Shown: in pieces, positions 1 to 64,000 of the stretch
Layout: each line of letters starts with the position of its first letter
Position numbering within the stretch: position 1 is the first letter of the stretch
DNA from: Crambe crambe
Taxonomy: Eukaryota; Porifera; Demospongiae; Poecilosclerida; Crambeidae
DNA: 64,000 nt
NCBI GenBank assembly: GCA_963924555.1
Contig: OZ004583.1
Span: 1,021,001 to 1,085,000 of the forward strand
Reading direction: 5' to 3'
Position numbers and translations under genes: made by a program
The notes under the pieces: generated by a model
The model's database searches: none
What the model was told of the DNA's origin: nothing
The model's input: the letters and a program-made list of their open reading frames with translations, nothing else

Positions 1-177
1 AGTGAATTTTTCAAGTCTGTACCAAAACTTTCCGTTTAAATCTCCAAAGCCATTTACATATTCAGTCCAATTGCGATAGAAGTTGACAGAACCACTGAGC
101 CTTCTCTGAATGACCAACCACTTTCCCCCGTCTGTATCCATGTCACACTGAGCAAAGAACTACTAGGCTGTGTGTTG
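1..177 (-). pseudogene. FReD copy A: partial fibrinogen-domain exon, cut by the window edge
   Basis: The reverse strand encodes the N-terminal part of a fibrinogen domain (a CD-x-D-T-D-GGKW block, then GFGDL). It resembles the copies at 2543-3064 and 28027-29757. Before the conserved cysteine the similarity ends in unrelated sequence, and no exon 1 follows before the next copy starts at 387. The flank 1-370 is nearly identical to 2890-3300, so both belong to one duplicated block. It looks like a relic. The rest of the exon lies outside the window, so its 3' part cannot be judged. Confidence 0.6.
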
Positions 178-386
178 TGCAATAGAGTCTAGTAGCGCCC
201 TGCATGTGCATAATGGGAATGCTCAATTGTAATTACGATAATAGGCTTGATGCTCTAGGATAGTGTTGACAAAAACTATTGATCAAAAATGAATAATCAT
301 ACAATTTAAAATTCACTCCCATAATAATTGTGCACAATCACTGTTTTTAGTTTGTGTTCACATAGCTAGGTAGTTTTGATGAGACA

Positions 387-1298
387 TCATTTGCAAGTAC
401 TGGTACTGCTGCATCTCTTTGGACGTATCTTCATTTGAATCTTTGTGAATCTGACATTGTACCAATTAGGATAGTTAGTTGTATAGTTGGAATTCAGGTG
501 GGCATAAGAACAAGCATTGTGCCACCATGCACCTGCTCTGTTTACAACACAGTTGCTACTAATGTTATCATTATCACGGTCTGGAGTGCTGAAAGATGCT
601 CCATTGTTATGGGCCATTGCATCAAATGTACCTCCCACTCCCTGGCCTTGTCCAATGGTTAGTCGGTAGTTGGTTTCAGTCCCACCCACTTTGAACAGTT
701 GGTAGGTCCAAACAATGGATGGTTTGAGTCCATTCCCAAGTTCAATACGCAGTTCCACGTTCTCTCGTGTGGTGAGACAGTGAATCTTTTCCAGTCCGTA
801 CCAAAATTCTCCCTCCAGATCTCCAAAGCCACTCACATAGTCGGTCCAATTGCGATAGAAGTTGACAGAGCCATTGATCCTACGCTGGATGACCAACCAC
901 TTTCCTCTATCTGTCTCCATGTCACAACGAGCAAATAGCTTTGCTAAGCCTGCTTGAAAACTTGGGACAACATTGCAGACATCTGTTATTTCATAGCTGC
1001 CAGAATTAGCTGATGGAAATACCTCTTTAATCTAGCATAGAAGATAACGATCTATTATTCCAAACACTACATTCTATAAAGGTCAAGGTAGTCTTTGGTT
1101 GCAGAGGATTCTTGAGAATTAATTAGTTATACTACACATAGGTACCTGACAGCAGTCATGGAATCCAGCACCAGAACAACTTCCTCTCAAAGTTGTCAGA
1201 TTTCGCAGCAAGTTTTGGTAGTTAGTAGCACAGTTAGTGGGAACACCTTGTGCATGGGCAAGAAGGAAAGTTGCAATAACAATACTGAGAACACTCAT
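387..1298 (-). CDS. FReD copy B: secreted fibrinogen-related protein (2 exons)
   Basis: Exon 1 is 1146..1298 (51 codons) and exon 2 is 387..1031; the intron is GT-AG, phase 0, 114 bp. The predicted product is 265 aa. Exon 1 begins MSVLSIVIATFLLAHAQG, a clear signal peptide, then a short stalk ending GFHDCCQ. Exon 2 starts IKEVFPSANSGSYEI, the usual entry to a fibrinogen domain. It contains [40 protein letters not shown], the DRDND calcium-site motif, WWH and the terminal MKIRPKRC block. Members of this family (ficolins, FREPs, tenascin heads) bind carbohydrates or acetyl groups outside the cell. Compared with copy D it has lost four codons around WYN-VRF, before FTKIQM, in a normally conserved loop; this may affect folding. 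A TATA box lies at 1371. The ligand is unknown. Confidence 0.88.
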
Positions 1299-1370
1299 GG
1301 TGAGGTAGCAGGTAAGGACTTTTTAACTCTTAAAATCTCCAGCTAGTTCTACTAGAGATCATGAAAGTGA

Positions 1371-1381
1371 CTCTTTTTATA
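1371..1381 (-). promoter_or_regulatory. TATA box of FReD copy B
   Basis: The reverse strand reads TATAAAAAGAG about 73 bp upstream of the ATG at 1298. The same motif recurs at nearly the same distance before most array copies, which argues for a real core promoter. Confidence 0.65.
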
Positions 1382-2085
1382 GTCATGCACACACAGCCTG
1401 TTGGTATCATAATGACCACACCCACCAACTGTCCTGGCAATTGTAATAATATGATGGCGTTGGGTGCATGTCAGTTCATTAATTAGTTGAGCAGGTCCAT
1501 GCACGCATGCATGCGTATTCTTATTGTAAAGTATGCGATTGATGCAACCTTTTTTGTGTAATAAAATCAACCATCACATGATGGCTTGAATGTCATGCTA
1601 CAATTATCATAGGTGTGACCATATCAAGAAAGAGTTGATTTAGACACTACTCTGAATGTCCATTATTGGAGCATATCACTCTTTTATTATCATAGACATT
1701 GTGTTTTTGCTCATTTGAAATCTGTTGTTCATTAGCGAGCATGTTACTGTTATTATAATGAAGAATCAGATATCACATATCACACTCCATAGCTATACAT
1801 CAGCTTGTAGGATGTACATTAGGCTTATATGAGAACTTCTAATTCCTTATTGTGTGGACTGTGCATGTGGTGTGTTTCATAGCTGTGCAGTTTGCATTGA
1901 AGATTATCTCTACACATATAGCATGCCATGCATACATACTACTTCTATGGAGTGCTGAACAGATAGTGACTTTATGGATGGTTGCTACATATCTCCCAAT
2001 CTTGTACACTGACTGGATACTAATGAGCTGTGGCCTCGCTCACCACACGAATGTGTATTACAATATAGCTATCATATATACCTGG

Positions 2086-2176
2086 TAGCAGTCAGGGAAT
2101 CCATCACCACTGATATTTCTTTCATCTTGCAGCATGTTTTGGTAGCTTCTTGCACAGTGGCTAAGTGGGAACAATG
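2086..2176 (-). pseudogene. Orphan FReD exon 1 relic
   Basis: The reverse strand encodes a degenerate stalk (ARSYQNMLQDE then GDGFPDC) followed by a GT donor. It matches the second half of FReD exon 1 (ATNYQKLLQD, FHDCCQ). The signal peptide part is lost and the first cysteine of the terminal CC pair reads Tyr. It is the sister of the relic at 7797-7886. Confidence 0.6.
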
Positions 2177-2230
2177 TATGGAGAAATAATGACGATTAGC
2201 CTGTAACCAATAGCTGCACCTATGTAGCAA

Positions 2231-2540
2231 CTGTTGTTATGTTCTGCAATTCCCATGTACATGTCAGTTTGTTCACATGTCGTGTGCATGTATTGATTCA
2301 TGATGTTTTTGACATCATATAATTTCATGTTACTATTATTGTGATGATGATGTCATTGCATCATTCTGCTACATATAATTGCTGCTATGACGATGTCATA
2401 ATAACGATTATAATGGATGAGTGGAACCATATACCTTGTATGCAAAGCTGACAATACTCTTTGTATTAATAATAATTGTGATACTAGATAGTAGCAACAG
2501 CTATAACATATTCAGTTTTTATGTTGTAATGATTTTAGGC
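2231..2540. other. Intergenic DNA without a recognised gene
   Basis: AT-rich sequence with tgatgatg-type runs. No coding potential or repeat structure worth naming was seen. Confidence 0.4.
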
Positions 2541-2542
2541 AT

Positions 2543-3064
2543 CATTATATACTGCATCGCTTTGAACGTATCTTCATTTGAATCTTTGTGTACTTGACAG
2601 ATCTTCCGTTGATGTACAGGTCGGGCCTTGAAGATGCGTACCTTGCATTGAGGTTAGCATGATAACAGGCACTGTACCACCATGCGCCATGGCCTTGTAT
2701 TATAGCACAGTTATGGGCAGGGTCCAGATCATTATCACGATCTAGAGTAGTTAGGCCATTGGATCATAAGTACCACCCACTCCCTGTCCCTCTCCAATGG
2801 TTAGTCGGTAGTTAGTTTCAGCCCCTCCCACTTTGAACAGTTGATAAGTCCAGACTAATAATGGCCTGGGTCCATTCCCAAGTTCAATACGCAGTTCCAT
2901 GTCTTCTTGTGTGGTGAGGCAGTCCGTACCAAAACTCTCCATTTAAATCTCCAAAGCCATTTCAGTCCAATTGTGATAGAAGTTGACAGAACCACTGAGC
3001 CTTCTCTGAATGACCAACCACTTTCCCCCGTCTGTATCCATGTCACACTGAGCAAAGAACTACT
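2543..3064 (-). pseudogene. FReD copy C: broken fibrinogen exon
   Basis: The block is collinear with exon 2 of copy N (28027-28674) but carries several indels. Sequence is missing in the DRDND-to-AMA region near 2745. The stretch encoding GLEKIH is lost near 2920. A further deletion removes the codons around YVNGF near 2960. No exon 1 follows. The reading frame is split between overlapping fragments, so no full-length product is possible. Its flank to 3300 matches 1-370. Confidence 0.82.
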
Positions 3065-3296
3065 AGGCTACCTACACATGTGTGTTGTGCAATAGAGTCT
3101 AGTAGCGCCCTGCATGTGCATAATGGGAATGCTCAATTGTAATTACGATAATGGGCTTGATGCTCTAGGATAGTGTTGACAAAAACTATTGATCAAAAAT
3201 GAATAATCATACAATTTAAAATTCACTCCCATAATAATTGTGCACAATCACTGTTTTTAGTTTGTGTTCACATAGCTAGATAGTTTTGATGAGACA

Positions 3297-4220
3297 TCAT
3301 TTGCAAGTACTGGTACTGCTGCATCTCTTTGGACGTATCTTCATTTGAATCTTTGTGAACCTGACATATCTTGATCCATTGAACCAGTTAGGATAGTTAG
3401 ATGTATAGTTGGAATTCAGGTGGGCATGAGAACAAGCATTGTGCCACCATGTACCTGCTCTGCTTACAACACAGTTGCTACCAGTGTTATCATTATCACG
3501 GTCTGGAGTGCTGAAAGATGCTCCATTGTTATGGGCCATTGCATCAAATGTACCTCCCACTCCCTGGCCTTGTCCAATGGTTAGTCGGTAGTTGGTTTCA
3601 GTCCCACCCACTTTGAACAGTTGGTAGGTCCAAACAATGGATGGTTTGGGTCCATTCCCAAGTTCAATACGCAGTTCCACGTTCTCTCGTGTGGTAAGAC
3701 AGTGAATCTTTTCCAGTCCGTACCAAAATTCTCCCTCCAGATCTCCAAAGCCACTCACATAGTCAGTCCAATTGCGATAGAAGTTGACAGAGCCATTGAT
3801 CCTACGCTGGATGACCAACCACTTTCCTCTATCTGTCTCCATGTCACAACGAGCAAATAGCTTTGCTAAGCCTGCTTGAAAACTTGGGACAACATTGCAG
3901 ACATCTGTTATTTCATAGCTGCCAGAATTAGCTGATGGAAATACCTCTTTAATCTAGCATAGAAGATAACGATCTATTATTCCAAACACTACATTCTATA
4001 AAGGTCAAGGTAGTCTTTGGTTGCAGAGGATTCTTGAGAATTAATTAGTTATACTACACATAGCTACCTGACAGCAGTCATGGAATCCAGCACCAGAACA
4101 ACTTTCTCTCAAAGTTGTCAGATTTCGTAGCAACCTTTGGTAGTTAGTAGCACAGTTAGTGGGAACACCTTGTGCATGGGCAAGAAGGAAAGTTGCAATA
4201 ACAATGCTGAGAACACTCAT
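3297..4220 (-). CDS. FReD copy D: secreted fibrinogen-related protein (2 exons)
   Basis: Exon 1 is 4068..4220 (51 codons) and exon 2 is 3297..3953, phase 0, giving 269 aa. The signal peptide and DCCQ stalk are followed by a full fibrinogen domain. Over the first two thirds of exon 2 it is almost identical to copies B and E at nucleotide level. It differs mainly in the segment between DRDND and FTKIQM (NTGSNCVVSRAGTWWHNAC, then SNYPNWFNGSR), the part that forms the ligand face in related lectins. The stalk reads RESCSG where most copies have RGSCSG. TATA box at 4297. The 5' flank to about 5460 is duplicated at 23440-24460. Secreted, ligand unknown. Confidence 0.9.
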
Positions 4221-4296
4221 GGTGAGGTAGCAGGTAAGGACTATCTTACTAGCTCTTAAAATCTCCAGCTAGTTCTACTAGAGATCATGAAAATGA

Positions 4297-4307
4297 CTCT
4301 TTTTATA
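4297..4307 (-). promoter_or_regulatory. TATA box of FReD copy D
   Basis: TATAAAAAGAG on the reverse strand, 77 bp upstream of the ATG at 4220. Confidence 0.65.
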
Positions 4308-5031
4308 GTCATGCACACACAACCTGTTGGTATCATAATGACCACACCCAGCAACTGTCCTGGCAGTATTGTAACAATATGATGGCATTGGGTGCATGTG
4401 TCCATCGACCACTTCATTAATTAGTTGAGCAGGTCCATGCACGCATGCGTATTCTTATTGCATATGTGATTGACGTAATCTTTTATAATGCATTTATGGA
4501 CATCATCAGTGTAATAAAATCAACCATCACATGATGGCCTGTTACATTATTGGATGAGTTGAATATCATGCTATGATTATCATAGGTGTGACCATATCAA
4601 GAAAGAGCTGATTTAGACACTAAGCTGGATTTCCATCATTGGAGCTTTCGTTATTATAGACATTGTGTCATGCTTGTTGAAGTCTTGCCATGGATGCATT
4701 AAAGACTAGCTGTGCCACTATGCACCTCCATCATGAATTATTCATGTATGTGTAGCTACATTACTACTTCTAAGGAGTGTTAAACAGATTTAGTGACTTT
4801 ATGGATGGTTGCTATTTCCCAATCTTGTACACTGACTGGAAACTGATGAGCTGTGGTACGTATATTAGTTAACTGGGTGTGTTCGCATGTCAGAGTTTGC
4901 TCTCATGTAGTGTGTATGTATCATTAATGATGTTTTTGACTTCAAAGTGCAGCATTGATTTTTCATGTTACTATTATTATGATGATGTCATTGCATCATC
5001 CTGCTATATTTAGATTTCTTGCTGCTATTAA

Positions 5032-5178
5032 TCAGAGAGTGCAGTAGCACTCTCTATGTAGGGATGACGCGGACGGCCGTGCGCGCCGCCTATAGACTAA
5101 TACAAAAGTGAAATTCTAGTTCCCCCACTTAGACCTAACAAAAGCTACTGTGAATGATTATCCAGCCTAATAGAGCCT
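5032..5178. repeat. Dispersed hairpin-bearing repeat, copy 1
   Basis: It begins with a 9-bp perfect inverted repeat (agagagtgc / gcactctct), followed by a CpG-rich patch and a tail ending in tgattatccagcc. Further copies lie at 5272-5410 and 24246-24390. No coding potential. Likely a non-autonomous mobile element, superfamily not recognised. Confidence 0.6.
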
Positions 5179-5271
5179 ACTACAATGTGCAGACCAAGTT
5201 TCAGGACCAGGGAGCTTACCGTTTCAGAAATACGGTAAGCAAGTAAATCGCTGGATTCTTCTTCTTCTCTA

Positions 5272-5410
5272 TCAGAGAGTGCGGTAGCACTCTCTATGTA
5301 GTGATGACCCGGACGGCCGCGTGCGCCGCCTATAGACTAATACAAAAGTGAAATTCTAGTTCCCCCACTTAGACCTAACAAAAGCTACTGTGAATGATTA
5401 TCCAGCCTAC
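5272..5410. repeat. Dispersed hairpin-bearing repeat, copy 2
   Basis: A second copy about 240 bp from the first, in the same orientation. The sequence between them (from gcagaccaagtttcagg at about 5190) also occurs at 25405-25490, where it runs into a TTA microsatellite. Confidence 0.6.
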
Positions 5411-5494
5411 TACAATCAGTCTACACTAAGACCCACTATAATTGGGTACTCAGGAATGTACATTATCAGCAACCACAAAATAATAATACATCAA

Positions 5495-6075
5495 TATTCA
5501 GCTATTTTTCAAGATAAATATTGATTCATCATACTCTGCCCAATTCCTTCACTTCATATTATTTAGTACTTTCCTGACAGAACCCATGTTGATTGGAGTA
5601 TGAATTACTAACCAGTTCAAAGTTGCAGCAGTTTCTTGTTAGTGGGAACACTTCGAGCATGTGAAAAATCTTGCATCTTGAAATAGAATTGATGAGATTA
5701 TCACTTGACTCTTTTTATGATAATCACATCCTGTAACCAATAGCTCCACCTAGCAACTATCCAGGCAGTTTTGCAACTCCTGGTGTGTATGTCAGTTGCT
5801 CTCATGTCATGTGCATGTGCATGTGATGTGTTAGATGACATGGCAATGGTACAATTTGAAGTCAAAGAAGGCATAATTAACTTGATCTATTTATAGCTCT
5901 AATTATGACGACATCATGTCGAATAACAGTACGCATTGTGTTATTACTCTATACCGCATCACTGACAATGAGTCATTGACAATCAATCCATCAAATTTAA
6001 TCATCACACTTCCTAAATATTTCACTCCCATAATAGTAAAATACAGAGTTTGAATATAGTTAAGTTATTGATGAG
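5495..6075. repeat. Duplicated block (pair with 12153-12745) with a relic exon 1
   Basis: About 580 bp downstream of a FReD 3' end matches the segment before copy H almost base for base. It contains a degenerate exon 1 at 5612-5685 (ttagtgggaacacttcgagcatg replaces the usual gtgggaacaccttgtgcatg) and its own weakened TATA element near 5709. It is the remains of a gene whose exon 2 has been lost. Confidence 0.65.
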
Positions 6076-6078
6076 ACA

Positions 6079-7008
6079 TCATTTGCAAGTACTGGTACTG
6101 GCACTGCATCTCTTCGGACGTATCTTCATTTGAATCTTTGTAAACTTGACCCATCTTGATCCATTGTACCAACTAGGATGAGAAGATGTATAGTTGCCAT
6201 TGAGGATGACATTAGAACAATGGCCGTGCCACCATGCACCATATGATACAGCACAGTTGCCACCATAGCCATCATTATCACGGTCTGGAGTGGTAAAAGA
6301 CCTTCCATTGTTATAGGCCATTGCATCATATGTACCACCCACTCCCTGGCCTTGTCCAATGGTTAGTCGGTAGTTGGTTTCAGTCCCACCCACTTTGAAC
6401 AGTTGGTAGGTCCAAACAATGGATGGTTTGAGTCCATTCCCAAGTTCAATACGCAGTTCCACGTTCTCTCGTGTGGTGAGACAGTGAATCTTTTCCAGTC
6501 CGTACCAAAATTCTCCCTCCAGATCTCCAAAGCCACTCACATAGTCAGTCCAATTGCGATAGAAGTTGACAGAGCCATTGATCCTACGCTGGATGACCAA
6601 CCACTTTCCTCTATCTGTCTCCATGTCACAACGAGCAAATAGCTTTGCTAAGCCTGCTTGAAAACTTGGGACAACATTGCAGACATCTGTTATTTCATAG
6701 CTGCCAGAATTAGCTGATGGAAATACCTCTTTAATCTAGCATAGAAGATAACGATCTATTATTCCAAACACTACAGTCTATAAAGGTCAAGGTATAGTCT
6801 TTGGTTGCAGAGGATTCTTGAGAATTAATTAGTTATACTACACATACGTAGCTACCTGACAGCAGTCATGGAATCCAGCACCAGAACAACTTTCTCTCAA
6901 AGTTGTCAGATTTCGCAGCAAGTTTTGGTAGTTAGTAGCACAGTTAGTGGGAACACCTTGTGCATGGGCAAGAAGGAAAGTTGCAATAACAATGCTGAGA
7001 ACACTCAT
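6079..7008 (-). CDS. FReD copy E: secreted fibrinogen-related protein (2 exons)
   Basis: Exon 1 is 6856..7008 and exon 2 is 6079..6735, phase 0, 269 aa. The domain order is signal peptide, cysteine stalk, fibrinogen domain. The N-terminal two thirds of the domain are essentially those of copies B and D. The P-subdomain instead reads DRDNDGYGGNCAVSYGAWW and SHPSWYNGSRWVKFTK, close to copy H. A B/D-like front joined to an H-like back suggests gene conversion or unequal crossing-over inside the exon. All expected cysteines are present. TATA box at 7081. Ligand unknown. Confidence 0.9.
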
Positions 7009-7080
7009 GGTGAGGTAGCAGGTAAGGACTTTTTAACTCTTAAAATCTCCAGCTAGTTCTACTAGAGATCATGAAAGTGA

Positions 7081-7091
7081 CTCTTTTTATA
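7081..7091 (-). promoter_or_regulatory. TATA box of FReD copy E
   Basis: TATAAAAAGAG on the reverse strand, 73 bp upstream of the ATG at 7008. Confidence 0.65.
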
Positions 7092-7796
7092 GTCATGCAC
7101 ATGCACACACAGCCTGTTGGTATCATAATGACCACACCCACCAACTGTCCTGACAATTGTAATAATATGATGGCGTTGGGTGCATGTCAGTTCATTAATT
7201 AGTTGAGCAGGTCCATGCACGCATGCGTATTCTTATTGTAAAGTATGCGATTGATGCAACCTTTTTTGTGTAATAAAATCAACCATCACATGATGGCCCT
7301 GTTGCATTATTGGATGAATTGAATGTCATGCTACGATTATCATAGGTGTGACCATATCAAGAAAGAGTTGATTTAGACACTACTCTGAATGTCCATTATT
7401 GGAGCATATCACTCTTTTATTATCATAGACATTGTGTTTATGCTCATTTGAAGTCTGTTGTTCATTAGCGAGCATGTTACTGTTATTATAATGAAGAATC
7501 AGATATCACATATCACACTCCATAGCTACATCAGCTTGTAGGATGTACATTAGAATTCCTTATTGTGTGGACTGTGCATGTGGTGTGTTTCATAGCTGTG
7601 CAGTTTGCATTGAAGATTATCTCTACACATATAGCATGCCATGCATACATACTACTTCTAAGGAGTGCTGAACAGATAGTGACTTTATGGATGGTTGCTA
7701 CGTATCTCCCGATCTTGTACACTGACTGGATACTAATGAGCTGTGGCCTCGCTCACCACACGAATGTATATACAATATAGCTATCATATATACCTG

Positions 7797-7886
7797 GCAG
7801 CAGTCAGGGAATCCATCACCACTGATATTTCTTTCATCTTGCAGCATGTTTTGGTAGCTTCTTGCACAGTAGCTAAGTGGGAACAA
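7797..7886 (-). pseudogene. Orphan FReD exon 1 relic
   Basis: The frame encodes FPLSYCARSYQNMLQDE and then GDGFPDCCQ followed by a GT donor. It still resembles the second half of FReD exon 1 but has no in-frame signal peptide and no exon 2 before copy E begins. Confidence 0.6.
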
Positions 7887-7930
7887 TGTATGGAGAAATA
7901 ATGACGATTAGCCTGTAACCAATAGCTGAC

Positions 7931-8160
7931 AGAAGTAAAAACCATAACTCATATAATTCATGAGTAAACCGCAGCCTGTAAACTTAACAAATTTTACCCA
8001 GTACATAACCGATCTCCAACTATGTGTTATATATATAAGAAGCAATAATTAATAAGCTGCAAAGGATTAAAGCACACTGAGCACACTGATTAAACTTGTA
8101 TATATAGTTGGGGACGAGGCTATAGTTGGTACACAACTAATAGTTATTATTTAAGAAATT
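7931..8160. other. Downstream flank of copy F
   Basis: No gene. The tract from 7925 to 8140 (gtaaaaaccataactcat onward) recurs at 18870-19070 downstream of copy K, so copies F and K share a duplicated 3' flank. Confidence 0.5.
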
Positions 8161-9059
8161 TTATTTGCAAGTACTAGTAGCACTGATGCATCTTTTTGGA
8201 CGTATCTTCATCTGGATTTTTGTGAAGTAAAAATACCGTGACCCATCAAACCAATTAGGTCTATTTGCTTGAATGGGAGCATCATACGGTCCATTAAAGT
8301 TAGACCTGAAACAGCTGTAGTACCACCATGCAGCTCCAACACCTCTAGCACAGCAACTTCCATTACCATGATCCGAAGTGCTGAAGGGCCTCCCATTGTG
8401 ATAGGCCATTGGATCGAATGTACTTCCCACTCCCTTGAACTGTCCAATGGTCAGCTGGTAGTTTGTTTCAGCCCCACCCACTTTGAACAGCTGATACGTC
8501 CAGACTATGAATGGTTCTGTTCCATTCCCAATCTCAATACGCAGTTCCACGTCCTCTCGTGCAGTGAGACAGTGAATCTTTTCCAGTCTGTACCAAAATT
8601 CTCCCTCCAGATCTCCAAAGCCACTCACATAGTCAGTCCAATTGCGATTGAAGTCAACGGAGCCATTGATCCTACGCTGGATGACCAACCACTTTCCTCC
8701 ATCTATCTCCATGTCACAATGAGCAAATAATTCCAAATTGCCTGTTCGAAAACTGGAAGCAACATTGCAGACATCTGCTATTTCATAGCTGCCAGAATCT
8801 GCAGGTGGAAATAGCTCTTTGATCTAGCATAGAAGATAATGATCCATTATCCCAAACACTACATTCTATACTTAAATTTTGGAGAATTCATTAGCCTTAT
8901 TATTACCTGACAGCAGTCATAAAATGCAGCATCAGAACAACTTCCTCTCAAAGTTGTCAGATCTTGTAGCAACTTTTGGTAGTTAGTAGCACAGTTAGTG
9001 GGAACACCTTGTGCATGGGCAAGAAGGAAAGTTGCAATAACAATGCTGAGAATTTCCAT
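8161..9059 (-). CDS. FReD copy F: secreted fibrinogen-related protein with altered calcium site
   Basis: Exon 1 is 8907..9059 and exon 2 is 8161..8823, phase 0, 271 aa. Signal peptide MEILSIVIATFLLAHAQG; an in-frame ATG five codons upstream (9074) is possible, but paralogues start at this methionine. The fibrinogen domain is of the K/Q type (GQFKGVGSTFDPMAYHNG, then PNWFDGSRYFYFTK). The usual DRDND reads SDHGNGSCC, so the aspartates that normally bind calcium are mostly gone and an extra cysteine appears. It may have lost calcium-dependent binding, or be starting to decay despite an open frame. TATA box at 9131. Confidence 0.85.
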
Positions 9060-9130
9060 GGTGGTAGTGACCATCTATCTACACCAGCAAAAGAATATCT
9101 GTGCTGTGAGTTAAATACTTGACTCCTTGA

Positions 9131-9141
9131 CTCTTTTTATA
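9131..9141 (-). promoter_or_regulatory. TATA box of FReD copy F
   Basis: TATAAAAAGAG on the reverse strand, 72 bp upstream of the ATG at 9059. Confidence 0.6.
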
Positions 9142-9359
9142 GTTTCAACCTGGCCACCCTGGCATCACAATTCCCACCTTTACTTATGAATGTTATTTTA
9201 ACTAAATGGTGCATTAGCTATTATAGCTTTGATCTCCAACAAAATGAATATTCATGTAACATGTGTATGCATGTGCAGCATGCTGTTGCTTGCTTGTCAT
9301 TATTAATTAAGCTGCAACTACAAATGTATAGTCACTGTATTATTTTGCGCACTGCATGC

Positions 9360-9490
9360 TACATCTTTTGGGCATATCTTCATTTGGACTTTATAAAGTA
9401 GAAATATTGTGAGTACTGGAAGCATCACACTATGCATTCAAGTTATACCTGAAAAATAGTTGCAGTAACACATGAAAGTCATAATATATT
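9360..9490 (-). pseudogene. Degenerate FReD exon 2 3' fragment
   Basis: The tract catcttttgggcatatcttc and what follows is a decayed match to the last ~120 bp of FReD exon 2 (the block encoding FTKIQMKIRPKRC). Stops and indels prevent translation. Confidence 0.5.
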
Positions 9491-9689
9491 GGGGGGGTAT
9501 ACTTCACTCCTCGTGAGAGGCCAGATAATATAGTTCTAGAGAATGCTCAACTGAACATAGCAGCAGTAATGGAACACCTATGGTAATCATGCAAATTGAG
9601 ATTACGTCATATTCAGTGCTCATGTGCATACACATACATTTATTTGGTCCAGAGGATCTCTCTTCACAAAGATCAATTGAAGAGAACAT

Positions 9690-10530
9690 ACTCAAGGATG
9701 GACGAGCTTTTTTTTGCACTGTATGGGTGCTATCTTCAAGGCTCCTGCAACCCACTGACTGCCTGTAGTATCTTTAACACCTATATGTCCTGCCCATCTT
9801 GTTATATGGCTGTGAGGCCTGGTTTCTGACTGATCCGCTCCTACAAAAGCTGGAACAGTTTCAGGGTGAAGTTGGAAGAAGGATTTTGAGATTACCTAGC
9901 AGCTAAAATCAGACTCAGATGGCCAAGTTTCAAAGTCATTATCCTCATATGCAAACTATCCCTAATTTGCAAAACTATAATTGCAGATTCCTCTTGCACC
10001 AGCTCACGTCTATTTCAATCACTCGCTCACTCAGCATTGGCCTAGTGCAAAATGGAATTTCTTTCAGAACCAATTATTGGGTTGAATGCCTCAAGTCACC
10101 TGAGGAGGCTGTCAACATTGTAAAAGGGGCTAAGGCTGTGCACACTCTCACCCCTCCCTTATATACATCACTGATGACAGAATGGTTAATGAATGGTGCG
10201 AGGTATGGAACAGTGCTCTTGAGTATGGCACCAAAGACACAAAGACAGGTTAAAACACCTTCAAGATCCCTGTATTTGGTGATTGTATTTGCCCACACTA
10301 TAACAGATGGCAACCTCACATCACTTCCTTTGGGCTTTATTATAGTATCCATCAACTCAACCCCTCCCATATGTGACAGTGTCAACTTTAGTCATTGTAA
10401 TGTTATTCTTTGTTTTCTTTTCTCATGCCCATCTGTGGTCAATAAAAGTTTGCCTTGTCTTCCCTTGCCTTTTGACCTTAGACCCCATGAACGCATGCCC
10501 ACAACACTTAGCAAGCTTATCTAAGTGGAT
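9690..10530 (+). mobile_element. Decayed non-LTR retrotransposon fragment (RT C-terminal region)
   Basis: One forward frame gives ACSIFNTY; after a frameshift the next gives PILLYGCEAWF, LLQKLEQFQG and GRRILRLP. This is the region that typically ends the reverse-transcriptase ORF of LINE-type elements in aquatic invertebrates (a YGCExW motif, then RRIL). Further downstream WNSALEYGTKDT and a CPHY patch fit the same type of ORF. Several stops and frame changes make it dead. A 201-codon open frame starting at 9919 is in the wrong frame and is not treated as a gene. Confidence 0.65.
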
Positions 10531-10798
10531 TGTAGGCACTTGGCTTATTTGGAGTGTAGACCTAGATGAGTCATGACACTAGCACCCTGCATGTGCATAA
10601 TGGGCATGCTCAATTGTAATTGTCTTCATACAGCCCATTAATGTTGCAAATTGCCCTAGTATTTAGATGTTATCACTTTAGGATTATTGATCAAAATGGA
10701 TAATCATACCATTTAAAAAAACAACAACAAAATCACCCCATAATAATTATGCTAATGCACAAATCACTGTTTGAGTTCACATACGTAGTTTTGATGAG
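10531..10798. other. Intergenic DNA downstream of FReD copy G
   Basis: The segment from 10580 resembles the tract at 3100-3290 (gcatgtgcataatggg). No gene seen. Confidence 0.4.
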
Positions 10799-10801
10799 AC
10801 A

Positions 10802-11602
10802 TCATTTGCAAGTACTGGTACTGCTGCATCTCTTTGGACGTATCTTCATTTGAATCTTTGTGAACTTGACATATCTTGATCCATTGTACCAGTGAGAGAA
10901 TAAGAATTTGTATAGTTGGAATTCAGGTGGGCACAATCATTGTGCCACCATGCACCTGCTCTCTCTACAACACAGTTCCTCTTCTGGCATCCTTATCACG
11001 GTCTGGAGTGCTGAAAGACGCTCCATTGTTATGAGCCATTACATCAAATGTATTTCCCACTCCCTGGCCTTGTCCAATGGGTAGTCGGTAGTTGGTTTCA
11101 GCCCCACCCACTTTGAAAAGTTGATAGGTCTAAACAATGGATGGTTCGAGCCCATTTCCAAGTTCAATATGCAGTTCCACATTCTCTCGTGTGGTGAGGC
11201 AGTGGATTTTTTCCAGTCCGTACCAAAATTCTCCCTCCAGATCTCCAAAGCCACTCACATAGTCAGTCCAATTGCGATTGAAGTTAACAGAGCCATTGAT
11301 CCTACGCTGGATGACTAGCTGTCACAACGATTAGCTGATGGAAATGTCTCTTTAATCTAGCATAGAAGATAATGATCTATTATACATTCTATAAAGGTCA
11401 AGGTAGTCTTTGGTTCCAGAGGATTTTGGAGAATTAATTAGTTATAGCTACACACTATACCTGACAGCAGTCATGGAATCCAGCACCAGAACAACTTCCT
11501 CTTAAAGTTGTCAGATCTTGCAGCAACTTTTGGTAGTTAGTAGCACAGTTAGTGGGAACGGGCAAGAAGGAAAATTGCGATAAAAATGCTGAGAATACTC
11601 AT
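10802..11602 (-). pseudogene. FReD copy G: pseudogene with both exons damaged
   Basis: Exon 2 (10802 to about 11358) has a short deletion near 10980 in the DRDND region. A nonsense codon sits at the conserved VWT (gtctaaacaatgg on the plus strand gives TAG). About 80 bp is missing between WLVIQRR and the stalk near 11315, which removes RCDMET. Exon 1 (from about 11460) lacks 11 bp of the signal peptide (gtgggaac joins gggcaag directly). The TATA box at 11686 survives. Multiple independent lesions show it is non-functional. Confidence 0.88.
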
Positions 11603-11685
11603 AGTGAGGTATCAGGTAAGGACTTTATAGCTCTTTCATCTCCAGTTAGCTCTACTATAGAGATCATGAAAATGACTCTTTTTAT

Positions 11686-11696
11686 AGTCGTGGACA
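11686..11696 (-). promoter_or_regulatory. TATA box preserved upstream of pseudogene G
   Basis: TATAAAAAGAG on the reverse strand, 84 bp upstream of the old ATG at 11602. Confidence 0.5.
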
Positions 11697-12152
11697 CACA
11701 GCCTGTTGGTATCATAATGACCACACCCAGCAACTGTCCTGGCAGTATTGTAACAATATGATGGCATTGGGTGCATGTGTCCATTGACCAGTTCATAAAT
11801 TAGTTGAGCAGGTCCATGCACTCATACGTATTCTTGTTGCACATGTGACCTTTTATAATGTGAATTAAAATCAACCATCACAGGATGACATGTTGCATTA
11901 TTGGATGAGTTGAATGTCATACTACCATAGTTATCAAGAAAGAGTTGATTAAGACACTGGTTAATGTCCATTATTGGAGCACATCACTCTTTTATTATCA
12001 TAGACATTGTGTTTATGCTCATTTGAAGTCTGTATAGTCTCTTGACATCTAGCAAACCATCACTTTATCATAATGATAATGATATCCATTGCACATACAG
12101 TGCATAGCTAGCTGTTTGATTTCACCTATTGCCATGAGGATACTGCTGGCAT

Positions 12153-12745
12153 ACATCAATATTCAGCTATTTTTCAAGATAAATATTGATTCATCATACT
12201 CTGTCCAATTCCTTCATATTATTTAGTACTTTCCTGACAGAACCCATGTTGATTGGAGTATGAATTACTAACCAGTTCAAAGTTGCAGCAGTTTCTTGTT
12301 AGTGGGAACACTTCGAGCATGTGAAAAATCTTGCATCTTGAAATAGAATTGATGAGATTATTACTTGACTCTTTTTATAATAGTCACATCCTGTAACCAA
12401 TAGCTCCACCTAGCAACTATCCAGGCAGTTTTGCAACTCCTGGTGTGTATGTCAGTTGCTCTCATGTCATGTGCACGTGCATGTGATGTGTTAGATGACA
12501 TGGCAATGGTACAATTTGAAGTCAAAGAAGGCATAATTAACTGATCTATTTATAGCTCTAATTATGACGACATCATGTCGAATAACAGTATGCATTGTGT
12601 TATTACTCTATACTGCATCACTGACAATGAGTCATATAAAAGTGTCTTTGACAATCAATCCATCAAATTTAATCATCACACTTCCTAAATATTTCACTCC
12701 CATAATAGTAAGATACAGAGTTTGAATATAGTTAAGTTATTGATG
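12153..12745. repeat. Duplicated block (pair with 5495-6075) with a relic exon 1
   Basis: Nearly identical to the block downstream of copy E's neighbour, with the degenerate exon 1 at 12273-12345 and a TATA-like element near 12370. No functional gene. Confidence 0.65.
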
Positions 12746-12750
12746 AGACA

Positions 12751-13612
12751 TCATTTGCAAGTACTGGTACTGGCACTGCATCTCTTTGGACGTATCTTCA
12801 TTTGAATCTTTGTAAACTTGACCAATCTTGATCCATTGTGCCAGCTAGGATGAGAAGATGTATAGTTGCCATTGAGGATGGCATTAGAACAATGGCCGTG
12901 CCACCATGCACCATGTGGTACAGCACAGTTGCCACTACTGCTATCATTATCACGGTCTGGAGTGCTAAAAGACCTTCCATTGTTATAAGCCATTGAATCA
13001 TGTGTACCACCCACTCCCTGGCCTTGTCCAATGGTTAGTCGGTAGTTGGTTTCAGCCCCACCCACTTTGAATAGTTTGTAGGTCCAAACAACGGATGGTT
13101 TGGGCCCATTCCCAAGTTCAATACGCAGTTCCACATCCTCTGGTGTGGTGAGGCAGTGAATCTTTTCCAGTCCATACCAAAATTCTCCCTCCAGATCTCC
13201 AAAACCACTCACATAGTCAGTCCAATTGCGATAGAAGTTGACAGAGCCATTGATCCTACGCTGGATGACCAACCACTTCCCTCCATCTGTCTCCATGTCA
13301 CAACGAGCAAATAACTTCAAATTGCCTGTTTGAAAGCTGGAAGCAACATTGCAGACATCTGCTATTTCATAACTGCCAGAATTTGCAGGTGGAAATAGCT
13401 CTTTGATCTAGCAAAGAAGATAATGATGAATTATTTCAAACACAAGGCAGTTTACGTACCTGACAGCAGTCATGGAATTCAGCACCAGAACAACTTCCTC
13501 TCAAAGTTGTCAGATCTTGCAGCAACTTTTGGTAGTTAGTAGCACAGTTAGTGGGAACACCTTGTGCATGGGCAAGAAGGAAAGTTGCAATAACAATGCT
13601 GAGAATACTCAT
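12751..13612 (-). CDS. FReD copy H: secreted fibrinogen-related protein (2 exons)
   Basis: Exon 1 is 13460..13612 and exon 2 is 12751..13407, phase 0; the intron is only 52 bp. The product is 269 aa. Signal peptide MSILSIVIATFLLAHAQG, then the stalk ending EFHDCCQ. The fibrinogen domain has TTPEDVELRIELGNG and a P-subdomain (DRDNDSSSGNCAVPHGAWW, SHPSWHNGSRLVKFTK) close to copy E. All core cysteines and the DRDND site are intact. TATA box at 13684. Secreted lectin-like protein, ligand unknown. Confidence 0.9.
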
Positions 13613-13683
13613 GGTGAGGTAGCAGGTAATGATTTTCTAGCTCAAAAATCTCCAGCTAGTTCTACTAGAGATCATGAAAATTA

Positions 13684-13694
13684 CTCTTTTTATA
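13684..13694 (-). promoter_or_regulatory. TATA box of FReD copy H
   Basis: TATAAAAAGAG on the reverse strand, 72 bp upstream of the ATG at 13612. Confidence 0.65.
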
Positions 13695-13699
13695 GTCGT

Positions 13700-14430
13700 G
13701 GACACACAACCTGTTGGTATCATAATGACCACACCCACCAACTGTCCTAGCAGTATTGTAACAATATGATGGGATTGGGTGCATGTGTCCATTGACCAGT
13801 TCATAAATTAGTTGAGCAGGTCCATGCACGCATGTGCATATGTGATTGATGTAATCATTTATAATGCATTTATGGACATCATCAGTGTAATAAAATCAAC
13901 CATCACATGATGGCTTATTGTATTATCGGATGAGTTGAATGTCATGCTAGGTGTGTGACCATATCAAGAAAGAGCTGATTTAGACACTATACTCTCTGGA
14001 TGTCCATTATTGGATTGCATTGTTGGACGAGTTGAGTGTCATGCTACAATTATTACCATATCAAGAAAGAGACATTATGCTGGATGTCCATTACAGGAAC
14101 ATATCACTCATAGACATTTGCTTGAAGTCTATAATCTCTAGTGTACACAGTGTGGACCAGTATTCTGAGTGTACCATGCAAACCATCACTTTATTATCAA
14201 ACCTTTATAGCTAGCTATACACATTACACATTACCTTCAATTACTTAAAGCCACATACTGAAAATCATGCATTAAACTACTTGGCTGGCTAGGTATTAAA
14301 ATTTTGTCCTCACCTGATGTCATGAGGAAAATACATCTTTTTGGGTTTATCATCTCGTACACAAAACATGATACTACTCGTGCTTCTTCTGCCTGAACAG
14401 AACCCATGCAGTCATGGTGATTGCATAAAG
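13700..14430. other. Intergenic DNA of the FReD array
   Basis: The first ~300 bp repeat the upstream flank seen before other copies (gaccacacccaccaactgtcc onward). The rest holds no recognisable gene. Confidence 0.45.
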
Positions 14431-14439
14431 TAAATAACC

Positions 14440-14525
14440 AGCATTACCAATAGCTACTTTCCTTCATAGTTGCAGTAGCAGAGTTATAGTGGAAACACTT
14501 TGATCATGTGCAGAAATCTTACAGT
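14440..14525 (-). pseudogene. Orphan FReD exon 1 relic
   Basis: A degenerate exon 1 (gtggaaacactttgatcatg) with a TATA-like box following at about 14547. No open frame remains. Confidence 0.45.
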
Positions 14526-14574
14526 AATCTCTAGAAGTTTTTCTTGACTCTTTTTATAGTCACATCCTATCATG

Positions 14575-14807
14575 GTCTGGAGTGCTGAAAAGACCTTCCA
14601 TTGTTATGGGCCATTCCATCGTATGTACCTCCAACTCCCTGACCTTGTCCAATGGTTAGTCGATAGTTGGTTTCAGTCCCACCCACTTTGAACAGTTGGT
14701 AGGTCCAAACAATGGATGGTTTGGGTCCATTCCCAAGTTCAATACGCAGTTCCATGTCCTCTCGTGTGGCAAGAAAAGTTGTAATAACAATAACTGAGAA
14801 CACTCAT
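14575..14807 (-). pseudogene. FReD copy I: internal deletion fusing signal peptide to mid-domain
   Basis: The reverse strand starts as exon 1 (ATG at 14807, signal peptide with a one-base insertion). After about 35 bases it jumps directly to TREDMELRIELGNG in the middle of exon 2 and ends near the DRDND motif. The stalk, the intron and the first third of the domain are lost, as is everything after the calcium site. The promoter's TATA box at 14892 remains. It is a deletion product, not a spliced gene. Confidence 0.85.
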
Positions 14808-14891
14808 GGTGAGATAGCAGGTAAGAACTTTCTAGCTCTTTTTTTTTTGTAAAATCTCTAGCTAACTCTACTAGAGATCATTTGAAAATGA

Positions 14892-14902
14892 CTCTTTTTA
14901 TA
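14892..14902 (-). promoter_or_regulatory. TATA box upstream of pseudogene I
   Basis: TATAAAAAGAG on the reverse strand, 85 bp upstream of the old ATG at 14807. Confidence 0.5.
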
Positions 14903-15355
14903 GTCGTGCACACACAGCCTGTTGGTATCATAATGACCACACCCACCAACTGTCCTGGCAGCTATAGCTAATGTACTTGAAGCCAATATCAGAACATATT
15001 GAAAATCTTGGCTGGCTTTAGTTAAAATTTTATCCTTACCTGATGTCATGAGGTTTCACCTTTTCGACTGTATGCAAAACTTCTATTGAAGAGCTTTCGA
15101 ATTGACTCGTCACATTCTGTAACTATACTGTATAGCAACTGTCCTGGCAGTTTTGCAACTCCTAACTAACTGTGTGTGTATGTCAGTTGCTCTCATGTCA
15201 TGTGCATGTGTACATGATGTGTGGATGCTGATGTCATACCAGTTGAGTCATATTATAAAAGTGTGCATGCTTTTGAGTTATGACACTTCCTTTTAAAAAA
15301 TTTTCCCCTCCCATATTAAGTAATAGCGAATACTCTAAATACTGTTTTAAGTTAT

Positions 15356-15384
15356 TGATGAGACATCATTTACAAGTACTGGTA
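15356..15384 (-). pseudogene. FReD 3' end stub beside a mobile element
   Basis: The motif gatgagacatcatttacaagtactgg is the stop codon and last codons of a FReD exon 2. The match stops at 15384, about 50 bp before the inverted-repeat element at 15437. The rest of that gene is missing. Confidence 0.55.
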
Positions 15385-15436
15385 GAATAGGTATAAGGCT
15401 GGTTTTATATCACTGTTGTTAGTAGCCTCGAACCCA

Positions 15437-16141
15437 GCCTCTTTTTTCCTTTTTTTGAGGGGCGGGGGAAAAAGAGAGCCTGGTATCCACTGTTTGCGCA
15501 TGCACCAGTTTTTCCCAGAAATCTGGGAATCAGGATATCACTCGGATATTTCAGCTACACGATCGTCATAATTAATGGGCGTGGTCGCACAACCTGCATG
15601 CTAGCTATAGTTTTACTCGTGCTCCTTTGCTGCTGCTCTTCTTTCTCCTTGGAGGAACTTGGCATTCCCGAAGAAGGAAAAACACATGCTGCTGTCACGA
15701 TGGGAAGGATGTTTCTGTTTGTCTACCAAACTGGTTATAGAAAGATCAGTTCTACCAGACTCTCCCCTTCATGATGATGCTGTTGAAGCGTAGTGCAGTA
15801 CTGGTTGCCTCTCTACTAGTTGCTCTGATCATAAGATGTAGATATATGCTCTGATGATCGACCAACGATGTTTTGGCCAGTACTACCTCACTACATCTGC
15901 CAGTCTTAGATCAGATAGCCTTCTCTTCTGTGCCCCTGAAGCCCTTGTTCCTTCTAATGCCCTGGAGGATCTAAGCATTCTCGGAATAGTACGACATCAT
16001 GTGATTGCTAGCGCTTCTCGACGTCAAAACTTGTCATTGCATGCGCGTTTATTAATTATATAATTCCAAAATTGGCGCATACGCAAACAGTGGATACCAG
16101 GCTCTCTTTTTCTCCATCCCCCAAAAAAGGAAAAAAGAGGC
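15437..16141. mobile_element. ~705 bp terminal-inverted-repeat element
   Basis: The left end (gcctcttttttcc, continuing through gagagcctggtatccactg to about 15512) is repeated in inverse orientation at 16070-16141. The arms are about 70 bp with a few differences. The ~560 bp interior has no convincing transposase frame, so it looks like a non-autonomous DNA transposon. It lies just upstream of the fibrinogen exon of the RING-TRAF-FReD gene in window order, that is, beyond its 3' end. Confidence 0.75.
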
Positions 16142-16217
16142 ATAACATAACAATGGATTACAAGCTCGTCCATTAATGTCAACTAGTTGTGGCTGCTGTC
16201 TGGATAAATAATCTAAA

Positions 16218-18382
16218 TTATGTGATATTCTTTTCACACCTCTTGGGTCGTATCTTCATCTGTACTTTAGTGTAATGGAGGTAATGGGATCCATTATACC
16301 AAGAAAGTCTGTTAGCACCAGGTGAAACAACTCCGCCATCTTCTGGAGTATGCAGTACATACTTTCCATTGAGATTTGAGTGAAAACAGCTATAGTGCCA
16401 CCAGGCTCCTCCGTATGATGCAGCACAGTTACCATCATTGTCACGATCTCGAGTGCTGAAAGGTCTTCCATTTTGATTGGCCATTGCATCATGTGTACCT
16501 CCCACTCCCCTGGCCTGTCCAATGGTCAATTGATAATTAGTTTCAGCCCCACCCACTCTGAAGAGCTGGTAGGTCCAGACTTCAGTAGGTTCTGTCCCAT
16601 TCCCAAGTTCAATACGTAGTTCCACGTCATCTCGTGTGGTGAGGCAGTGGATCTTTTCTAGTCCGTACCAAAATTCTCCCTCCAGATCTCCAAAGCCGTA
16701 CATATAGTCGGTCCAATTGCAATAGAAGTTGACAGAGCCATTGATCCTACGCTGGATGACCAACCACTTTCCTCCGTCTGTCTCCATGTCACAACGAGCA
16801 AATAGATTCATGTTGCCTGCTTGAAAACTTGAAGTAACATTGCAGACATCCACTATTTCATAGCTGCCAGAATTAGCTGACTCCTTTACCTACAACATTT
16901 AAGGATCCACATTAATTTTTAATATCATACATGTAGCTACTTGTGATCATAGCTGTATACATACCTGGCAGCAGTCACGGAATCCAAGAATAGAATCTTT
17001 CTTCAGTGAAGTGTTTTCTTTGTTGTAGAAGTAAAAAGACAATAAAAAAATACCAATAAACAGCAAAATAGAACCATTTCTCCTTAACTGGACCACCATA
17101 TTCTCACTCTCTCTCCGAAACTGAACCTCTTTCCTTAACTTGGTAGCCATTTCCTTACTCTCTCTCTTTAACTCGGCAGCCATATCCTTACTCTCTCTCC
17201 TTAACTCAGCAGCCATATTGTTACTCTCTCTCCTCAACTTGACTGCCATATCGTCACTTTCTTTCTTCAGTAGAGCTATATTCTCAGCGGCTGACTGTAG
17301 ATTGTCTTGCAATTTGACCATAATAGTATTGAGAGCCTGGTGGAAATGTGCCTTATCATCCTGCTCATGTGCTCCAATATCTTTTCTCTTCATCTTCATA
17401 TTACACCCAATCCTCTCGTATTTGCATGATATCACAGTGTGTGCACAGTCGTTTTCAAGATGCTGTTTTATCTCGGCACGTTGCATGCTATCAGGACAGT
17501 CAGGATTGGGGCAAGGAACTGATTTCTTTTCACATATGTCATCATGAATGTCCGTTATGTTGGCATATGTATCCTTCTTTCCACAATACCGACATTTGTA
17601 AGCTCTATTCACACACTGTTCAGTTAAATGCTTATCCAATTCTTCCCTCGATATCATCCGTACTTCATTGTCTTCTTTGCATTTGTTGGGGCATGGAGCT
17701 TTGCAGTTGTTCATAATATGTTCCTCTAGTGTGCCAACAGTTCCTTCCCATCCACATCCTTTCTTAGCATAATCACATTTGACACGGAGAGCTTTAATTT
17801 CTCTTTTACCTAGTGAGTAATTATTATTGAGTGTAAGAGAATGGACTAGAACCTGTAGCTAGATGGAAAGTTGCAGTTAAAGGGTAGCTAGCTATACTAT
17901 CCTACTATAACTTTAAGAAGAAGCTCATACTTAGCTATACTCTCAAAAGGCTAGCTGCTATGATAATAACTTGGCTAATTGCTTCAAGGTAAGCTGCCTT
18001 AAATTCTTTTTTAGTAACAAAGGTTAGTTGGCATGGTTGGTTGGCAGCCTTTAATTACTTACTTAAACATAGTGGCCCTCCGCACACACATACACACCAC
18101 ACAGATCATGTTGTTGCACACAGTCCTGTGATGTGACAAGTTTCACTTCTCTGACTTACTCTTTACATCCATCAAGTACTGTGGCTGCTCCATCCTGCAG
18201 TTGGGACAAGGCTTCACTTTGCCATGTTTATTTAGACAACTTTGACAGAATAGCCTGCCACACTCCCCATGCTGCCATGGGTCTCTAGCTACTGCTAAAC
18301 AGATCAAACACTTCAGAGCATCATCTGGTTCAGACACAAAATTACTCTCGTACCCAGAACTAGTAACTTGGTTAGAGGCCAT
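16218..18382 (-). CDS. RING - TRAF zinc fingers - coiled coil - TM - fibrinogen-domain fusion protein
   Basis: Three exons: 18160..18382, 16965..17809 and 16218..16889, giving 579 aa. The first junction is phase 1 (AGA|gtaagt to tag|GTAAAAG) and restores the typical TRAF text KREIKALRVKC. The second is phase 0. Residues 25-62 form a RING (CLIC, GEC, CQSC, CPNC), with Arg43 where the zinc-ligand His is expected. Residues 84-225 hold about five TRAF-type zinc fingers. Residues 236-318 are a coiled coil with 11-residue repeats (ESKDMAAELKR type). A hydrophobic segment follows (ILLFIGIFLLSFYFY, about 322-336). Exon 2 then ends GFRDCCQ, exactly the end of an ordinary FReD exon 1, and exon 3 is a full fibrinogen domain with DRDND and KIRPKRC. 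There is no signal peptide, so a type II membrane protein is likely: RING/zinc fingers in the cytosol, FReD outside. Its P-subdomain loop is unusually long (HTPEDGGVVSPGANR). Start ATG 18382 has a good context. Function inferred: sensing by FReD, signalling by RING/TRAF. Confidence 0.85.
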
Positions 18383-19075
18383 GTTTAGGGGGTGGTACAG
18401 GTCTGATTGGCAGAGTGAGTAACCCACCCCTTTATTGGGTTGCTCACAGTACACAGTGTATTCATTACATATCAACATATTCATTAATTCTTTATGGTAG
18501 CTATGGTTATTGTTTATGATGCGAGTTGTCAATTGCATCTCATGTTTCATGTTTACTCAAGGTTTGCAGCACTTCAACTGATACACTGAAATGCATCTTT
18601 CAAGTACTTAATGGATCATGAGGGAGTTGATAAGTCAGGAATGCCCCAAACTGCATTTCTAAGTCTACTGTGATTAAGTGGTGGTTCCTAGGTTCCTATC
18701 TTCCAGCTGATTCAGGAGTTCAATTGAGACTGTTCCTATAAATGTCCAGACCAAGTTATCGCTATTCATCATCTAGAAAGTTTGCGTTTGTTCAGAGTCA
18801 CCACCTTAGAGTTAGGAAGCCTCTTCTGTCAGGATATAGTCTTCATGTAGCTACCATCTTTAAGGTAGTAACAGAAGTAAGAACCATAACTCATAAGTAA
18901 ACTGCAGCCCGTAAACTTAACTTATTTTACCCAGGTACACAACTGATCTCCAACTAAAATTGATGGATATAAGTGTTATATTAAGAAGCAGTAATTAAAT
19001 AAGCTGCAAAGGATTAAAGCACACTGAGCACACTGATTAAACTTGTATATATAGTTGGTACACACAAAATAGTTA
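18383..19075. other. Upstream region of the RING-TRAF-FReD gene and 3' flank of copy K
   Basis: The RING frame stays open upstream to about 18550, but without domain similarity; it is treated as 5' UTR or promoter. 18870-19075 repeats the 3' flank of copy F. No further gene seen. Confidence 0.4.
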
Positions 19076-19079
19076 AATT

Positions 19080-19986
19080 TTATTTGCAAGTACTAGTAGC
19101 ACTGACGCATCTTTTTGGACGTATCTTCATCTGGACTTTTGTGAAGTAGAGATACCGTGACCCATTGTGCCAACTAGGCCTATGTGTTTGAATAGGATCA
19201 TCGTACGGTCCATTAAAGTTAGATCTGAAACAGCCGTGGTACCACCAAGCAGCTCTGATACGTCTAGCACAGTTGTTACTTGCATTATCACGATCTGGAG
19301 TGTTGAAGGGTCTCCCATTGTGATAGGCCATTGGATTAAATGTACTTCCCACTCCCTTGAACTGTCCAATGGTCAGCTAGTAGTTAGTTTCAGCCCCACC
19401 CACTTTGAACAGCTGATACGTCCAGACTATGAATGGTTCTGTTCCATTCCCAATCTCAATATACAGTTCCACGTCCTCTCGTGTGGTGAGACAGTGAATC
19501 TTTTCCAGTCCGTACCAAAATTCTCCCTCCAGATCTCCAAAGCCACTCACATAGTCAGTCCAATTGCGATCGAAGTTGACAGAGCCATTGATCCTATGCT
19601 GGATGACCAACCACTTTCCTCCGTCTGTCTCCATGTCACAACGAGCAAATAATTGCCTGTTTGAAAGCTGGAAGCAACATTGCAGACATCTGGTATTTCA
19701 TGGCTGCCAGATTTCACAGGTGGAATTAACTCTTTGATCTAGAATAAAAATTAAATGATGCATTATATAAACACTACATTCTATACTCTAATTTTGGAGA
19801 ATTCATTAGCCTTTCTAATATAGCTGCACATACCTGACAGCAGTCATAAAATGCAGCACCAGAACAACTTCCTCTCAAAGTTGTCAGATCTTGCAGCAAC
19901 TTTTGGTAGTTAGTAGCACAGTTAGTGGGAACACCTTGTGCATGGGCAAGAAGGAAAGTTGCAATAACAATGCTGAGAATACTCAT
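19080..19986 (-). pseudogene. FReD copy K: nearly intact pseudogene
   Basis: Exon 1 (19834..19986) is fully intact with signal peptide and DCCQ. Exon 2 (19080..19738) carries two lesions. A 7-bp deletion just before LFARCDM (tgcctgtttg follows gcaaataa directly near 19650) shifts the frame, and a CAG-to-TAG nonsense change at 19377-19379 replaces the Gln of ETNYQLTIG. The remaining sequence is highly conserved with copies F and Q, so inactivation is recent. TATA box at 20059. Confidence 0.88.
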
Positions 19987-20058
19987 GGTGAGGTAGCAGG
20001 TAAGGACTTTCTAGCTCTTAAAATCTCCAGCTAGTTCTACTAGAGATCATGAAAATGA

Positions 20059-20069
20059 CTCTTTTTATA
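20059..20069 (-). promoter_or_regulatory. TATA box upstream of pseudogene K
   Basis: TATAAAAAGAG on the reverse strand, 73 bp upstream of the ATG at 19986. Confidence 0.6.
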
Positions 20070-20074
20070 GTCGT

Positions 20075-20760
20075 GGACACACAACCTGTTGGTATCATAA
20101 TGACCACACCCACCAACTGTCCTGGCAGTATTGTAACAATATGATGGCATTGGGTGCATGTGTCCATTGACCAGTTCATTGAGCAGGTCCATGCACGCAT
20201 GCGTATTCTTATTGCATAATGTGATTGACGTAATCTTTTATAATGCATTTATGGACATCATCAGTGTGATAAAATCAACCATCACATGATGGCCTGTTGC
20301 ATTATTGGATGAGTTGAATGTCATAGCACGATTATCATAGGTGTGACCATATCAAGAAAGAGTTGATTTAGACACTATACTCTCTGGATGTCCATTATTG
20401 GATCGTATCACTCTTTTATCATCATAGACATTGCGTTTATGAAGTCTGTAATCTCTTTGTACACAGTGTGGACCAATAGTGATATATTCTGAGTGTACCA
20501 TGCAAACCATCACTTTATTATGATATCAAGTTCAAAACCTTTATAATAGCTAGCTATACTCATACACAGTATTTCAATCACCAGAACCCACACTTATAGG
20601 CATAGCTAGCTATTTGACCTCACCTGATATCATGAAGAATGTTATACTAGTGTACACCAATACTCAACTATCTTTGCGAGATAAATCATCCAATTCCTTC
20701 ACCTCTATACTACTGTTTCTTCTGAAGCACTGAACAGACCCATGTTGATTGGAGTATATG
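20075..20760. other. Intergenic DNA of the FReD array
   Basis: Duplicated array flank (atcaaccatcacatgatggc, also seen before other copies) followed by sequence with no recognised feature. Confidence 0.4.
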
Positions 20761-20767
20761 AATTACT

Positions 20768-20825
20768 AACCAGTAGTTTCTTGTTCAGTTAGTGGGAACA
20801 TTTTGAGCATGTGCAGAAAAATGAG
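20768..20825 (-). pseudogene. Orphan FReD exon 1 relic
   Basis: The tract gttagtgggaacattttgag matches the middle of exon 1 but the frame is broken; a weakened TATA (cctttttata) follows at about 20869. Confidence 0.45.
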
Positions 20826-21227
20826 TAATCTGCATCTTGAGTGACTAGAATCAGTAAACTCAACTCCTTTTTATAGTCACATAGCAATTATCCTGGCAGT
20901 TTTGTAACTCTTAACTAACTGGGTGTGTATGTCAGTTGCTCTCATATCATGTGCATGTGTGCGTGATGTGATAGACAACAAGGTGTGATACTTGATCTAT
21001 TTATAGGTTTATATGATGACATCATTGCATTAGTCAAGTCAAATAACAATGCGTGTTATGTATCACTAGTGCACTTACCAGTTGAGTCATATATAAGTGT
21101 GCAAAGTGTTTTGATACTCACACTTCCTTTAAAAATATTTTCACTCCCATAATGATTAAAATGATAGCTAAAGCTCTAAAACACAAAAACAGTTTTTAAT
21201 TTGAGTCCTCAAGTTATTGATGAGACA

Positions 21228-22103
21228 TTATTTGCAAGTACTGGTACTGACACTGCATCTCTTTGGACGTATCTTCATTTGAATCTTAGTGAACTTGACA
21301 TATCTTGATCAGTTAGGAAAAGAAGATCTATAGTTGCCATTGAGTCTGGCAAAAGTACAACCGTTGTGCCACCACGCACCTCCTTCTGTTACAACACAGT
21401 TTCTACCCCTACGATCATTATCACAGTCTGGAGTGCTGAAAGATGCTCCATTGCTATGGGCCATTGCATTATATGCACTTCCGACTCCCTGGCCTTGTCC
21501 AATGGTTAGTTGGTAGTTGGTTTCAGCCCCACCCACTTTGAACAGTTGGTAGGTCCACATGGTTTGGGTCCATTCCCAAGTTCAATACGCAGTTCCACAT
21601 CCTCTCGTGTGGTGAGACAGTGAATCTTTTCCAGTCCGTACCAAAATTCTCCCTCCAGATCTCCAAAGCCACTCACATAGTCAGTCCAATTGTGATAGAA
21701 GTTGACAGAGCCATTGATCCTACGCTGGATAACCAACCACTTTCCTCCATCTGTCTCCATGTCACAATGAGCAAATAACTTCACATTGCCTGTTTGAAAA
21801 CTTGGAGCAACATTGCAGACATCTGCTATTTCATAACTGCCAGAATTCACAGGTGGAAATATCTCTTTGATCTAGAATATATTAGCTAATTACAAACACT
21901 ACATTCTATACTCTGATTTTGGAGAATTCATTAGCCTTAGCTGCACATACCTGACAGCAGTCACGGAATCCAGCACCAGAACAACTTCCTCTCAAAGTTG
22001 TCAGATCTTGCAGCAACTTTTGGTAGTTAGTAGCACAGTTAGTGGGAACACCTTGTGCATGGGCAAGAAGGAAAGTTGCAAGAACAATGCTGAGAATACT
22101 CAT
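21228..22103 (-). pseudogene. FReD copy L: pseudogene with two frameshifts
   Basis: Exon 1 (21951..22103) is intact. Exon 2 (21228..21871) has lost about 7 bp in the block encoding PSIVWTY near 21558 (aggtccacatggtttggg), which breaks the frame. A second deletion of about 10 bp near 21312 lies in the block encoding WYNGSRY. Other parts are as well conserved as in functional copies. TATA box at 22176. Confidence 0.87.
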
Positions 22104-22175
22104 GATGAGGTAGCAGGTAAGGGCTTTCTAGCTCTTAAAATCTCCAGCTAGTTCTACTAGAGATCATGAAAATGA

Positions 22176-22186
22176 CTCTTTTTATA
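22176..22186 (-). promoter_or_regulatory. TATA box upstream of pseudogene L
   Basis: TATAAAAAGAG on the reverse strand, 73 bp upstream of the ATG at 22103. Confidence 0.6.
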
Positions 22187-22567
22187 GTCGTGGACACACA
22201 ACCTGTTGGTATCATAATGACCACACCCAGCAACTATCCTGGCAGTAGTTGAGCAGGTCCATGCATGCATGTGTATTCTTATTGCATATTTTTAAAATGC
22301 AATATATGAGTGTGATTATATGATGACATCATTGCATTAGTTAAGTCAAATAACTGTGAATGTGTGCATTAATAAAATTAATGATGTTATGCTGATGTCG
22401 TTGCATCACTGAGTCATCAAAAGTGTGCTTTTGATACTTTGATACTCAAATTATGACACTTCCTTTTAAAAATATTTTCACTCCCATAATGATAGCTAAA
22501 GCTATGAAACACATCAAAACAGTTTTTAGTTTGAGTCTTCATACATAGTTAAGTTATTGATGAGACA

Positions 22568-23432
22568 TCATTTGCAAGTACTGGTACTGACACTGCATCT
22601 CTTTGGACGTATCTTCATTTGAATCTTTGTGAACTTGACCGCTTTTGATCCATTGTGCCAGCCAGGATTAGAAGATGTATAGTTGCCATTGAGGTCGGCA
22701 TAATGGCAACTAGTGTACCACCATGCACCTCCAACTGAAACAGCACAGTTGCCACTGTTGCCATCATTATCACGGTCTGGAGTGGTGAAAGACCTTCCAT
22801 TATGATAGGCCATTGCATCAAATGTACCTCCCATTCCCTGGCCTTGTCCAATGGTTAGTCGGTAGTTGGTTTCAGCCCCACCCACTTTGAACAGTTGGTA
22901 GGTCCAAACAATGGATGGTTTGGGCCCATTCCCAAGTTCAATACGCAGTTCTACGTGCTCTCGTGTGGTGAGACAGTGAATCTTTTCCAGTCCGTACCAA
23001 AATTCTCCCTCCAGATCTCCAAAGCCACTCACATAGTCAGTCCAATTGCGATAGAAATTGACAGAGCCATTGATCCTACGCTGGATGACCAACCACTTTC
23101 CTCCGTCTGTCTCCATGTCACAACGAGCAAATAATTTCAAATTGCCTGTTTGAAAGCTGTAAGTAACATTGCAGACATCTGCTATTTCATAACTGCCAGA
23201 ATTTGCAGGTGGAAATAGCTCTTTGATCTAACATTGAAGATACACTACATTCAATAAGGTCAAGTCTGGCTACACATACCTGACAGCAGTCACGGAATGC
23301 AGCACCAGAACAACTTCCTCTCATAGTTATCAGATCTTGCAGCAACCTTTGGTAGTTAGTAGCACAGTTAGTGGGAACACCTTGTGCATGGGCAAGAAGG
23401 AAAGTTGCAATAACAATGCTGAGAATACTCAT
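22568..23432 (-). CDS. FReD copy M: secreted fibrinogen-related protein (2 exons)
   Basis: Exon 1 is 23280..23432 and exon 2 is 22568..23227, phase 0, intron 52 bp, product 270 aa. The signal peptide and stalk (MRGSCSGAAFRDCCQ) are followed by a complete fibrinogen domain with TTREHVELRIELGNG, DRDNDGNSGNCAVSVGGAWW, SNPGWHNGSKAVKFTK and KIRPKRC. The acceptor is ttag rather than ctag as in other copies, still valid. TATA box at 23509. Its upstream flank is shared with copy D. Secreted, ligand unknown. Confidence 0.9.
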
Positions 23433-23508
23433 AGTGAGGTAGCAGGTAAGGACTATCTTACTAGCTCTTAAAATCTCCAGCTAGTTCTACTAGAGATCAT
23501 GAAAATGA

Positions 23509-23519
23509 CTCTTTTTATA
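23509..23519 (-). promoter_or_regulatory. TATA box of FReD copy M
   Basis: TATAAAAAGAG on the reverse strand, 77 bp upstream of the ATG at 23432. Confidence 0.65.
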
Positions 23520-24245
23520 GTTGTGCATACACAGCCTGTTGGTATCATAATGACCACACCCAGCAACTGTCCTAGCAGTGTTGTAACAATATGATGGCAT
23601 TGGGTGCATGTGTCCATTGACCAGTTCATTAATTAGTTGAGCAGGTCCATGCACGCATGTGTATTCTTATTGCATAATGTGATTGACGTAATCTTTTATA
23701 ATGCATTTATGGACATCATCAGTGTAATAAAATCAACCATCACGTGATGGCCTGTTACATTATCGGATGAGTTGAATGTTATGCTATGATTATCATAGGT
23801 GTGACCATATCAAGAAAGAGCTGATTTAGACACTAAGCTGGACTTCCATCATTGGAGCTTTCGTTATTATAAACATTGTGTCATGCTTGTTGAAGTCTTG
23901 CCATGGATGCATTAAAGACTAGCTGTGCCACTATGCACCTCCATCATGAATTATTCATGTATGTATAGCTACATTATACTTCTAAGGAGTGTTGAACAGA
24001 TTTAGTGACTTTATGGATGGTTGCTATTTCCCAATCTTGTACACTGACTGGAAACTGATGAGCTGTGGTACGTATATTAGTTAACTGGGTGTGTTCGCAT
24101 GTCAGAGTTTGCTCTCATGTAGTGTGTATGTATCATTAATGATGTTTTTGACTTCAAAGTGCAGCATTGATTTTTCATGTTACTATTATTATGATGATGT
24201 CATTGCATCATCCTGCTATATTTAGATTTCTTGCTGCTATTAATC

Positions 24246-24390
24246 AGAGAGTGCGGTAGCACTCTCTATGTAGGGATGACGCGGACGGCCGCGCGCGCCG
24301 CCTATAGACTAATACAAAAGTGAAATTCTAGTTCCCCCACTTAGACCTAACAAAAGCTACTGTGAATGATTATCCAGCCTACTAGAGCCT
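24246..24390. repeat. Dispersed hairpin-bearing repeat, copy 3
   Basis: Same element as at 5032 and 5272 (agagagtgc...gcactctct hairpin, CpG-rich patch). No coding potential. Confidence 0.6.
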
Positions 24391-24460
24391 ACTACAATCA
24401 GTCTACACTAAGACCCACTATAATTGGGTACTCAGGAATGTACATTATCAGCAACCACAA

Positions 24461-25487
24461 AACAAACCACGTGTGACGGTATGACGTTTCATAACATTCA
24501 CGTGAACAACTATTACAATTTTAAATTCTGTCGCTAAAATTATCTGAGACATGAACAACGAAGGATTATGGCCCTCCGCGAAATTCGCAAAGTGTCATCA
24601 CAGTGCCACACCCACCAATGACGTTTCTAGGCAATGTTTTGGGAGGAGATGAGCCAGAAAACCAGTTGATATCTCTAATTCTGGACAGGTAGGAGTTACT
24701 ATGGTAGTATAATACTATAGTATAGTATTGAGGTCAGGGATGATGTCATCCAAAAATGAAGTGCCACTGACCTTTTGCTGCACGTTGCACAGTCTACTGA
24801 AAATTGGGAAAATGGACGGAGAAGAAGAAGGCCGTGTAGCAAGGACGTTATAAGCCTAAAGCCATTAGTCATAGAGGGCCAACTATAGTATGCAGTGATA
24901 CTAGTGGGTCTAATCTAGACTGCTGTGAAGCTATAAAAGATTTGAAGTTAGTTTTGAGTATACCAGTTCGTGGTTAAAAAGTGGTGTTTTTGTCACTATT
25001 TGTGACCGTGTATCTCGAAGCACGAGTAGGATACTGAAAAATTTCAAAGGTATGTTGAAATATAAAACATGGACTACCTCTCAGCAAAGAGTCAAGATCA
25101 GGAAAGCGTTTGCTGCAACTTGCACAGTCAACCCAAGTCACCGCCCTCGAGTAAATTCACCTCTAGAACTGCCTCGTTTTTCGATGGACTATTCAAGTAA
25201 AGCGCCATTTAAGCGGCGTAGGTTATAGATCAACTATTATTTTTGTTGTTATTGAAATAAGAAACGATAAAATATGATAGAATGAAAGTTATGATATAAA
25301 ATATATAGACATATTGAATGAGCAAAACGTGTCCTATTGCTTAATACAAGCCTTTTCCCCGCGAGTTGTAACCTTTGTACCTTGCTCTTAGCGTAGACTG
25401 CAATGTGCAGACCAAGTTTCAGGACCAGGGAGCTTACCGTTTCAGAAATACGGCAAGCAAGTAAATCGCTGGATTCTTCTTCTTCTC

Positions 25488-25531
<44 letters not shown>

Positions 25532-26008
25532 TTAGACACAAGCTACAGCTATGATTTCTGAATAAATCCACTCCAAATTCTACGAACTACGATCTTTCCT
25601 ACTCGTTCATCCTCGAAAGAGTCGATGAAAAAGGAGACACTACGGAGCACAGCACTCGACTAATTCAATTAGGAAGCCATCTTTTCTATAATACGCATGC
25701 GCATGTATTTGATATCCAATTATTCGAAATTATAATATTACTCAGCTGTCTCCAGCTAGCTAGCTAACTAACTAGATAATGATGATAGACTACTGTATCG
25801 ACTCGGGGATTTAGATTCACCACGGTAGACTCTATTCAGCATCTTCGACCTCCAAGTATAGCTCAACAATAACACAACACCTTGACTCCTGATAAATATG
25901 ATTGGGCTGCTGTGCTATTCTTCTTCTTTCATCTGTCCCTGCATAGAAGAATGAACTCTTATACATAGCTAAAACCATAAAAGAGAGGAAAAAAAGACCA
26001 GGAACAAG
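24461..26008. other. Gene-free stretch with repeat debris
   Basis: No convincing exon. 25405-25490 repeats 5190-5270 and runs into a TTA microsatellite (25490-25530). The long Asn-rich frame on the minus strand here is that microsatellite, not a gene. Confidence 0.5.
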
Positions 26009-27122
26009 TAAGGGAAAAAGCATTTCGTGAAATGAAAAAAGATGTAGGGATGACCACTGCTCAAACAAGCTAGTCTTTTAAGAAGACTAGGAATGCCTCG
26101 GCACTTAAGTGCAACCTCTATTTAATTTTAATTTTAAATGTTTTATAGTGAATACGACGTGACAGTGGTATATAAGAGCCGATAAAGATACACTGAGGAT
26201 CACCGGCTTGAAACCAGAGTCCTACAAGGATGATTGGCTGAACACTCATGGGCATAATTAATGAAAAGTGTGGGGGGTTGTGGGGTCAAATGTTTCTACA
26301 AAATGTTGCCAAAATATTTCTCTCAGCTTCTTTTCTGTGGAGAGTTCCAAATAAAGCACACTGAGCAACATGGCTTATTATTATTGTAGTAAGATTAGTA
26401 TTTACACACTATTCTTGCTGTTCAACTGTCGCTTAATGGTTATTCTCAGCATAGCTTGATTGAAGTATGTGTACTGGATTCTCTCATTGTTTGGAAGCCT
26501 CAAAGTCTTAGTTCTGAGATTCTCCTTCACCATGGCTCTCTCTTTGACACTTCAAACGAAGCACTAGTTCGTGTACCTTGCAATCTCTGTTGTTTTTGTT
26601 CACTGCTGTCTTTTAGTCAGTTCTCTGCATGTGATAATGGGCTTGATTTGTTGGCAAAGACGGCCAAGAATCATCAGTACTAGAGTTATCGCGTAGTAAC
26701 TGCGAGCCTGAGCTGAGCCTGTCTGTTTGTCCTTAGTACTTTGTCTAGCTAAATTAATGCACGTGCTCGATACGCATCATCGTGCATCATTGCGCGTGCG
26801 CGTGAAACGTACCACCATCGCCGATCATAGTCGCTTCCAGCACTGCGCCTCGGCACTTCGGTGCCGAGGCAAAAAGTAAGGAAACAAGAAGGATGGAAAT
26901 GGGATCAATCTTTGTTCTGTATATCCAGCCAACAATCCCTACATATACGTACATTACTACACTATAATCTGAAGCTACCCGACGTATAATTATGTAGGGA
27001 TTGTTGGCTGGATATACAGAACAAAGATTGATCCCATTTCCATCCTTCTTGTTTCCTTACTTTTTTGAGCAGTGGTCATCCCTACATCTTTTTTCATTTC
27101 ACAAAATGCTTTTTCCCTTATA
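26009..27122. mobile_element. Nested inverted-repeat (foldback) cluster
   Basis: A perfect 75-bp inverted repeat (26871-26945 against 26991-27065) has a 45-bp spacer. Immediately beyond it 27065-27122 is the inverse of 26009-26065, with about one mismatch. Between them, gcctcggcac-type ends at about 26093 and 26847-26870 look like terminal repeats of another element, the right one forming a 10-bp stem closed by a TTCG loop. No transposase frame was seen. It appears to be a rearranged foldback element. Confidence 0.65.
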
Positions 27123-27140
27123 TATATATTATAATTACTA

Positions 27141-27434
27141 TGACTATGTCATGAGTGTCAGCTTCAGTCCATTGAGAAACCAGAGGAGTTTGTTTTACGT
27201 CAAGTAAACCCTTATTGGTGCCATATTAAGGGCCAGAAAGCATGTGAAGAACTTGCAAAGAACAATAACATGTTAGCCTTATCATGGCTTCTTCACCAAT
27301 ATTTTGATGGCTTAAATCTTATCAATGAGCCCAGTGGACAGATTGGAGTACCTCAAATTGCAATAAACTATGTTCCACATCAGTTCACTGTGAAGATATG
27401 GTTGGTAATCCCAATGTTAAACGAATACGAGTGA
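27141..27434 (+). other. Unrecognised coding-like ORF fragment
   Basis: A forward frame without an obvious start reads FVLRQVNPYWCHIKGQKA, then CEELAKNNNMLALSWLLHQY, FDGLNLINEP and FTVKIWLVIPMLNEY before a stop. About 95 codons have protein-like composition. I do not recognise the family. It lies between mobile elements and could be an exon of an unknown gene or a transposon-borne protein remnant. Confidence 0.3.
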
Positions 27435-27494
27435 CTCGACTACTATAGAGTGCTGTACAGATACTAGCTATATCTAAAGTGGTTGGTGAGTGGC

Positions 27495-27931
27495 TTAAGC
27501 ATACTTCCCAACTGTCCCGAAACGTCCGGGACAGCCCCGGATTTATCAGCTCTGTCCCGTCCCGCCACGGAAGTGTAAACTGCCTATTGTTTGTCCCGGA
27601 AGCTCGTTTTTACTAGCTACAGACTACAGTAGTTTGTTTACTTAACAGCATAACCAGTCACTAATGAATGCACCACACCGACTGCAGTGACTGCACCAGC
27701 ATTCAGACAATGCAGTAAGCTAAGACAGCTGCATGTATCAATCAACAGTGCACAAGGTCCAATATCCAGTTCATGAAAACTGTTCTTCTCCACAGTTCTT
27801 GAGTCCTTCTGTCTTCAGTCAGTGGCCAGAATATGGGCGTGGTACAGGGGCGGGACTTCAAAGTAGGTGTGACTTGTGGTAGAATTTAGTGTCCCTGAAG
27901 TTAATTTCTCAAAGTTGGGAACTATGCTTAA
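27495..27931. mobile_element. piggyBac-type MITE with TTAA target duplications
   Basis: Terminal inverted repeats of 15 bp (GCATACTTCCCAACT on the left, GCATAGTTCCCAACT as reverse complement on the right) are each flanked directly by TTAA (27495-27498 and 27928-27931). TTAA target duplication is diagnostic of the piggyBac superfamily. The ~430 bp interior has no transposase, so it is non-autonomous. Confidence 0.75.
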
Positions 27932-28026
27932 ATTAGGTAGTGAAAAAAAAAATTGTGATACTAGATATTAGCAACAGCTATAGCTAACATAATTCAGTTT
28001 TTATGTTGTAATGATTTTAGGCATCA

Positions 28027-29757
28027 TTACATACTGCATCGCTTTGAACGTATCTTCATTTGAATCTTTGTGTACTTGACAGATCTTCCGTTTACGTACA
28101 GGTCAGGCCTTGAAGACGCATACCTTGCATTGAGGTTAGCATGATAACAGGCACCGTACCACCATGCGCCATGGCCTTGTATTATAGCACAGTTATGGGC
28201 AGGGTCCAGATCATTATCACGATCTAGAGTAGTGAAAGACTTTCCATTATGATAGGCCATTGGATCAAATGTGCCACCCACTCCCTGTCCCTCTCCAATG
28301 GTTAGTCGATAGTTAGTTTCAGCCCCTCCCACTTTGAACAGTTGATAAGTCCAGACTAATGATGGCCTGGGCCCATTCCCAAGTTCAATACGCAGTTCCA
28401 TGTCTTCTCGTGTGGTGAGGCAGTGAATTTTTTCCAGTCCATACCAAAATTCTCCATTTAGATCTCCAAACCCATTTACGTATTCAGTCCAATTGCGATA
28501 GAAGTTGACAGAGCCACTGAACCTTCTCTGAATGACCAACCACTTCCCCCCGTCTGTATCCATGTCACACCGAGCAAAGAACTTATTGTTATCCGTTTGA
28601 AAAGTCACAAGAACGTTGCACATATCTGCTACTTCATAAGTGCCAGATTTCGCTTGTGGGACTAGTTCCTTAATCTAGCATAAAGTCATTATAATCATAA
28701 ACAGGTAATCAATAGTCAGCCTTCCCCTAAATGCAGCGTGTGATTCACTTTTTCATGTCAAAAATCTCACGATCCACTCATTGTAGCTAGTAGAAAAAGA
28801 GAGTCCTATATAAGTAGCTACCTGTATTATGGCCATGTAACTAGTCAGGGGGGTGCATTCTCACATACGTACTATGTAACTAACTATATTATTCCTAAAA
28901 GTGTCCTGGTTATGGTTGGTATGAGTGTGTGTAGCTATATTATAGTAAATCACCTAGCTAGCTAGCTTAGAGTTAGTATAGTAAATCACCTAGCTAGCTA
29001 GCTTAGAGTTAGTATAGTAAATAACCTAGCTAGCTAGCTTAGAGTTAGTATAGTAAATCACCTAGCTAGCTAGCTTAGAGTTAGTATAGTAAATCACCTA
29101 GCTAGCTAGCTTAGAGTTAGTATAGTAAATCACCTAGCTAGCTAGCTTAGAGTTAGTATAGTAAATAACCTAGCTAGCTAGCTTAGAGTTAGTATATAAC
29201 CTAGCTAGCTAGCTTAGAGTTAGTATAGTAAATCACCTAGCTAGCTAGCTTAGAGTTAGTATAGTAAATCACCTAGCTAGCTAGCTTAGAGTTAGTATAG
29301 TAAATCACCTAGCTAGCTAGCTTAGAGTTAGTATAGTAAATAACCTAGCTAGCTAGCTTAGAGTTAGTATAGTAAACCACCTAGCTAGCTAGCTTAGAGT
29401 TAGTATAGTAAATCACCTAGCTAGCTAGCTTAGAGTTAGTATAGTAAATCACCTAGCTAGCTAGCTTAGAGTTAGTATAGTAAATCACCTAGCTAGCTAG
29501 CTTAGAGTTAGTATAGTAAGTCACCTAGCTAGCTAGCTTAGAGTTAGTATAGTAAATAACCTAGCTAGCTAGCTTAGAGTTATTGTGGAAGACAATTGAT
29601 ATACCTGGCAGCAGTCATGGAATGCGGCTGTGACACAGTTCTCTTTAAGTGTCTTTACATCTCGTAGTAACTTTTGGTAGTTCCCTGCACAGTCGGTTGG
29701 AACGCCTTGTGCATGCGCTAAAATGTAAGTTACTGCGACAATGCTGAGAAGCATCAT
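28027..29757 (-). CDS. FReD copy N: divergent secreted fibrinogen-related protein with expanded intron
   Basis: Exon 1 is 29605..29757 and exon 2 is 28027..28674, phase 0, 266 aa. Signal peptide MMLLSIVAVTYILAHAQG; the stalk ends TAAFHDCCQ. The domain differs from the B-M group: [57 protein letters not shown], and it stops at MKIRSKRCSM without the extra STSTCK tail. The intron is 930 bp because of a 36-bp minisatellite (28943-29580), against 52-115 bp in the other secreted copies outside Q. No TATAAAAAGAG box was seen upstream. Copies A and C are broken relatives of this gene. Confidence 0.87.
28943..29580. repeat. 36-bp minisatellite (~18 units) in the intron of FReD copy N
   Basis: The unit contains tatagtaaatcacc followed by tagctagctagcttagag. 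Units are nearly identical, with a cac/aac variant in some and one unit shortened by about 8 bp near 29190. The tagctagcta core is palindromic. The array ends about 25 bp from the exon 1 donor. Confidence 0.95.
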
Positions 29758-29759
29758 GT

Positions 29760-30160
29760 TTTTTTTAGGGTTCTAGCCTAAAGTGTCCCTACAGTTTTGC
29801 TACAGAGAGTACTGCTCCTTTGAAGTGGCAAAGGCCACTAAGTTCACCATAGTGGTTTATACCATAATGTAGCTTGTGGTTTATACCCTGGTTTATAGTG
29901 CTAAGCTTACTATAGTGGTTTATACCAATCCTGATTCATCTTGAAGTAAACAAGTGGTACTTAAAAAAAGCATTTAACTATAGCTAATAATGATGTTATT
30001 CATGCTACAGGGGATACTGAACAATAGACAAAAAAGCATTTTTTTGCTGGCTAGCTACAACATTATGTGGTTGATATCTGAAGCATTTGAACTGGATGTG
30101 ATGGGGAAGTTACATGATTCAGAACTACTGCTACAATAAGGTTTAGCTTGACCTCATCTC
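29760..30160. other. Intergenic DNA
   Basis: Contains three short near-repeats of tagtggtttatacc (29850-29930). No gene seen. Confidence 0.4.
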
Positions 30161-30164
30161 ATGT

Positions 30165-31190
30165 TCACTTGCAAGTGCTGGTGCATCTTTTTGGACGTAT
30201 CTTCATTTGAATATTCTTGTACTTGACATAGTGTGTTCCATTATAAATGCTGAAGTCACCCGGGATGCTATTGAGGTTGGCATTAGCGCAGCGATTGTGC
30301 CACCAAGCACCTCCATAATTTATGTTGCAGCACAATTAGTACGATATGCATCGTTATCACGGTCATAAGTGCTGAAAGGGCTTCCATTGTGATGACTCAT
30401 CGTATCAAATGTGCCTCCTATTCCTTTGCCACCTCCAATTGTTAGCTGATATTTAGTCGCAGCCCCACCTACTTTGAAGGTGTGGTAGGTCCAAATCAAT
30501 GATGGCTCTGTATCATTCCCAAGTTCAATACGCAGTTCCACATCCTCTCTCGTGGTGAGGCAGTGAATCTTTTCAAGTCCGTACCAAAATTCTCCCTCCA
30601 GATCTCCAAAGCCATTCACATATTCAGTCCAATTGCGACGGAAGTTGACATTGGAGCCATTGATCCTACGCTGGATGACCAACCACTTTCCTCCGTCTGT
30701 CTCCATGTCACAACGAACAAGGAACTTAGTAGCTTGAAAATGTAGCTCAATATTGCATGCATCTACTATTTCATAGCTGCCGGTTACTGCTGGTGGCACA
30801 AATTCCTTAATCTATTAACAAAAATCAATTATAAGGGCATGAATAGCGATATCTCTGCAGCTACAGGGGAAGCTTGGACAGCTTTTCATTCTTTGTACAG
30901 AGTGGTTGTCCCATGGGTATTTTCTTAAGTTGGTTCCATGCACTGTAGGGATATCGCATAAATATTAGGGTCTCTGCATTATGGAATGGTTGTTATTAGT
31001 ATAACACTATCTGATAGCCAACAGTATATATATGTACCTGGCAACAGTCAAGAAATACAGTTGTGTTACAGGTTCTCTTCAGTGTACTTAGATCCTGAAG
31101 CAATTTTTGGTAGTCTCTTCTGCAGTTACTGGAAACACCTTGCGCATGTGAAAAAAGAAAAGTTGCAATAACAATGCTGAGAATACTCAT
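30165..31190 (-). pseudogene. FReD copy O: full-length except for one frameshift
   Basis: Exon 1 (31038..31190) encodes MSILSIVIATFLFSHAQG and a divergent stalk (RRDYQKLLQD, FLDCCQ). Exon 2 (30165..30811, 647 nt) is open through GEFWYGLEKIHCLT and DRDNDAYRTNC, then meets TAA because the frame slips by one base at about 30335. In the shifted frame the rest is intact: INYGGAWWHNRC, GTHYVKYKNIQ, KIRPKRC and a normal stop. Either a recent pseudogene, a polymorphism or an assembly error; the single clean lesion makes the last two plausible. Confidence 0.75.
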
Positions 31191-31295
31191 GGTGGCAGCT
31201 GTGATGTATGGACAGTGTTCAGAGATTGGTGGGGCGAATGATGATAATGGGGTTGTAGTCTCCACTAGTTATTAAAGGTTCAATCATTCTGAAGT

Positions 31296-31304
31296 CCTTT
31301 TATA
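31296..31304 (-). promoter_or_regulatory. TATA box of FReD copy O
   Basis: TATAAAAGG on the reverse strand, 106 bp upstream of the ATG at 31190. It differs from the array consensus by one A. Confidence 0.5.
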
Positions 31305-31309
31305 GTTGC

Positions 31310-32020
31310 AGTTATGGCGTCATGAATCCTGTGCTAGCTTGTACCTTTCGATCACTTACCGACATGATTGCACATGATCCAGTGGATCACAATTCTGTTC
31401 TTGTCTAGCTAGTCTTTCTGGCTCAAAAATCTGTGCTTTAATTGACCATGTGGCTCTTCATTTAAACTATCTACAGCTATATTGCACCATACAGTGAGTA
31501 CTGTGGCTAATGGTAATGAAAAAGGGGCAGGTCCCTTAGGCCCCTACCTGGATGCCATGAAGACATTTGACCTATCAAAATCCCAGGCGAGTAGCTATGA
31601 TGTGGTGGATGGCATGCAGACATTGTCATATATTTGATTTGGACAAGCCTGCATGCATGAACCCTTGGAATTACAAAGTTCATTTTGGGTGCAACTATAT
31701 TCCATTAGCTCTTGAACTCTGTACAACAGTACCCATAAAATTATAGGCATAACTAAGTTAATTACCCATATTCTGGTACCAGTTCATTTTGAGTGCAACT
31801 ATATGATCCATTAGCTCTTGAATTCTGTACAACAAATTGCAGTACCCATAAAGTATAGGCATAACTAAACATTAATCGTACAATGACCCATAGCTAATTA
31901 TAATAGTTTTAGCTAAAATTAATATTCTGGTACCATGGACTGCTACAATGGATATATACATACACAAACTTCATTTTGAGTACAGCTGTGATCCATAATC
32001 GGAAGCTCTTGAAGATTTGC
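31310..32020. other. Intergenic DNA
   Basis: Two imperfect direct repeats (tgcaactatattccattagctcttgaa at about 31690 and 31796). No gene recognised. Confidence 0.4.
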
Positions 32021-32025
32021 GAAAC

Positions 32026-32452
32026 TCTGTACTTCCCACTCCCTTGAACTGTCCAATGGTCAGCTGGTAGTTGGTTTCAGCTCCACCCACTTTGAACAGT
32101 TGGTAGGTCCAAACAATGGATGGTTTGGGCCCATTCCCAAGTTCAATACGCAGTTCCACATCCTCTTGTGCAGTGAGACAGTGAATCTTTTCCAGTCTGT
32201 ACCAAAGTTCTCCCTCCAGATCTCCAAAGCCACTCACATAGTCAGTCCAATTGCAATAAAAGTTAACAGAGCCATTGATCCTATGCTGGATGACCAACCA
32301 GTCTCCACGTCACAATAACCTCACACTGCCCATTTGAAAACTTGCAGCAACATTGCAAGCAGCAACATTTGGTAGTTAGTAGCACAGTTAGTGGGAACAC
32401 CTTGTGCATGGGCAAGAAGGAAAGTTGCAAGAACAATGCTGAGAATACTCAT
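32026..32452 (-). pseudogene. FReD copy P: exon 2 joined directly to exon 1
   Basis: From 32026 the strand encodes FReD from GVGS back to WLVIQHRINGS. The RCDMETDGGK stretch is partly lost. At about 32345-32370 the early exon 2 codons meet exon 1 (Q-K-L-L-Q region) with no intron between. Both partners contain gcagcaacatt-like sequence at the junction, which suggests microhomology-mediated deletion of intron plus flanks. The 3' third of the domain is missing too. Non-functional. Confidence 0.82.
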
Positions 32453-32512
32453 GCAGGTAAGGACTTTCTAGCTCTTTTATTTGAAAATATAAAATCTCTA
32501 GCATATTAGCTA

Positions 32513-32576
32513 CTATCTCTAGTGTAAAGCACAACTTGTGCATGGGCAAGAAGATAAAAATGCTAAAAAAATCCAT
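32513..32576 (-). pseudogene. Orphan FReD signal-peptide relic
   Basis: The reverse strand begins ATGGATTTTTTTAGC and runs through a cttgcccatgcacaag stretch typical of the exon 1 start, then loses similarity. Confidence 0.45.
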
Positions 32577-32897
32577 GGTGATAGCTAGTTGCCATCTAGC
32601 TTCATCAAAACCTCCAGCAAAATGCCTCCTAGAATTGACTCTCAGCACTGGGTCACAATTCCTGTGTAGCTAGTTTGTTCCTCTCACTAACTAACATGAA
32701 TGTGATTTTAACTACAGATGCATTAGCTAACAAATTTTACCCTGGTACAAAGCTATGATCTCCAAAAAGATCCATTAGTGTAACTTGTGTACGCATTTGC
32801 TGCATGCATGATCGATGTTCAAGATTGTTTGCCTGTCTCTTTCATGGTATAATTAAGGAGCACTAATGTACGTAGTGTAGTCTTAATTTTAAGAAGT

Positions 32898-34079
32898 TCA
32901 TTTGCATGTAGTACTGATGCATCTTTTCGGACGTATCTTCATTTGGACTTTTGTGAAGTAGAAAAATCGTGATCCATCATACCAACTAGGCCTGTTAGTC
33001 TGAACAGGAGCATCATACTGTCCATTAAGGTTGGACCTGAAACAGCCGTGGTACCACCAAGCAGCTCTGATATGTCTAGCACAGTTGTTACTTGCATTAT
33101 CACGATCTGGAGTGCTGAAGGGTCTCCCATTATGATAGGCCATTGGATCGAATGTACCTCCCACTCCCTTGAACTGTCCAATGGTTAGCCGGTAGTTAGT
33201 TTCGGCTCCACCCACTTTGAACAGCTGATATGTCCAGACTATAAATGGTTCTGTCCCATTCCCAATCTCGATACGCAGTTCCACGTCATCTTGTTTTGTG
33301 AAGCAATGAATCTTTTCCAGTCCGTACCAAAATTCTCCCTCCAGATCTCCAAAGCCACTCACATAGTCAGTCCAATTGCGATAGAAGTCGACAGAGCCAT
33401 TGATCCTACGCTGGATGACCAACCACTTTCCTCCATCTGTCTCCATGTCACAACGAGCAAAGAACTTGGAATTGGTTTGAAAACTTGCAGGAGCATTACA
33501 GGTGTCTGCTATTTCATAACTGCCAGAACTTGCTGGTGGGAATAACTCTTTGATCTATTGAAGTGAAATCAAGAAGATACAGTGTTATAGCACTTTGATC
33601 ATTCACTATAACTGCTATAACTTTCTCAAATTCGTCTAGTTTAATGCATCAACAGAGAGCTGATTATCCGCTCTCTCTGCTAGTGTTTGAAATTTGAAAT
33701 TTGGTCAGGAATCAAGAAAGTTATAGCAGTTATAGTGAATGATCAAGGTGCCAGGTGAATGCAAATAGACATTTATACAGCAGCAATAGGATAGACAAGA
33801 AACACACCCATGCATCTCTCCTACAATTTTAATTCCATGGCTCTTCTAGTTGTTTAAATCCACAACTTTAATATTAATTTTGGTAGCTAGCTAGCTAATC
33901 ATCTCTGCTATATGTAGTACCTGACAGCAGTCATTGAAGGCAGCCGTAAGGCAGTTTCCCCTCAGTGTTGTTAGATCTTGCAGCAACTTTTGGTAGCTCT
34001 TTGCACAGTCAGTGGGCACCCCTTGTGCAGCATGGCAGGCCAAAAGAGTCACAGTGATGAAAATGCCAAGAATCTTCAT
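32898..34079 (-). CDS. FReD copy Q: secreted fibrinogen-related protein, distal end of the array
   Basis: Exon 1 is 33921..34079 (53 codons) and exon 2 is 32898..33554, phase 0, 271 aa. Signal peptide MKILGIFITVTLLACHAAQG differs from the array consensus; the stalk ends TAAFNDCCQ. The domain is of the F/K type (GQFKGVGGTFDPMAYHNG, DRDNASNNCARHIRAAWW, PSWYDGSRFFYFTK). The calcium motif reads DRDNA. The 366-bp intron contains a hairpin element with perfect 32-bp arms. A possible TATA (TTATATAGG) lies at about 34225, 145 bp upstream. Upstream in-frame codons to 34166 look non-coding. Confidence 0.88.
33595..33746. mobile_element. Hairpin MITE in the intron of FReD copy Q
   Basis: Perfect 32-bp terminal inverted repeats (33595-33626 and 33715-33746) start with ttgatcattcactataactg. 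The interior of about 88 bp is non-coding. Confidence 0.75.
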
Positions 34080-34612
34080 GATGAGTGTATTATAACTGTC
34101 TAGCTGATGCCTTGCCTCTTTACACACAGTTGCAGTCTTGTTATCATCACAATTAAACCAGTGCATGAAATGGGGTGTGTACAGAGTTAGCTATCAGTGA
34201 GAGTTATCTATTGCATAATTATGCCTATATAAGCCATGGAAAATGAGAAGGGGTTATTTTTTTAAAATTCAGACTCACTGCATATGCAATGTGATAGCTA
34301 GTGGTAGGTGTGGTGAGGAGACTACATAGTTTAAAAGATTCCCAATTTCCCCTTAATTGTATCTCTTGTGGAGGTAATTTAAAACTCAGCTAACCAGTAG
34401 CTAATACAAACTGCACACCAAATGCTGTAAAGACAGAAATACTGTAATTATAGTGATTTATTATAATAAACATTTGAAAGGAAGTAGGCAATAAATTGGT
34501 GATAGATTATAAAATCAAAATAATCTGCCTGTCTGTATATATATCAACAGGTGCATGTTCTACACTGTAGGTGGAGTCCAGTGGGTGAGTGGATAGGTTA
34601 AGCTCTGCATAG

Positions 34613-37415
34613 CTACTGTTTGTGCTGTTCTTGTTGTCTCTGTTGTCCCTTGTCCACCTCACTCACACACACCCACTCGCCCTCCCGTGACTCCTTCCAT
34701 AATGATACCTGCATAAGACCAACGAGAAAGGAGTTATGCCATTAATACCAGACCAAAGATTAGCTGTGCTCTAAATAGAATTATCCACGTTACTTGGAAA
34801 CACTATCTAGCATTGTCCCAGATGAATGATCCAAACAGCTGTGCTCTAAATAGAATTATCAGTCATATTAACAGACAACTGCTCCTACCACTGATATGCA
34901 ATACTGTCTCTACTTATCTCAAGGTGCTCCGGTAATAAGGGCTCCCAAACCTATTTCCCATTTCCAGTCTCATCCCTCTCTTGGGGATGCTATTTTCATA
35001 ACCAACCTTGTTGTCCCCTCCTGATACAGCCAGAATATCTCCAGTCAGAGACCAGCTAGCGTGCCATACGACATCATGAAAGGTGTTCAATACCTGAATT
35101 TGAAACAATGTCACTAATGAATGAAGTACTGTTGATATGGCAATAGACACTGCTGTTATGGAAATAAACACTGCTACTATGGTAATAGTTATACCATTGC
35201 TATGGTAATGGACATGGCTGCTATGGTAATGTCATACCTTTGCATTCCAAGTACCACCTGTGTTTTCGTCCTTGGTCCAGATAATAACTTTACAGTCCTA
35301 GAAAGAACACCAAAATACTCATCTTTAAAAAAAGTATGTGGTTAAATCCTGATATACCTGTGAGCAGCTGGCTATTCTACTGGTGGGTAGACCCACACTG
35401 GGACACCATGCCACGTCTCGTACCCAATCTGTGTGTGCCTCCAAAGGTTTTCCATCCGGATTCCATGTGTCATTCTCTTCCCTACCACATACAAAGATGT
35501 AAGTCACACATAAAGTGTGTGTTTTATGTTGGAGGCAGGGATTACCATTATAGTGGGAAATAAATGGATTTCGTAATTTTGAAAAAACAAACAAAAACAA
35601 CAACAAAAAAACAAAACAAAAACAAAACAAAACAAAAAACAACAAAACACAGCATCAAGGGTTCACAAGTTCAATTTTGTTCCCAAGTGTGTCCATTATT
35701 AACTGTACGTTGATTAGCTCACCTCCAAATCTTGACCAAGTTGTCTCCCCCACCAGTCACCAGTCTCTTCACAACACTGGGGCCAGATTTAGACCCTCCC
35801 TACAGTACATGGAAAACCATCTAATCACTCAAATTTATGGTCATCATTTGTGGATATTATGGAATGATAACATGTTGCGATCGATAAGCACATAAAGATT
35901 TTTCTAGTGGTTCTGCCAGAATAGGAGGCAGAAGAAGAATGAACCAGATAGTGGCATGTAAGTCAAGTGTGAACTTACTTCTACAAGAGAGCCAGGGTTA
36001 ATAGAGGGTGCCCAGCTGATTGCATTGCATCCAAGCTACAGAGAGAGAAGGAAGAAAAGAAAACACAAAATGGGCTAAAAGATGTCACCTGTCATCTTTA
36101 ATAGCATACATAGCTGATATGGGTACTATAGAGCAAGGTTTAGGTCTTCCTCTATACCTCCCCTAGCCCAAGTAAGGAAAAGGAGCTGTTATCTCCTTAC
36201 ATTATGAGCATTCTCATGCTTGACATACTTCCATTGCCCGTCACCTGGAAGAAATAAAGACCACAAAATCAATCAATCATACGAGTCACAAGCTAGCAAG
36301 GTACAAAATGACACATTAGGGAGGGTAAAAGTCACCTGACGAGGAGAGGATGGAGAAAGACTCATCGGATGACGCACACGCTAAGATCAGGCCAAATTCA
36401 TGAGGGGCCCATTGGATACTGTTGACTGAACAATCAGGGAAGGGGGAAGGAAATACAATATCATCACTACTTTATCAAACAGCTGAATTTGTTATGATCA
36501 GTTACCTGAGGATTTATGTTCGCAGAATTCGTAGATTTTGCTCCATTCTGACCCGTTTCCCTTCCAAATGATAACCTACACACAGAATGAAAGATCGGAG
36601 TCAACACTGAATGAGGGCGGGAGAGGGAGAGAGGGTGGCAGAAGGGGACAGGGAGGCAGGGATAGAGGAGAGGGAGGGAGGATGGCAGTGGGGGGTGAGG
36701 GTGGGAGGAGAGGGAGGGAGAGAGGGTGGCAGAAGGCGGGAATAGGGGGTGAGGGTGGGAGGAGAGGGAGGGAGGATGGCAGAAGGGGGCGGGGGAGGGA
36801 TAGGGGTGAGGAGAGGGAGGGAGGGAGGGAGGGTGGCAGAAGGGGGAGGGATAGGGGGTGAGGGTGGCAGAAGAAGTAAGAAGGAGCAGGGTGAGGTGAG
36901 GGTGATACTACTCACTTTTCTGTCATATGAGCAAGAAGCCAAGATGTTACCAAACTTCGGGTGTGCCCATGCCACCTGCCACACTGCTCCATCATGTCTA
37001 CAAACAGAACATAACAACTTGAGACTCAGGAAGGGCTCCTCCATAAGAACTCTGATGGAAACTTACCCTCTTAGTGTGGTTAAGTGCTTCTGTACGTTAT
37101 TGGAAATCTCAAAGATTTTGATTGTTCTGTCGGAGGAACAGGTTGCCAGCTGCTTCCCATAGTAATCCATCTGTGCATCATGCTAGAGAAATACAGAATA
37201 TTATTATGTCGATTCACCCAGAGCTTCATGGAATGGATGTCTCTCTTTTTGATAGGGTTTTCTCAATGTGGCACTTCTCAATACAAGACTCACTGTGAAT
37301 GGATCATAATCTGGACACCTGCTACCTCATCTATCCATACAGACACCATATAACTCACTATCATGTCCTCATGTCCTGTGTCCACCGTATTCTGAAGAGA
37401 CACTTGGCCAGCCAT
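34613..37415 (-). CDS. sec13: SEC13 homolog, COPII coat / nuclear pore WD40 protein (12 exons)
   Basis: Exons: 37359..37415, 37067..37182, 36916..36997, 36506..36575, 36336..36425, 36201..36244, 35979..36035, 35723..35799, 35358..35481, 35238..35297, 35007..35093, 34613..34708. Their sum is 960 nt, giving 319 aa, close to the ~322 aa of animal SEC13. All junctions keep frame with GT-AG sites. Text is diagnostic: [11 protein letters not shown] at the start, [96 protein letters not shown] and [21 protein letters not shown]13 forms a six-bladed open propeller that pairs with SEC31 in COPII vesicles and with NUP145C/NUP96 in the pore. Divergent from rrp9. Confidence 0.97.
36600..36900. repeat. 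Purine-rich low-complexity tract in sec13 intron 3
   Basis: About 300 bp of gggagaggg/ggcagaag variants on the plus strand (polypyrimidine in the sec13 transcript). Long frames across it are composition artefacts. Confidence 0.85.
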
Positions 37416-37639
37416 GATTATGTGGTGGGCTCTAATTAGAGATATCTAGGAAAAAGCTTGGTCTCTTCTTTCCCAGTAGAGTACACTGAATTTGAATACT
37501 AACGATGATATTCTACAGCTCTACGAAGCATCTGAAATACTCTTTCAGCACAATAGCTATTATTTCCTCTTGCCTAAGAGTTGATGACGTGTTCGAGCAT
37601 GCGCAAACTCACGTGGCATAATCAGTATAATAAAGTACT
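37416..37639. promoter_or_regulatory. Divergent sec13-rrp9 promoter region
   Basis: The two ATGs are 224 bp apart and point away from each other, so both core promoters must lie here or overlap. No TATA box is obvious, as expected for housekeeping genes. Confidence 0.6.
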
Positions 37640-40600
37640 ATGTCCAGCTTCTTTTTGCCGAGTAAAAAGGGTTCTTCTTCCAGAGATAGGGGGAGAAGAA
37701 AGAACAAAACTGATAAGAAGGTAATCCATGTTGTATTGAGTTGCTTGTGAAGTTAGAAAGTGATGTGTTTTAATTAGAAAAGCAAACGTGAGGAGGTGAC
37801 AAAGAAACAAAAAAGGTCTTCAAAACTCAATGAAGAAGTAGCAAGCGACTCTGAGGCAGAAAAGTGAGTGATCTATTGGGAGTGGTCACCACACCCACTG
37901 AAAACCCAACCCATTGGAGTAAACATGTATGCATGTGCATGTAGTTGATAGCTGTACCTATTCTTGTTCATACCTACCTAGTGAGTTGGAAAGGAAACGG
38001 CCTCGGAATGCATTTGCAAGGGAGTCCGATTCTGATGATGAGCATGAAACAGCTCCCGAGAAGAGGCTGAGATTAGCCAAGGAGTATCTTGCAAGACTAG
38101 AAGCAGCTGGTATGCGAGATATATCAGACCTTATTGATGTGGCATTTCCGTAATTTACCTGAATGTATTATTAGAGAGAGAAAAGAAAGAAGGAGATGAA
38201 GTTCAGCATGATGCAATAGCTCACCGTCTGCGTGAGGATGCAGTAAGTGGTGCTAATTTGTAGCAAACAAGTAAACAGTGACTCTATTGTCTCATGGCAG
38301 CTTGAACAAGCCGGAAAGCTGCAGAGGAAAGTTGCTGACAAGGCAAGTTTCACTTAATAAGTTCCCATAGTAACCATGTATTTGAAACCACACACATTTG
38401 TAGTATGTGGCTCCGGATGAGAATAGTATTCGTGTTCTTAGAGGACACCAGCTGCCTGTGACGTGCGTTATCGTAACACCTGACGACAGATACATCTATT
38501 CTGGCTCAAAGGATTGCTGCATTATCAAATGTAGGAAAAAGAATCAAGGCCTTGAGAGAAAGTAACTTCTCTTTTTCTTCCCTTGATAGGGGAACTTGAA
38601 AGTGGTAAGAAGGAGGTCATATTTTCCGGTCACCGTAAAGGCATAGAGGGTGTGGTTGGACACACTGGGCATATCTTGGCTCTGGCGGTTAGCTCAGATG
38701 GAAAGTACCTGGTGAGTAATCAATTAGGAGTTGGAATGAAGTATTTTTTATGTATCATTCCTATTAGGCTAGTGGAGGACAGGACAAAGTGGTTCATGTA
38801 TGGGACGTGGACACCAACCTCCACTTGCACACTTTCAGGGGACATAAGGATACTGTCACGGTGAGTCTCTATGTGATGTGAGTGGATCTAGGAAAAGAAG
38901 ACACTAAATTTGTTCCTTATAAGCATGCCTAGACTCACTTCTGAACTTTGCCCAAGGCTATAAATTTTTTTTGCTAGACCAAGAATGTGCATTCAGCATT
39001 TTGCCTAGATTCAGTTTTAACAACAAAAAATGTTCCCAAAAATTCTTAGCCATTTTTTAGCACAAAATTATTAACTTGCCAAGACCAAATTAAATGTGAA
39101 TCTGCATGATGGTTTTGACTGGTATAGCTAATGTCCATGGAATCTTGACTTATGGTATACAGTGAGACTGTTCTGGATTTTTTAGGGTCTGGCATTTCAG
39201 AACGGAACACACGAGCTCTTTAGCTGCTCATTTGATCGGACAGTCAAGATCTGGAACTTGGACGAGATGGCGTATGTGGAGACACTGTGAGTACTCTGTG
39301 AGCCCCCTTGTCCCCTAACTCCTCCCTGTGAGCCCCCTCGTCCCCTAACTCCTCCCTGTGAGCCCCCTCGTCCCCTAACTCCTCCCTGTGAGCCCCCTCG
39401 TCCCCTAACTCCTCCCTGTGAGCCCCCTCCTCCCTGTGAGTCCCCTCGTCCCCTAACTCCTCCCTGTGAGCCCCCTCGTCCCCTAACTCCTCCCTGTGAG
39501 CCCCCTCCTCCCTGTGAGTCCCCTCGTCCCCTAACTCCTCCCTGTGAGCCCCCTCGTCCCCTAACTCCTCCTCGATATTTTTTAGTTTTGGTCACCAAGA
39601 TGGTGTATCTTCCATTGACTGCCTTCAGCGGGAGAGGCCGGTCACAGCCGGGACCAACGACAGGAGTTTGAGGGTCTGGAAGGTCATTGAAGAATCACAG
39701 CTGGTCTTCCATGGACACAAGTCAGTGTTACAGAGTGACGTTTGGGACCGAGTCTGATTTTGCTGATGTATGATTTTTTTTTTCAGGGCTTCCATCGATG
39801 CTGTTAGATTCATTAATGAAGAATACATGATATCTGGTTCTCAAGATGGGTAAGTTGAAAGTGCACTGTCGGCCAATAACACTCAAACTTCGTTGCTTGA
39901 CACTATTACTTCAGCCAGCAAGGTCACATGGACCAATCAGATTCATGCTGACATCATTGCCTGCAAATCTGATTGGTCCATGTGACCTCGGTGGCTGAAG
40001 TACTAGTGTCAAGCAACCTGCAATCCACAGTACTGTAGATTTCATGATGGTTGTCCATAAGGAATGAGAAATAGGTAGTGGCTTACAAGGACCTAAGAAA
40101 CCTTTCATGTCCCATGCAGTTATAAGTGTCCTGACAACTAACCTGCAGTGGACAGTAGCTGGTTATAATTATGTCTGGTGATTTCCTCTTGAGAGTGGGA
40201 AAGCTGCACCATGACTGGTTTAATTTAATTGGTATGATAATGAGTGGACCTCAGTTATAGTTTCACTTTAGCAGCTGTTACAGGTCCTTTGGTTGTTGGT
40301 GTTATCAGTAAGGAAGTGTTCATATGAGCACTTAGCAATAACTTTCAAGAGACCTACTTATTATGTACAGAACTGTTGAAAAATTATCAGGTCAATATTT
40401 TCCCCCCATAGTTTTCCCATTTTTAGGTTAGTTTTCCCATGTTCTGATATTCAAGTTGCCATGGTGTTGCTTTTTTTAGCAGTGTGGCACTGTGGAATGT
40501 CATGAAGAAGAAACCAGTTGTCACTCGAATGCACCACCACCTTCCCTCAGAAGAGGAAGAGGTAAGCAAGGCTAGAGAGCATTGGGTGACTTCTGTGACA

Positions 40601-41042
40601 GCTTATCCCAACACAGACTTGCTGGCTTCAGGTAATTGGAAATTAAATTAGTCCACTCTTTGCATAATCTGCTGTCTCATCACAGGATCGAATAATGGTG
40701 CAGTGTGTGTGTGGAAGTGTGGGGATAACTTTCGATCTTTGGAACCAATTTTTTCCATTCCAATGGTAATGAATCTGTAGTAATAACAGGAGAAATCTGC
40801 AGATTACACATTCAAGCTTTGGCATCTGCTTTGTGACATTCCACTGTATACATTTTGATCTTTTCTCTATTTTCTTTCTTTTCTCTTATGCACACCAGAT
40901 TGGTTTCATCAATGACCTGGTCTTCAGCCATCGAGGTGACCTTCTAGTGGCAGGCATTGGACAGGAGCACAAGTTTGGGAGGTGGTGGAGGGAGAAGAAG
41001 AGCAGAAACTCAGTGGTCATAGTTCCTTTGCATAAACACTGA
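37640..41042 (+). CDS. rrp9: RRP9 / U3-55K homolog, U3 snoRNP WD40 protein (14 exons)
   Basis: Exons: 37640..37720, 37778..37863, 37982..38109, 38175..38242, 38301..38342, 38404..38530, 38590..38711, 38768..38860, 39186..39286, 39586..39720, 39787..39849, 40480..40631, 40686..40765, 40899..41042. The sum is 1422 nt, giving 473 aa (human about 475). The basic N-terminus (MSSFFLPSKKGSSS) and acidic linker precede IRVLRGHQLPVTCVIVTPDD. WD repeats follow: GHTGHILALAVSSDGKYLAS, GHKDTVTGLAF, SFDRTVKIWNL, GHQDGVSSIDCL, DGSVALWNV. The C-terminus, FINDLVFSHRGDLLVAGIGQ plus GRWWREKKSRNSVVIVPL, is the RRP9 signature. RRP9 binds box B/C of U3 snoRNA for early pre-rRNA processing. Intron 5 uses a GC-AG pair (AAG|gcaagt). 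Confidence 0.96.
39296..39570. repeat. 30-bp tandem repeat in rrp9 intron 9
   Basis: About nine units containing ctgtgagccccctcgtcccc and a taactcctcc tail; two units are shortened. The array starts 10 bp after the exon 9 donor and each unit contains the same ctgtgag as that donor. Confidence 0.9.
39893..40017. mobile_element. Hairpin element in rrp9 intron 11
   Basis: Inverted arms of about 55 bp (gttgcttgacactattactt... and its near-perfect inverse ending aagcaac) enclose a short loop. MITE-like, non-coding. Confidence 0.65.
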
Positions 41043-41940
41043 CCATAACACTAACCTTGACCAGCTCCTACACTAACCCTTGTATTCATAATAATTTCTT
41101 GGCATAAACACTGACCTTAACCAGCCCTTGTATTCAAGAATGTAACCACAGATGAAATGATACAGAATAAACGAGGGTCCTGTGTGTGAATTACATTATC
41201 AGATGGCGTAGTGTGGCATGTGCATAGTTTGAGGACTGAGTTTTTGTGCATTGGTGGTGGCTTGTGTTCCAGATGCCAGTTATAAGTTTGTTGTTTTAGC
41301 AAGTGATGAATTAGTCTTTGAGTTTCATATTTGCTTATAGCAGTTTATGTTGTGCTGATGTGAAATACCTCATCAGATGATTATTTTAATTGATTATTTA
41401 TAATAATATAATTAGAGAGAATTCAGCTTTAAGGTCATATGTTGTAAGTTGGAAGTTGTACCATTACTAGAGTGGAAGCCATATAGAGGGGTTAGTGTGT
41501 GTAGCATGTGCCTTCCAAGAAACTGCTCTCTAGTATTTGTGTGTCTTGTCCAGGTCATCAAGCTGATGGGTTCTCAATCTTAGGTATAGCGGGCCACTAT
41601 GCCTTCAGTTCTCCCCCTATGCCTTAATTATATCTTTCCACTATGCCTTATGTCTTGCTACTATGCCTTCAGTTCTTCACCCTATGATTATTGGTGACTG
41701 GTTTCTACATCTCGGAACACTCTAATCATTGGACCCCTCTCCTTTATGATGATTATATGGTCTTGCCCCTATGTCTCTAATGAAATTAATCCTGGGGAGA
41801 ACCCTGATGATTAATCAACAAAGGAATGGTCATTGTGCGTGCCACAACTCATTCTAGGAATTAATACAATACACACTACAATGTAGTTAGTTATTAAAGG
41901 CTTGTGGGCCTCTGGTTTGGAGATGGAAATTTGTAGTGTT
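41043..41940. other. Intergenic region with a ctatgcctt-type repeat
   Basis: 41590-41830 contains multiple variants of cactatgcctt and ends gggagaaccctgatg. The same motif set in inverse orientation occurs at 59650-59960. No gene seen; both neighbouring genes end here (convergent). Confidence 0.5.
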
Positions 41941-44331
41941 TTATAGTCTTATCCCACATTGCTTGTGTGCACTCACTGTTGTGATGTACTCTGAGCGATT
42001 CCACTTAAAATTACCCACTCTGTTGATATCGCCTGGGGGCGCCCACTGCTGACTGGAGGGGTACTCCTGTATGATGACGGCCATCCCTTCCAACTGGTGC
42101 GACTCAATGTGACAGTGCATGAACCAGTAGCCGGGATTGTTTGCCTCGAAGGCAATCACCACATACCCTCCTGCTGGTACAATGATGGTGTCTTTGCGTA
42201 TGGCTTGCTTTCGAACTCGCTTTTGATTTTTGTTGAAAGGGGGTCCTTTTCTCCAGTGGGGAGAAGGACATTGTTCCAAATCATCACAGACAACATCTTG
42301 GTTGTTTTTAATCAGGGTTCCATTTCCTTTGTCGTACTTTCCATGCCTGATGGCAACGACAAAAAAGGTGTGGCCATGAAGATGTATTGGGTGAGTGAAA
42401 TCATTGTTCCCATGGATCAGGTCACCAACAGAACTGAGTACAAAGTTCACAGAGGGATGTTCGGCTGCATTAGGGTCAAAAGTGTCTGATTCTGCAATTT
42501 GTGCAACATTGATACATTCCTGCATATTGGGGTCGGTTTTGATATTCTTGCACACCAGATCATCATTTCGAGCGTCGATATCGTACTGGTCACAATATGT
42601 TTGATAGGGTGTGGTTGGAAAAAGGAAGTTCTTACCATTGATAGCACTAGTTGAACTTTGTCCTTCGAATCCGAAATTGAAAAACTTCAAGTTTTTATCA
42701 TCTTGATCGTGTAGTATCCTAGGAGGGTTTTCCTCAGAGATTTTTGCATTTAATTCATCGAGATGAATGCATCGAGTATTCATCGATGAAGGAAACTCCT
42801 TAAAAGGGCAATTGACAGCCTTGCATTGCTTCCTCCTAGAACAAACCCTCTCCCGTCTGGGGACATTTCTATACTTGTTGAACGGGTTAGGAGCCTTATC
42901 ATAAGACGTGTAGTGTAAGATTCCTTCAGCGCTGTGTTTTTCGTTAACGTTTATACTCTCCAACGTCTCTGCCCTCATCCAATAATTTCCTGGCTGTTTA
43001 TCGGCAGTCAGAATGAAGTCGTAACGTTCCCCACTATGGATTATTATGTAGTCCACTTCCTTTTGTTCAATAAATTGTCCGTCAGTTGCAATAAGAAGTA
43101 GCTTATGTCCATCAATCGAAAACTTGAATGCATACAAACTCTGAGCTCCAATCAAACGAAATCGACAGCTCTTTTTGTGATCAACTTCAAAGATACTGAG
43201 GATGCTGAATGTGTTGTCGTTATGCCTTCCCTTGCCATTCATCAGACCAGACCAGTACGGAACGGGTCCTACTTCGATCCCATCGCTACTTCGTGTGCGT
43301 ATGTACAGATTATTTTCCTGAGTAGGGACCTCCCCAACTGACTGATCGGGGAAAAACCCTAGGGTAGAGTGGATCCTGACAAAGAGATTCAGAGAAGATT
43401 CACGTTCCCAATCCAGGAGGGTAATAGTGTACTTTTCTGGAACATCCACCAAGTCTGTTCCTTGTGGTAAATTCACCATCTTATTGAGTGGATGTTTAAC
43501 TTCCTTGACAATCAGAGCCCCGAAGAGACCGTCTGTTCGTCGAGCGCCAACATGGGAGTGATACCAGTGAGTCCCAGAGGGAAAGGCTTTGAAAATGTAA
43601 TCAAAATAAGCCCCGGGGATGATTGGGGGTTGCGTAATGAATCCCACTCCGTCCATCCAGGGGGTGTACTGCTGATGCATGCCATGCCAGTGAATTGTGA
43701 TCCCCTCGCTGGTAAGCTTATTGAAGACACGGATTTGCACAATTTGATTCTCGTAGACTATCAGTGTTGGTCCTGGAATGCGACCATTGATTGCGATTAT
43801 CATGCGATAAGTTGAGCCGTCCACAGTGATGGGTGTACTGCAACCTTTAGTCATAAAAGAGCTAGAGTTGAGGATTTGCATTTGGTTATTGATATAACAG
43901 TCGCCATATTCGGGAGGTTTGGAGTCCTCAGGGGGAGGGGGAGGGAGGGAAGGAGTAAATCCTCTCCCGTTGAGGTAATAGGTATCACCAGCTGTTCCCT
44001 GCATGGTTCCTTTCGTCTTGATCCGGAGAATATCAAACTCCTCCCTGTGCTCTGTCTTATACTTGTAACTTGTGAAAGTTTGCAGTTCTTTAACTTCCAG
44101 CTCGAACATGCACCCCACTGTTTCGTGTTCAGGACACTCGCAGTATTCTTCTTCATCTGAGCAACGTATGGGAACGCAGCGGGGATGGAATTGGGGCCCA
44201 CTATTGGGGGGAATTGCAGATTGTTTTCCATTTATAGAGGGGCTGGGATTTTTTGTAATGGTGATACCCTTGATTTGCAGGATCAGTGATAATGCTGCTA
44301 CTGTGTGGACGAGGAGCAATCCTTGCCTCAT
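41941..44331 (-). CDS. Secreted multicopper oxidase (laccase/ferroxidase-like), intronless
   Basis: A single uninterrupted frame of 796 aa. Residues 1-22 form a signal peptide (MRQGLLLVHTVAALSLILQ). A cysteine-rich segment lies at about 51-75. Three cupredoxin domains are implied by the four copper motifs: HWHG (about 214-217), HWYHSH (255-260), HPIHLHGH (about 647-654) and HCHIESHQLEGM (about 739-750). The residue ten after the T1 cysteine is Met, typical of low-to-medium potential enzymes. Family members oxidise phenols, ferrous iron or ascorbate with reduction of oxygen to water; the substrate cannot be read from the sequence. The length exceeds typical laccases (about 500-600) because of the N-terminal extension. 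No GPI or TM tail. A TATAAATA element lies 30-38 bp upstream. Confidence 0.93.
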   Translation of the reverse strand: MRQGLLLVHTVAALSLILQIKGITITKNPSPSINGKQSAIPPNSGPQFHPRCVPIRCSDEEEYCECPEHETVGCMFELEVKELQTFTSYKYKTEHREEFDILRIKTKGTMQGTAGDTYYLNGRGFTPSLPPPPPEDSKPPEYGDCYINNQMQILNSSSFMTKGCSTPITVDGSTYRMIIAINGRIPGPTLIVYENQIVQIRVFNKLTSEGITIHWHGMHQQYTPWMDGVGFITQPPIIPGAYFDYIFKAFPSGTHWYHSHVGARRTDGLFGALIVKEVKHPLNKMVNLPQGTDLVDVPEKYTITLLDWERESSLNLFVRIHSTLGFFPDQSVGEVPTQENNLYIRTRSSDGIEVGPVPYWSGLMNGKGRHNDNTFSILSIFEVDHKKSCRFRLIGAQSLYAFKFSIDGHKLLLIATDGQFIEQKEVDYIIIHSGERYDFILTADKQPGNYWMRAETLESINVNEKHSAEGILHYTSYDKAPNPFNKYRNVPRRERVCSRRKQCKAVNCPFKEFPSSMNTRCIHLDELNAKISEENPPRILHDQDDKNLKFFNFGFEGQSSTSAINGKNFLFPTTPYQTYCDQYDIDARNDDLVCKNIKTDPNMQECINVAQIAESDTFDPNAAEHPSVNFVLSSVGDLIHGNNDFTHPIHLHGHTFFVVAIRHGKYDKGNGTLIKNNQDVVCDDLEQCPSPHWRKGPPFNKNQKRVRKQAIRKDTIIVPAGGYVVIAFEANNPGYWFMHCHIESHQLEGMAVIIQEYPSSQQWAPPGDINRVGNFKWNRSEYITTVSAHKQCGIRL

Positions 44332-44360
44332 GATGGAACAGTCTTATGCTGCATGAAAGA

Positions 44361-44368
44361 TATTTATA
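44361..44368 (-). promoter_or_regulatory. Putative TATA box of the multicopper oxidase gene
   Basis: TATAAATA on the reverse strand about 30 bp upstream of the ATG. If used, the 5' UTR would be only a few bases. Confidence 0.4.
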
Positions 44369-44369
44369 A

Positions 44370-46050
44370 CTATCGCTATGTAGCTAATACAGTACTGCAT
44401 AAACACTATCTGTCCATTTCAAGTTCAGAGTTGCATTCATGGCCAGCCAGACTGCATGCCAAGGCTATAAAGATAACATTTCTGTTCATCCCCAGGTCAC
44501 ACTTATGCATGCAGTGCATGGCCTATTTTTCAATAGTAGACACTGCATTCTAGTTATTTACATAATATTATATACCTTGCAATTGAGCAGTTTGTATTCT
44601 CCTGTGGACTGGATTGGAGGGTTGAGAGTGAAATAGCAGACTGCTTGCTAACAAGTTTCTATTCTGGCCTTATAAACACTCCACCCCTTCAGATAGAATT
44701 ATACCCAGGTGATTCCCCTGCATGTCTGAGGTCAACCTATACTATGTACATGTATCATGAGTTTCCATAAACTGGTTGGCCTACTCCAACTTGTGTAGCA
44801 AGTTTTCCTTACCTGTTTAGCTATATAATTATGAGCATTATGCTTGCATGGCTGCTCATACATGCATCTACTGGTCCGTTTCTGTCTGCATGTCACTTAA
44901 CTATTTATCAGCACTAGCATTTTTTCCCCATCCCATCTTAAGGTCTATTAGGCACTAAAGACCCCACACAGCCCTACATAACACAAGCAAAATTCAAGTG
45001 GTGAGGCCATTGAAACTTGATGGTTTACTTTCTGAAAAAGTGCTGGGGCCATTGCCCTACCAACCCTACCATTTACTATCTGCCTGTTACACAATCTAAA
45101 TGAAGTGCATATTGTGTGATGATCCAGATTGATGTAGTTAGATGTTACTTGCAATTTAATATGTGCATATGCAAAGTTGGAGTGGACTGCAGATGAAGGC
45201 AAAAGTTCCATGAAAAGAAAATCATGTGCTCTGGGTGTGATGACTTTTACTGCATGTATATGTGACAGTACTTGGGAAAAGGTACCTTTTCGCTCAAAAA
45301 TTCAAAATTGAGTTATTGGTATCATTTTAAAGCTCTTAATCTGGAGATTTACATGGCTTTTAAATCAAATTTATGCACCACTTTGTTCCTGAGTTATACT
45401 TAATTCAATTTTACATCTCTTGTACATTTTATAATTATGTAGCTTATATTATAAACTTCACAAGCGTTTAACAGCTTTTAATGTTTTGCACGAAAAGGTA
45501 CCTTTTCCCAAGTACTGTCACATATGTGTAGGACTCCTATTTGTGCTGATTTTGTAAAAGTTTGATGCATGTGCAATGAAATGTGACCAGATGATTGTCA
45601 TAGAGAAAACCATGCATGCAATGTTGTAAAGATTTGTGCATGCACAATGTTAGTACTATAGTCAGCCAACCCACTAGTGTGGGGCTTGCTCAGCTCAGCT
45701 AAGGACAGATGGTTTACTTTTTACTGAAAAAGTGCTAGGGCCATTGCATGCTCCATCAGCCTTACTGTAATACTGATTGTTTGATAGTTTGTGCAAGTCA
45801 TTCATTCTGTGGTAATATTGTCATCCTGTGGTTTGTTTTCATATCGTGTTTTTGTTTTTGTAATGATAATCAGTCTATGCAAAATTCTAAGACTCGAGCA
45901 TTTGGCGAGGCAGACAGCCTCGTTACATTACCACTTATTACAAGCTGCATTAACCCAATAAGCTTGATTGAAGATCAATACAGAGTGGTGGATATGATTA
46001 GTATTCAAGACAAAATTAGTCAGTTTACTTGCATAAGGTAGTCAACTATT
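44370..46050. other. Intergenic region
   Basis: No gene recognised. It holds a short direct repeat (ggtttactttctgaaaaagtgct at about 45020 and a variant at 45710) and the MITE at 45258. The tract 45940-46050 is duplicated at 53510-53600 as the 3' flank of a CaaL gene. Confidence 0.45.
45258..45525. mobile_element. ~270 bp MITE with 35-bp perfect inverted ends
   Basis: The left end atatgtgacagtacttggg, continuing through aaaaggtaccttttcg, is repeated exactly inverted at 45491-45525. AT-rich non-coding interior; superfamily not assigned. Confidence 0.75.
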
Positions 46051-46051
46051 G

Positions 46052-46684
46052 TTACAAAATATTACACCTAATCATCACCACATCCGCTTCAATTCTGTTT
46101 TCTGTAACCTGTATTAAAATTAAAAAAATAAATCAATCAAAAAATAACAAAAAACCAATAACAATCCTTTATCATCAACATATATTATGAAAGCAAAGGG
46201 GATACAGATATATGGAGGTAAGAGCATCACATGACGAGTGTAGTACAGTGCACTATATATTTGTCTACATGTATCTGTACCTGTGAAGGTTTATGCTCAG
46301 GGTACTCTACTTCAACAATCTTCACTGCATCTCCTGCATAATTTTTTATATTTTTATCATGGCCAGAGTTAAGGTATAGAGCTATTACCCACCTATTTTT
46401 TTAACCAGTTTTTCATTGGCGCCCTTCTTTTTCAAGTCCTCTTCAAACTTCTTCAGCTTTTCAGGATCAATGCCCTCCTCCCATAGTATGCTTATAAACT
46501 TGCTCATCTTTTCAGGGTCTTTCTTGGTCGCTTCCGAAAAGATCTCGATAAACTGCCCTGCTTTTTCAAAGGGTGTTTGAGCTCCATCGATCACCTGCTG
46601 CTCCTTCCTCCCGATCAAACCCTGAGAGACAGCCAGTTCTGCAAGACTTGCTGTTCCATCGATTATGTCTTGGTTATTTGCCAT
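46052..46684 (-). CDS. CaaL gene 1: small helical CARD-like protein with C-terminal CNIL
   Basis: Three exons: 46393..46684, 46281..46333 and 46052..46108; junctions phase 1 then phase 0; 133 aa. Exon 1 encodes MANNQDIIDGTASLAELAVS, GLIGRKEQQVIDGAQTPFEK and FISILWEEGIDPEKLKKFEE. The pattern of amphipathic helices, with a GLI-x-x-KEQ-x-x-I step and an FEKA-x-x-F helix, resembles CARD/death-fold domains (inference from pattern only). Exon 2 adds DAVKIVEVEYPEHKPSQ. Exon 3 adds VTENRIEADVVMIRCNIL and stops, a CaaX box with Leu, predicting geranylgeranylation and membrane attachment. No signal peptide. Near-identical to genes 2 and 3 in exon 1. Confidence 0.75.
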
Positions 46685-46776
46685 CAATGTGTCGCTGTCC
46701 CTGTGCCGAGGTTTTGGAGTAACGCCAAGCCCACGGTATTGGTATTGCAAATGATTTGTAGATCTAAATTCTAAAG

Positions 46777-47269
46777 GCCGTTATGAATCAGTGGACCATT
46801 CCACTGGAATGGAATGGTGGAATGGAATACTGGAATTCATTTTTTATTTATGATATACAAGAGGGAAGGGACCAAAGGAGTTGCTGGACTTCCACAGTAA
46901 AAAAAGAAGTTGTTTGTGTGTATTTCTGAGCTGGGAAATGATATATCAATTTTAGGTATCTCCAAATTGTGCGGTCCGTACACAGGAAATAATGTGGTAA
47001 TCAAGACTGGCACTCAATTCCTTGTCCTATGGTGGGCAAAATATTTTTGCAAGAATCCAGATATGAAGCATAATCATAGGAGAAAAAAGTTATCCCTGGG
47101 AGCGGATGACGAAATGGACGCACCTGGAGTGAAGGGCATGGATAGGCTGAGAGAGTGAAGGATAGGTACATTTGTTTGCTCATATACAAACAATAACAAA
47201 AAAAAAGTGTTCCAGTATTCCATTCCACCATTCCATTCCAGTGGAATGGTCCACTGATTCATAACAGCC
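46777..47269. mobile_element. ~490 bp TIR element with 9-10 bp target duplication (Mutator-like MITE)
   Basis: Inverted ends of about 62 bp (gccgttatgaatcagtgg... against its inverse ending cataacagcc) are flanked on both sides by aattctaaag (46767-46776 and 47270-47279). A 9-10 bp duplication with long TIRs fits the Mutator (MULE) superfamily. The interior has no clear transposase. It sits about 90 bp upstream of CaaL gene 1. Confidence 0.75.
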
Positions 47270-47279
47270 AATTCTAAAG

Positions 47280-48960
47280 CGAGAGATAGCATTATGAGAT
47301 CATTGTGGAATGTCAGGATGTACATTAATATGAAACCACACTACAAACCACTTGGTGACATTTCATAAGGCTTCAGAGATTGCTCAATTCTCATAATACT
47401 AGTTTGGAGGATGGTGTCCTGCTCAGGTGCTGGGCCGCAACTGATGCTAATATTAGGCCCTTGCTATCCTAGGTATTTAACCCCCAATTTCTACGAACCA
47501 TACTCTTGTTAGCCCTCGGAATAATTAGTGCTTTAGCTACGATACTTATTCCCTGGGCATGTCTCCTTCTTTGGGGGTATTAGAGGGTCCGTGAGGGCCC
47601 TACCGTCCAACATGTATAATTATTATCCTGACAGGACTAGATCCAGATCACACCTGTTAACTATAACAGGTGGAATGAATGATAGCCACAGGTGAGGGTG
47701 AGAGGGGAAATGTGGTTCAGCAACATCTTGGCTACAGACTTTTTCACATGCTAGCTGAAGAGCATGAGCATGCCTAGTCTGACTGCATATTCTGAGCATG
47801 CTCAGTAAATTCTGCAATCCAGCAGCCTCAGCAGCCCACCCCCTTTTCGATTAACTCTGGTTAATGTTTATCATTAACTCTGGTTAATGTTTATCATTAA
47901 CCTTCATTATGCTCAATTTCTATCTAGCAATGCTCCTAATTATTCCCTAAAATGTACCCTTATTCCCATCATTATTCAGAATACTAATGTTTATTATTGT
48001 AACATTAATGACAATTCTTGAAGAATGCATGTTTGTTGCTCATAGCAGCCATAAACGAATAGCTGCATGTAGTTTTATATAATTATTATGTGACTCATGA
48101 CTCAGGTCTTAGGTAGGTAGTCACAGCGTAGCAAGAAACCCTGAACATACATAGCTAAGTAGATAGTGAAGTCTTTGTTTTCAGGCTTGCAGCAGCTCCA
48201 ATTATTCTCAAATGTGCCCCATTATTCTGGCATTATGCTTGATTCCAAGAAGTCCCAATTATTTCCAAAATTATGCTGGCATAATTAGGGACATGCAAAT
48301 TATGCTGGCATAGTTTTGGGCATAATGGGTTGGACCTTAATGCCAACACAATGCTGGCATAATAGGGGATTTTTACTTCCAGGGGTTGGCAGATATGGAG
48401 GTATTGATGTCGACTCGTATAAACTGCTGAATTAGAGTAGCCACCTACGTAATTGGTGGTGGTAACAAAAAACAAACAAACAATTATTACAACTTGTCTT
48501 CTGCTGCTGTTTTCTTTACTAAATGTTCCAGCAAACTAACTTGCTGCTGATAAAATTATGATGGATGACTAAAAGAAGCTGCAATTATGCCTTCACTTAT
48601 TAATATTCTTACCAATTTTTAAAGCATAATGGGCATTTTTGTTGAGCATAATAGGGCAGGGGTTCTGGCATTGGAGCATAGCATAATAGGGAAGAAAAAA
48701 AAGAGCATAATTTGCAGCATAATCTACTTAAGCCGGACATGTTACCACCTGTTGCAGGCATAGTTAATAATATGCATGCGCCCGTTCGTTTGACCTTTAA
48801 TTGACCCCACAAATGAAACATGTATTGAGCTGTAGCCACAGGGCTACCTCTAGGATGACAGGAGTGGTAAGAATCCATTCAATAATATAATAATCAAATG
48901 CAGCTAGCTGAGAGTAGTAACAACAATAATAATAAGAGTTGCAGTACTACAGTTGTCAAC
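47280..48960. other. Intergenic region with short degenerate repeats
   Basis: Dispersed ttatgctggcataat variants (48230-48720) and a double ttaactctggttaatgttta at 47850-47897. No gene recognised. Confidence 0.45.
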
Positions 48961-48966
48961 AAGTGC

Positions 48967-50153
48967 TTACAAAATAGTACATCGAAGCATTTGGCCGGGA
49001 TCTGCCTCAATTCTGTTTTCTGTAACCTGTTGTCAGCAACACAACAATAATATGGTTGGAGGTAAGAGCTAATCTGGCATAGCCAGCCCCAAGCACCAAA
49101 GGCACAAGGATCTGGTGTTTGGGGGCAGGACGCAGATGACGCTTCAAATAATCCATGTGTCATGATGATACTTTTGCTAAATGAACAAGTCCAAGTATTA
49201 TATGTCACCAGACCCTCACGCCTTCGGCGCTTGGGGAGCATCACAGGACTTGGGGAACAGCATTGCAAGAAGACGACCTAAGGCCACATCAACTTAATTA
49301 CTTGTTTATCATCCCCTCCCTCTCCTAATTTTTGCACTTTTGGACCTTTAATTTTATTTCTACTGAGCATGCGCATGATGTGCTCTATTTGAAATTCAGG
49401 TATGATTTTCAGTGTCACAGTGATTTTAGTTTATGGCGTTTGTTATTCTTCACATAAGGTGTGCAGCTACTACAGCTTTTTGGTTTTCATTAAATTTCAG
49501 CTTTTTGTGTTTTTATAATCATATCTTGTTTGCTTTTTTTGTGGAATAAGATCGTGTATAAATAGTTGCCATGGAAACTGATAAAAAATAAAAATAAAAG
49601 CCTCCCCCCTCTCCTATTTTTTTTTGAAGAAATTGGGATGATAAATAAGTAATTAATTTGATGTGGCCTAATGGCTTCATTAGTCACGGCCCCTGCTATT
49701 GAACTACTAGTAGTAGTAGTAGTAGTAGTTGTAATGCACTATATATATCTGTACCTGTGAAGGTGGTTTGTGTTTAGGGTACTCTACTTCAATGATCTTC
49801 ACAGCATCTCCTGCATAACATGTTATAGCTCAGAGTTAAGATCGAGTTAAGTACCCACCTATTTTTTTAACTAGTTTTTCATCGGCGCCCTTCTTTTTCA
49901 AGTCCTCTTCAAACTTCTTCAGCTTTTCAGGATCAATGCCCTCCTCCCATAGTATGCTTATAAACTTGCTCATCTTTTCAGGGTCTTTCTTGGTCGCTTC
50001 CGAAAAGATCTCGACAAACTGCCCTGCTTTTTCAAAGGGTGTTTGAGCTCCATCGATCACCTGCTGCTCCTTCCTCCCGATCAAACCCTGAGAGACAGCC
50101 AGTTCTGCAAGACTTGCAGTTCCATCGATTATGTCTTGGTTATTTGCCATCAT
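48967..50153 (-). CDS. CaaL gene 2: small helical CARD-like protein with C-terminal CTIL
   Basis: Exons 49859..50153, 49755..49810 and 48967..49026; 136 aa. Exon 1 is almost identical to gene 1 (MMANNQDIIDGTASLAELAV), with KKGADEKLVKKIG at the end. Exon 2 encodes DAVKIIEVEYPKHKPPSQ. Exon 3 encodes VTENRIEADPGQMLRCTIL and stop. Exon 3 is thus more diverged than exon 1, but the CaaL end is kept. Intron 2 is 728 bp. Its upstream 80 bp recurs inverted at 51213-51293. Cytosolic, prenylated by prediction. Confidence 0.75.
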
Positions 50154-50159
50154 GGTGTT

Positions 50160-51776
50160 AGGCCAAACAAATTTAAATTTTATTTTTTCATAGATATAAG
50201 AGGTTTTACGGGATTGGAAACGCCCAATGAACTGCACAACCGAGGCGCGTTGACAGATGCGCACGCGCATGCAGCATTAATTATATTAATGGCCGTGAAA
50301 GGAGATCAATATTCACTCCTTTCAAGGCAGTTAAAGTGATGTTCTGCCCCTACAGCTCACAGAATAGTACAAGTAAGCTAAGGGGAAGGTATTGAAGAAG
50401 TGAAGAGTCAGAGAGTTGAAGTTGGAGAGTCTGAGGAAGGAAGTTATTAATTATTCATAACTTTTTTCCTTGTAATTATGAGTACCTATCATTGCTCATT
50501 ATACATTGATTTTATGTGATTGATTTGAAAGAAAGGCCAGAATGACTTTTGGTATTAAAATTAGACATAAATTCATCATTATTATAGCTAGATAATTTTG
50601 CCCCAAAGTTATCCGCCAGTTTCTGCTCAGTTCTCCCTCATCAGCATTATTGCAATACTTCCAGCTTTTGGCTGTTGGATTTTGACACCATCCACCTCAA
50701 GAATTCAGCTCAGTCAGCTGTCCTGTGGACCCTATGGATATTAGGGGGGAAATATAGTAAGCTTGCCATCTCCATAGGATGACTATTGTATAGAAAACGA
50801 ATGCACCAATTCCATTTACTGTTCTATCCTTTCCCTGAAATAACTAATACAGTTGCAATATTGTTAATCTATTTCTTGGGAGAGGGATTACAGTTTTAAC
50901 ACCACTTGCAAATGCTAGAGACAATATATGTCAGCTAATACAAAAACTAACATTACTATTCCATGTAGCTAAAGTTTACATGCCTTTTGATCAGAAAATG
51001 GGCAACAGCAATTGATTCTATCAAGCGTGAGAGGGATTATAGTCCCATTAACCACTACAGTAGTATTTGTAGGATTAAACTTGAAAATCTGAGCTAAAAT
51101 TTATTTCATACAGTAAATCTATGCCCTAGTGTATTATAGTATCATTGGCATAAGTCTTACCTCACGGATCTTGTCAGAACAGCAACTTTGACAAAAGTGC
51201 TATGTCATTCAGCTGTCAACGCGCCTCGGTTGTTAGTTGCTAACGAGAGCACGTGATCCGTTTCCAATCCCGTAAACATCTTATATCTATGATTTTTTTC
51301 AGAAATATGCATGCGCGCGCATGCGGGATGTGCCTAACGCCTATTAATTTTATTGAAACCACACCCACTTCCGGTCACAACCCCCCCCCCCCCCGTTTAT
51401 TTAGCGCGCACGTCCTCCCAAGGGACGTGCTGTCCTCGCCTGGAACGTTGACCACCCTCCAGTCTCTAGCGAGACAAAAGGGAACTCGCAAACTAATGAA
51501 CTCTAGTGCGCATGCGCAATAAGAATTTAACCACGAAATTTTAATATAAAAAATTATGAGAAACTAATAATAAAAATTGTGTGGCCAGGCCAGACTCTTT
51601 TTCTTGGGGGCGATAGCTCGCGCCAAAATTTCCCAGCAAACACGAACTTTGCCTTATTACTTACTTCCTATGGTGTAGGTCGACAATAATGACTGATTAA
51701 ATTGACAAATTACCAAGTTATAGTTATACTACAGGGTTTAGTAGTAGCTAAGTAATATTAATTTTCTAGCCTAAGC
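50160..51776. other. Intergenic region between CaaL genes
   Basis: 50195-50262 and 51213-51293 are inverted copies of the CaaL 5' flank (gggattggaaacg, accgaggcgcgttgacag). A poly-C run lies near 51381. The tract 51585-51640 (ggccagactctttttcttgg) is repeated at 54603-54655. No gene recognised. Confidence 0.45.
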
Positions 51777-52278
51777 TTATAATATTGGACAAGTAACTGA
51801 ATCTGGTTTCACTCTTTCTGTGTCCTGCAGATTAATTTTAGAGGGTAAATTATGAATGTGCTAATTTCATTCTACATTCGCTTACTTTAGGGTATTCTTC
51901 TTCAACTATTTTCACAGCATGCTCTGCAATAGAGGTGAATTCAATCACAATTTAGTACATAGTCTAGCTACAGTAGTTATGCTAACTCACCCAATTCTTC
52001 TATCAGCTTATTATCATCACTTTGCTTTGTCAGAGTTTGTACAAACTCTTTAAGCATTTTAGGATCCAGGCCTTCCTCTTTTAACATATCCATGAACTTC
52101 CCCATTGCGATGGGATCATTCTTGGTCACCTCCGAAAGAATTTGAACAAACTTCCCTACTTTTTCGAAAGCGGTTTCAGCTCCATCAATAGCACTCTTTT
52201 GCTCTGTACTGTGGCAATTGCAGCATTGCTAAGGGTAGATGCTCCAGCAGTGATGTCGTCCTTGATACTGCTTGCCAT
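51777..52278 (-). pseudogene. CaaL gene 4: E-type copy with a 10-bp deletion
   Basis: Exons 51991..52278, 51886..51923 and 51777..51824 with valid splice sites. Compared with the sister at 54803-55345, exon 1 lacks 10 bp after ctctgtactg (about 52209), losing the codons for LISTEQ-adjacent residues and shifting frame. Exon 3 still encodes DTERVKPDSVTCPIL with stop, showing that the ancestral gene ended in CPIL. Probably dead unless translation starts downstream. Confidence 0.75.
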
Positions 52279-52442
52279 GTTGCGAGTCACTGCTAATACA
52301 GTTTGGGTACTGGGAACTATTATGAGGAAAGTCTACTTAGAATGGCAGTTTTTATTTGCACCTCCTGGTGTTATTTCTACTCCTGTGAGCATTTTGTATC
52401 CATCCAATCAGAATGCAGTGCTAATGAAAACTATATCTTGTA

Positions 52443-52578
52443 ATTAGAGTGTTATAACAACATCCTAATAAGATTAGTCCACAGGCAAGAGTGTGTGTAT
52501 ACAAATTCAACTTAATTATGTGGATGTAGAGTTGTGAAAGTCCACATAACTGAGGTTCCCACTGTCTAGAAAGTAATT
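52443..52578. repeat. Inverted member of a duplicated intergenic segment
   Basis: About 135 bp is the reverse complement of 55553-55690, while sequence on both sides matches the second duplicon in direct orientation. It is either a small inversion or a palindromic-ended mobile element. Confidence 0.6.
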
Positions 52579-53049
52579 ACTTAGTAGCTATATATGTGTG
52601 GTCGCAAATTTTTAGCTGAGTGTGTGTACTCAAGCCTTACGTAGGCAGTTAGCAGACCCATAGGAGTTAGCAGCACTCATTGTTACCTTTATTCTGTCAC
52701 CTGTCTTGTTAGTGTGCTATAAAGCAAATGCCGTAATTTCGCTTTTTTATTTTCGGATGCATGTTGCTGAAAATATTACAATATTGTGTTAATCTAGTGT
52801 TAAAACTAATTAAAAGCAAGCTACACATCCGGAAATTAAATTAATGTTCTCATGAATCTATTTGTAACATGAAATGTTGCCAAACTACAATGATCAAATA
52901 GTCAATATAACAGCTAAACAAAACACAACAAAAGTAGATATAATGGGTATAGCTTTACAGAGCTAGCTATAAGTTAAACAGTTAGCCATCTGCTAGAACT
53001 GGAAAACTTTAAAGCTACTACCTATATAAAAATAATAACAGAAATGTCA

Positions 53050-53400
53050 CAATATGCTACATGCAACACCCAAAACGTCTGACTCCACTTTCTTTTTCTC
53101 CTGCACAAGAGCAAGTTTATATAAGCCATAGGGAGATGGGTGCATTATGACATAGCGGTAACTTTTTTTACTTGTGGGAAAGTGTCCTAATGATGTGGAG
53201 TAACTGTTTCCACTTAGCTAATTCAGGGCTGTGACAAGGTTCACCACAAGGATACAGGATAGCTACATATTAACCACATTTTACACCCAGAAATTCACCC
53301 TATACAGGAGAACGCTGATGTAACATTTAACTCAGTAGCTATCGATATAATTTTTTGGACTCTCTTCAAGCTTTTTCATAGCATCTTGAACTCTGCATGC
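53050..53400 (-). pseudogene. CaaL F-type relic: exons 2 and 3 only
   Basis: An intact exon 3 (about 53050-53105: EKKKVESDVLGVACSIL, stop, after a CAG acceptor) and a decayed exon 2 (QDAMKKLEESPKN at about 53350-53395, donor lost) are present. No exon 1 lies before CaaL gene 3. It is the truncated partner of gene 6, produced by duplication of 51585-53510 / 54605-56660. Confidence 0.65.
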
Positions 53401-53598
53401 AGATTGAGATATTAGGCCAAGCAAACTTGATTTCTTGTCACCACCCGCATCCACTTCCTAATATTCATTATTCAATATAAAAATTTATGTCACGTGAGCG
53501 CTACATAGTGCTGCATTAACCTAATAAGCTTGATTGAAGATCAATACAGAGTGGTGGATATGATTAGTACAGTTTCAGTTTACTTATGTTACATTAGT

Positions 53599-54186
53599 TC
53601 ACAAAATACTACACCTAATCATCACCAGATCCGTTTCAATTCTGTTTTCTGTAACCTGTATTAAAATTAAAATAATAACATAAAAAACAAACAAACAAAA
53701 AACAACAGCAACAATCCTTGTAGTAGTGGTAGTACTACTAGTAGTAAATACATTGCACTACATTTGTCTACATGTATCTGTACCTGTGAAGATTTATGCT
53801 TAGGGTACTCTACTTCAACAATCTTCACTGCATCTCCTGCATAATTTTTTAAATCATGGCCAGAGTTAAGGTATAGAGCTATATTACCCACCTATTTTTT
53901 TAACCAGTTTTTCATCGGCGCCTTTCTTTTTCAAGTCCTCTTCAAACTTCTTCAGCTTTTCAGGATCAATGCCTTCCTCCCATAGTATGCTTATAAACTT
54001 GCTCATCTTTTCAGGGTCTTTCTTGGTCGCTTCCGAAAAGATCTCGACAAACTGCCCTGCTTTTTCAAAGGGTGTTTGAGCTCCATCGATCACCTGCTGC
54101 TTCTTCCTCCCGATCAAACCCTGAGAGACAGCCAGTTCTGCAAGACTTGCCGTTCCATCGGTTATGTCTTGGTTACTTGCCATCAT
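53599..54186 (-). CDS. CaaL gene 3: small helical CARD-like protein with C-terminal CSIL
   Basis: Exons 53892..54186, 53784..53836 and 53599..53655; 134 aa. Exon 1 begins MMASNQDITDGTASLAELAV and is otherwise nearly the same as genes 1 and 2 (GLIGRKKQQVIDGAQTPFEK). Exon 2 is DAVKIVEVEYPKHKSSQ. Exon 3 is VTENRIETDLVMIRCSIL, stop. Cytosolic, lipid-anchored by prediction. The flanks of exons 2 and 3 match those of gene 1, so the two arose by duplication of the whole gene. Confidence 0.75.
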
Positions 54187-54274
54187 GGTGTCGTTGTGAA
54201 GCCCGCGGTATTGCAAATTGAGTATATTATCCTAATAATTATGAATGTAGCTACTAGCTAACTTCACTCATACT

Positions 54275-54386
54275 TTTGTCTTACTTTAGGATATTCTTTT
54301 CGCAGCATGCTCTGCAATGGAGGTGAATTTTTTTGTACATAGCTACATACAGTAACTCTATAACTCACCCAATTCTTCTGTTAATG
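54275..54386 (-). pseudogene. E-type CaaL relic
   Basis: A degraded exon 2 (cgcagcatgctctgcaatgg region) and the last ~20 bases of an exon 1 with its donor (ctcacccaattcttctg) remain; the rest is replaced by the hairpin element at 54385. Confidence 0.55.
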
Positions 54387-54454
54387 ACAGGCTTGAGTGC
54401 ACAACCTGATGAAACAGAGTGATGCTACATCAGGTTGTGCACTCAAGCTTGTCA
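54385..54454. mobile_element. Small hairpin element interrupting a CaaL relic
   Basis: 27-bp inverted arms (tgacaggcttgagtgcacaa... and inverse) with a 16-bp spacer. Non-coding. Confidence 0.6.
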
Positions 54455-54802
54455 TATTGAAGATTTCTTCTTGCAGGTCTCTTACCACTAAAGTAGGAGT
54501 CACCGTTGGACACCAATCCACCATGTTTTCATTATAATTATGAGCATTATGCTTGCATGACTGCTCATACATGCATCCGCTTGGTCACTAGCCATTGAGC
54601 TTCGCAGGCCAGACTCTTTTTCGTGGGGGCGATATCTCGCGCCAAAATTTTCTACTTAGCGCCCATGTTATAATGACACTCGAACTCATGACTGACAAAT
54701 TACTAGTCATACTACAGGTTTAGCTAGTAAGTAATATTGATAGCTATAGTATTGAATTCTAGCTAGAGAGTCAGTAATATTCTAGCCTATTAGCTATAAA
54801 GC

Positions 54803-55345
54803 TTATAATATTGGACAAACAAGCATTGAATCTGGTTTCACTCTTGGTGTCCCGCAAATCAATTTTAGAGGGTAGAAATATTAGCTATGAATGTGCTAAT
54901 TTCATTCTACATTTGCTTACTTTAGGATATTCTTCTTCTACTATTTTCACAGCATGCTCTGCAATGGACGGTGAACTCAATCACAATTAAAATCTAGTAC
55001 ATATAGTCTAGCTACAGTAATGGATGTGCAGGTTATAGCTAACTCACCCAATTCTTCTATCAGCTTGTTATCATCACTTTGTTTCGTCAGAGTCTGTACA
55101 AACTCTTTAAGCATTTTAGGATCCAGGCCTTCCTCTTTTAACATACCCATGAACTTCCCCATTGCGATGGGATCATTCTTGGTCACCTCCGAAAGAATTT
55201 GAACAAACTTCCCTACTTTTTCGAAAGCGGTTTCAGCTCCATCAATAGCACTCTTTTGCTCTGTACTGATCAAACATTTGGCAATTGCAGCATTGCTAAG
55301 GGTAGATGCTCCAGCAGTGATATCGTCCTTGATACTGCTTGCCAT
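54803..55345 (-). CDS. CaaL gene 5 (E type): helical CARD-like protein, 3' end uncertain
   Basis: Exon 1 is 55048..55345 (99 codons + 1) and exon 2 is 54921..54958. Exon 1 encodes MASSIKDDITAGASTLSNAA, LISTEQKSAIDGAETAFEKV, FVQILSEVTKNDPIAMGKFM and LKEEGLDPKMLKEFVQTL; exon 2 encodes HAVKIVEEEYPK. The expected exon 3 (ending LVCPIL, stop at 54803) is present, but its acceptor reads TTTGCGG instead of CTGCAGG and two bases are missing just inside. Normal splicing to it is therefore doubtful. The gene may use another 3' end or be decaying. If functional, cytosolic and possibly prenylated. Confidence 0.55.
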
Positions 55346-55552
55346 GTTGCGAGTCACTGCTAGTACAGTTTGGGTTGCTAACTAAGAACTATTATGAGGA
55401 AAGTTGCACTACTTGATAATTATTAGAATGGCAGTTTTTATTTGTGTTATTTCTACTCCTGTGAGCACTTTCAGAATGTCACTTGTAGCTATCTATCCAA
55501 TCTGAATGCAGTGATCATGACCACTGTGACACATGCATGCATGGCTACCAAG

Positions 55553-55690
55553 TAATTACTTTCTAGACAGTGGACACCTTCTCAGTTATGTGGACTTTCA
55601 CAACTCTACATCCACATAATTAAGTTGAATTTGTATACACACACTCTTGCCTGTGGACTAATCTTATTAGGATGCTGTTATAACACTCTA
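55553..55690. repeat. Partner of the inverted segment at 52443-52578
   Basis: Reverse complement of the segment downstream of CaaL gene 4, embedded in otherwise direct duplicated DNA. Confidence 0.6.
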
Positions 55691-56126
55691 ATTGCATGCA
55701 AGATAGTTTTCATTATTTAGCTGAGTGTGTGTACTCAAGCCTTAGCTACATAGGCAGTTAAGCAGACCCTTAGCAGTTAGCAGCACTCATTGTCACCTTT
55801 ATTCTGTCACCTGTCTTGTTTAGTGTGCTGTAAACCAAATGCCGTAATTTTATTTTCAAATACATGCCGAAAATTATTACAATATTGTGTTAATTAATCT
55901 AGTGTTATAAAACTAATTAAAAGCATCCAGAAATTAAATTAATGTTCTCATGAATCTATTTGTAACATGAAATATTGCCTAACTACAATGATCAATAGCT
56001 ATAGTCAATAAAAGTAGCTAGCTATAAAAATTAATGGGTAGCTACAGCTAGCTATTAGCTATGTCAAACAGTTATCTGCTAGAACTGGAAAACTTTAAAA
56101 GCTCTATAAAAATAATAACAGAAATG

Positions 56127-57921
56127 TCACAATATGCTACACGCAACACCCAATACGTCTGACTCCACTCTCTTCTCCTGCATAAGAGCAAATTCATTAT
56201 AAGCTATAGGGGAGATGGGTGTATTATGACATTGTGGTAGACTTTGTTTGTTTTACTTGTGGGAAAGTGAATGTGTTATCCTAATGATGTGGAGTAACTG
56301 TACGTTTCCACTTAGTTCTAAGTTTGCTGTGGCAAGGTTCACCACAAGGATACAGGATAGCTACACATTTTACACCCAGAAATTCACCCTATACTATAAG
56401 GAGAGCTTTGAATAACACTGATGTAACATTTAACTCAGTAGCTATCTATCTATAAACCAAACCTGTGGAGGAAGATTGTTTGGATTCTCATTTGCAAGCT
56501 TTTTCATAGCATCTTCTGCAGATTGAGGATTGAAAAGATATTAGGCCAAGCAAACTTGATCATTAGTTTCTCGTCACCATGCACCCACATCCTTTTCCTG
56601 AACTTCCTAATTATGCAATTTATGTTATGTGAGTGCTACGGCGCAGTGTGTACAGCATGCAGCAGCAGAGTCTCTCTCTCCTCTCTCTGTGGATTGCTCA
56701 GCTGTGTGTGTAAGTCAGAGATAGTGTGTGCCATCTTAGCTACCTGCAGAATTTAGCTATGGAATCGTGATCCTAGCATTAAACCTTACCGTTTCAAGTA
56801 ACAATTGAAGCCTGCTGAAAAACAGGGCTAACTTTCTCTGAGGTCTTTGCAAAGCTATTGGTGGATCTCACCTAATTATAAGACATGTTTGGGTCTAGGT
56901 GCTTGTTGGCAAGCTGATTTTGGATGATGTCTGCAAGTTATTTGGCCGGCATGTCGAATTTAGCTGGGTATGAGGATGTTGTATATCTATTGTGGAGCTA
57001 CCTGAACTTGGATGGCCTCAACATGCTTTTGTTAATATTCACTGCTTTATATTCCCTTACTGCCGTTGTTGTAATAATTTTTGAAGTATAATGAAATAAT
57101 TACCGCCCCCCCCCCCCCCCCCCCCCCCACACACACACACATCCTGTTAAAACAAGAAACGAGTTGAGAAACCAATACTTGGTAGGCATGGGGCTAAAAT
57201 GCTCTTTTTTTGGCCTATTATTCTATTCTGCAGTGCTCTTCCAGCAGACCCATTATTCTTTTCATAGTATCCTATTATTGTATCAAAATGTCATGAAAGA
57301 GTACTTGCATAGATGTACAATTTTCTTGCTGATCCCCAAAAGGATGCTTTTAAAATAAAAAAAAATATGCACACAGCAGTATCAATTTTGTGCAAAGTCA
57401 AGATGCCAGCACTTGACAATCAGGCAAGGGCTAGGGCTAGGGCTAGGGAGGAGCGAGGTTATAGTAGCTAATAATAATAACTGCAGCCTGTTTTCTAAGC
57501 CTATTATGCTGGGATTCAAGTGAACCCCTATTATTCCCATTATTATGCTAGCATATTAGCCCCATGCCTAATACTTGGCCTTTAAATAAACTGATCAATT
57601 GTCAACAAACTTACCCACTTCCTTGATCAACTTTTCATCAGCTCCTTCCTGCTTCAGTAACACTACAAATTTCCCCAGCACTTCGAGGTCGATCCCTTCC
57701 CCTTGTATCATGCCTACAAACTTATTCATCGCCTCGGGATCATTGGTCACCTCCGAGAATATTTGAATGAATTTGCTTGCTCTTTCGAAAGGGGTTTCAA
57801 CTGTGTAAATTGCATTCCGTTGTTCCTTGGTAATCAAGCCTTTGGCGACTGCTTTATCCGTAAGGGTTGCTGTTCCATCAGTTATGTCCTCTCCCATCTG
57901 ACTTGCCATGTCTTGATCCAT
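56127..57921 (-). CDS. CaaL gene 6 (F type): helical CARD-like protein with C-terminal CSIL
   Basis: Exons 57615..57921 (or from the ATG at 57909), 56463..56515 and 56127..56177; 136 aa (132 from the inner start). Both starts have purine at -3 and G at +4. Exon 1 encodes MASQMGEDITDGTATLTDKA, GLITKEQRNAIYTVETPFER and FIQIFSEVTNDPEAMNKFVG. Exon 2 encodes DAMKKLANENPNNLPPQ. Exon 3 encodes EKRVESDVLGVACSIL, stop. The first intron is 1.1 kb. The GLITKEQ-x-x-I step followed by FERA-x-x-F is the most CARD-like of the family. Predicted cytosolic and geranylgeranylated. Confidence 0.72.
56600..57560. other. Intron 1 of CaaL gene 6: simple sequence
   Basis: Holds a poly-C/CA tract (57105-57140), a run of four gggcta units at about 57427-57449, and AT-rich DNA. 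No coding feature seen. Confidence 0.5.
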
Positions 57922-58145
57922 GATGATAATTATGATGGAGGGCACCGCCCAAATAAATGCGCATGCGCGTATATTTATCAACACATACATGCACATGCGC
58001 ATTTATTTATTAATTTTTATTAATAATAAAAAAATATTAAAATTACAGAAAACAATTGGTCTAGAATGTTGCAATGATTATCATTATCGAATATGTTTTG
58101 TTTGTGTCTATATAGGTCTGATGATGCCCTATAGGCTTCAAACCA

Positions 58146-58375
58146 TTGAAATTTGGAATTTGGAATAGCAGCTATGGGAGATGCTGTTTTAGCTCTTCTT
58201 ATTTTGTCCCAAGCACAATATACAGGTTACTTTGCCATCGAGAAAGACAGTGGAAGGGAAGCGCAGAGTATAAATCAAATGCTTACCACAAGGGGTGTAT
58301 GTAGCTTATGGATGACATAGAAAGCCTGATCATCCTAAACCAGCACTGGCATTTTGGAACCAGAGTTATTTTTAT
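58146..58375 (+). pseudogene. Detached copy of receptor exon 6
   Basis: The tract encoding QAQYTGYFAIEKDSGREAQS, then a frameshifted LPQGVYVA-like part and AFWNQS, matches exon 6 of the Ig/FN3 receptor (62277-62492). No other receptor exon is nearby and indels break the frame, so it is a partial duplication. It lies upstream of, and in the same orientation as, the parent gene. Confidence 0.75.
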
Positions 58376-58791
58376 ATCAGTTATTACATCAAAAACACTG
58401 ATGAATAGTAGTGCTAAAGTAATTTTATATCAGTTATATCAAAAACACTGATGAATAGTAGTGCTAAAGTGCTAGGCACCGCTAAATCGACACGTTAGCT
58501 ACTATCAAAAAAGACAAGGAGTAAGTACATTGAAGCTAGTAGATGGATCAAAAGCAGGCATCATTTTTGTTCTTCAATTCCTCAGTTACAGCCGAGTGTG
58601 TGTACTCAAGTGGTACATGACCTTACTTAGACTTAATTGGTTCTTTTAAAAGTTATTTGACCAATATACAAATACAGCAAAAATAAAACCATCTAATACT
58701 ATTGGGGAGTTAGGATAATATGCCAAACTATACTAGCATCTAGTTATTAGCAATGGAATGGAAAAGCCTTGAACTAATACTAACAGCAATG

Positions 58792-60521
58792 TCACAATAT
58801 GCTACATGGAACACCCACAAGGTCTGCCTGCACTCTCTTCTTCTCCTGCGCAAGAGCATACACATAATCATTATAACATCAACCATAGGGAGGTGATTAT
58901 ATTTTCTGAAATCTCACTACTTGCTTAACTAGGTGGGACAGTGGAATGTGTTTCATGATAATCTGATGTGGAGTCACTGCGTCCACTAATTGAGGGGCTT
59001 TACTCTCTTATTTATAATTATATTTAAGGTGGTGGGCCAGTAAAAAATTTAACTCGTCATTTTGTATACGATATCGAAGAAATTTAGTACTCTAGTGGAA
59101 TGATAGTGATACTGTTTATCAGCAGAGTCAAGTCAGCATGTAGTAAGCCAGTGTCAAACAACATCCACGTGAAGTTTATCGAACTTCTGGAAGTCTCATC
59201 CACACCTGAAGCAAACTACTTTTTTTTACACTGCGGGGGGCTACATAGAGATTGTATCATTATTGTTGCAAAGAGAGACCTCGATCTGGCTGTCTTTGTA
59301 GGTGTGACTTTAATTTTACCATGTGAAATTTTTTCTCTTGCCCACCACCTTAATTATTTGGTTGATACCATAAAATTAAGCAGTGTGTGCTCCCCCTTAA
59401 CATTACTGTAGACTCATCATTATAGTTGAACAGTGACACTACAACAAAGTTTACCACCCTTCAATGGGGAACCCACCCCATGCTAACCTCAATGTCCCAT
59501 ATCTTAACCCACAAATTCAGAATATTAGCTGATAATATTAACCTCTTATCAAAACAAAAAACAAAACACGCACACACACGCCTGCATCCATACATGCACG
59601 CACACACGCATGCATGCACACGGGGTATGGGTAGGGGTGCATTAGATTGTGATCATAAGCAGGGTTCTCCCCAGGATTCATCAAAGGCATAGGGGCAAGA
59701 CTGGCAAGACCATCATGAAGAATGTGTAAAAGCCAGCCACCAGTAAGGCACAGTGGCAAGATATAAGGAATAGCTGAAGGCATAGTGGCAAGACATAAGG
59801 GGGAAGAACTGAAGGCATAGTGGCAAGATATAAGGCATAGCTGAAGGCATAGTGGCAAGACATAAGGCATAGGGGGAAGAACTGAAGGCATAGTGGCAAG
59901 ATATAAGGCATAGGGGAAGAACTGAAGGCATAGGGGCCCACTATGCCTTAAGATACCTGGGGAGAACCCTGATAAGATTTTAGGTTGATTCTAAGGAGGT
60001 ATATGGTTGTGGTAGAAGCAGCACAGCAGATGGCTTCCTACCCCCTGACACACACAAGTCAGAATAATGATGAGGTCAGCTAGTTACGATGTATATATAC
60101 GGACTGTTAACCATACCTGTGGTAGTGGAGAAAGCTTCTCTGTTGCAAGCTTTTTCATAGCATCTTCTGCAGATTGAGGGATTGAGAAACTGGCCAATTG
60201 AGTATTAACAATAACAAACTTACCCACTTCCTTGATCAACTTTTCATCAGCTCCCTCCTGCTTCAGTATCGCTACGAATTTCCCCAGCACTTCAAGATCG
60301 ATCCCTTCCCCTTGTAGCATGTCCACAAACTTCTTCATTGCCTCGGGATCATTGGTCACCTCCGAGAATACTTGGATAAACTTGCTTGCTCTTTCGAACG
60401 GAGTTTCAGCTGTGTAGATTGCGTTCCGTTGTTCTTTGGTGATCAAGCCTATGGCGACTGCATTGTCTGTAAGGGTTGCTGTTCCATCAGTTATGTCCTC
60501 TCCTGTTCGCTCACTTGCCAT
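58792..60521 (-). CDS. CaaL gene 7 (F type): helical CARD-like protein with C-terminal CSIL
   Basis: Exons 60224..60521, 60117..60166 and 58792..58845; 133 aa. Exon 1 encodes MASERTGEDITDGTATLTDN, GLITKEQRNAIYTAETPFER and FIQVFSEVTNDPEAMKKFVD. Exon 2 encodes DAMKKLATEKLSPLPQ. Exon 3 encodes EKKRVQADLVGVPCSIL, stop. Intron 1 is only 57 bp and has no stop, so unspliced read-through would extend the frame. Intron 2 is 1.27 kb and carries the repeat at 59690-59950. The promoter region faces the Ig/FN3 receptor gene, 180 bp away, in divergent orientation. Confidence 0.72.
59650..59960. repeat. Tandem ~27-bp repeat in intron 2 of CaaL gene 7
   Basis: Units contain gaaggcatagtggcaagata and taaggcatag; about seven variants. 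Related, inverted sequence lies at 41590-41830, and both are bounded by a gggagaaccctgat motif. Confidence 0.75.
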
Positions 60522-60700
60522 GACTATCCTCTCAGCTCAATTTAGCCTCGTCCCCAGGCTCGAGACTGCAGTCCTGGCATGGCATGCATGGCACGCCTCA
60601 GACCCCCCCCCCCCGGCCCCCCGGACTCGACTGGCACCGCCCCCCAGAGAAATGCGCATGCTCACTAGTCTGCTCGCTAGCTCGCTCTTATCGCTTCATC

Positions 60701-63511
60701 ATGGCTGCAGTTCGATTCAGCATATTGGTCGTGGCTGCTGCCATCAGTCACTGCTCTGCGTCCAACAGTAAGAAAGCTCCTACTAGGATAAGTATAAATA
60801 CTGACTAGCTATATATCTAATATCCTCACATATCACCATTTATCCTGAATCAGTAAATACCACAGAAGGTTCAACAGTATCATTTTATTGTCATTTCATC
60901 AATGCACGACGTACTCTTTGGAGCATTAATGGAACTTTGTGGCATTCACTACCAGCAGAACAAAGGGCAACAATTAATGTAGAAAGTAGAGTTGATTTTC
61001 AGAATAATAGAATACACCATCTCCGTATGGTATCCCAGCCTTTTAATAATGATAGTAGGATACAGTGCATTGGAATATTTACTGATAATCGCGTGTACAG
61101 TGACCCAGCGATACTTCTAATACAAGGTGAGGGTTTTGTTATGAGCAGAAATGACTCATACTATTTTTTGAAATAGTGGCCAGGGGCACTCAAGCACTCA
61201 TGTTAGCCACAGCATATTTTTGAGTTATATGAACACTTCTCATAAGCACATATCCTGTCATAATTACTGCTAGCAATGTTGCCCTAGCTCCAGTGAGCAT
61301 GCACTGTAATATTTGTCATTAATTATTGTATAAAATGGTAAACAGTGTTCACTATTATTGCTAGTGACTACCACATACTAGTTAATTGTCATTATTCTTC
61401 TTAATTAAGGTAAACTACAAGAAGTGAAAAACTTAGCTGTCAGGATCGCTGCAGATCAGTCAATAGAAATTCAGTGGATTGCTCCTTTTTCACTTGCCAT
61501 TACATCACCTTATGAAGTAACATATTGTGTGGATGTGTACAACAGTACTGACCAGACACTGGAAACATCCATTTGTGGACTTAATGAGACACAGTACAGA
61601 TATGAGGCAATGTCAGATCCAAGTCCTTGTGATGGTGTGGATATCTATGTCATTCCTGTCAACATAGTGGGAAATGGTTCAAGAAGTCACATAACGGGAA
61701 CATTCTATAACAGTAAAGTTAAAATGGCAACAATGCATCATAGCTAGTATCATTTTTCAATTCCCATGTAGAACCAGATTCCTTTATGATAGCAAACTTG
61801 AATCACAATGTACTGCTCATATCTGAAAATGAAATTCTTATCAGAGTCAGAAATGTAGCTGGTGTAAGTATCAATGAATCCTCCCATACCTATGCAACTG
61901 TCATCCATACAATAGGATTCAAATACGTGTCATTATTCTATCTGCTCAAGACTATTGAGTGAAGGATTCACTACAGCATGCTACAATGCTTCGTATGATG
62001 ATGGTCGAGTATCCAGCCATTTAAACATAGAAACGAATCAAATCTATTCAATTGTGATGATGTTACATAATAGTGCAGGATCTACAGCTTCTAGTGATGA
62101 CTTAGAAATTAGTAAGTCTAAAATTAAACATAGTCACTAATGTACTGACACATTTTTCTTTTACTATCTGTGCCAGGTACATATGATGTTCAAAATATTG
62201 CTGTTAATTCCACAATGACATCGGGAACAATTGAAGTAGATTTAAAATTTTTAAGGAATTCACTAGCTAGAGGATGTCTTCTTATTTTGTTCCAAGCACA
62301 ATATACAGGTTACTTTGCCATCGAGAGAGACAGCGGAAGGGAAGTGCGGAGTATATACATCAAACGCTTACCACAAGGGGTGTATGTAGCTCATGGATAT
62401 GACATAGAAAGTAATGGTCTTCCTGATCATCCAAAACCAGCAGTCACGCACAACTTTACTCTAAGGAAAGGATCAGCATTTTGGAATCAAAGTTAGTAAA
62501 ATTATATAGATACTTCAAGATATTAATATCACTTTTTTGCCCAGTTATTACATCAAGTAGAATAACTGTTGATGGTAATGATGCTGGTGATATTTGCATA
62601 AAGTGCATGATTTCTTCAGCATCTGATTCGCTGGGATGTGTGGTGGTTTTGCATCTGGTGAATGACTTGAGTAATATTACAGTCAGGGAGGTTAATAAGA
62701 GAGTACAGCAACCTTATTGCATCCATGTCGGCAGAAGAGAGAATAGGTTTCTTGTTGCAGTCTTTGAATGGAAAAACGATGGATTTATCAGCTTTCAACC
62801 AGCAACTGTCATTGAGATCATTATTCAACCAAGTAAGTGTAGCTAAAATATCATCCAGGCAGTCCCTCCATTACTGAATTCACATTTTGCATGGTGTACT
62901 TGTAGCAGATAATAGTGTCATGTTTGGATAACCAAATAATTATTTGGGAATAGAATAGTGTATGGATATAGACTTAACTAGTAATCACACAGATCATAGT
63001 AATTATAAACACCTCTCTTTTATAATTACAGGTACTACTATCTCAGCTGTTCATATTACTCTGGGTAGGTATAATTAATAATGTGTATAGCTTATGTATA
63101 CTATTATAACAGTGTATTACTCATGCAGCTGCTGTTGGTGGATTTGTTATGATATCTTGTCTTGCAGTGATTTCACTTGCTGTAGTGATATTAATCAACT
63201 GTAAATCAAGGAAAAGAGGAGGTATGTATCATACAGCTATACAACATTTTGGGTTGACCTAAGAACAGTTATAGCTACTTGAGCTGCGATACCCTCCAAG
63301 GCAGTGAAATACTCTCTGATAATTTCATGATCTGATCAGGGTTATTAGCTTAAATGAATGACCTTCATAGCTAGTTCTGCATAATTCACTTATATTCATA
63401 GGCACTCATTGTGAAGATAATATGACAGTGAATGACAATATGGCCTATGCTGTACCTAAAGAAAACTCACATGATCCTGCAGCCAGCACTATTTATGAAA
63501 CTATTAATTGA
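60701..63511 (+). CDS. Ig/FN3 type I membrane receptor with ITSM-like cytoplasmic motif (10 exons)
   Basis: Exons: 60701..60767, 60854..61126, 61410..61712, 61772..61863, 61916..62111, 62177..62491, 62545..62832, 63032..63064, 63129..63221, 63402..63511; 1770 nt, 589 aa. Most junctions are phase 1, typical of shuffled extracellular modules. Exon 1 is a signal peptide (MAAVRFSILVVAAAISHCSA). Exon 2 looks like an Ig fold (VSFYCHF, TLWSINGTLW, RIQCIGIF). Exon 3 is an FN3-like module (LQEVKNLAVRI, YEVTYCVDVY, VIPVNIVGNGS). Exons 4-7 encode further beta-rich modules with many N-glycosylation sites. Exon 9 is a TM segment (FVMISCLAVISLAVVILI) followed by KSRKRG. The tail contains NMAYAVPKE and ends STIYETIN; TIYETI fits TxYxx(V/I). 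The 52-bp intron at 61864-61915 is inferred from a perfect gtaagt donor and frame rescue; a frameshift is the alternative. Ligand unknown. Confidence 0.82.
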
Positions 63512-63514
63512 TGG

Positions 63515-63780
63515 AATTATTTGTGTGCGTATGCAGTTAGCTATAGCTATCCCACAATCCCACAACATAATTCTCACCACTAATATTTGATACTTTTTGT
63601 ATAGCTGTATAGCCACAAGTGAATTGACACTGAATAGCTATGTCCCAAAGTTTAGATATAACAGCTGAAGTGAAAGTTCATAATACTGAAGTATAATGAC
63701 TCACTCACATATCAAACTTATAACATAATGCATACACACACATACTATAGCTCAACCCTCACTGTTATGTTATGAATCAG
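63515..63780. other. 3' region of the receptor gene
   Basis: AT-rich sequence without coding potential; presumably 3' UTR and downstream DNA. Confidence 0.4.
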
Positions 63781-63829
63781 TTTAGTCCACCATAATCACA
63801 TTTTCATCGATGTTAGCACCACCCTCCCC

Positions 63830-63905
63830 CCAACACACACACACACACACGCACGCATGCACGCATGTGCACACACACACACACACGCACACACACACAC
63901 ACACA

Positions 63906-63971
<66 letters not shown>

Positions 63972-64000
63972 CACACACGCACGCACACACACACACACAC
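63830..64000. repeat. CA microsatellite at the window end
   Basis: An almost pure (CA)n run with a few cg interruptions. The cysteine/valine-rich minus-strand frames across it are artefacts. Confidence 0.98.

Follow-up and report, generated by a model that had tools for sequence, protein, structure and literature searches.

The window (the whole stretch of 64,000 nucleotides from Crambe crambe analyzed here, C5:1021001-1085000) probably contains a real fused gene, one of no fewer than three intact copies in its genome, whose product is predicted to be a type II single-pass membrane lectin with a TRAF-like, putative ubiquitin ligase cytosolic end. In the copy located within the window (copy A), three minus-strand exons join across a phase-1 and then a phase-0 junction to give a predicted frame of 579 codons (580 with the stop). 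The domain order was a RING-like domain, TRAF-type zinc fingers, a coiled coil of 11-residue repeats, one hydrophobic span, and a fibrinogen-related domain (FReD) (Table 1). This fused three-exon model, proposed in an earlier sequence-only reading of the window, was borne out to the base, and the splice sites matched the consensus. The same reading knew of no described protein with this order, and our searches agree: a RING/TRAF-FReD protein was not described in the open-licence literature searched, although one in a closed paper may have escaped notice. Likewise, zf-TRAF and Fibrinogen_C occurred together in 0 of 97 matches from a protein collection (7996 candidates sharing most words were scored), which included no full-length form or orthologue. 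In what three papers (PMC6208332, PMC8242945, and PMC6321704) say about fibrinogen and TRAF, genes of the two kinds are named apart from one another.

Table 1. Features of the fused gene, its fusion point, and its further copies. Positions without a contig prefix are window positions; a slash marks a splice site.
Feature	Position	Strand	Description	Basis
Exon 1	18160..18382	-	ATG at 18382, N-terminal tail, RING-like domain, phase-1 donor TAAAGA/GTAAGT	Spliced model, Pfam, AlphaFold RING matches
Intron 1	17810..18159	-	350 bp, GTAAGT...CTCACTAG	Splice position common to copies B and C
Exon 2	16965..17809	-	Zinc fingers, hendecad coiled coil, span, tail derived from FReD exon 1	Spliced model, Pfam, repeat, fold model
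Tandem repeat	17127..17252	-	33-bp unit, 3.8 copies, encodes the 11-residue coiled-coil repeat	Repeat search
Hydrophobic span	17022..17078	-	NGSILLFIGIFLLSFYFYN, residues 319-337, two Arg on the N side, predicted type II signal anchor	Hydropathy
Part of exon 2 matching C8 RING-TRAF(-TM)-MATH genes	16996..17809	-		DNA matches
Fusion point	16987..16995	-	9 bp, matched by neither parent	DNA matches
Ordinary FReD exon 1 end and first intron bases	16949..16986	-	TGGATTCCGTGACTGCTGCCAG/GTATGT...	DNA match
Intron 2	16890..16964	-	75 bp	Near-identical across copies A to D
Exon 3	16218..16889	-	FReD, ends in TAA	Spliced model, Pfam
Decayed MATH remnant	18692..18766	-	Upstream of exon 1	Matches MATH of four TM-TRAF genes (25 residues, 76-80% identical)
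Copy B	C5:992306-990204		Intact frame, 575 codons with stop	Same exons, splice dinucleotides, and phases as copy A
Copy C	C5:1001811-999606		Intact frame, 605 codons with stop	Same exons, splice dinucleotides, and phases as copy A
Copy D (short; L039)	C5:989965-989152		Starts within the span; keeps stalk, intron, and FReD; no RING/TRAF part	

Pfam identified Fibrinogen_C (E 1.2e-48) and two stretches of zf-TRAF (E 9.4e-18) in the spliced copy A protein, and no MATH match in the spliced proteins of copies A, B, and C. The junction between exons 1 and 2 is independently supported because an alignment to TRAF6 (5vo0) passes over it without a break (SKREIKALRVKC versus AKREILSLTVKC). The exon 2 acceptor reads ...CTCACTAG/GTAAAAG, and the donor side reads GFRDCCQ/GTATGT in phase 0. 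GFRDCCQ had been described as the exact end of an ordinary FReD exon 1, which holds for one neighbor (its exon ends at C5:1042951), but the others end in AFRDCCQ, GFHDCCQ, AFYDCCQ, and similar sequences. The inheritance of the FReD exon pair from the surrounding array stood, with the sequence from 16986 to 16950 aligning with that GFRDCCQ neighbor over the splice site (89%). Apart from its opening bases, intron 2 did not resemble the introns of 14 ordinary FReDs. A separate first exon for 16218-16889, named in the earlier reading as the alternative to a fusion, was sought in the interval bounded by the signal-peptide exons at 13612 and 19986 and was rejected, since nothing there except the GFRDCCQ tail of exon 2 had an E value better than 1.

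It is improbable that the locus works instead through two transcripts, with a truncated RING-TRAF protein, or with the FReD exon used mainly with the 19986-19834 exon of the neighboring gene to give a secreted lectin. Skipping to 16889 is possible because both junctions are in phase 0, and the neighboring FReD gene (window 19986-19080) has an intact signal-peptide first exon and a decayed FReD exon, which is interrupted by an in-frame TAG and by what looks like a frame break. However, the consensus splice sites, the conservation of the short intron 2 in four copies, the same layout in copies B and C, and the constraint shared by the FReD and TRAF parts all argue for the fused transcript.

We searched the same genome (143 Mb, 119 contigs) with residues 1 to 356 and, scoring the best candidates, obtained at least 150 matched stretches. 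Seven stretches on contig C5 were the exons of three copies, and most of the others (at least 150 in all) were on contig C8. With copies B and C also intact, the gene occurs at least three times in the genome, and copy A is not a lone oddity. Its recurrence in B and C, within the same array, goes beyond chance, and a chance juxtaposition of unrelated exons was rejected on the shared layout and shared constraint of the three copies. The truncated span of copy D was weakly hydrophobic (octanol, -0.78), and this copy may be a short lectin or a dead fragment. In the protein collection, the TRAF exons of copies A, B, and C were identical to P0098 (250/250), P0001 (328/328), and P0100 (269/269), respectively, all located on one 926-kb contig that may be the same data assembled again. 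A fourth distinct TRAF exon, P0099, was found on a 46-kb contig; it ends in the span and GFHDCCQ, and 241 of its 261 aligned residues are identical to copy B.

We estimated omega by Nei and Gojobori counting and assessed significance with the Fisher test. Between copies A and C, omega was 0.21 for the zinc fingers (p 2.9e-4), 0.35 for the FReD (p 1.7e-3), and 0.37 for the whole model (577 codons), with an overall range of 0.33 to 0.39 among the three loci. The zinc-finger and FReD values were both significantly low, so purifying selection has acted on each end of the fusion since copies A and C split. The zinc fingers also had a low omega between copies A and B (0.19; p 3e-4). Values were not significant for the zinc fingers between copies B and C (0.43; p 0.11) and for the short RING exon between copies A and C (0.40; p 0.2), and the span, which is also short, gave 0.13 between A and C (p 0.11) and 1.06, on one synonymous change, between A and B. 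An assembly artefact or a dead gene would suit the repetitive nature of the array, the several decayed FReDs in it, and the possible reuse of data in the 926-kb contig. We consider either very improbable: three separate loci have intact frames at these omega values, and the fourth distinct exon on another contig, like the three intact loci, contradicts an assembly error.

Exon 1 contains the RING-like ligands C25, C28, C41, C46, C49, C59, and C62, with H38 as a possible eighth. In copy A, Pfam RING models matched only under their cutoffs (zf-C3HC4, 19.7 versus 21 bits), and copies B (21.8) and C (21.5) passed the one for zf-C3HC4. We picked 41 distinct family RINGs by pattern from the retrieved loci, and none had the canonical fourth-ligand His. 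A His was found three residues ahead of the conserved third-site Cys in 35 of the 41 (H38 before C41 in copy A), and a Cys stood immediately ahead of that Cys, in place of the His, in 6; this upstream His or adjacent Cys could be a substitute zinc ligand. The seven RING cysteines were invariant in an alignment of 18 sequences. The AlphaFold model of the RING (mean pLDDT, 77.7) matched RING structures, albeit weakly (Ring1B best, E 9.6e-4; TRAF5/6, E 4.4e-3; E ≤ 0.001 in 1 of 827), and showed weak similarity to RINGs solved with E2s. A RING fold in exon 1 is likely. The sequence-only reading had described a ubiquitin-ligase-like end; since this variant RING lacks the canonical His, we treat the ligase activity as putative.

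The same features allow a reading in which a genuine fused gene encodes a cytosolic end that is a mere scaffold, with an inert RING, for a ligand-binding lectin that is internalized or serves as a decoy or in adhesion, much like a FIBCD1 with an inert TRAF-type tail. We regard this as possible but rather unlikely. It would fit the missing canonical His and the score of copy A below the Pfam cutoff, and FIBCD1 is presented as an endocytic type II receptor in PMC9994688 and PMC9449597. Against it stand the invariance of the seven RING cysteines, the possible substitute ligand in all 41 RINGs, the strong constraint on the zinc fingers in both the A-B and A-C comparisons, and the weak likeness of the RING model to E2-bound RINGs.

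The closest solved relatives of the TRAF end by sequence were the RING-ZnF parts of TRAF6 and TRAF5, and many of the zinc-finger Cys and His residues were invariant or nearly so in an alignment of 32 full or partial sequences. The structure model of exon 2 contained finger-like elements and a long helix (exon 2 residues 151-233) that agrees with the coiled coil predicted from the repeats, and its span helix had low confidence (pLDDT of about 35-55). The top fold match was TRAF6 (3hcs; E 1.4e-6), but it was weak, with a TM-score of 0.28 on the query. Hydropathy predicted one span in each of copies A to C, in line with the single membrane segment of the earlier reading. On the octanol scale, the span of copy A summed to -11.7 (next-best window, -3.1), and the best window ranged from -11.5 to -14.1 across the three copies, compared to -0.4 to -3.1 for the next best elsewhere. 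The charges flanking the span were balanced (+2/+2 in copies A and C, +3/+2 in copy B) and favored neither topology. The FReD had 6 to 7 cysteines and 4 to 6 N-glycosylation sequons, with only 0 to 1 sequons ahead of the span. Because there is one span, with a large zinc-finger region without a signal peptide before it and an FReD with cysteines and sequons after it, we argue for a predicted N-in, C-out type II single-pass topology.

A cytosolic TRAF-like protein, with the span staying out of the membrane and the FReD taking the place of MATH as a head that binds substrate or ligand, seems to us quite unlikely. The span is short (about 17 to 19 residues) with balanced flanking charges, and a similar span stands before MATH in five C8 relatives. 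MATH is cytosolic in ordinary TRAFs. However, the span is strongly hydrophobic in copies A to C and in five donors of differing sequence, the FReD retains its cysteines and sequons, and many FReDs of the array are headed by signal-peptide-like exons.

We examined the parentage of the fusion in the 30 best loci from the at least 150 matches, which comprised 3 fusions, 5 loci with a span between the coiled coil and MATH, and 22 loci without one. The five spanned loci (L012, L014, L015, L016, and L018) lie at C8:266-304 kb, and all five have an upstream RING exon; MATH was found by Pfam in the two that were scanned (L012 and L015) and by a match to the MATH of P0002 in all five. The maximum 17-residue hydropathy past residue 60 ranged from 2.05 to 2.79 in the three fusions and five spanned loci, and 21 of the 22 unspanned loci did not exceed 1.31, the exception being L020 (3.79, near the far 3' end of the open frame). 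A phylogenetic tree of 28 of the 30 loci (L019 and L037 were left out) placed the three fusions in one clade (100/100), sister to L016 and L018 (95/92), and both within a group of eight spanned rows (91/86). From these relationships and the DNA matches, the TRAF part and its span clearly trace back to a C8 RING-TRAF-coiled coil-TM-MATH subfamily; the predicted span thus came with the C8 donor and was not made by the fusion.

The last match to C8 (C8:303128-303201, in L018) stops at window position 16996, and the match to the ordinary FReD exon 1 and the start of its intron begins at 16986. Because the two parental homologies end only 9 bp apart, MATH appears to have been exchanged for the FReD just past the span. 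At this point P0006, a public sequence with a span and MATH, reads ...NNENTSLKKDIVSAN, and copies B and C read ...NNKENTSLKKDSILGFRDCCQ. The sequence-only reading had the upstream part of an array FReD gene replaced by TRAF-like exons; the inherited exon pair agrees with this, but the exchange is better described as a MATH swapped for an FReD on the donor. Copy C shares the stretch around the MATH remnant upstream of the RING exon (88%), and this remnant is apparently a relic of a transplanted piece of the C8 array. P0002, a public sequence whose span is much like that of the fusions, had no near-identical copy in the genome (best, 85%, in the C-terminal part). The RING-TRAF-MATH subfamily with a predicted span occupies C8:262-305 kb, and its MATH may lie on either side of the membrane; meprins have an extracellular MATH. 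Two hydrophobic spans were observed in two RING-TRAF-MATH relatives, L014 (C8:273817-275578) and the public P0004 (the latter by eye); with two spans, the RING and the MATH would both face one side of the membrane.

Pairwise comparison of the FReD exons showed a different history for copy B. While those of copies A and C were 93% identical, the FReD exon of copy B (C5:990839-990204, L039) was nearest to an ordinary FReD (C5:1016598-1015960; 91.7%) whose own first exon is signal-peptide-like. When compared in blocks, the first ∼100 bases of the copy B FReD tracked copy D (59/60 and 42/42), and blocks 120-359 resembled the ordinary FReD and copy D alike. Past these, from column 360, copy B was like the ordinary FReD (59/60, 56/60, 56/60, 31/32, 49/49, and 33/33) compared to lower values against copy D (53/60, 49/60, 42/60, 16/26, 45/49, and 28/33), and identity between A and B dropped in places to 38/60 and 11/26. 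The A-B dS was 0.62 for the FReD versus 0.14 for the zinc fingers. In copy C, two blocks (columns 120-239) were identical to another ordinary FReD (60/60 each). As judged from these blocks, the FReD of copy B is a mosaic of a fusion-type 5' part and a rear like that of an ordinary secreted-type FReD. The simplest reading is that gene conversion or unequal crossing-over, in either direction, altered the FReD head and kept the chassis. More tentatively, these genes may form a modular membrane-TRAF system in which a constant chassis carries MATH heads on C8 and FReD heads on C5, the latter exchanged with the secreted-type array to give matched soluble and signaling versions. The same chassis with different FReD heads offers a natural test of head movement between secreted and signaling proteins.

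The RING, TRAF-type zinc fingers, and coiled coil occur in the same order in the TRAF family (TRAF6, TRAF5, TRAF4, and TRAF3), but in place of the MATH/TRAF-C domain the fusion has a span and an FReD. Because MATH is absent, the fusion protein is not a TRAF by definition. The C8 parent subfamily shares the span and differs in ending in MATH. The ordinary FReDs of the array share the exon pair and the DCCQ end, but have signal-peptide-like heads instead. The best solved matches of the FReD were tenascin-R and ficolin-2. To our knowledge, ficolins and tenascins have no intracellular part, and FIBCD1 has no RING or TRAF part. FIBCD1, also described as a type II membrane FReD receptor, has chains that match the copy A FReD (E 2e-37). 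The PA-TM-RING ubiquitin ligases (RNF43/ZNRF3 and GRAIL) are membrane proteins with an outside domain and a RING of their own. Because such receptors are known, the fusion is not categorically new, although in these ligases the orientation is opposite (RING at the C end), the outside domain is another one, and TRAF fingers and a coiled coil are lacking. The predicted protein thus resembles a membrane FReD receptor joined to the front half of a TRAF.

Under the membrane lectin reading that we favor, the coiled coil and the FReD would oligomerize the receptor, and multivalent binding of the FReD to glycans or acetylated groups on microbial or self surfaces would cluster it. Clustering would gather the cytosolic RINGs and TRAF fingers and lead to ubiquitin-based signaling or ubiquitin-driven internalization, and MATH-mediated recruitment to a separate receptor would not be needed. 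Pattern recognition receptors usually reach TRAF ubiquitin ligases via adaptors, and the RINGs of TRAF6 are brought together by adaptors. If the receptor chain is itself TRAF-like, it would bypass an adaptor, as the earlier reading proposed, and would constitute a one-piece pathway from recognition to ubiquitin in an early-branching animal, a sponge. Such a gene could have evolved in three steps: a RING-TRAF-MATH protein would have gained a span between the coiled coil and MATH (the C8 subfamily), a segment of the C8 array would have landed in the C5 FReD array, where an FReD exon pair replaced MATH, and the unit would then have been duplicated, with head sequence exchanged with ordinary FReDs, most clearly in copy B. 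The gene would also show how a receptor of this kind can be put together, because the genome still has relatives of each parent and the junction between the two is narrowed to 9 bp.

We made several further observations. The RING-TRAF expansion in the genome is large, with members on C3, C8, C12, and C18, and none of the 41 distinct RINGs examined from it had the canonical His. Within the window, an open frame of 800 residues (41941-44343) resembles a multicopper oxidase and has an HWHG motif, which we take to be a sign of this family. The open frame at 39197-39694 consists mostly of GGVRGRGGSQ repeats and may be a simple repeat and not a gene. Two open frames of ∼150 residues, at 49836-50276 and 60084-60536, are alike by eye (DGTASLAELAVSQGLI and DGTATLTDNAVAIGLI).
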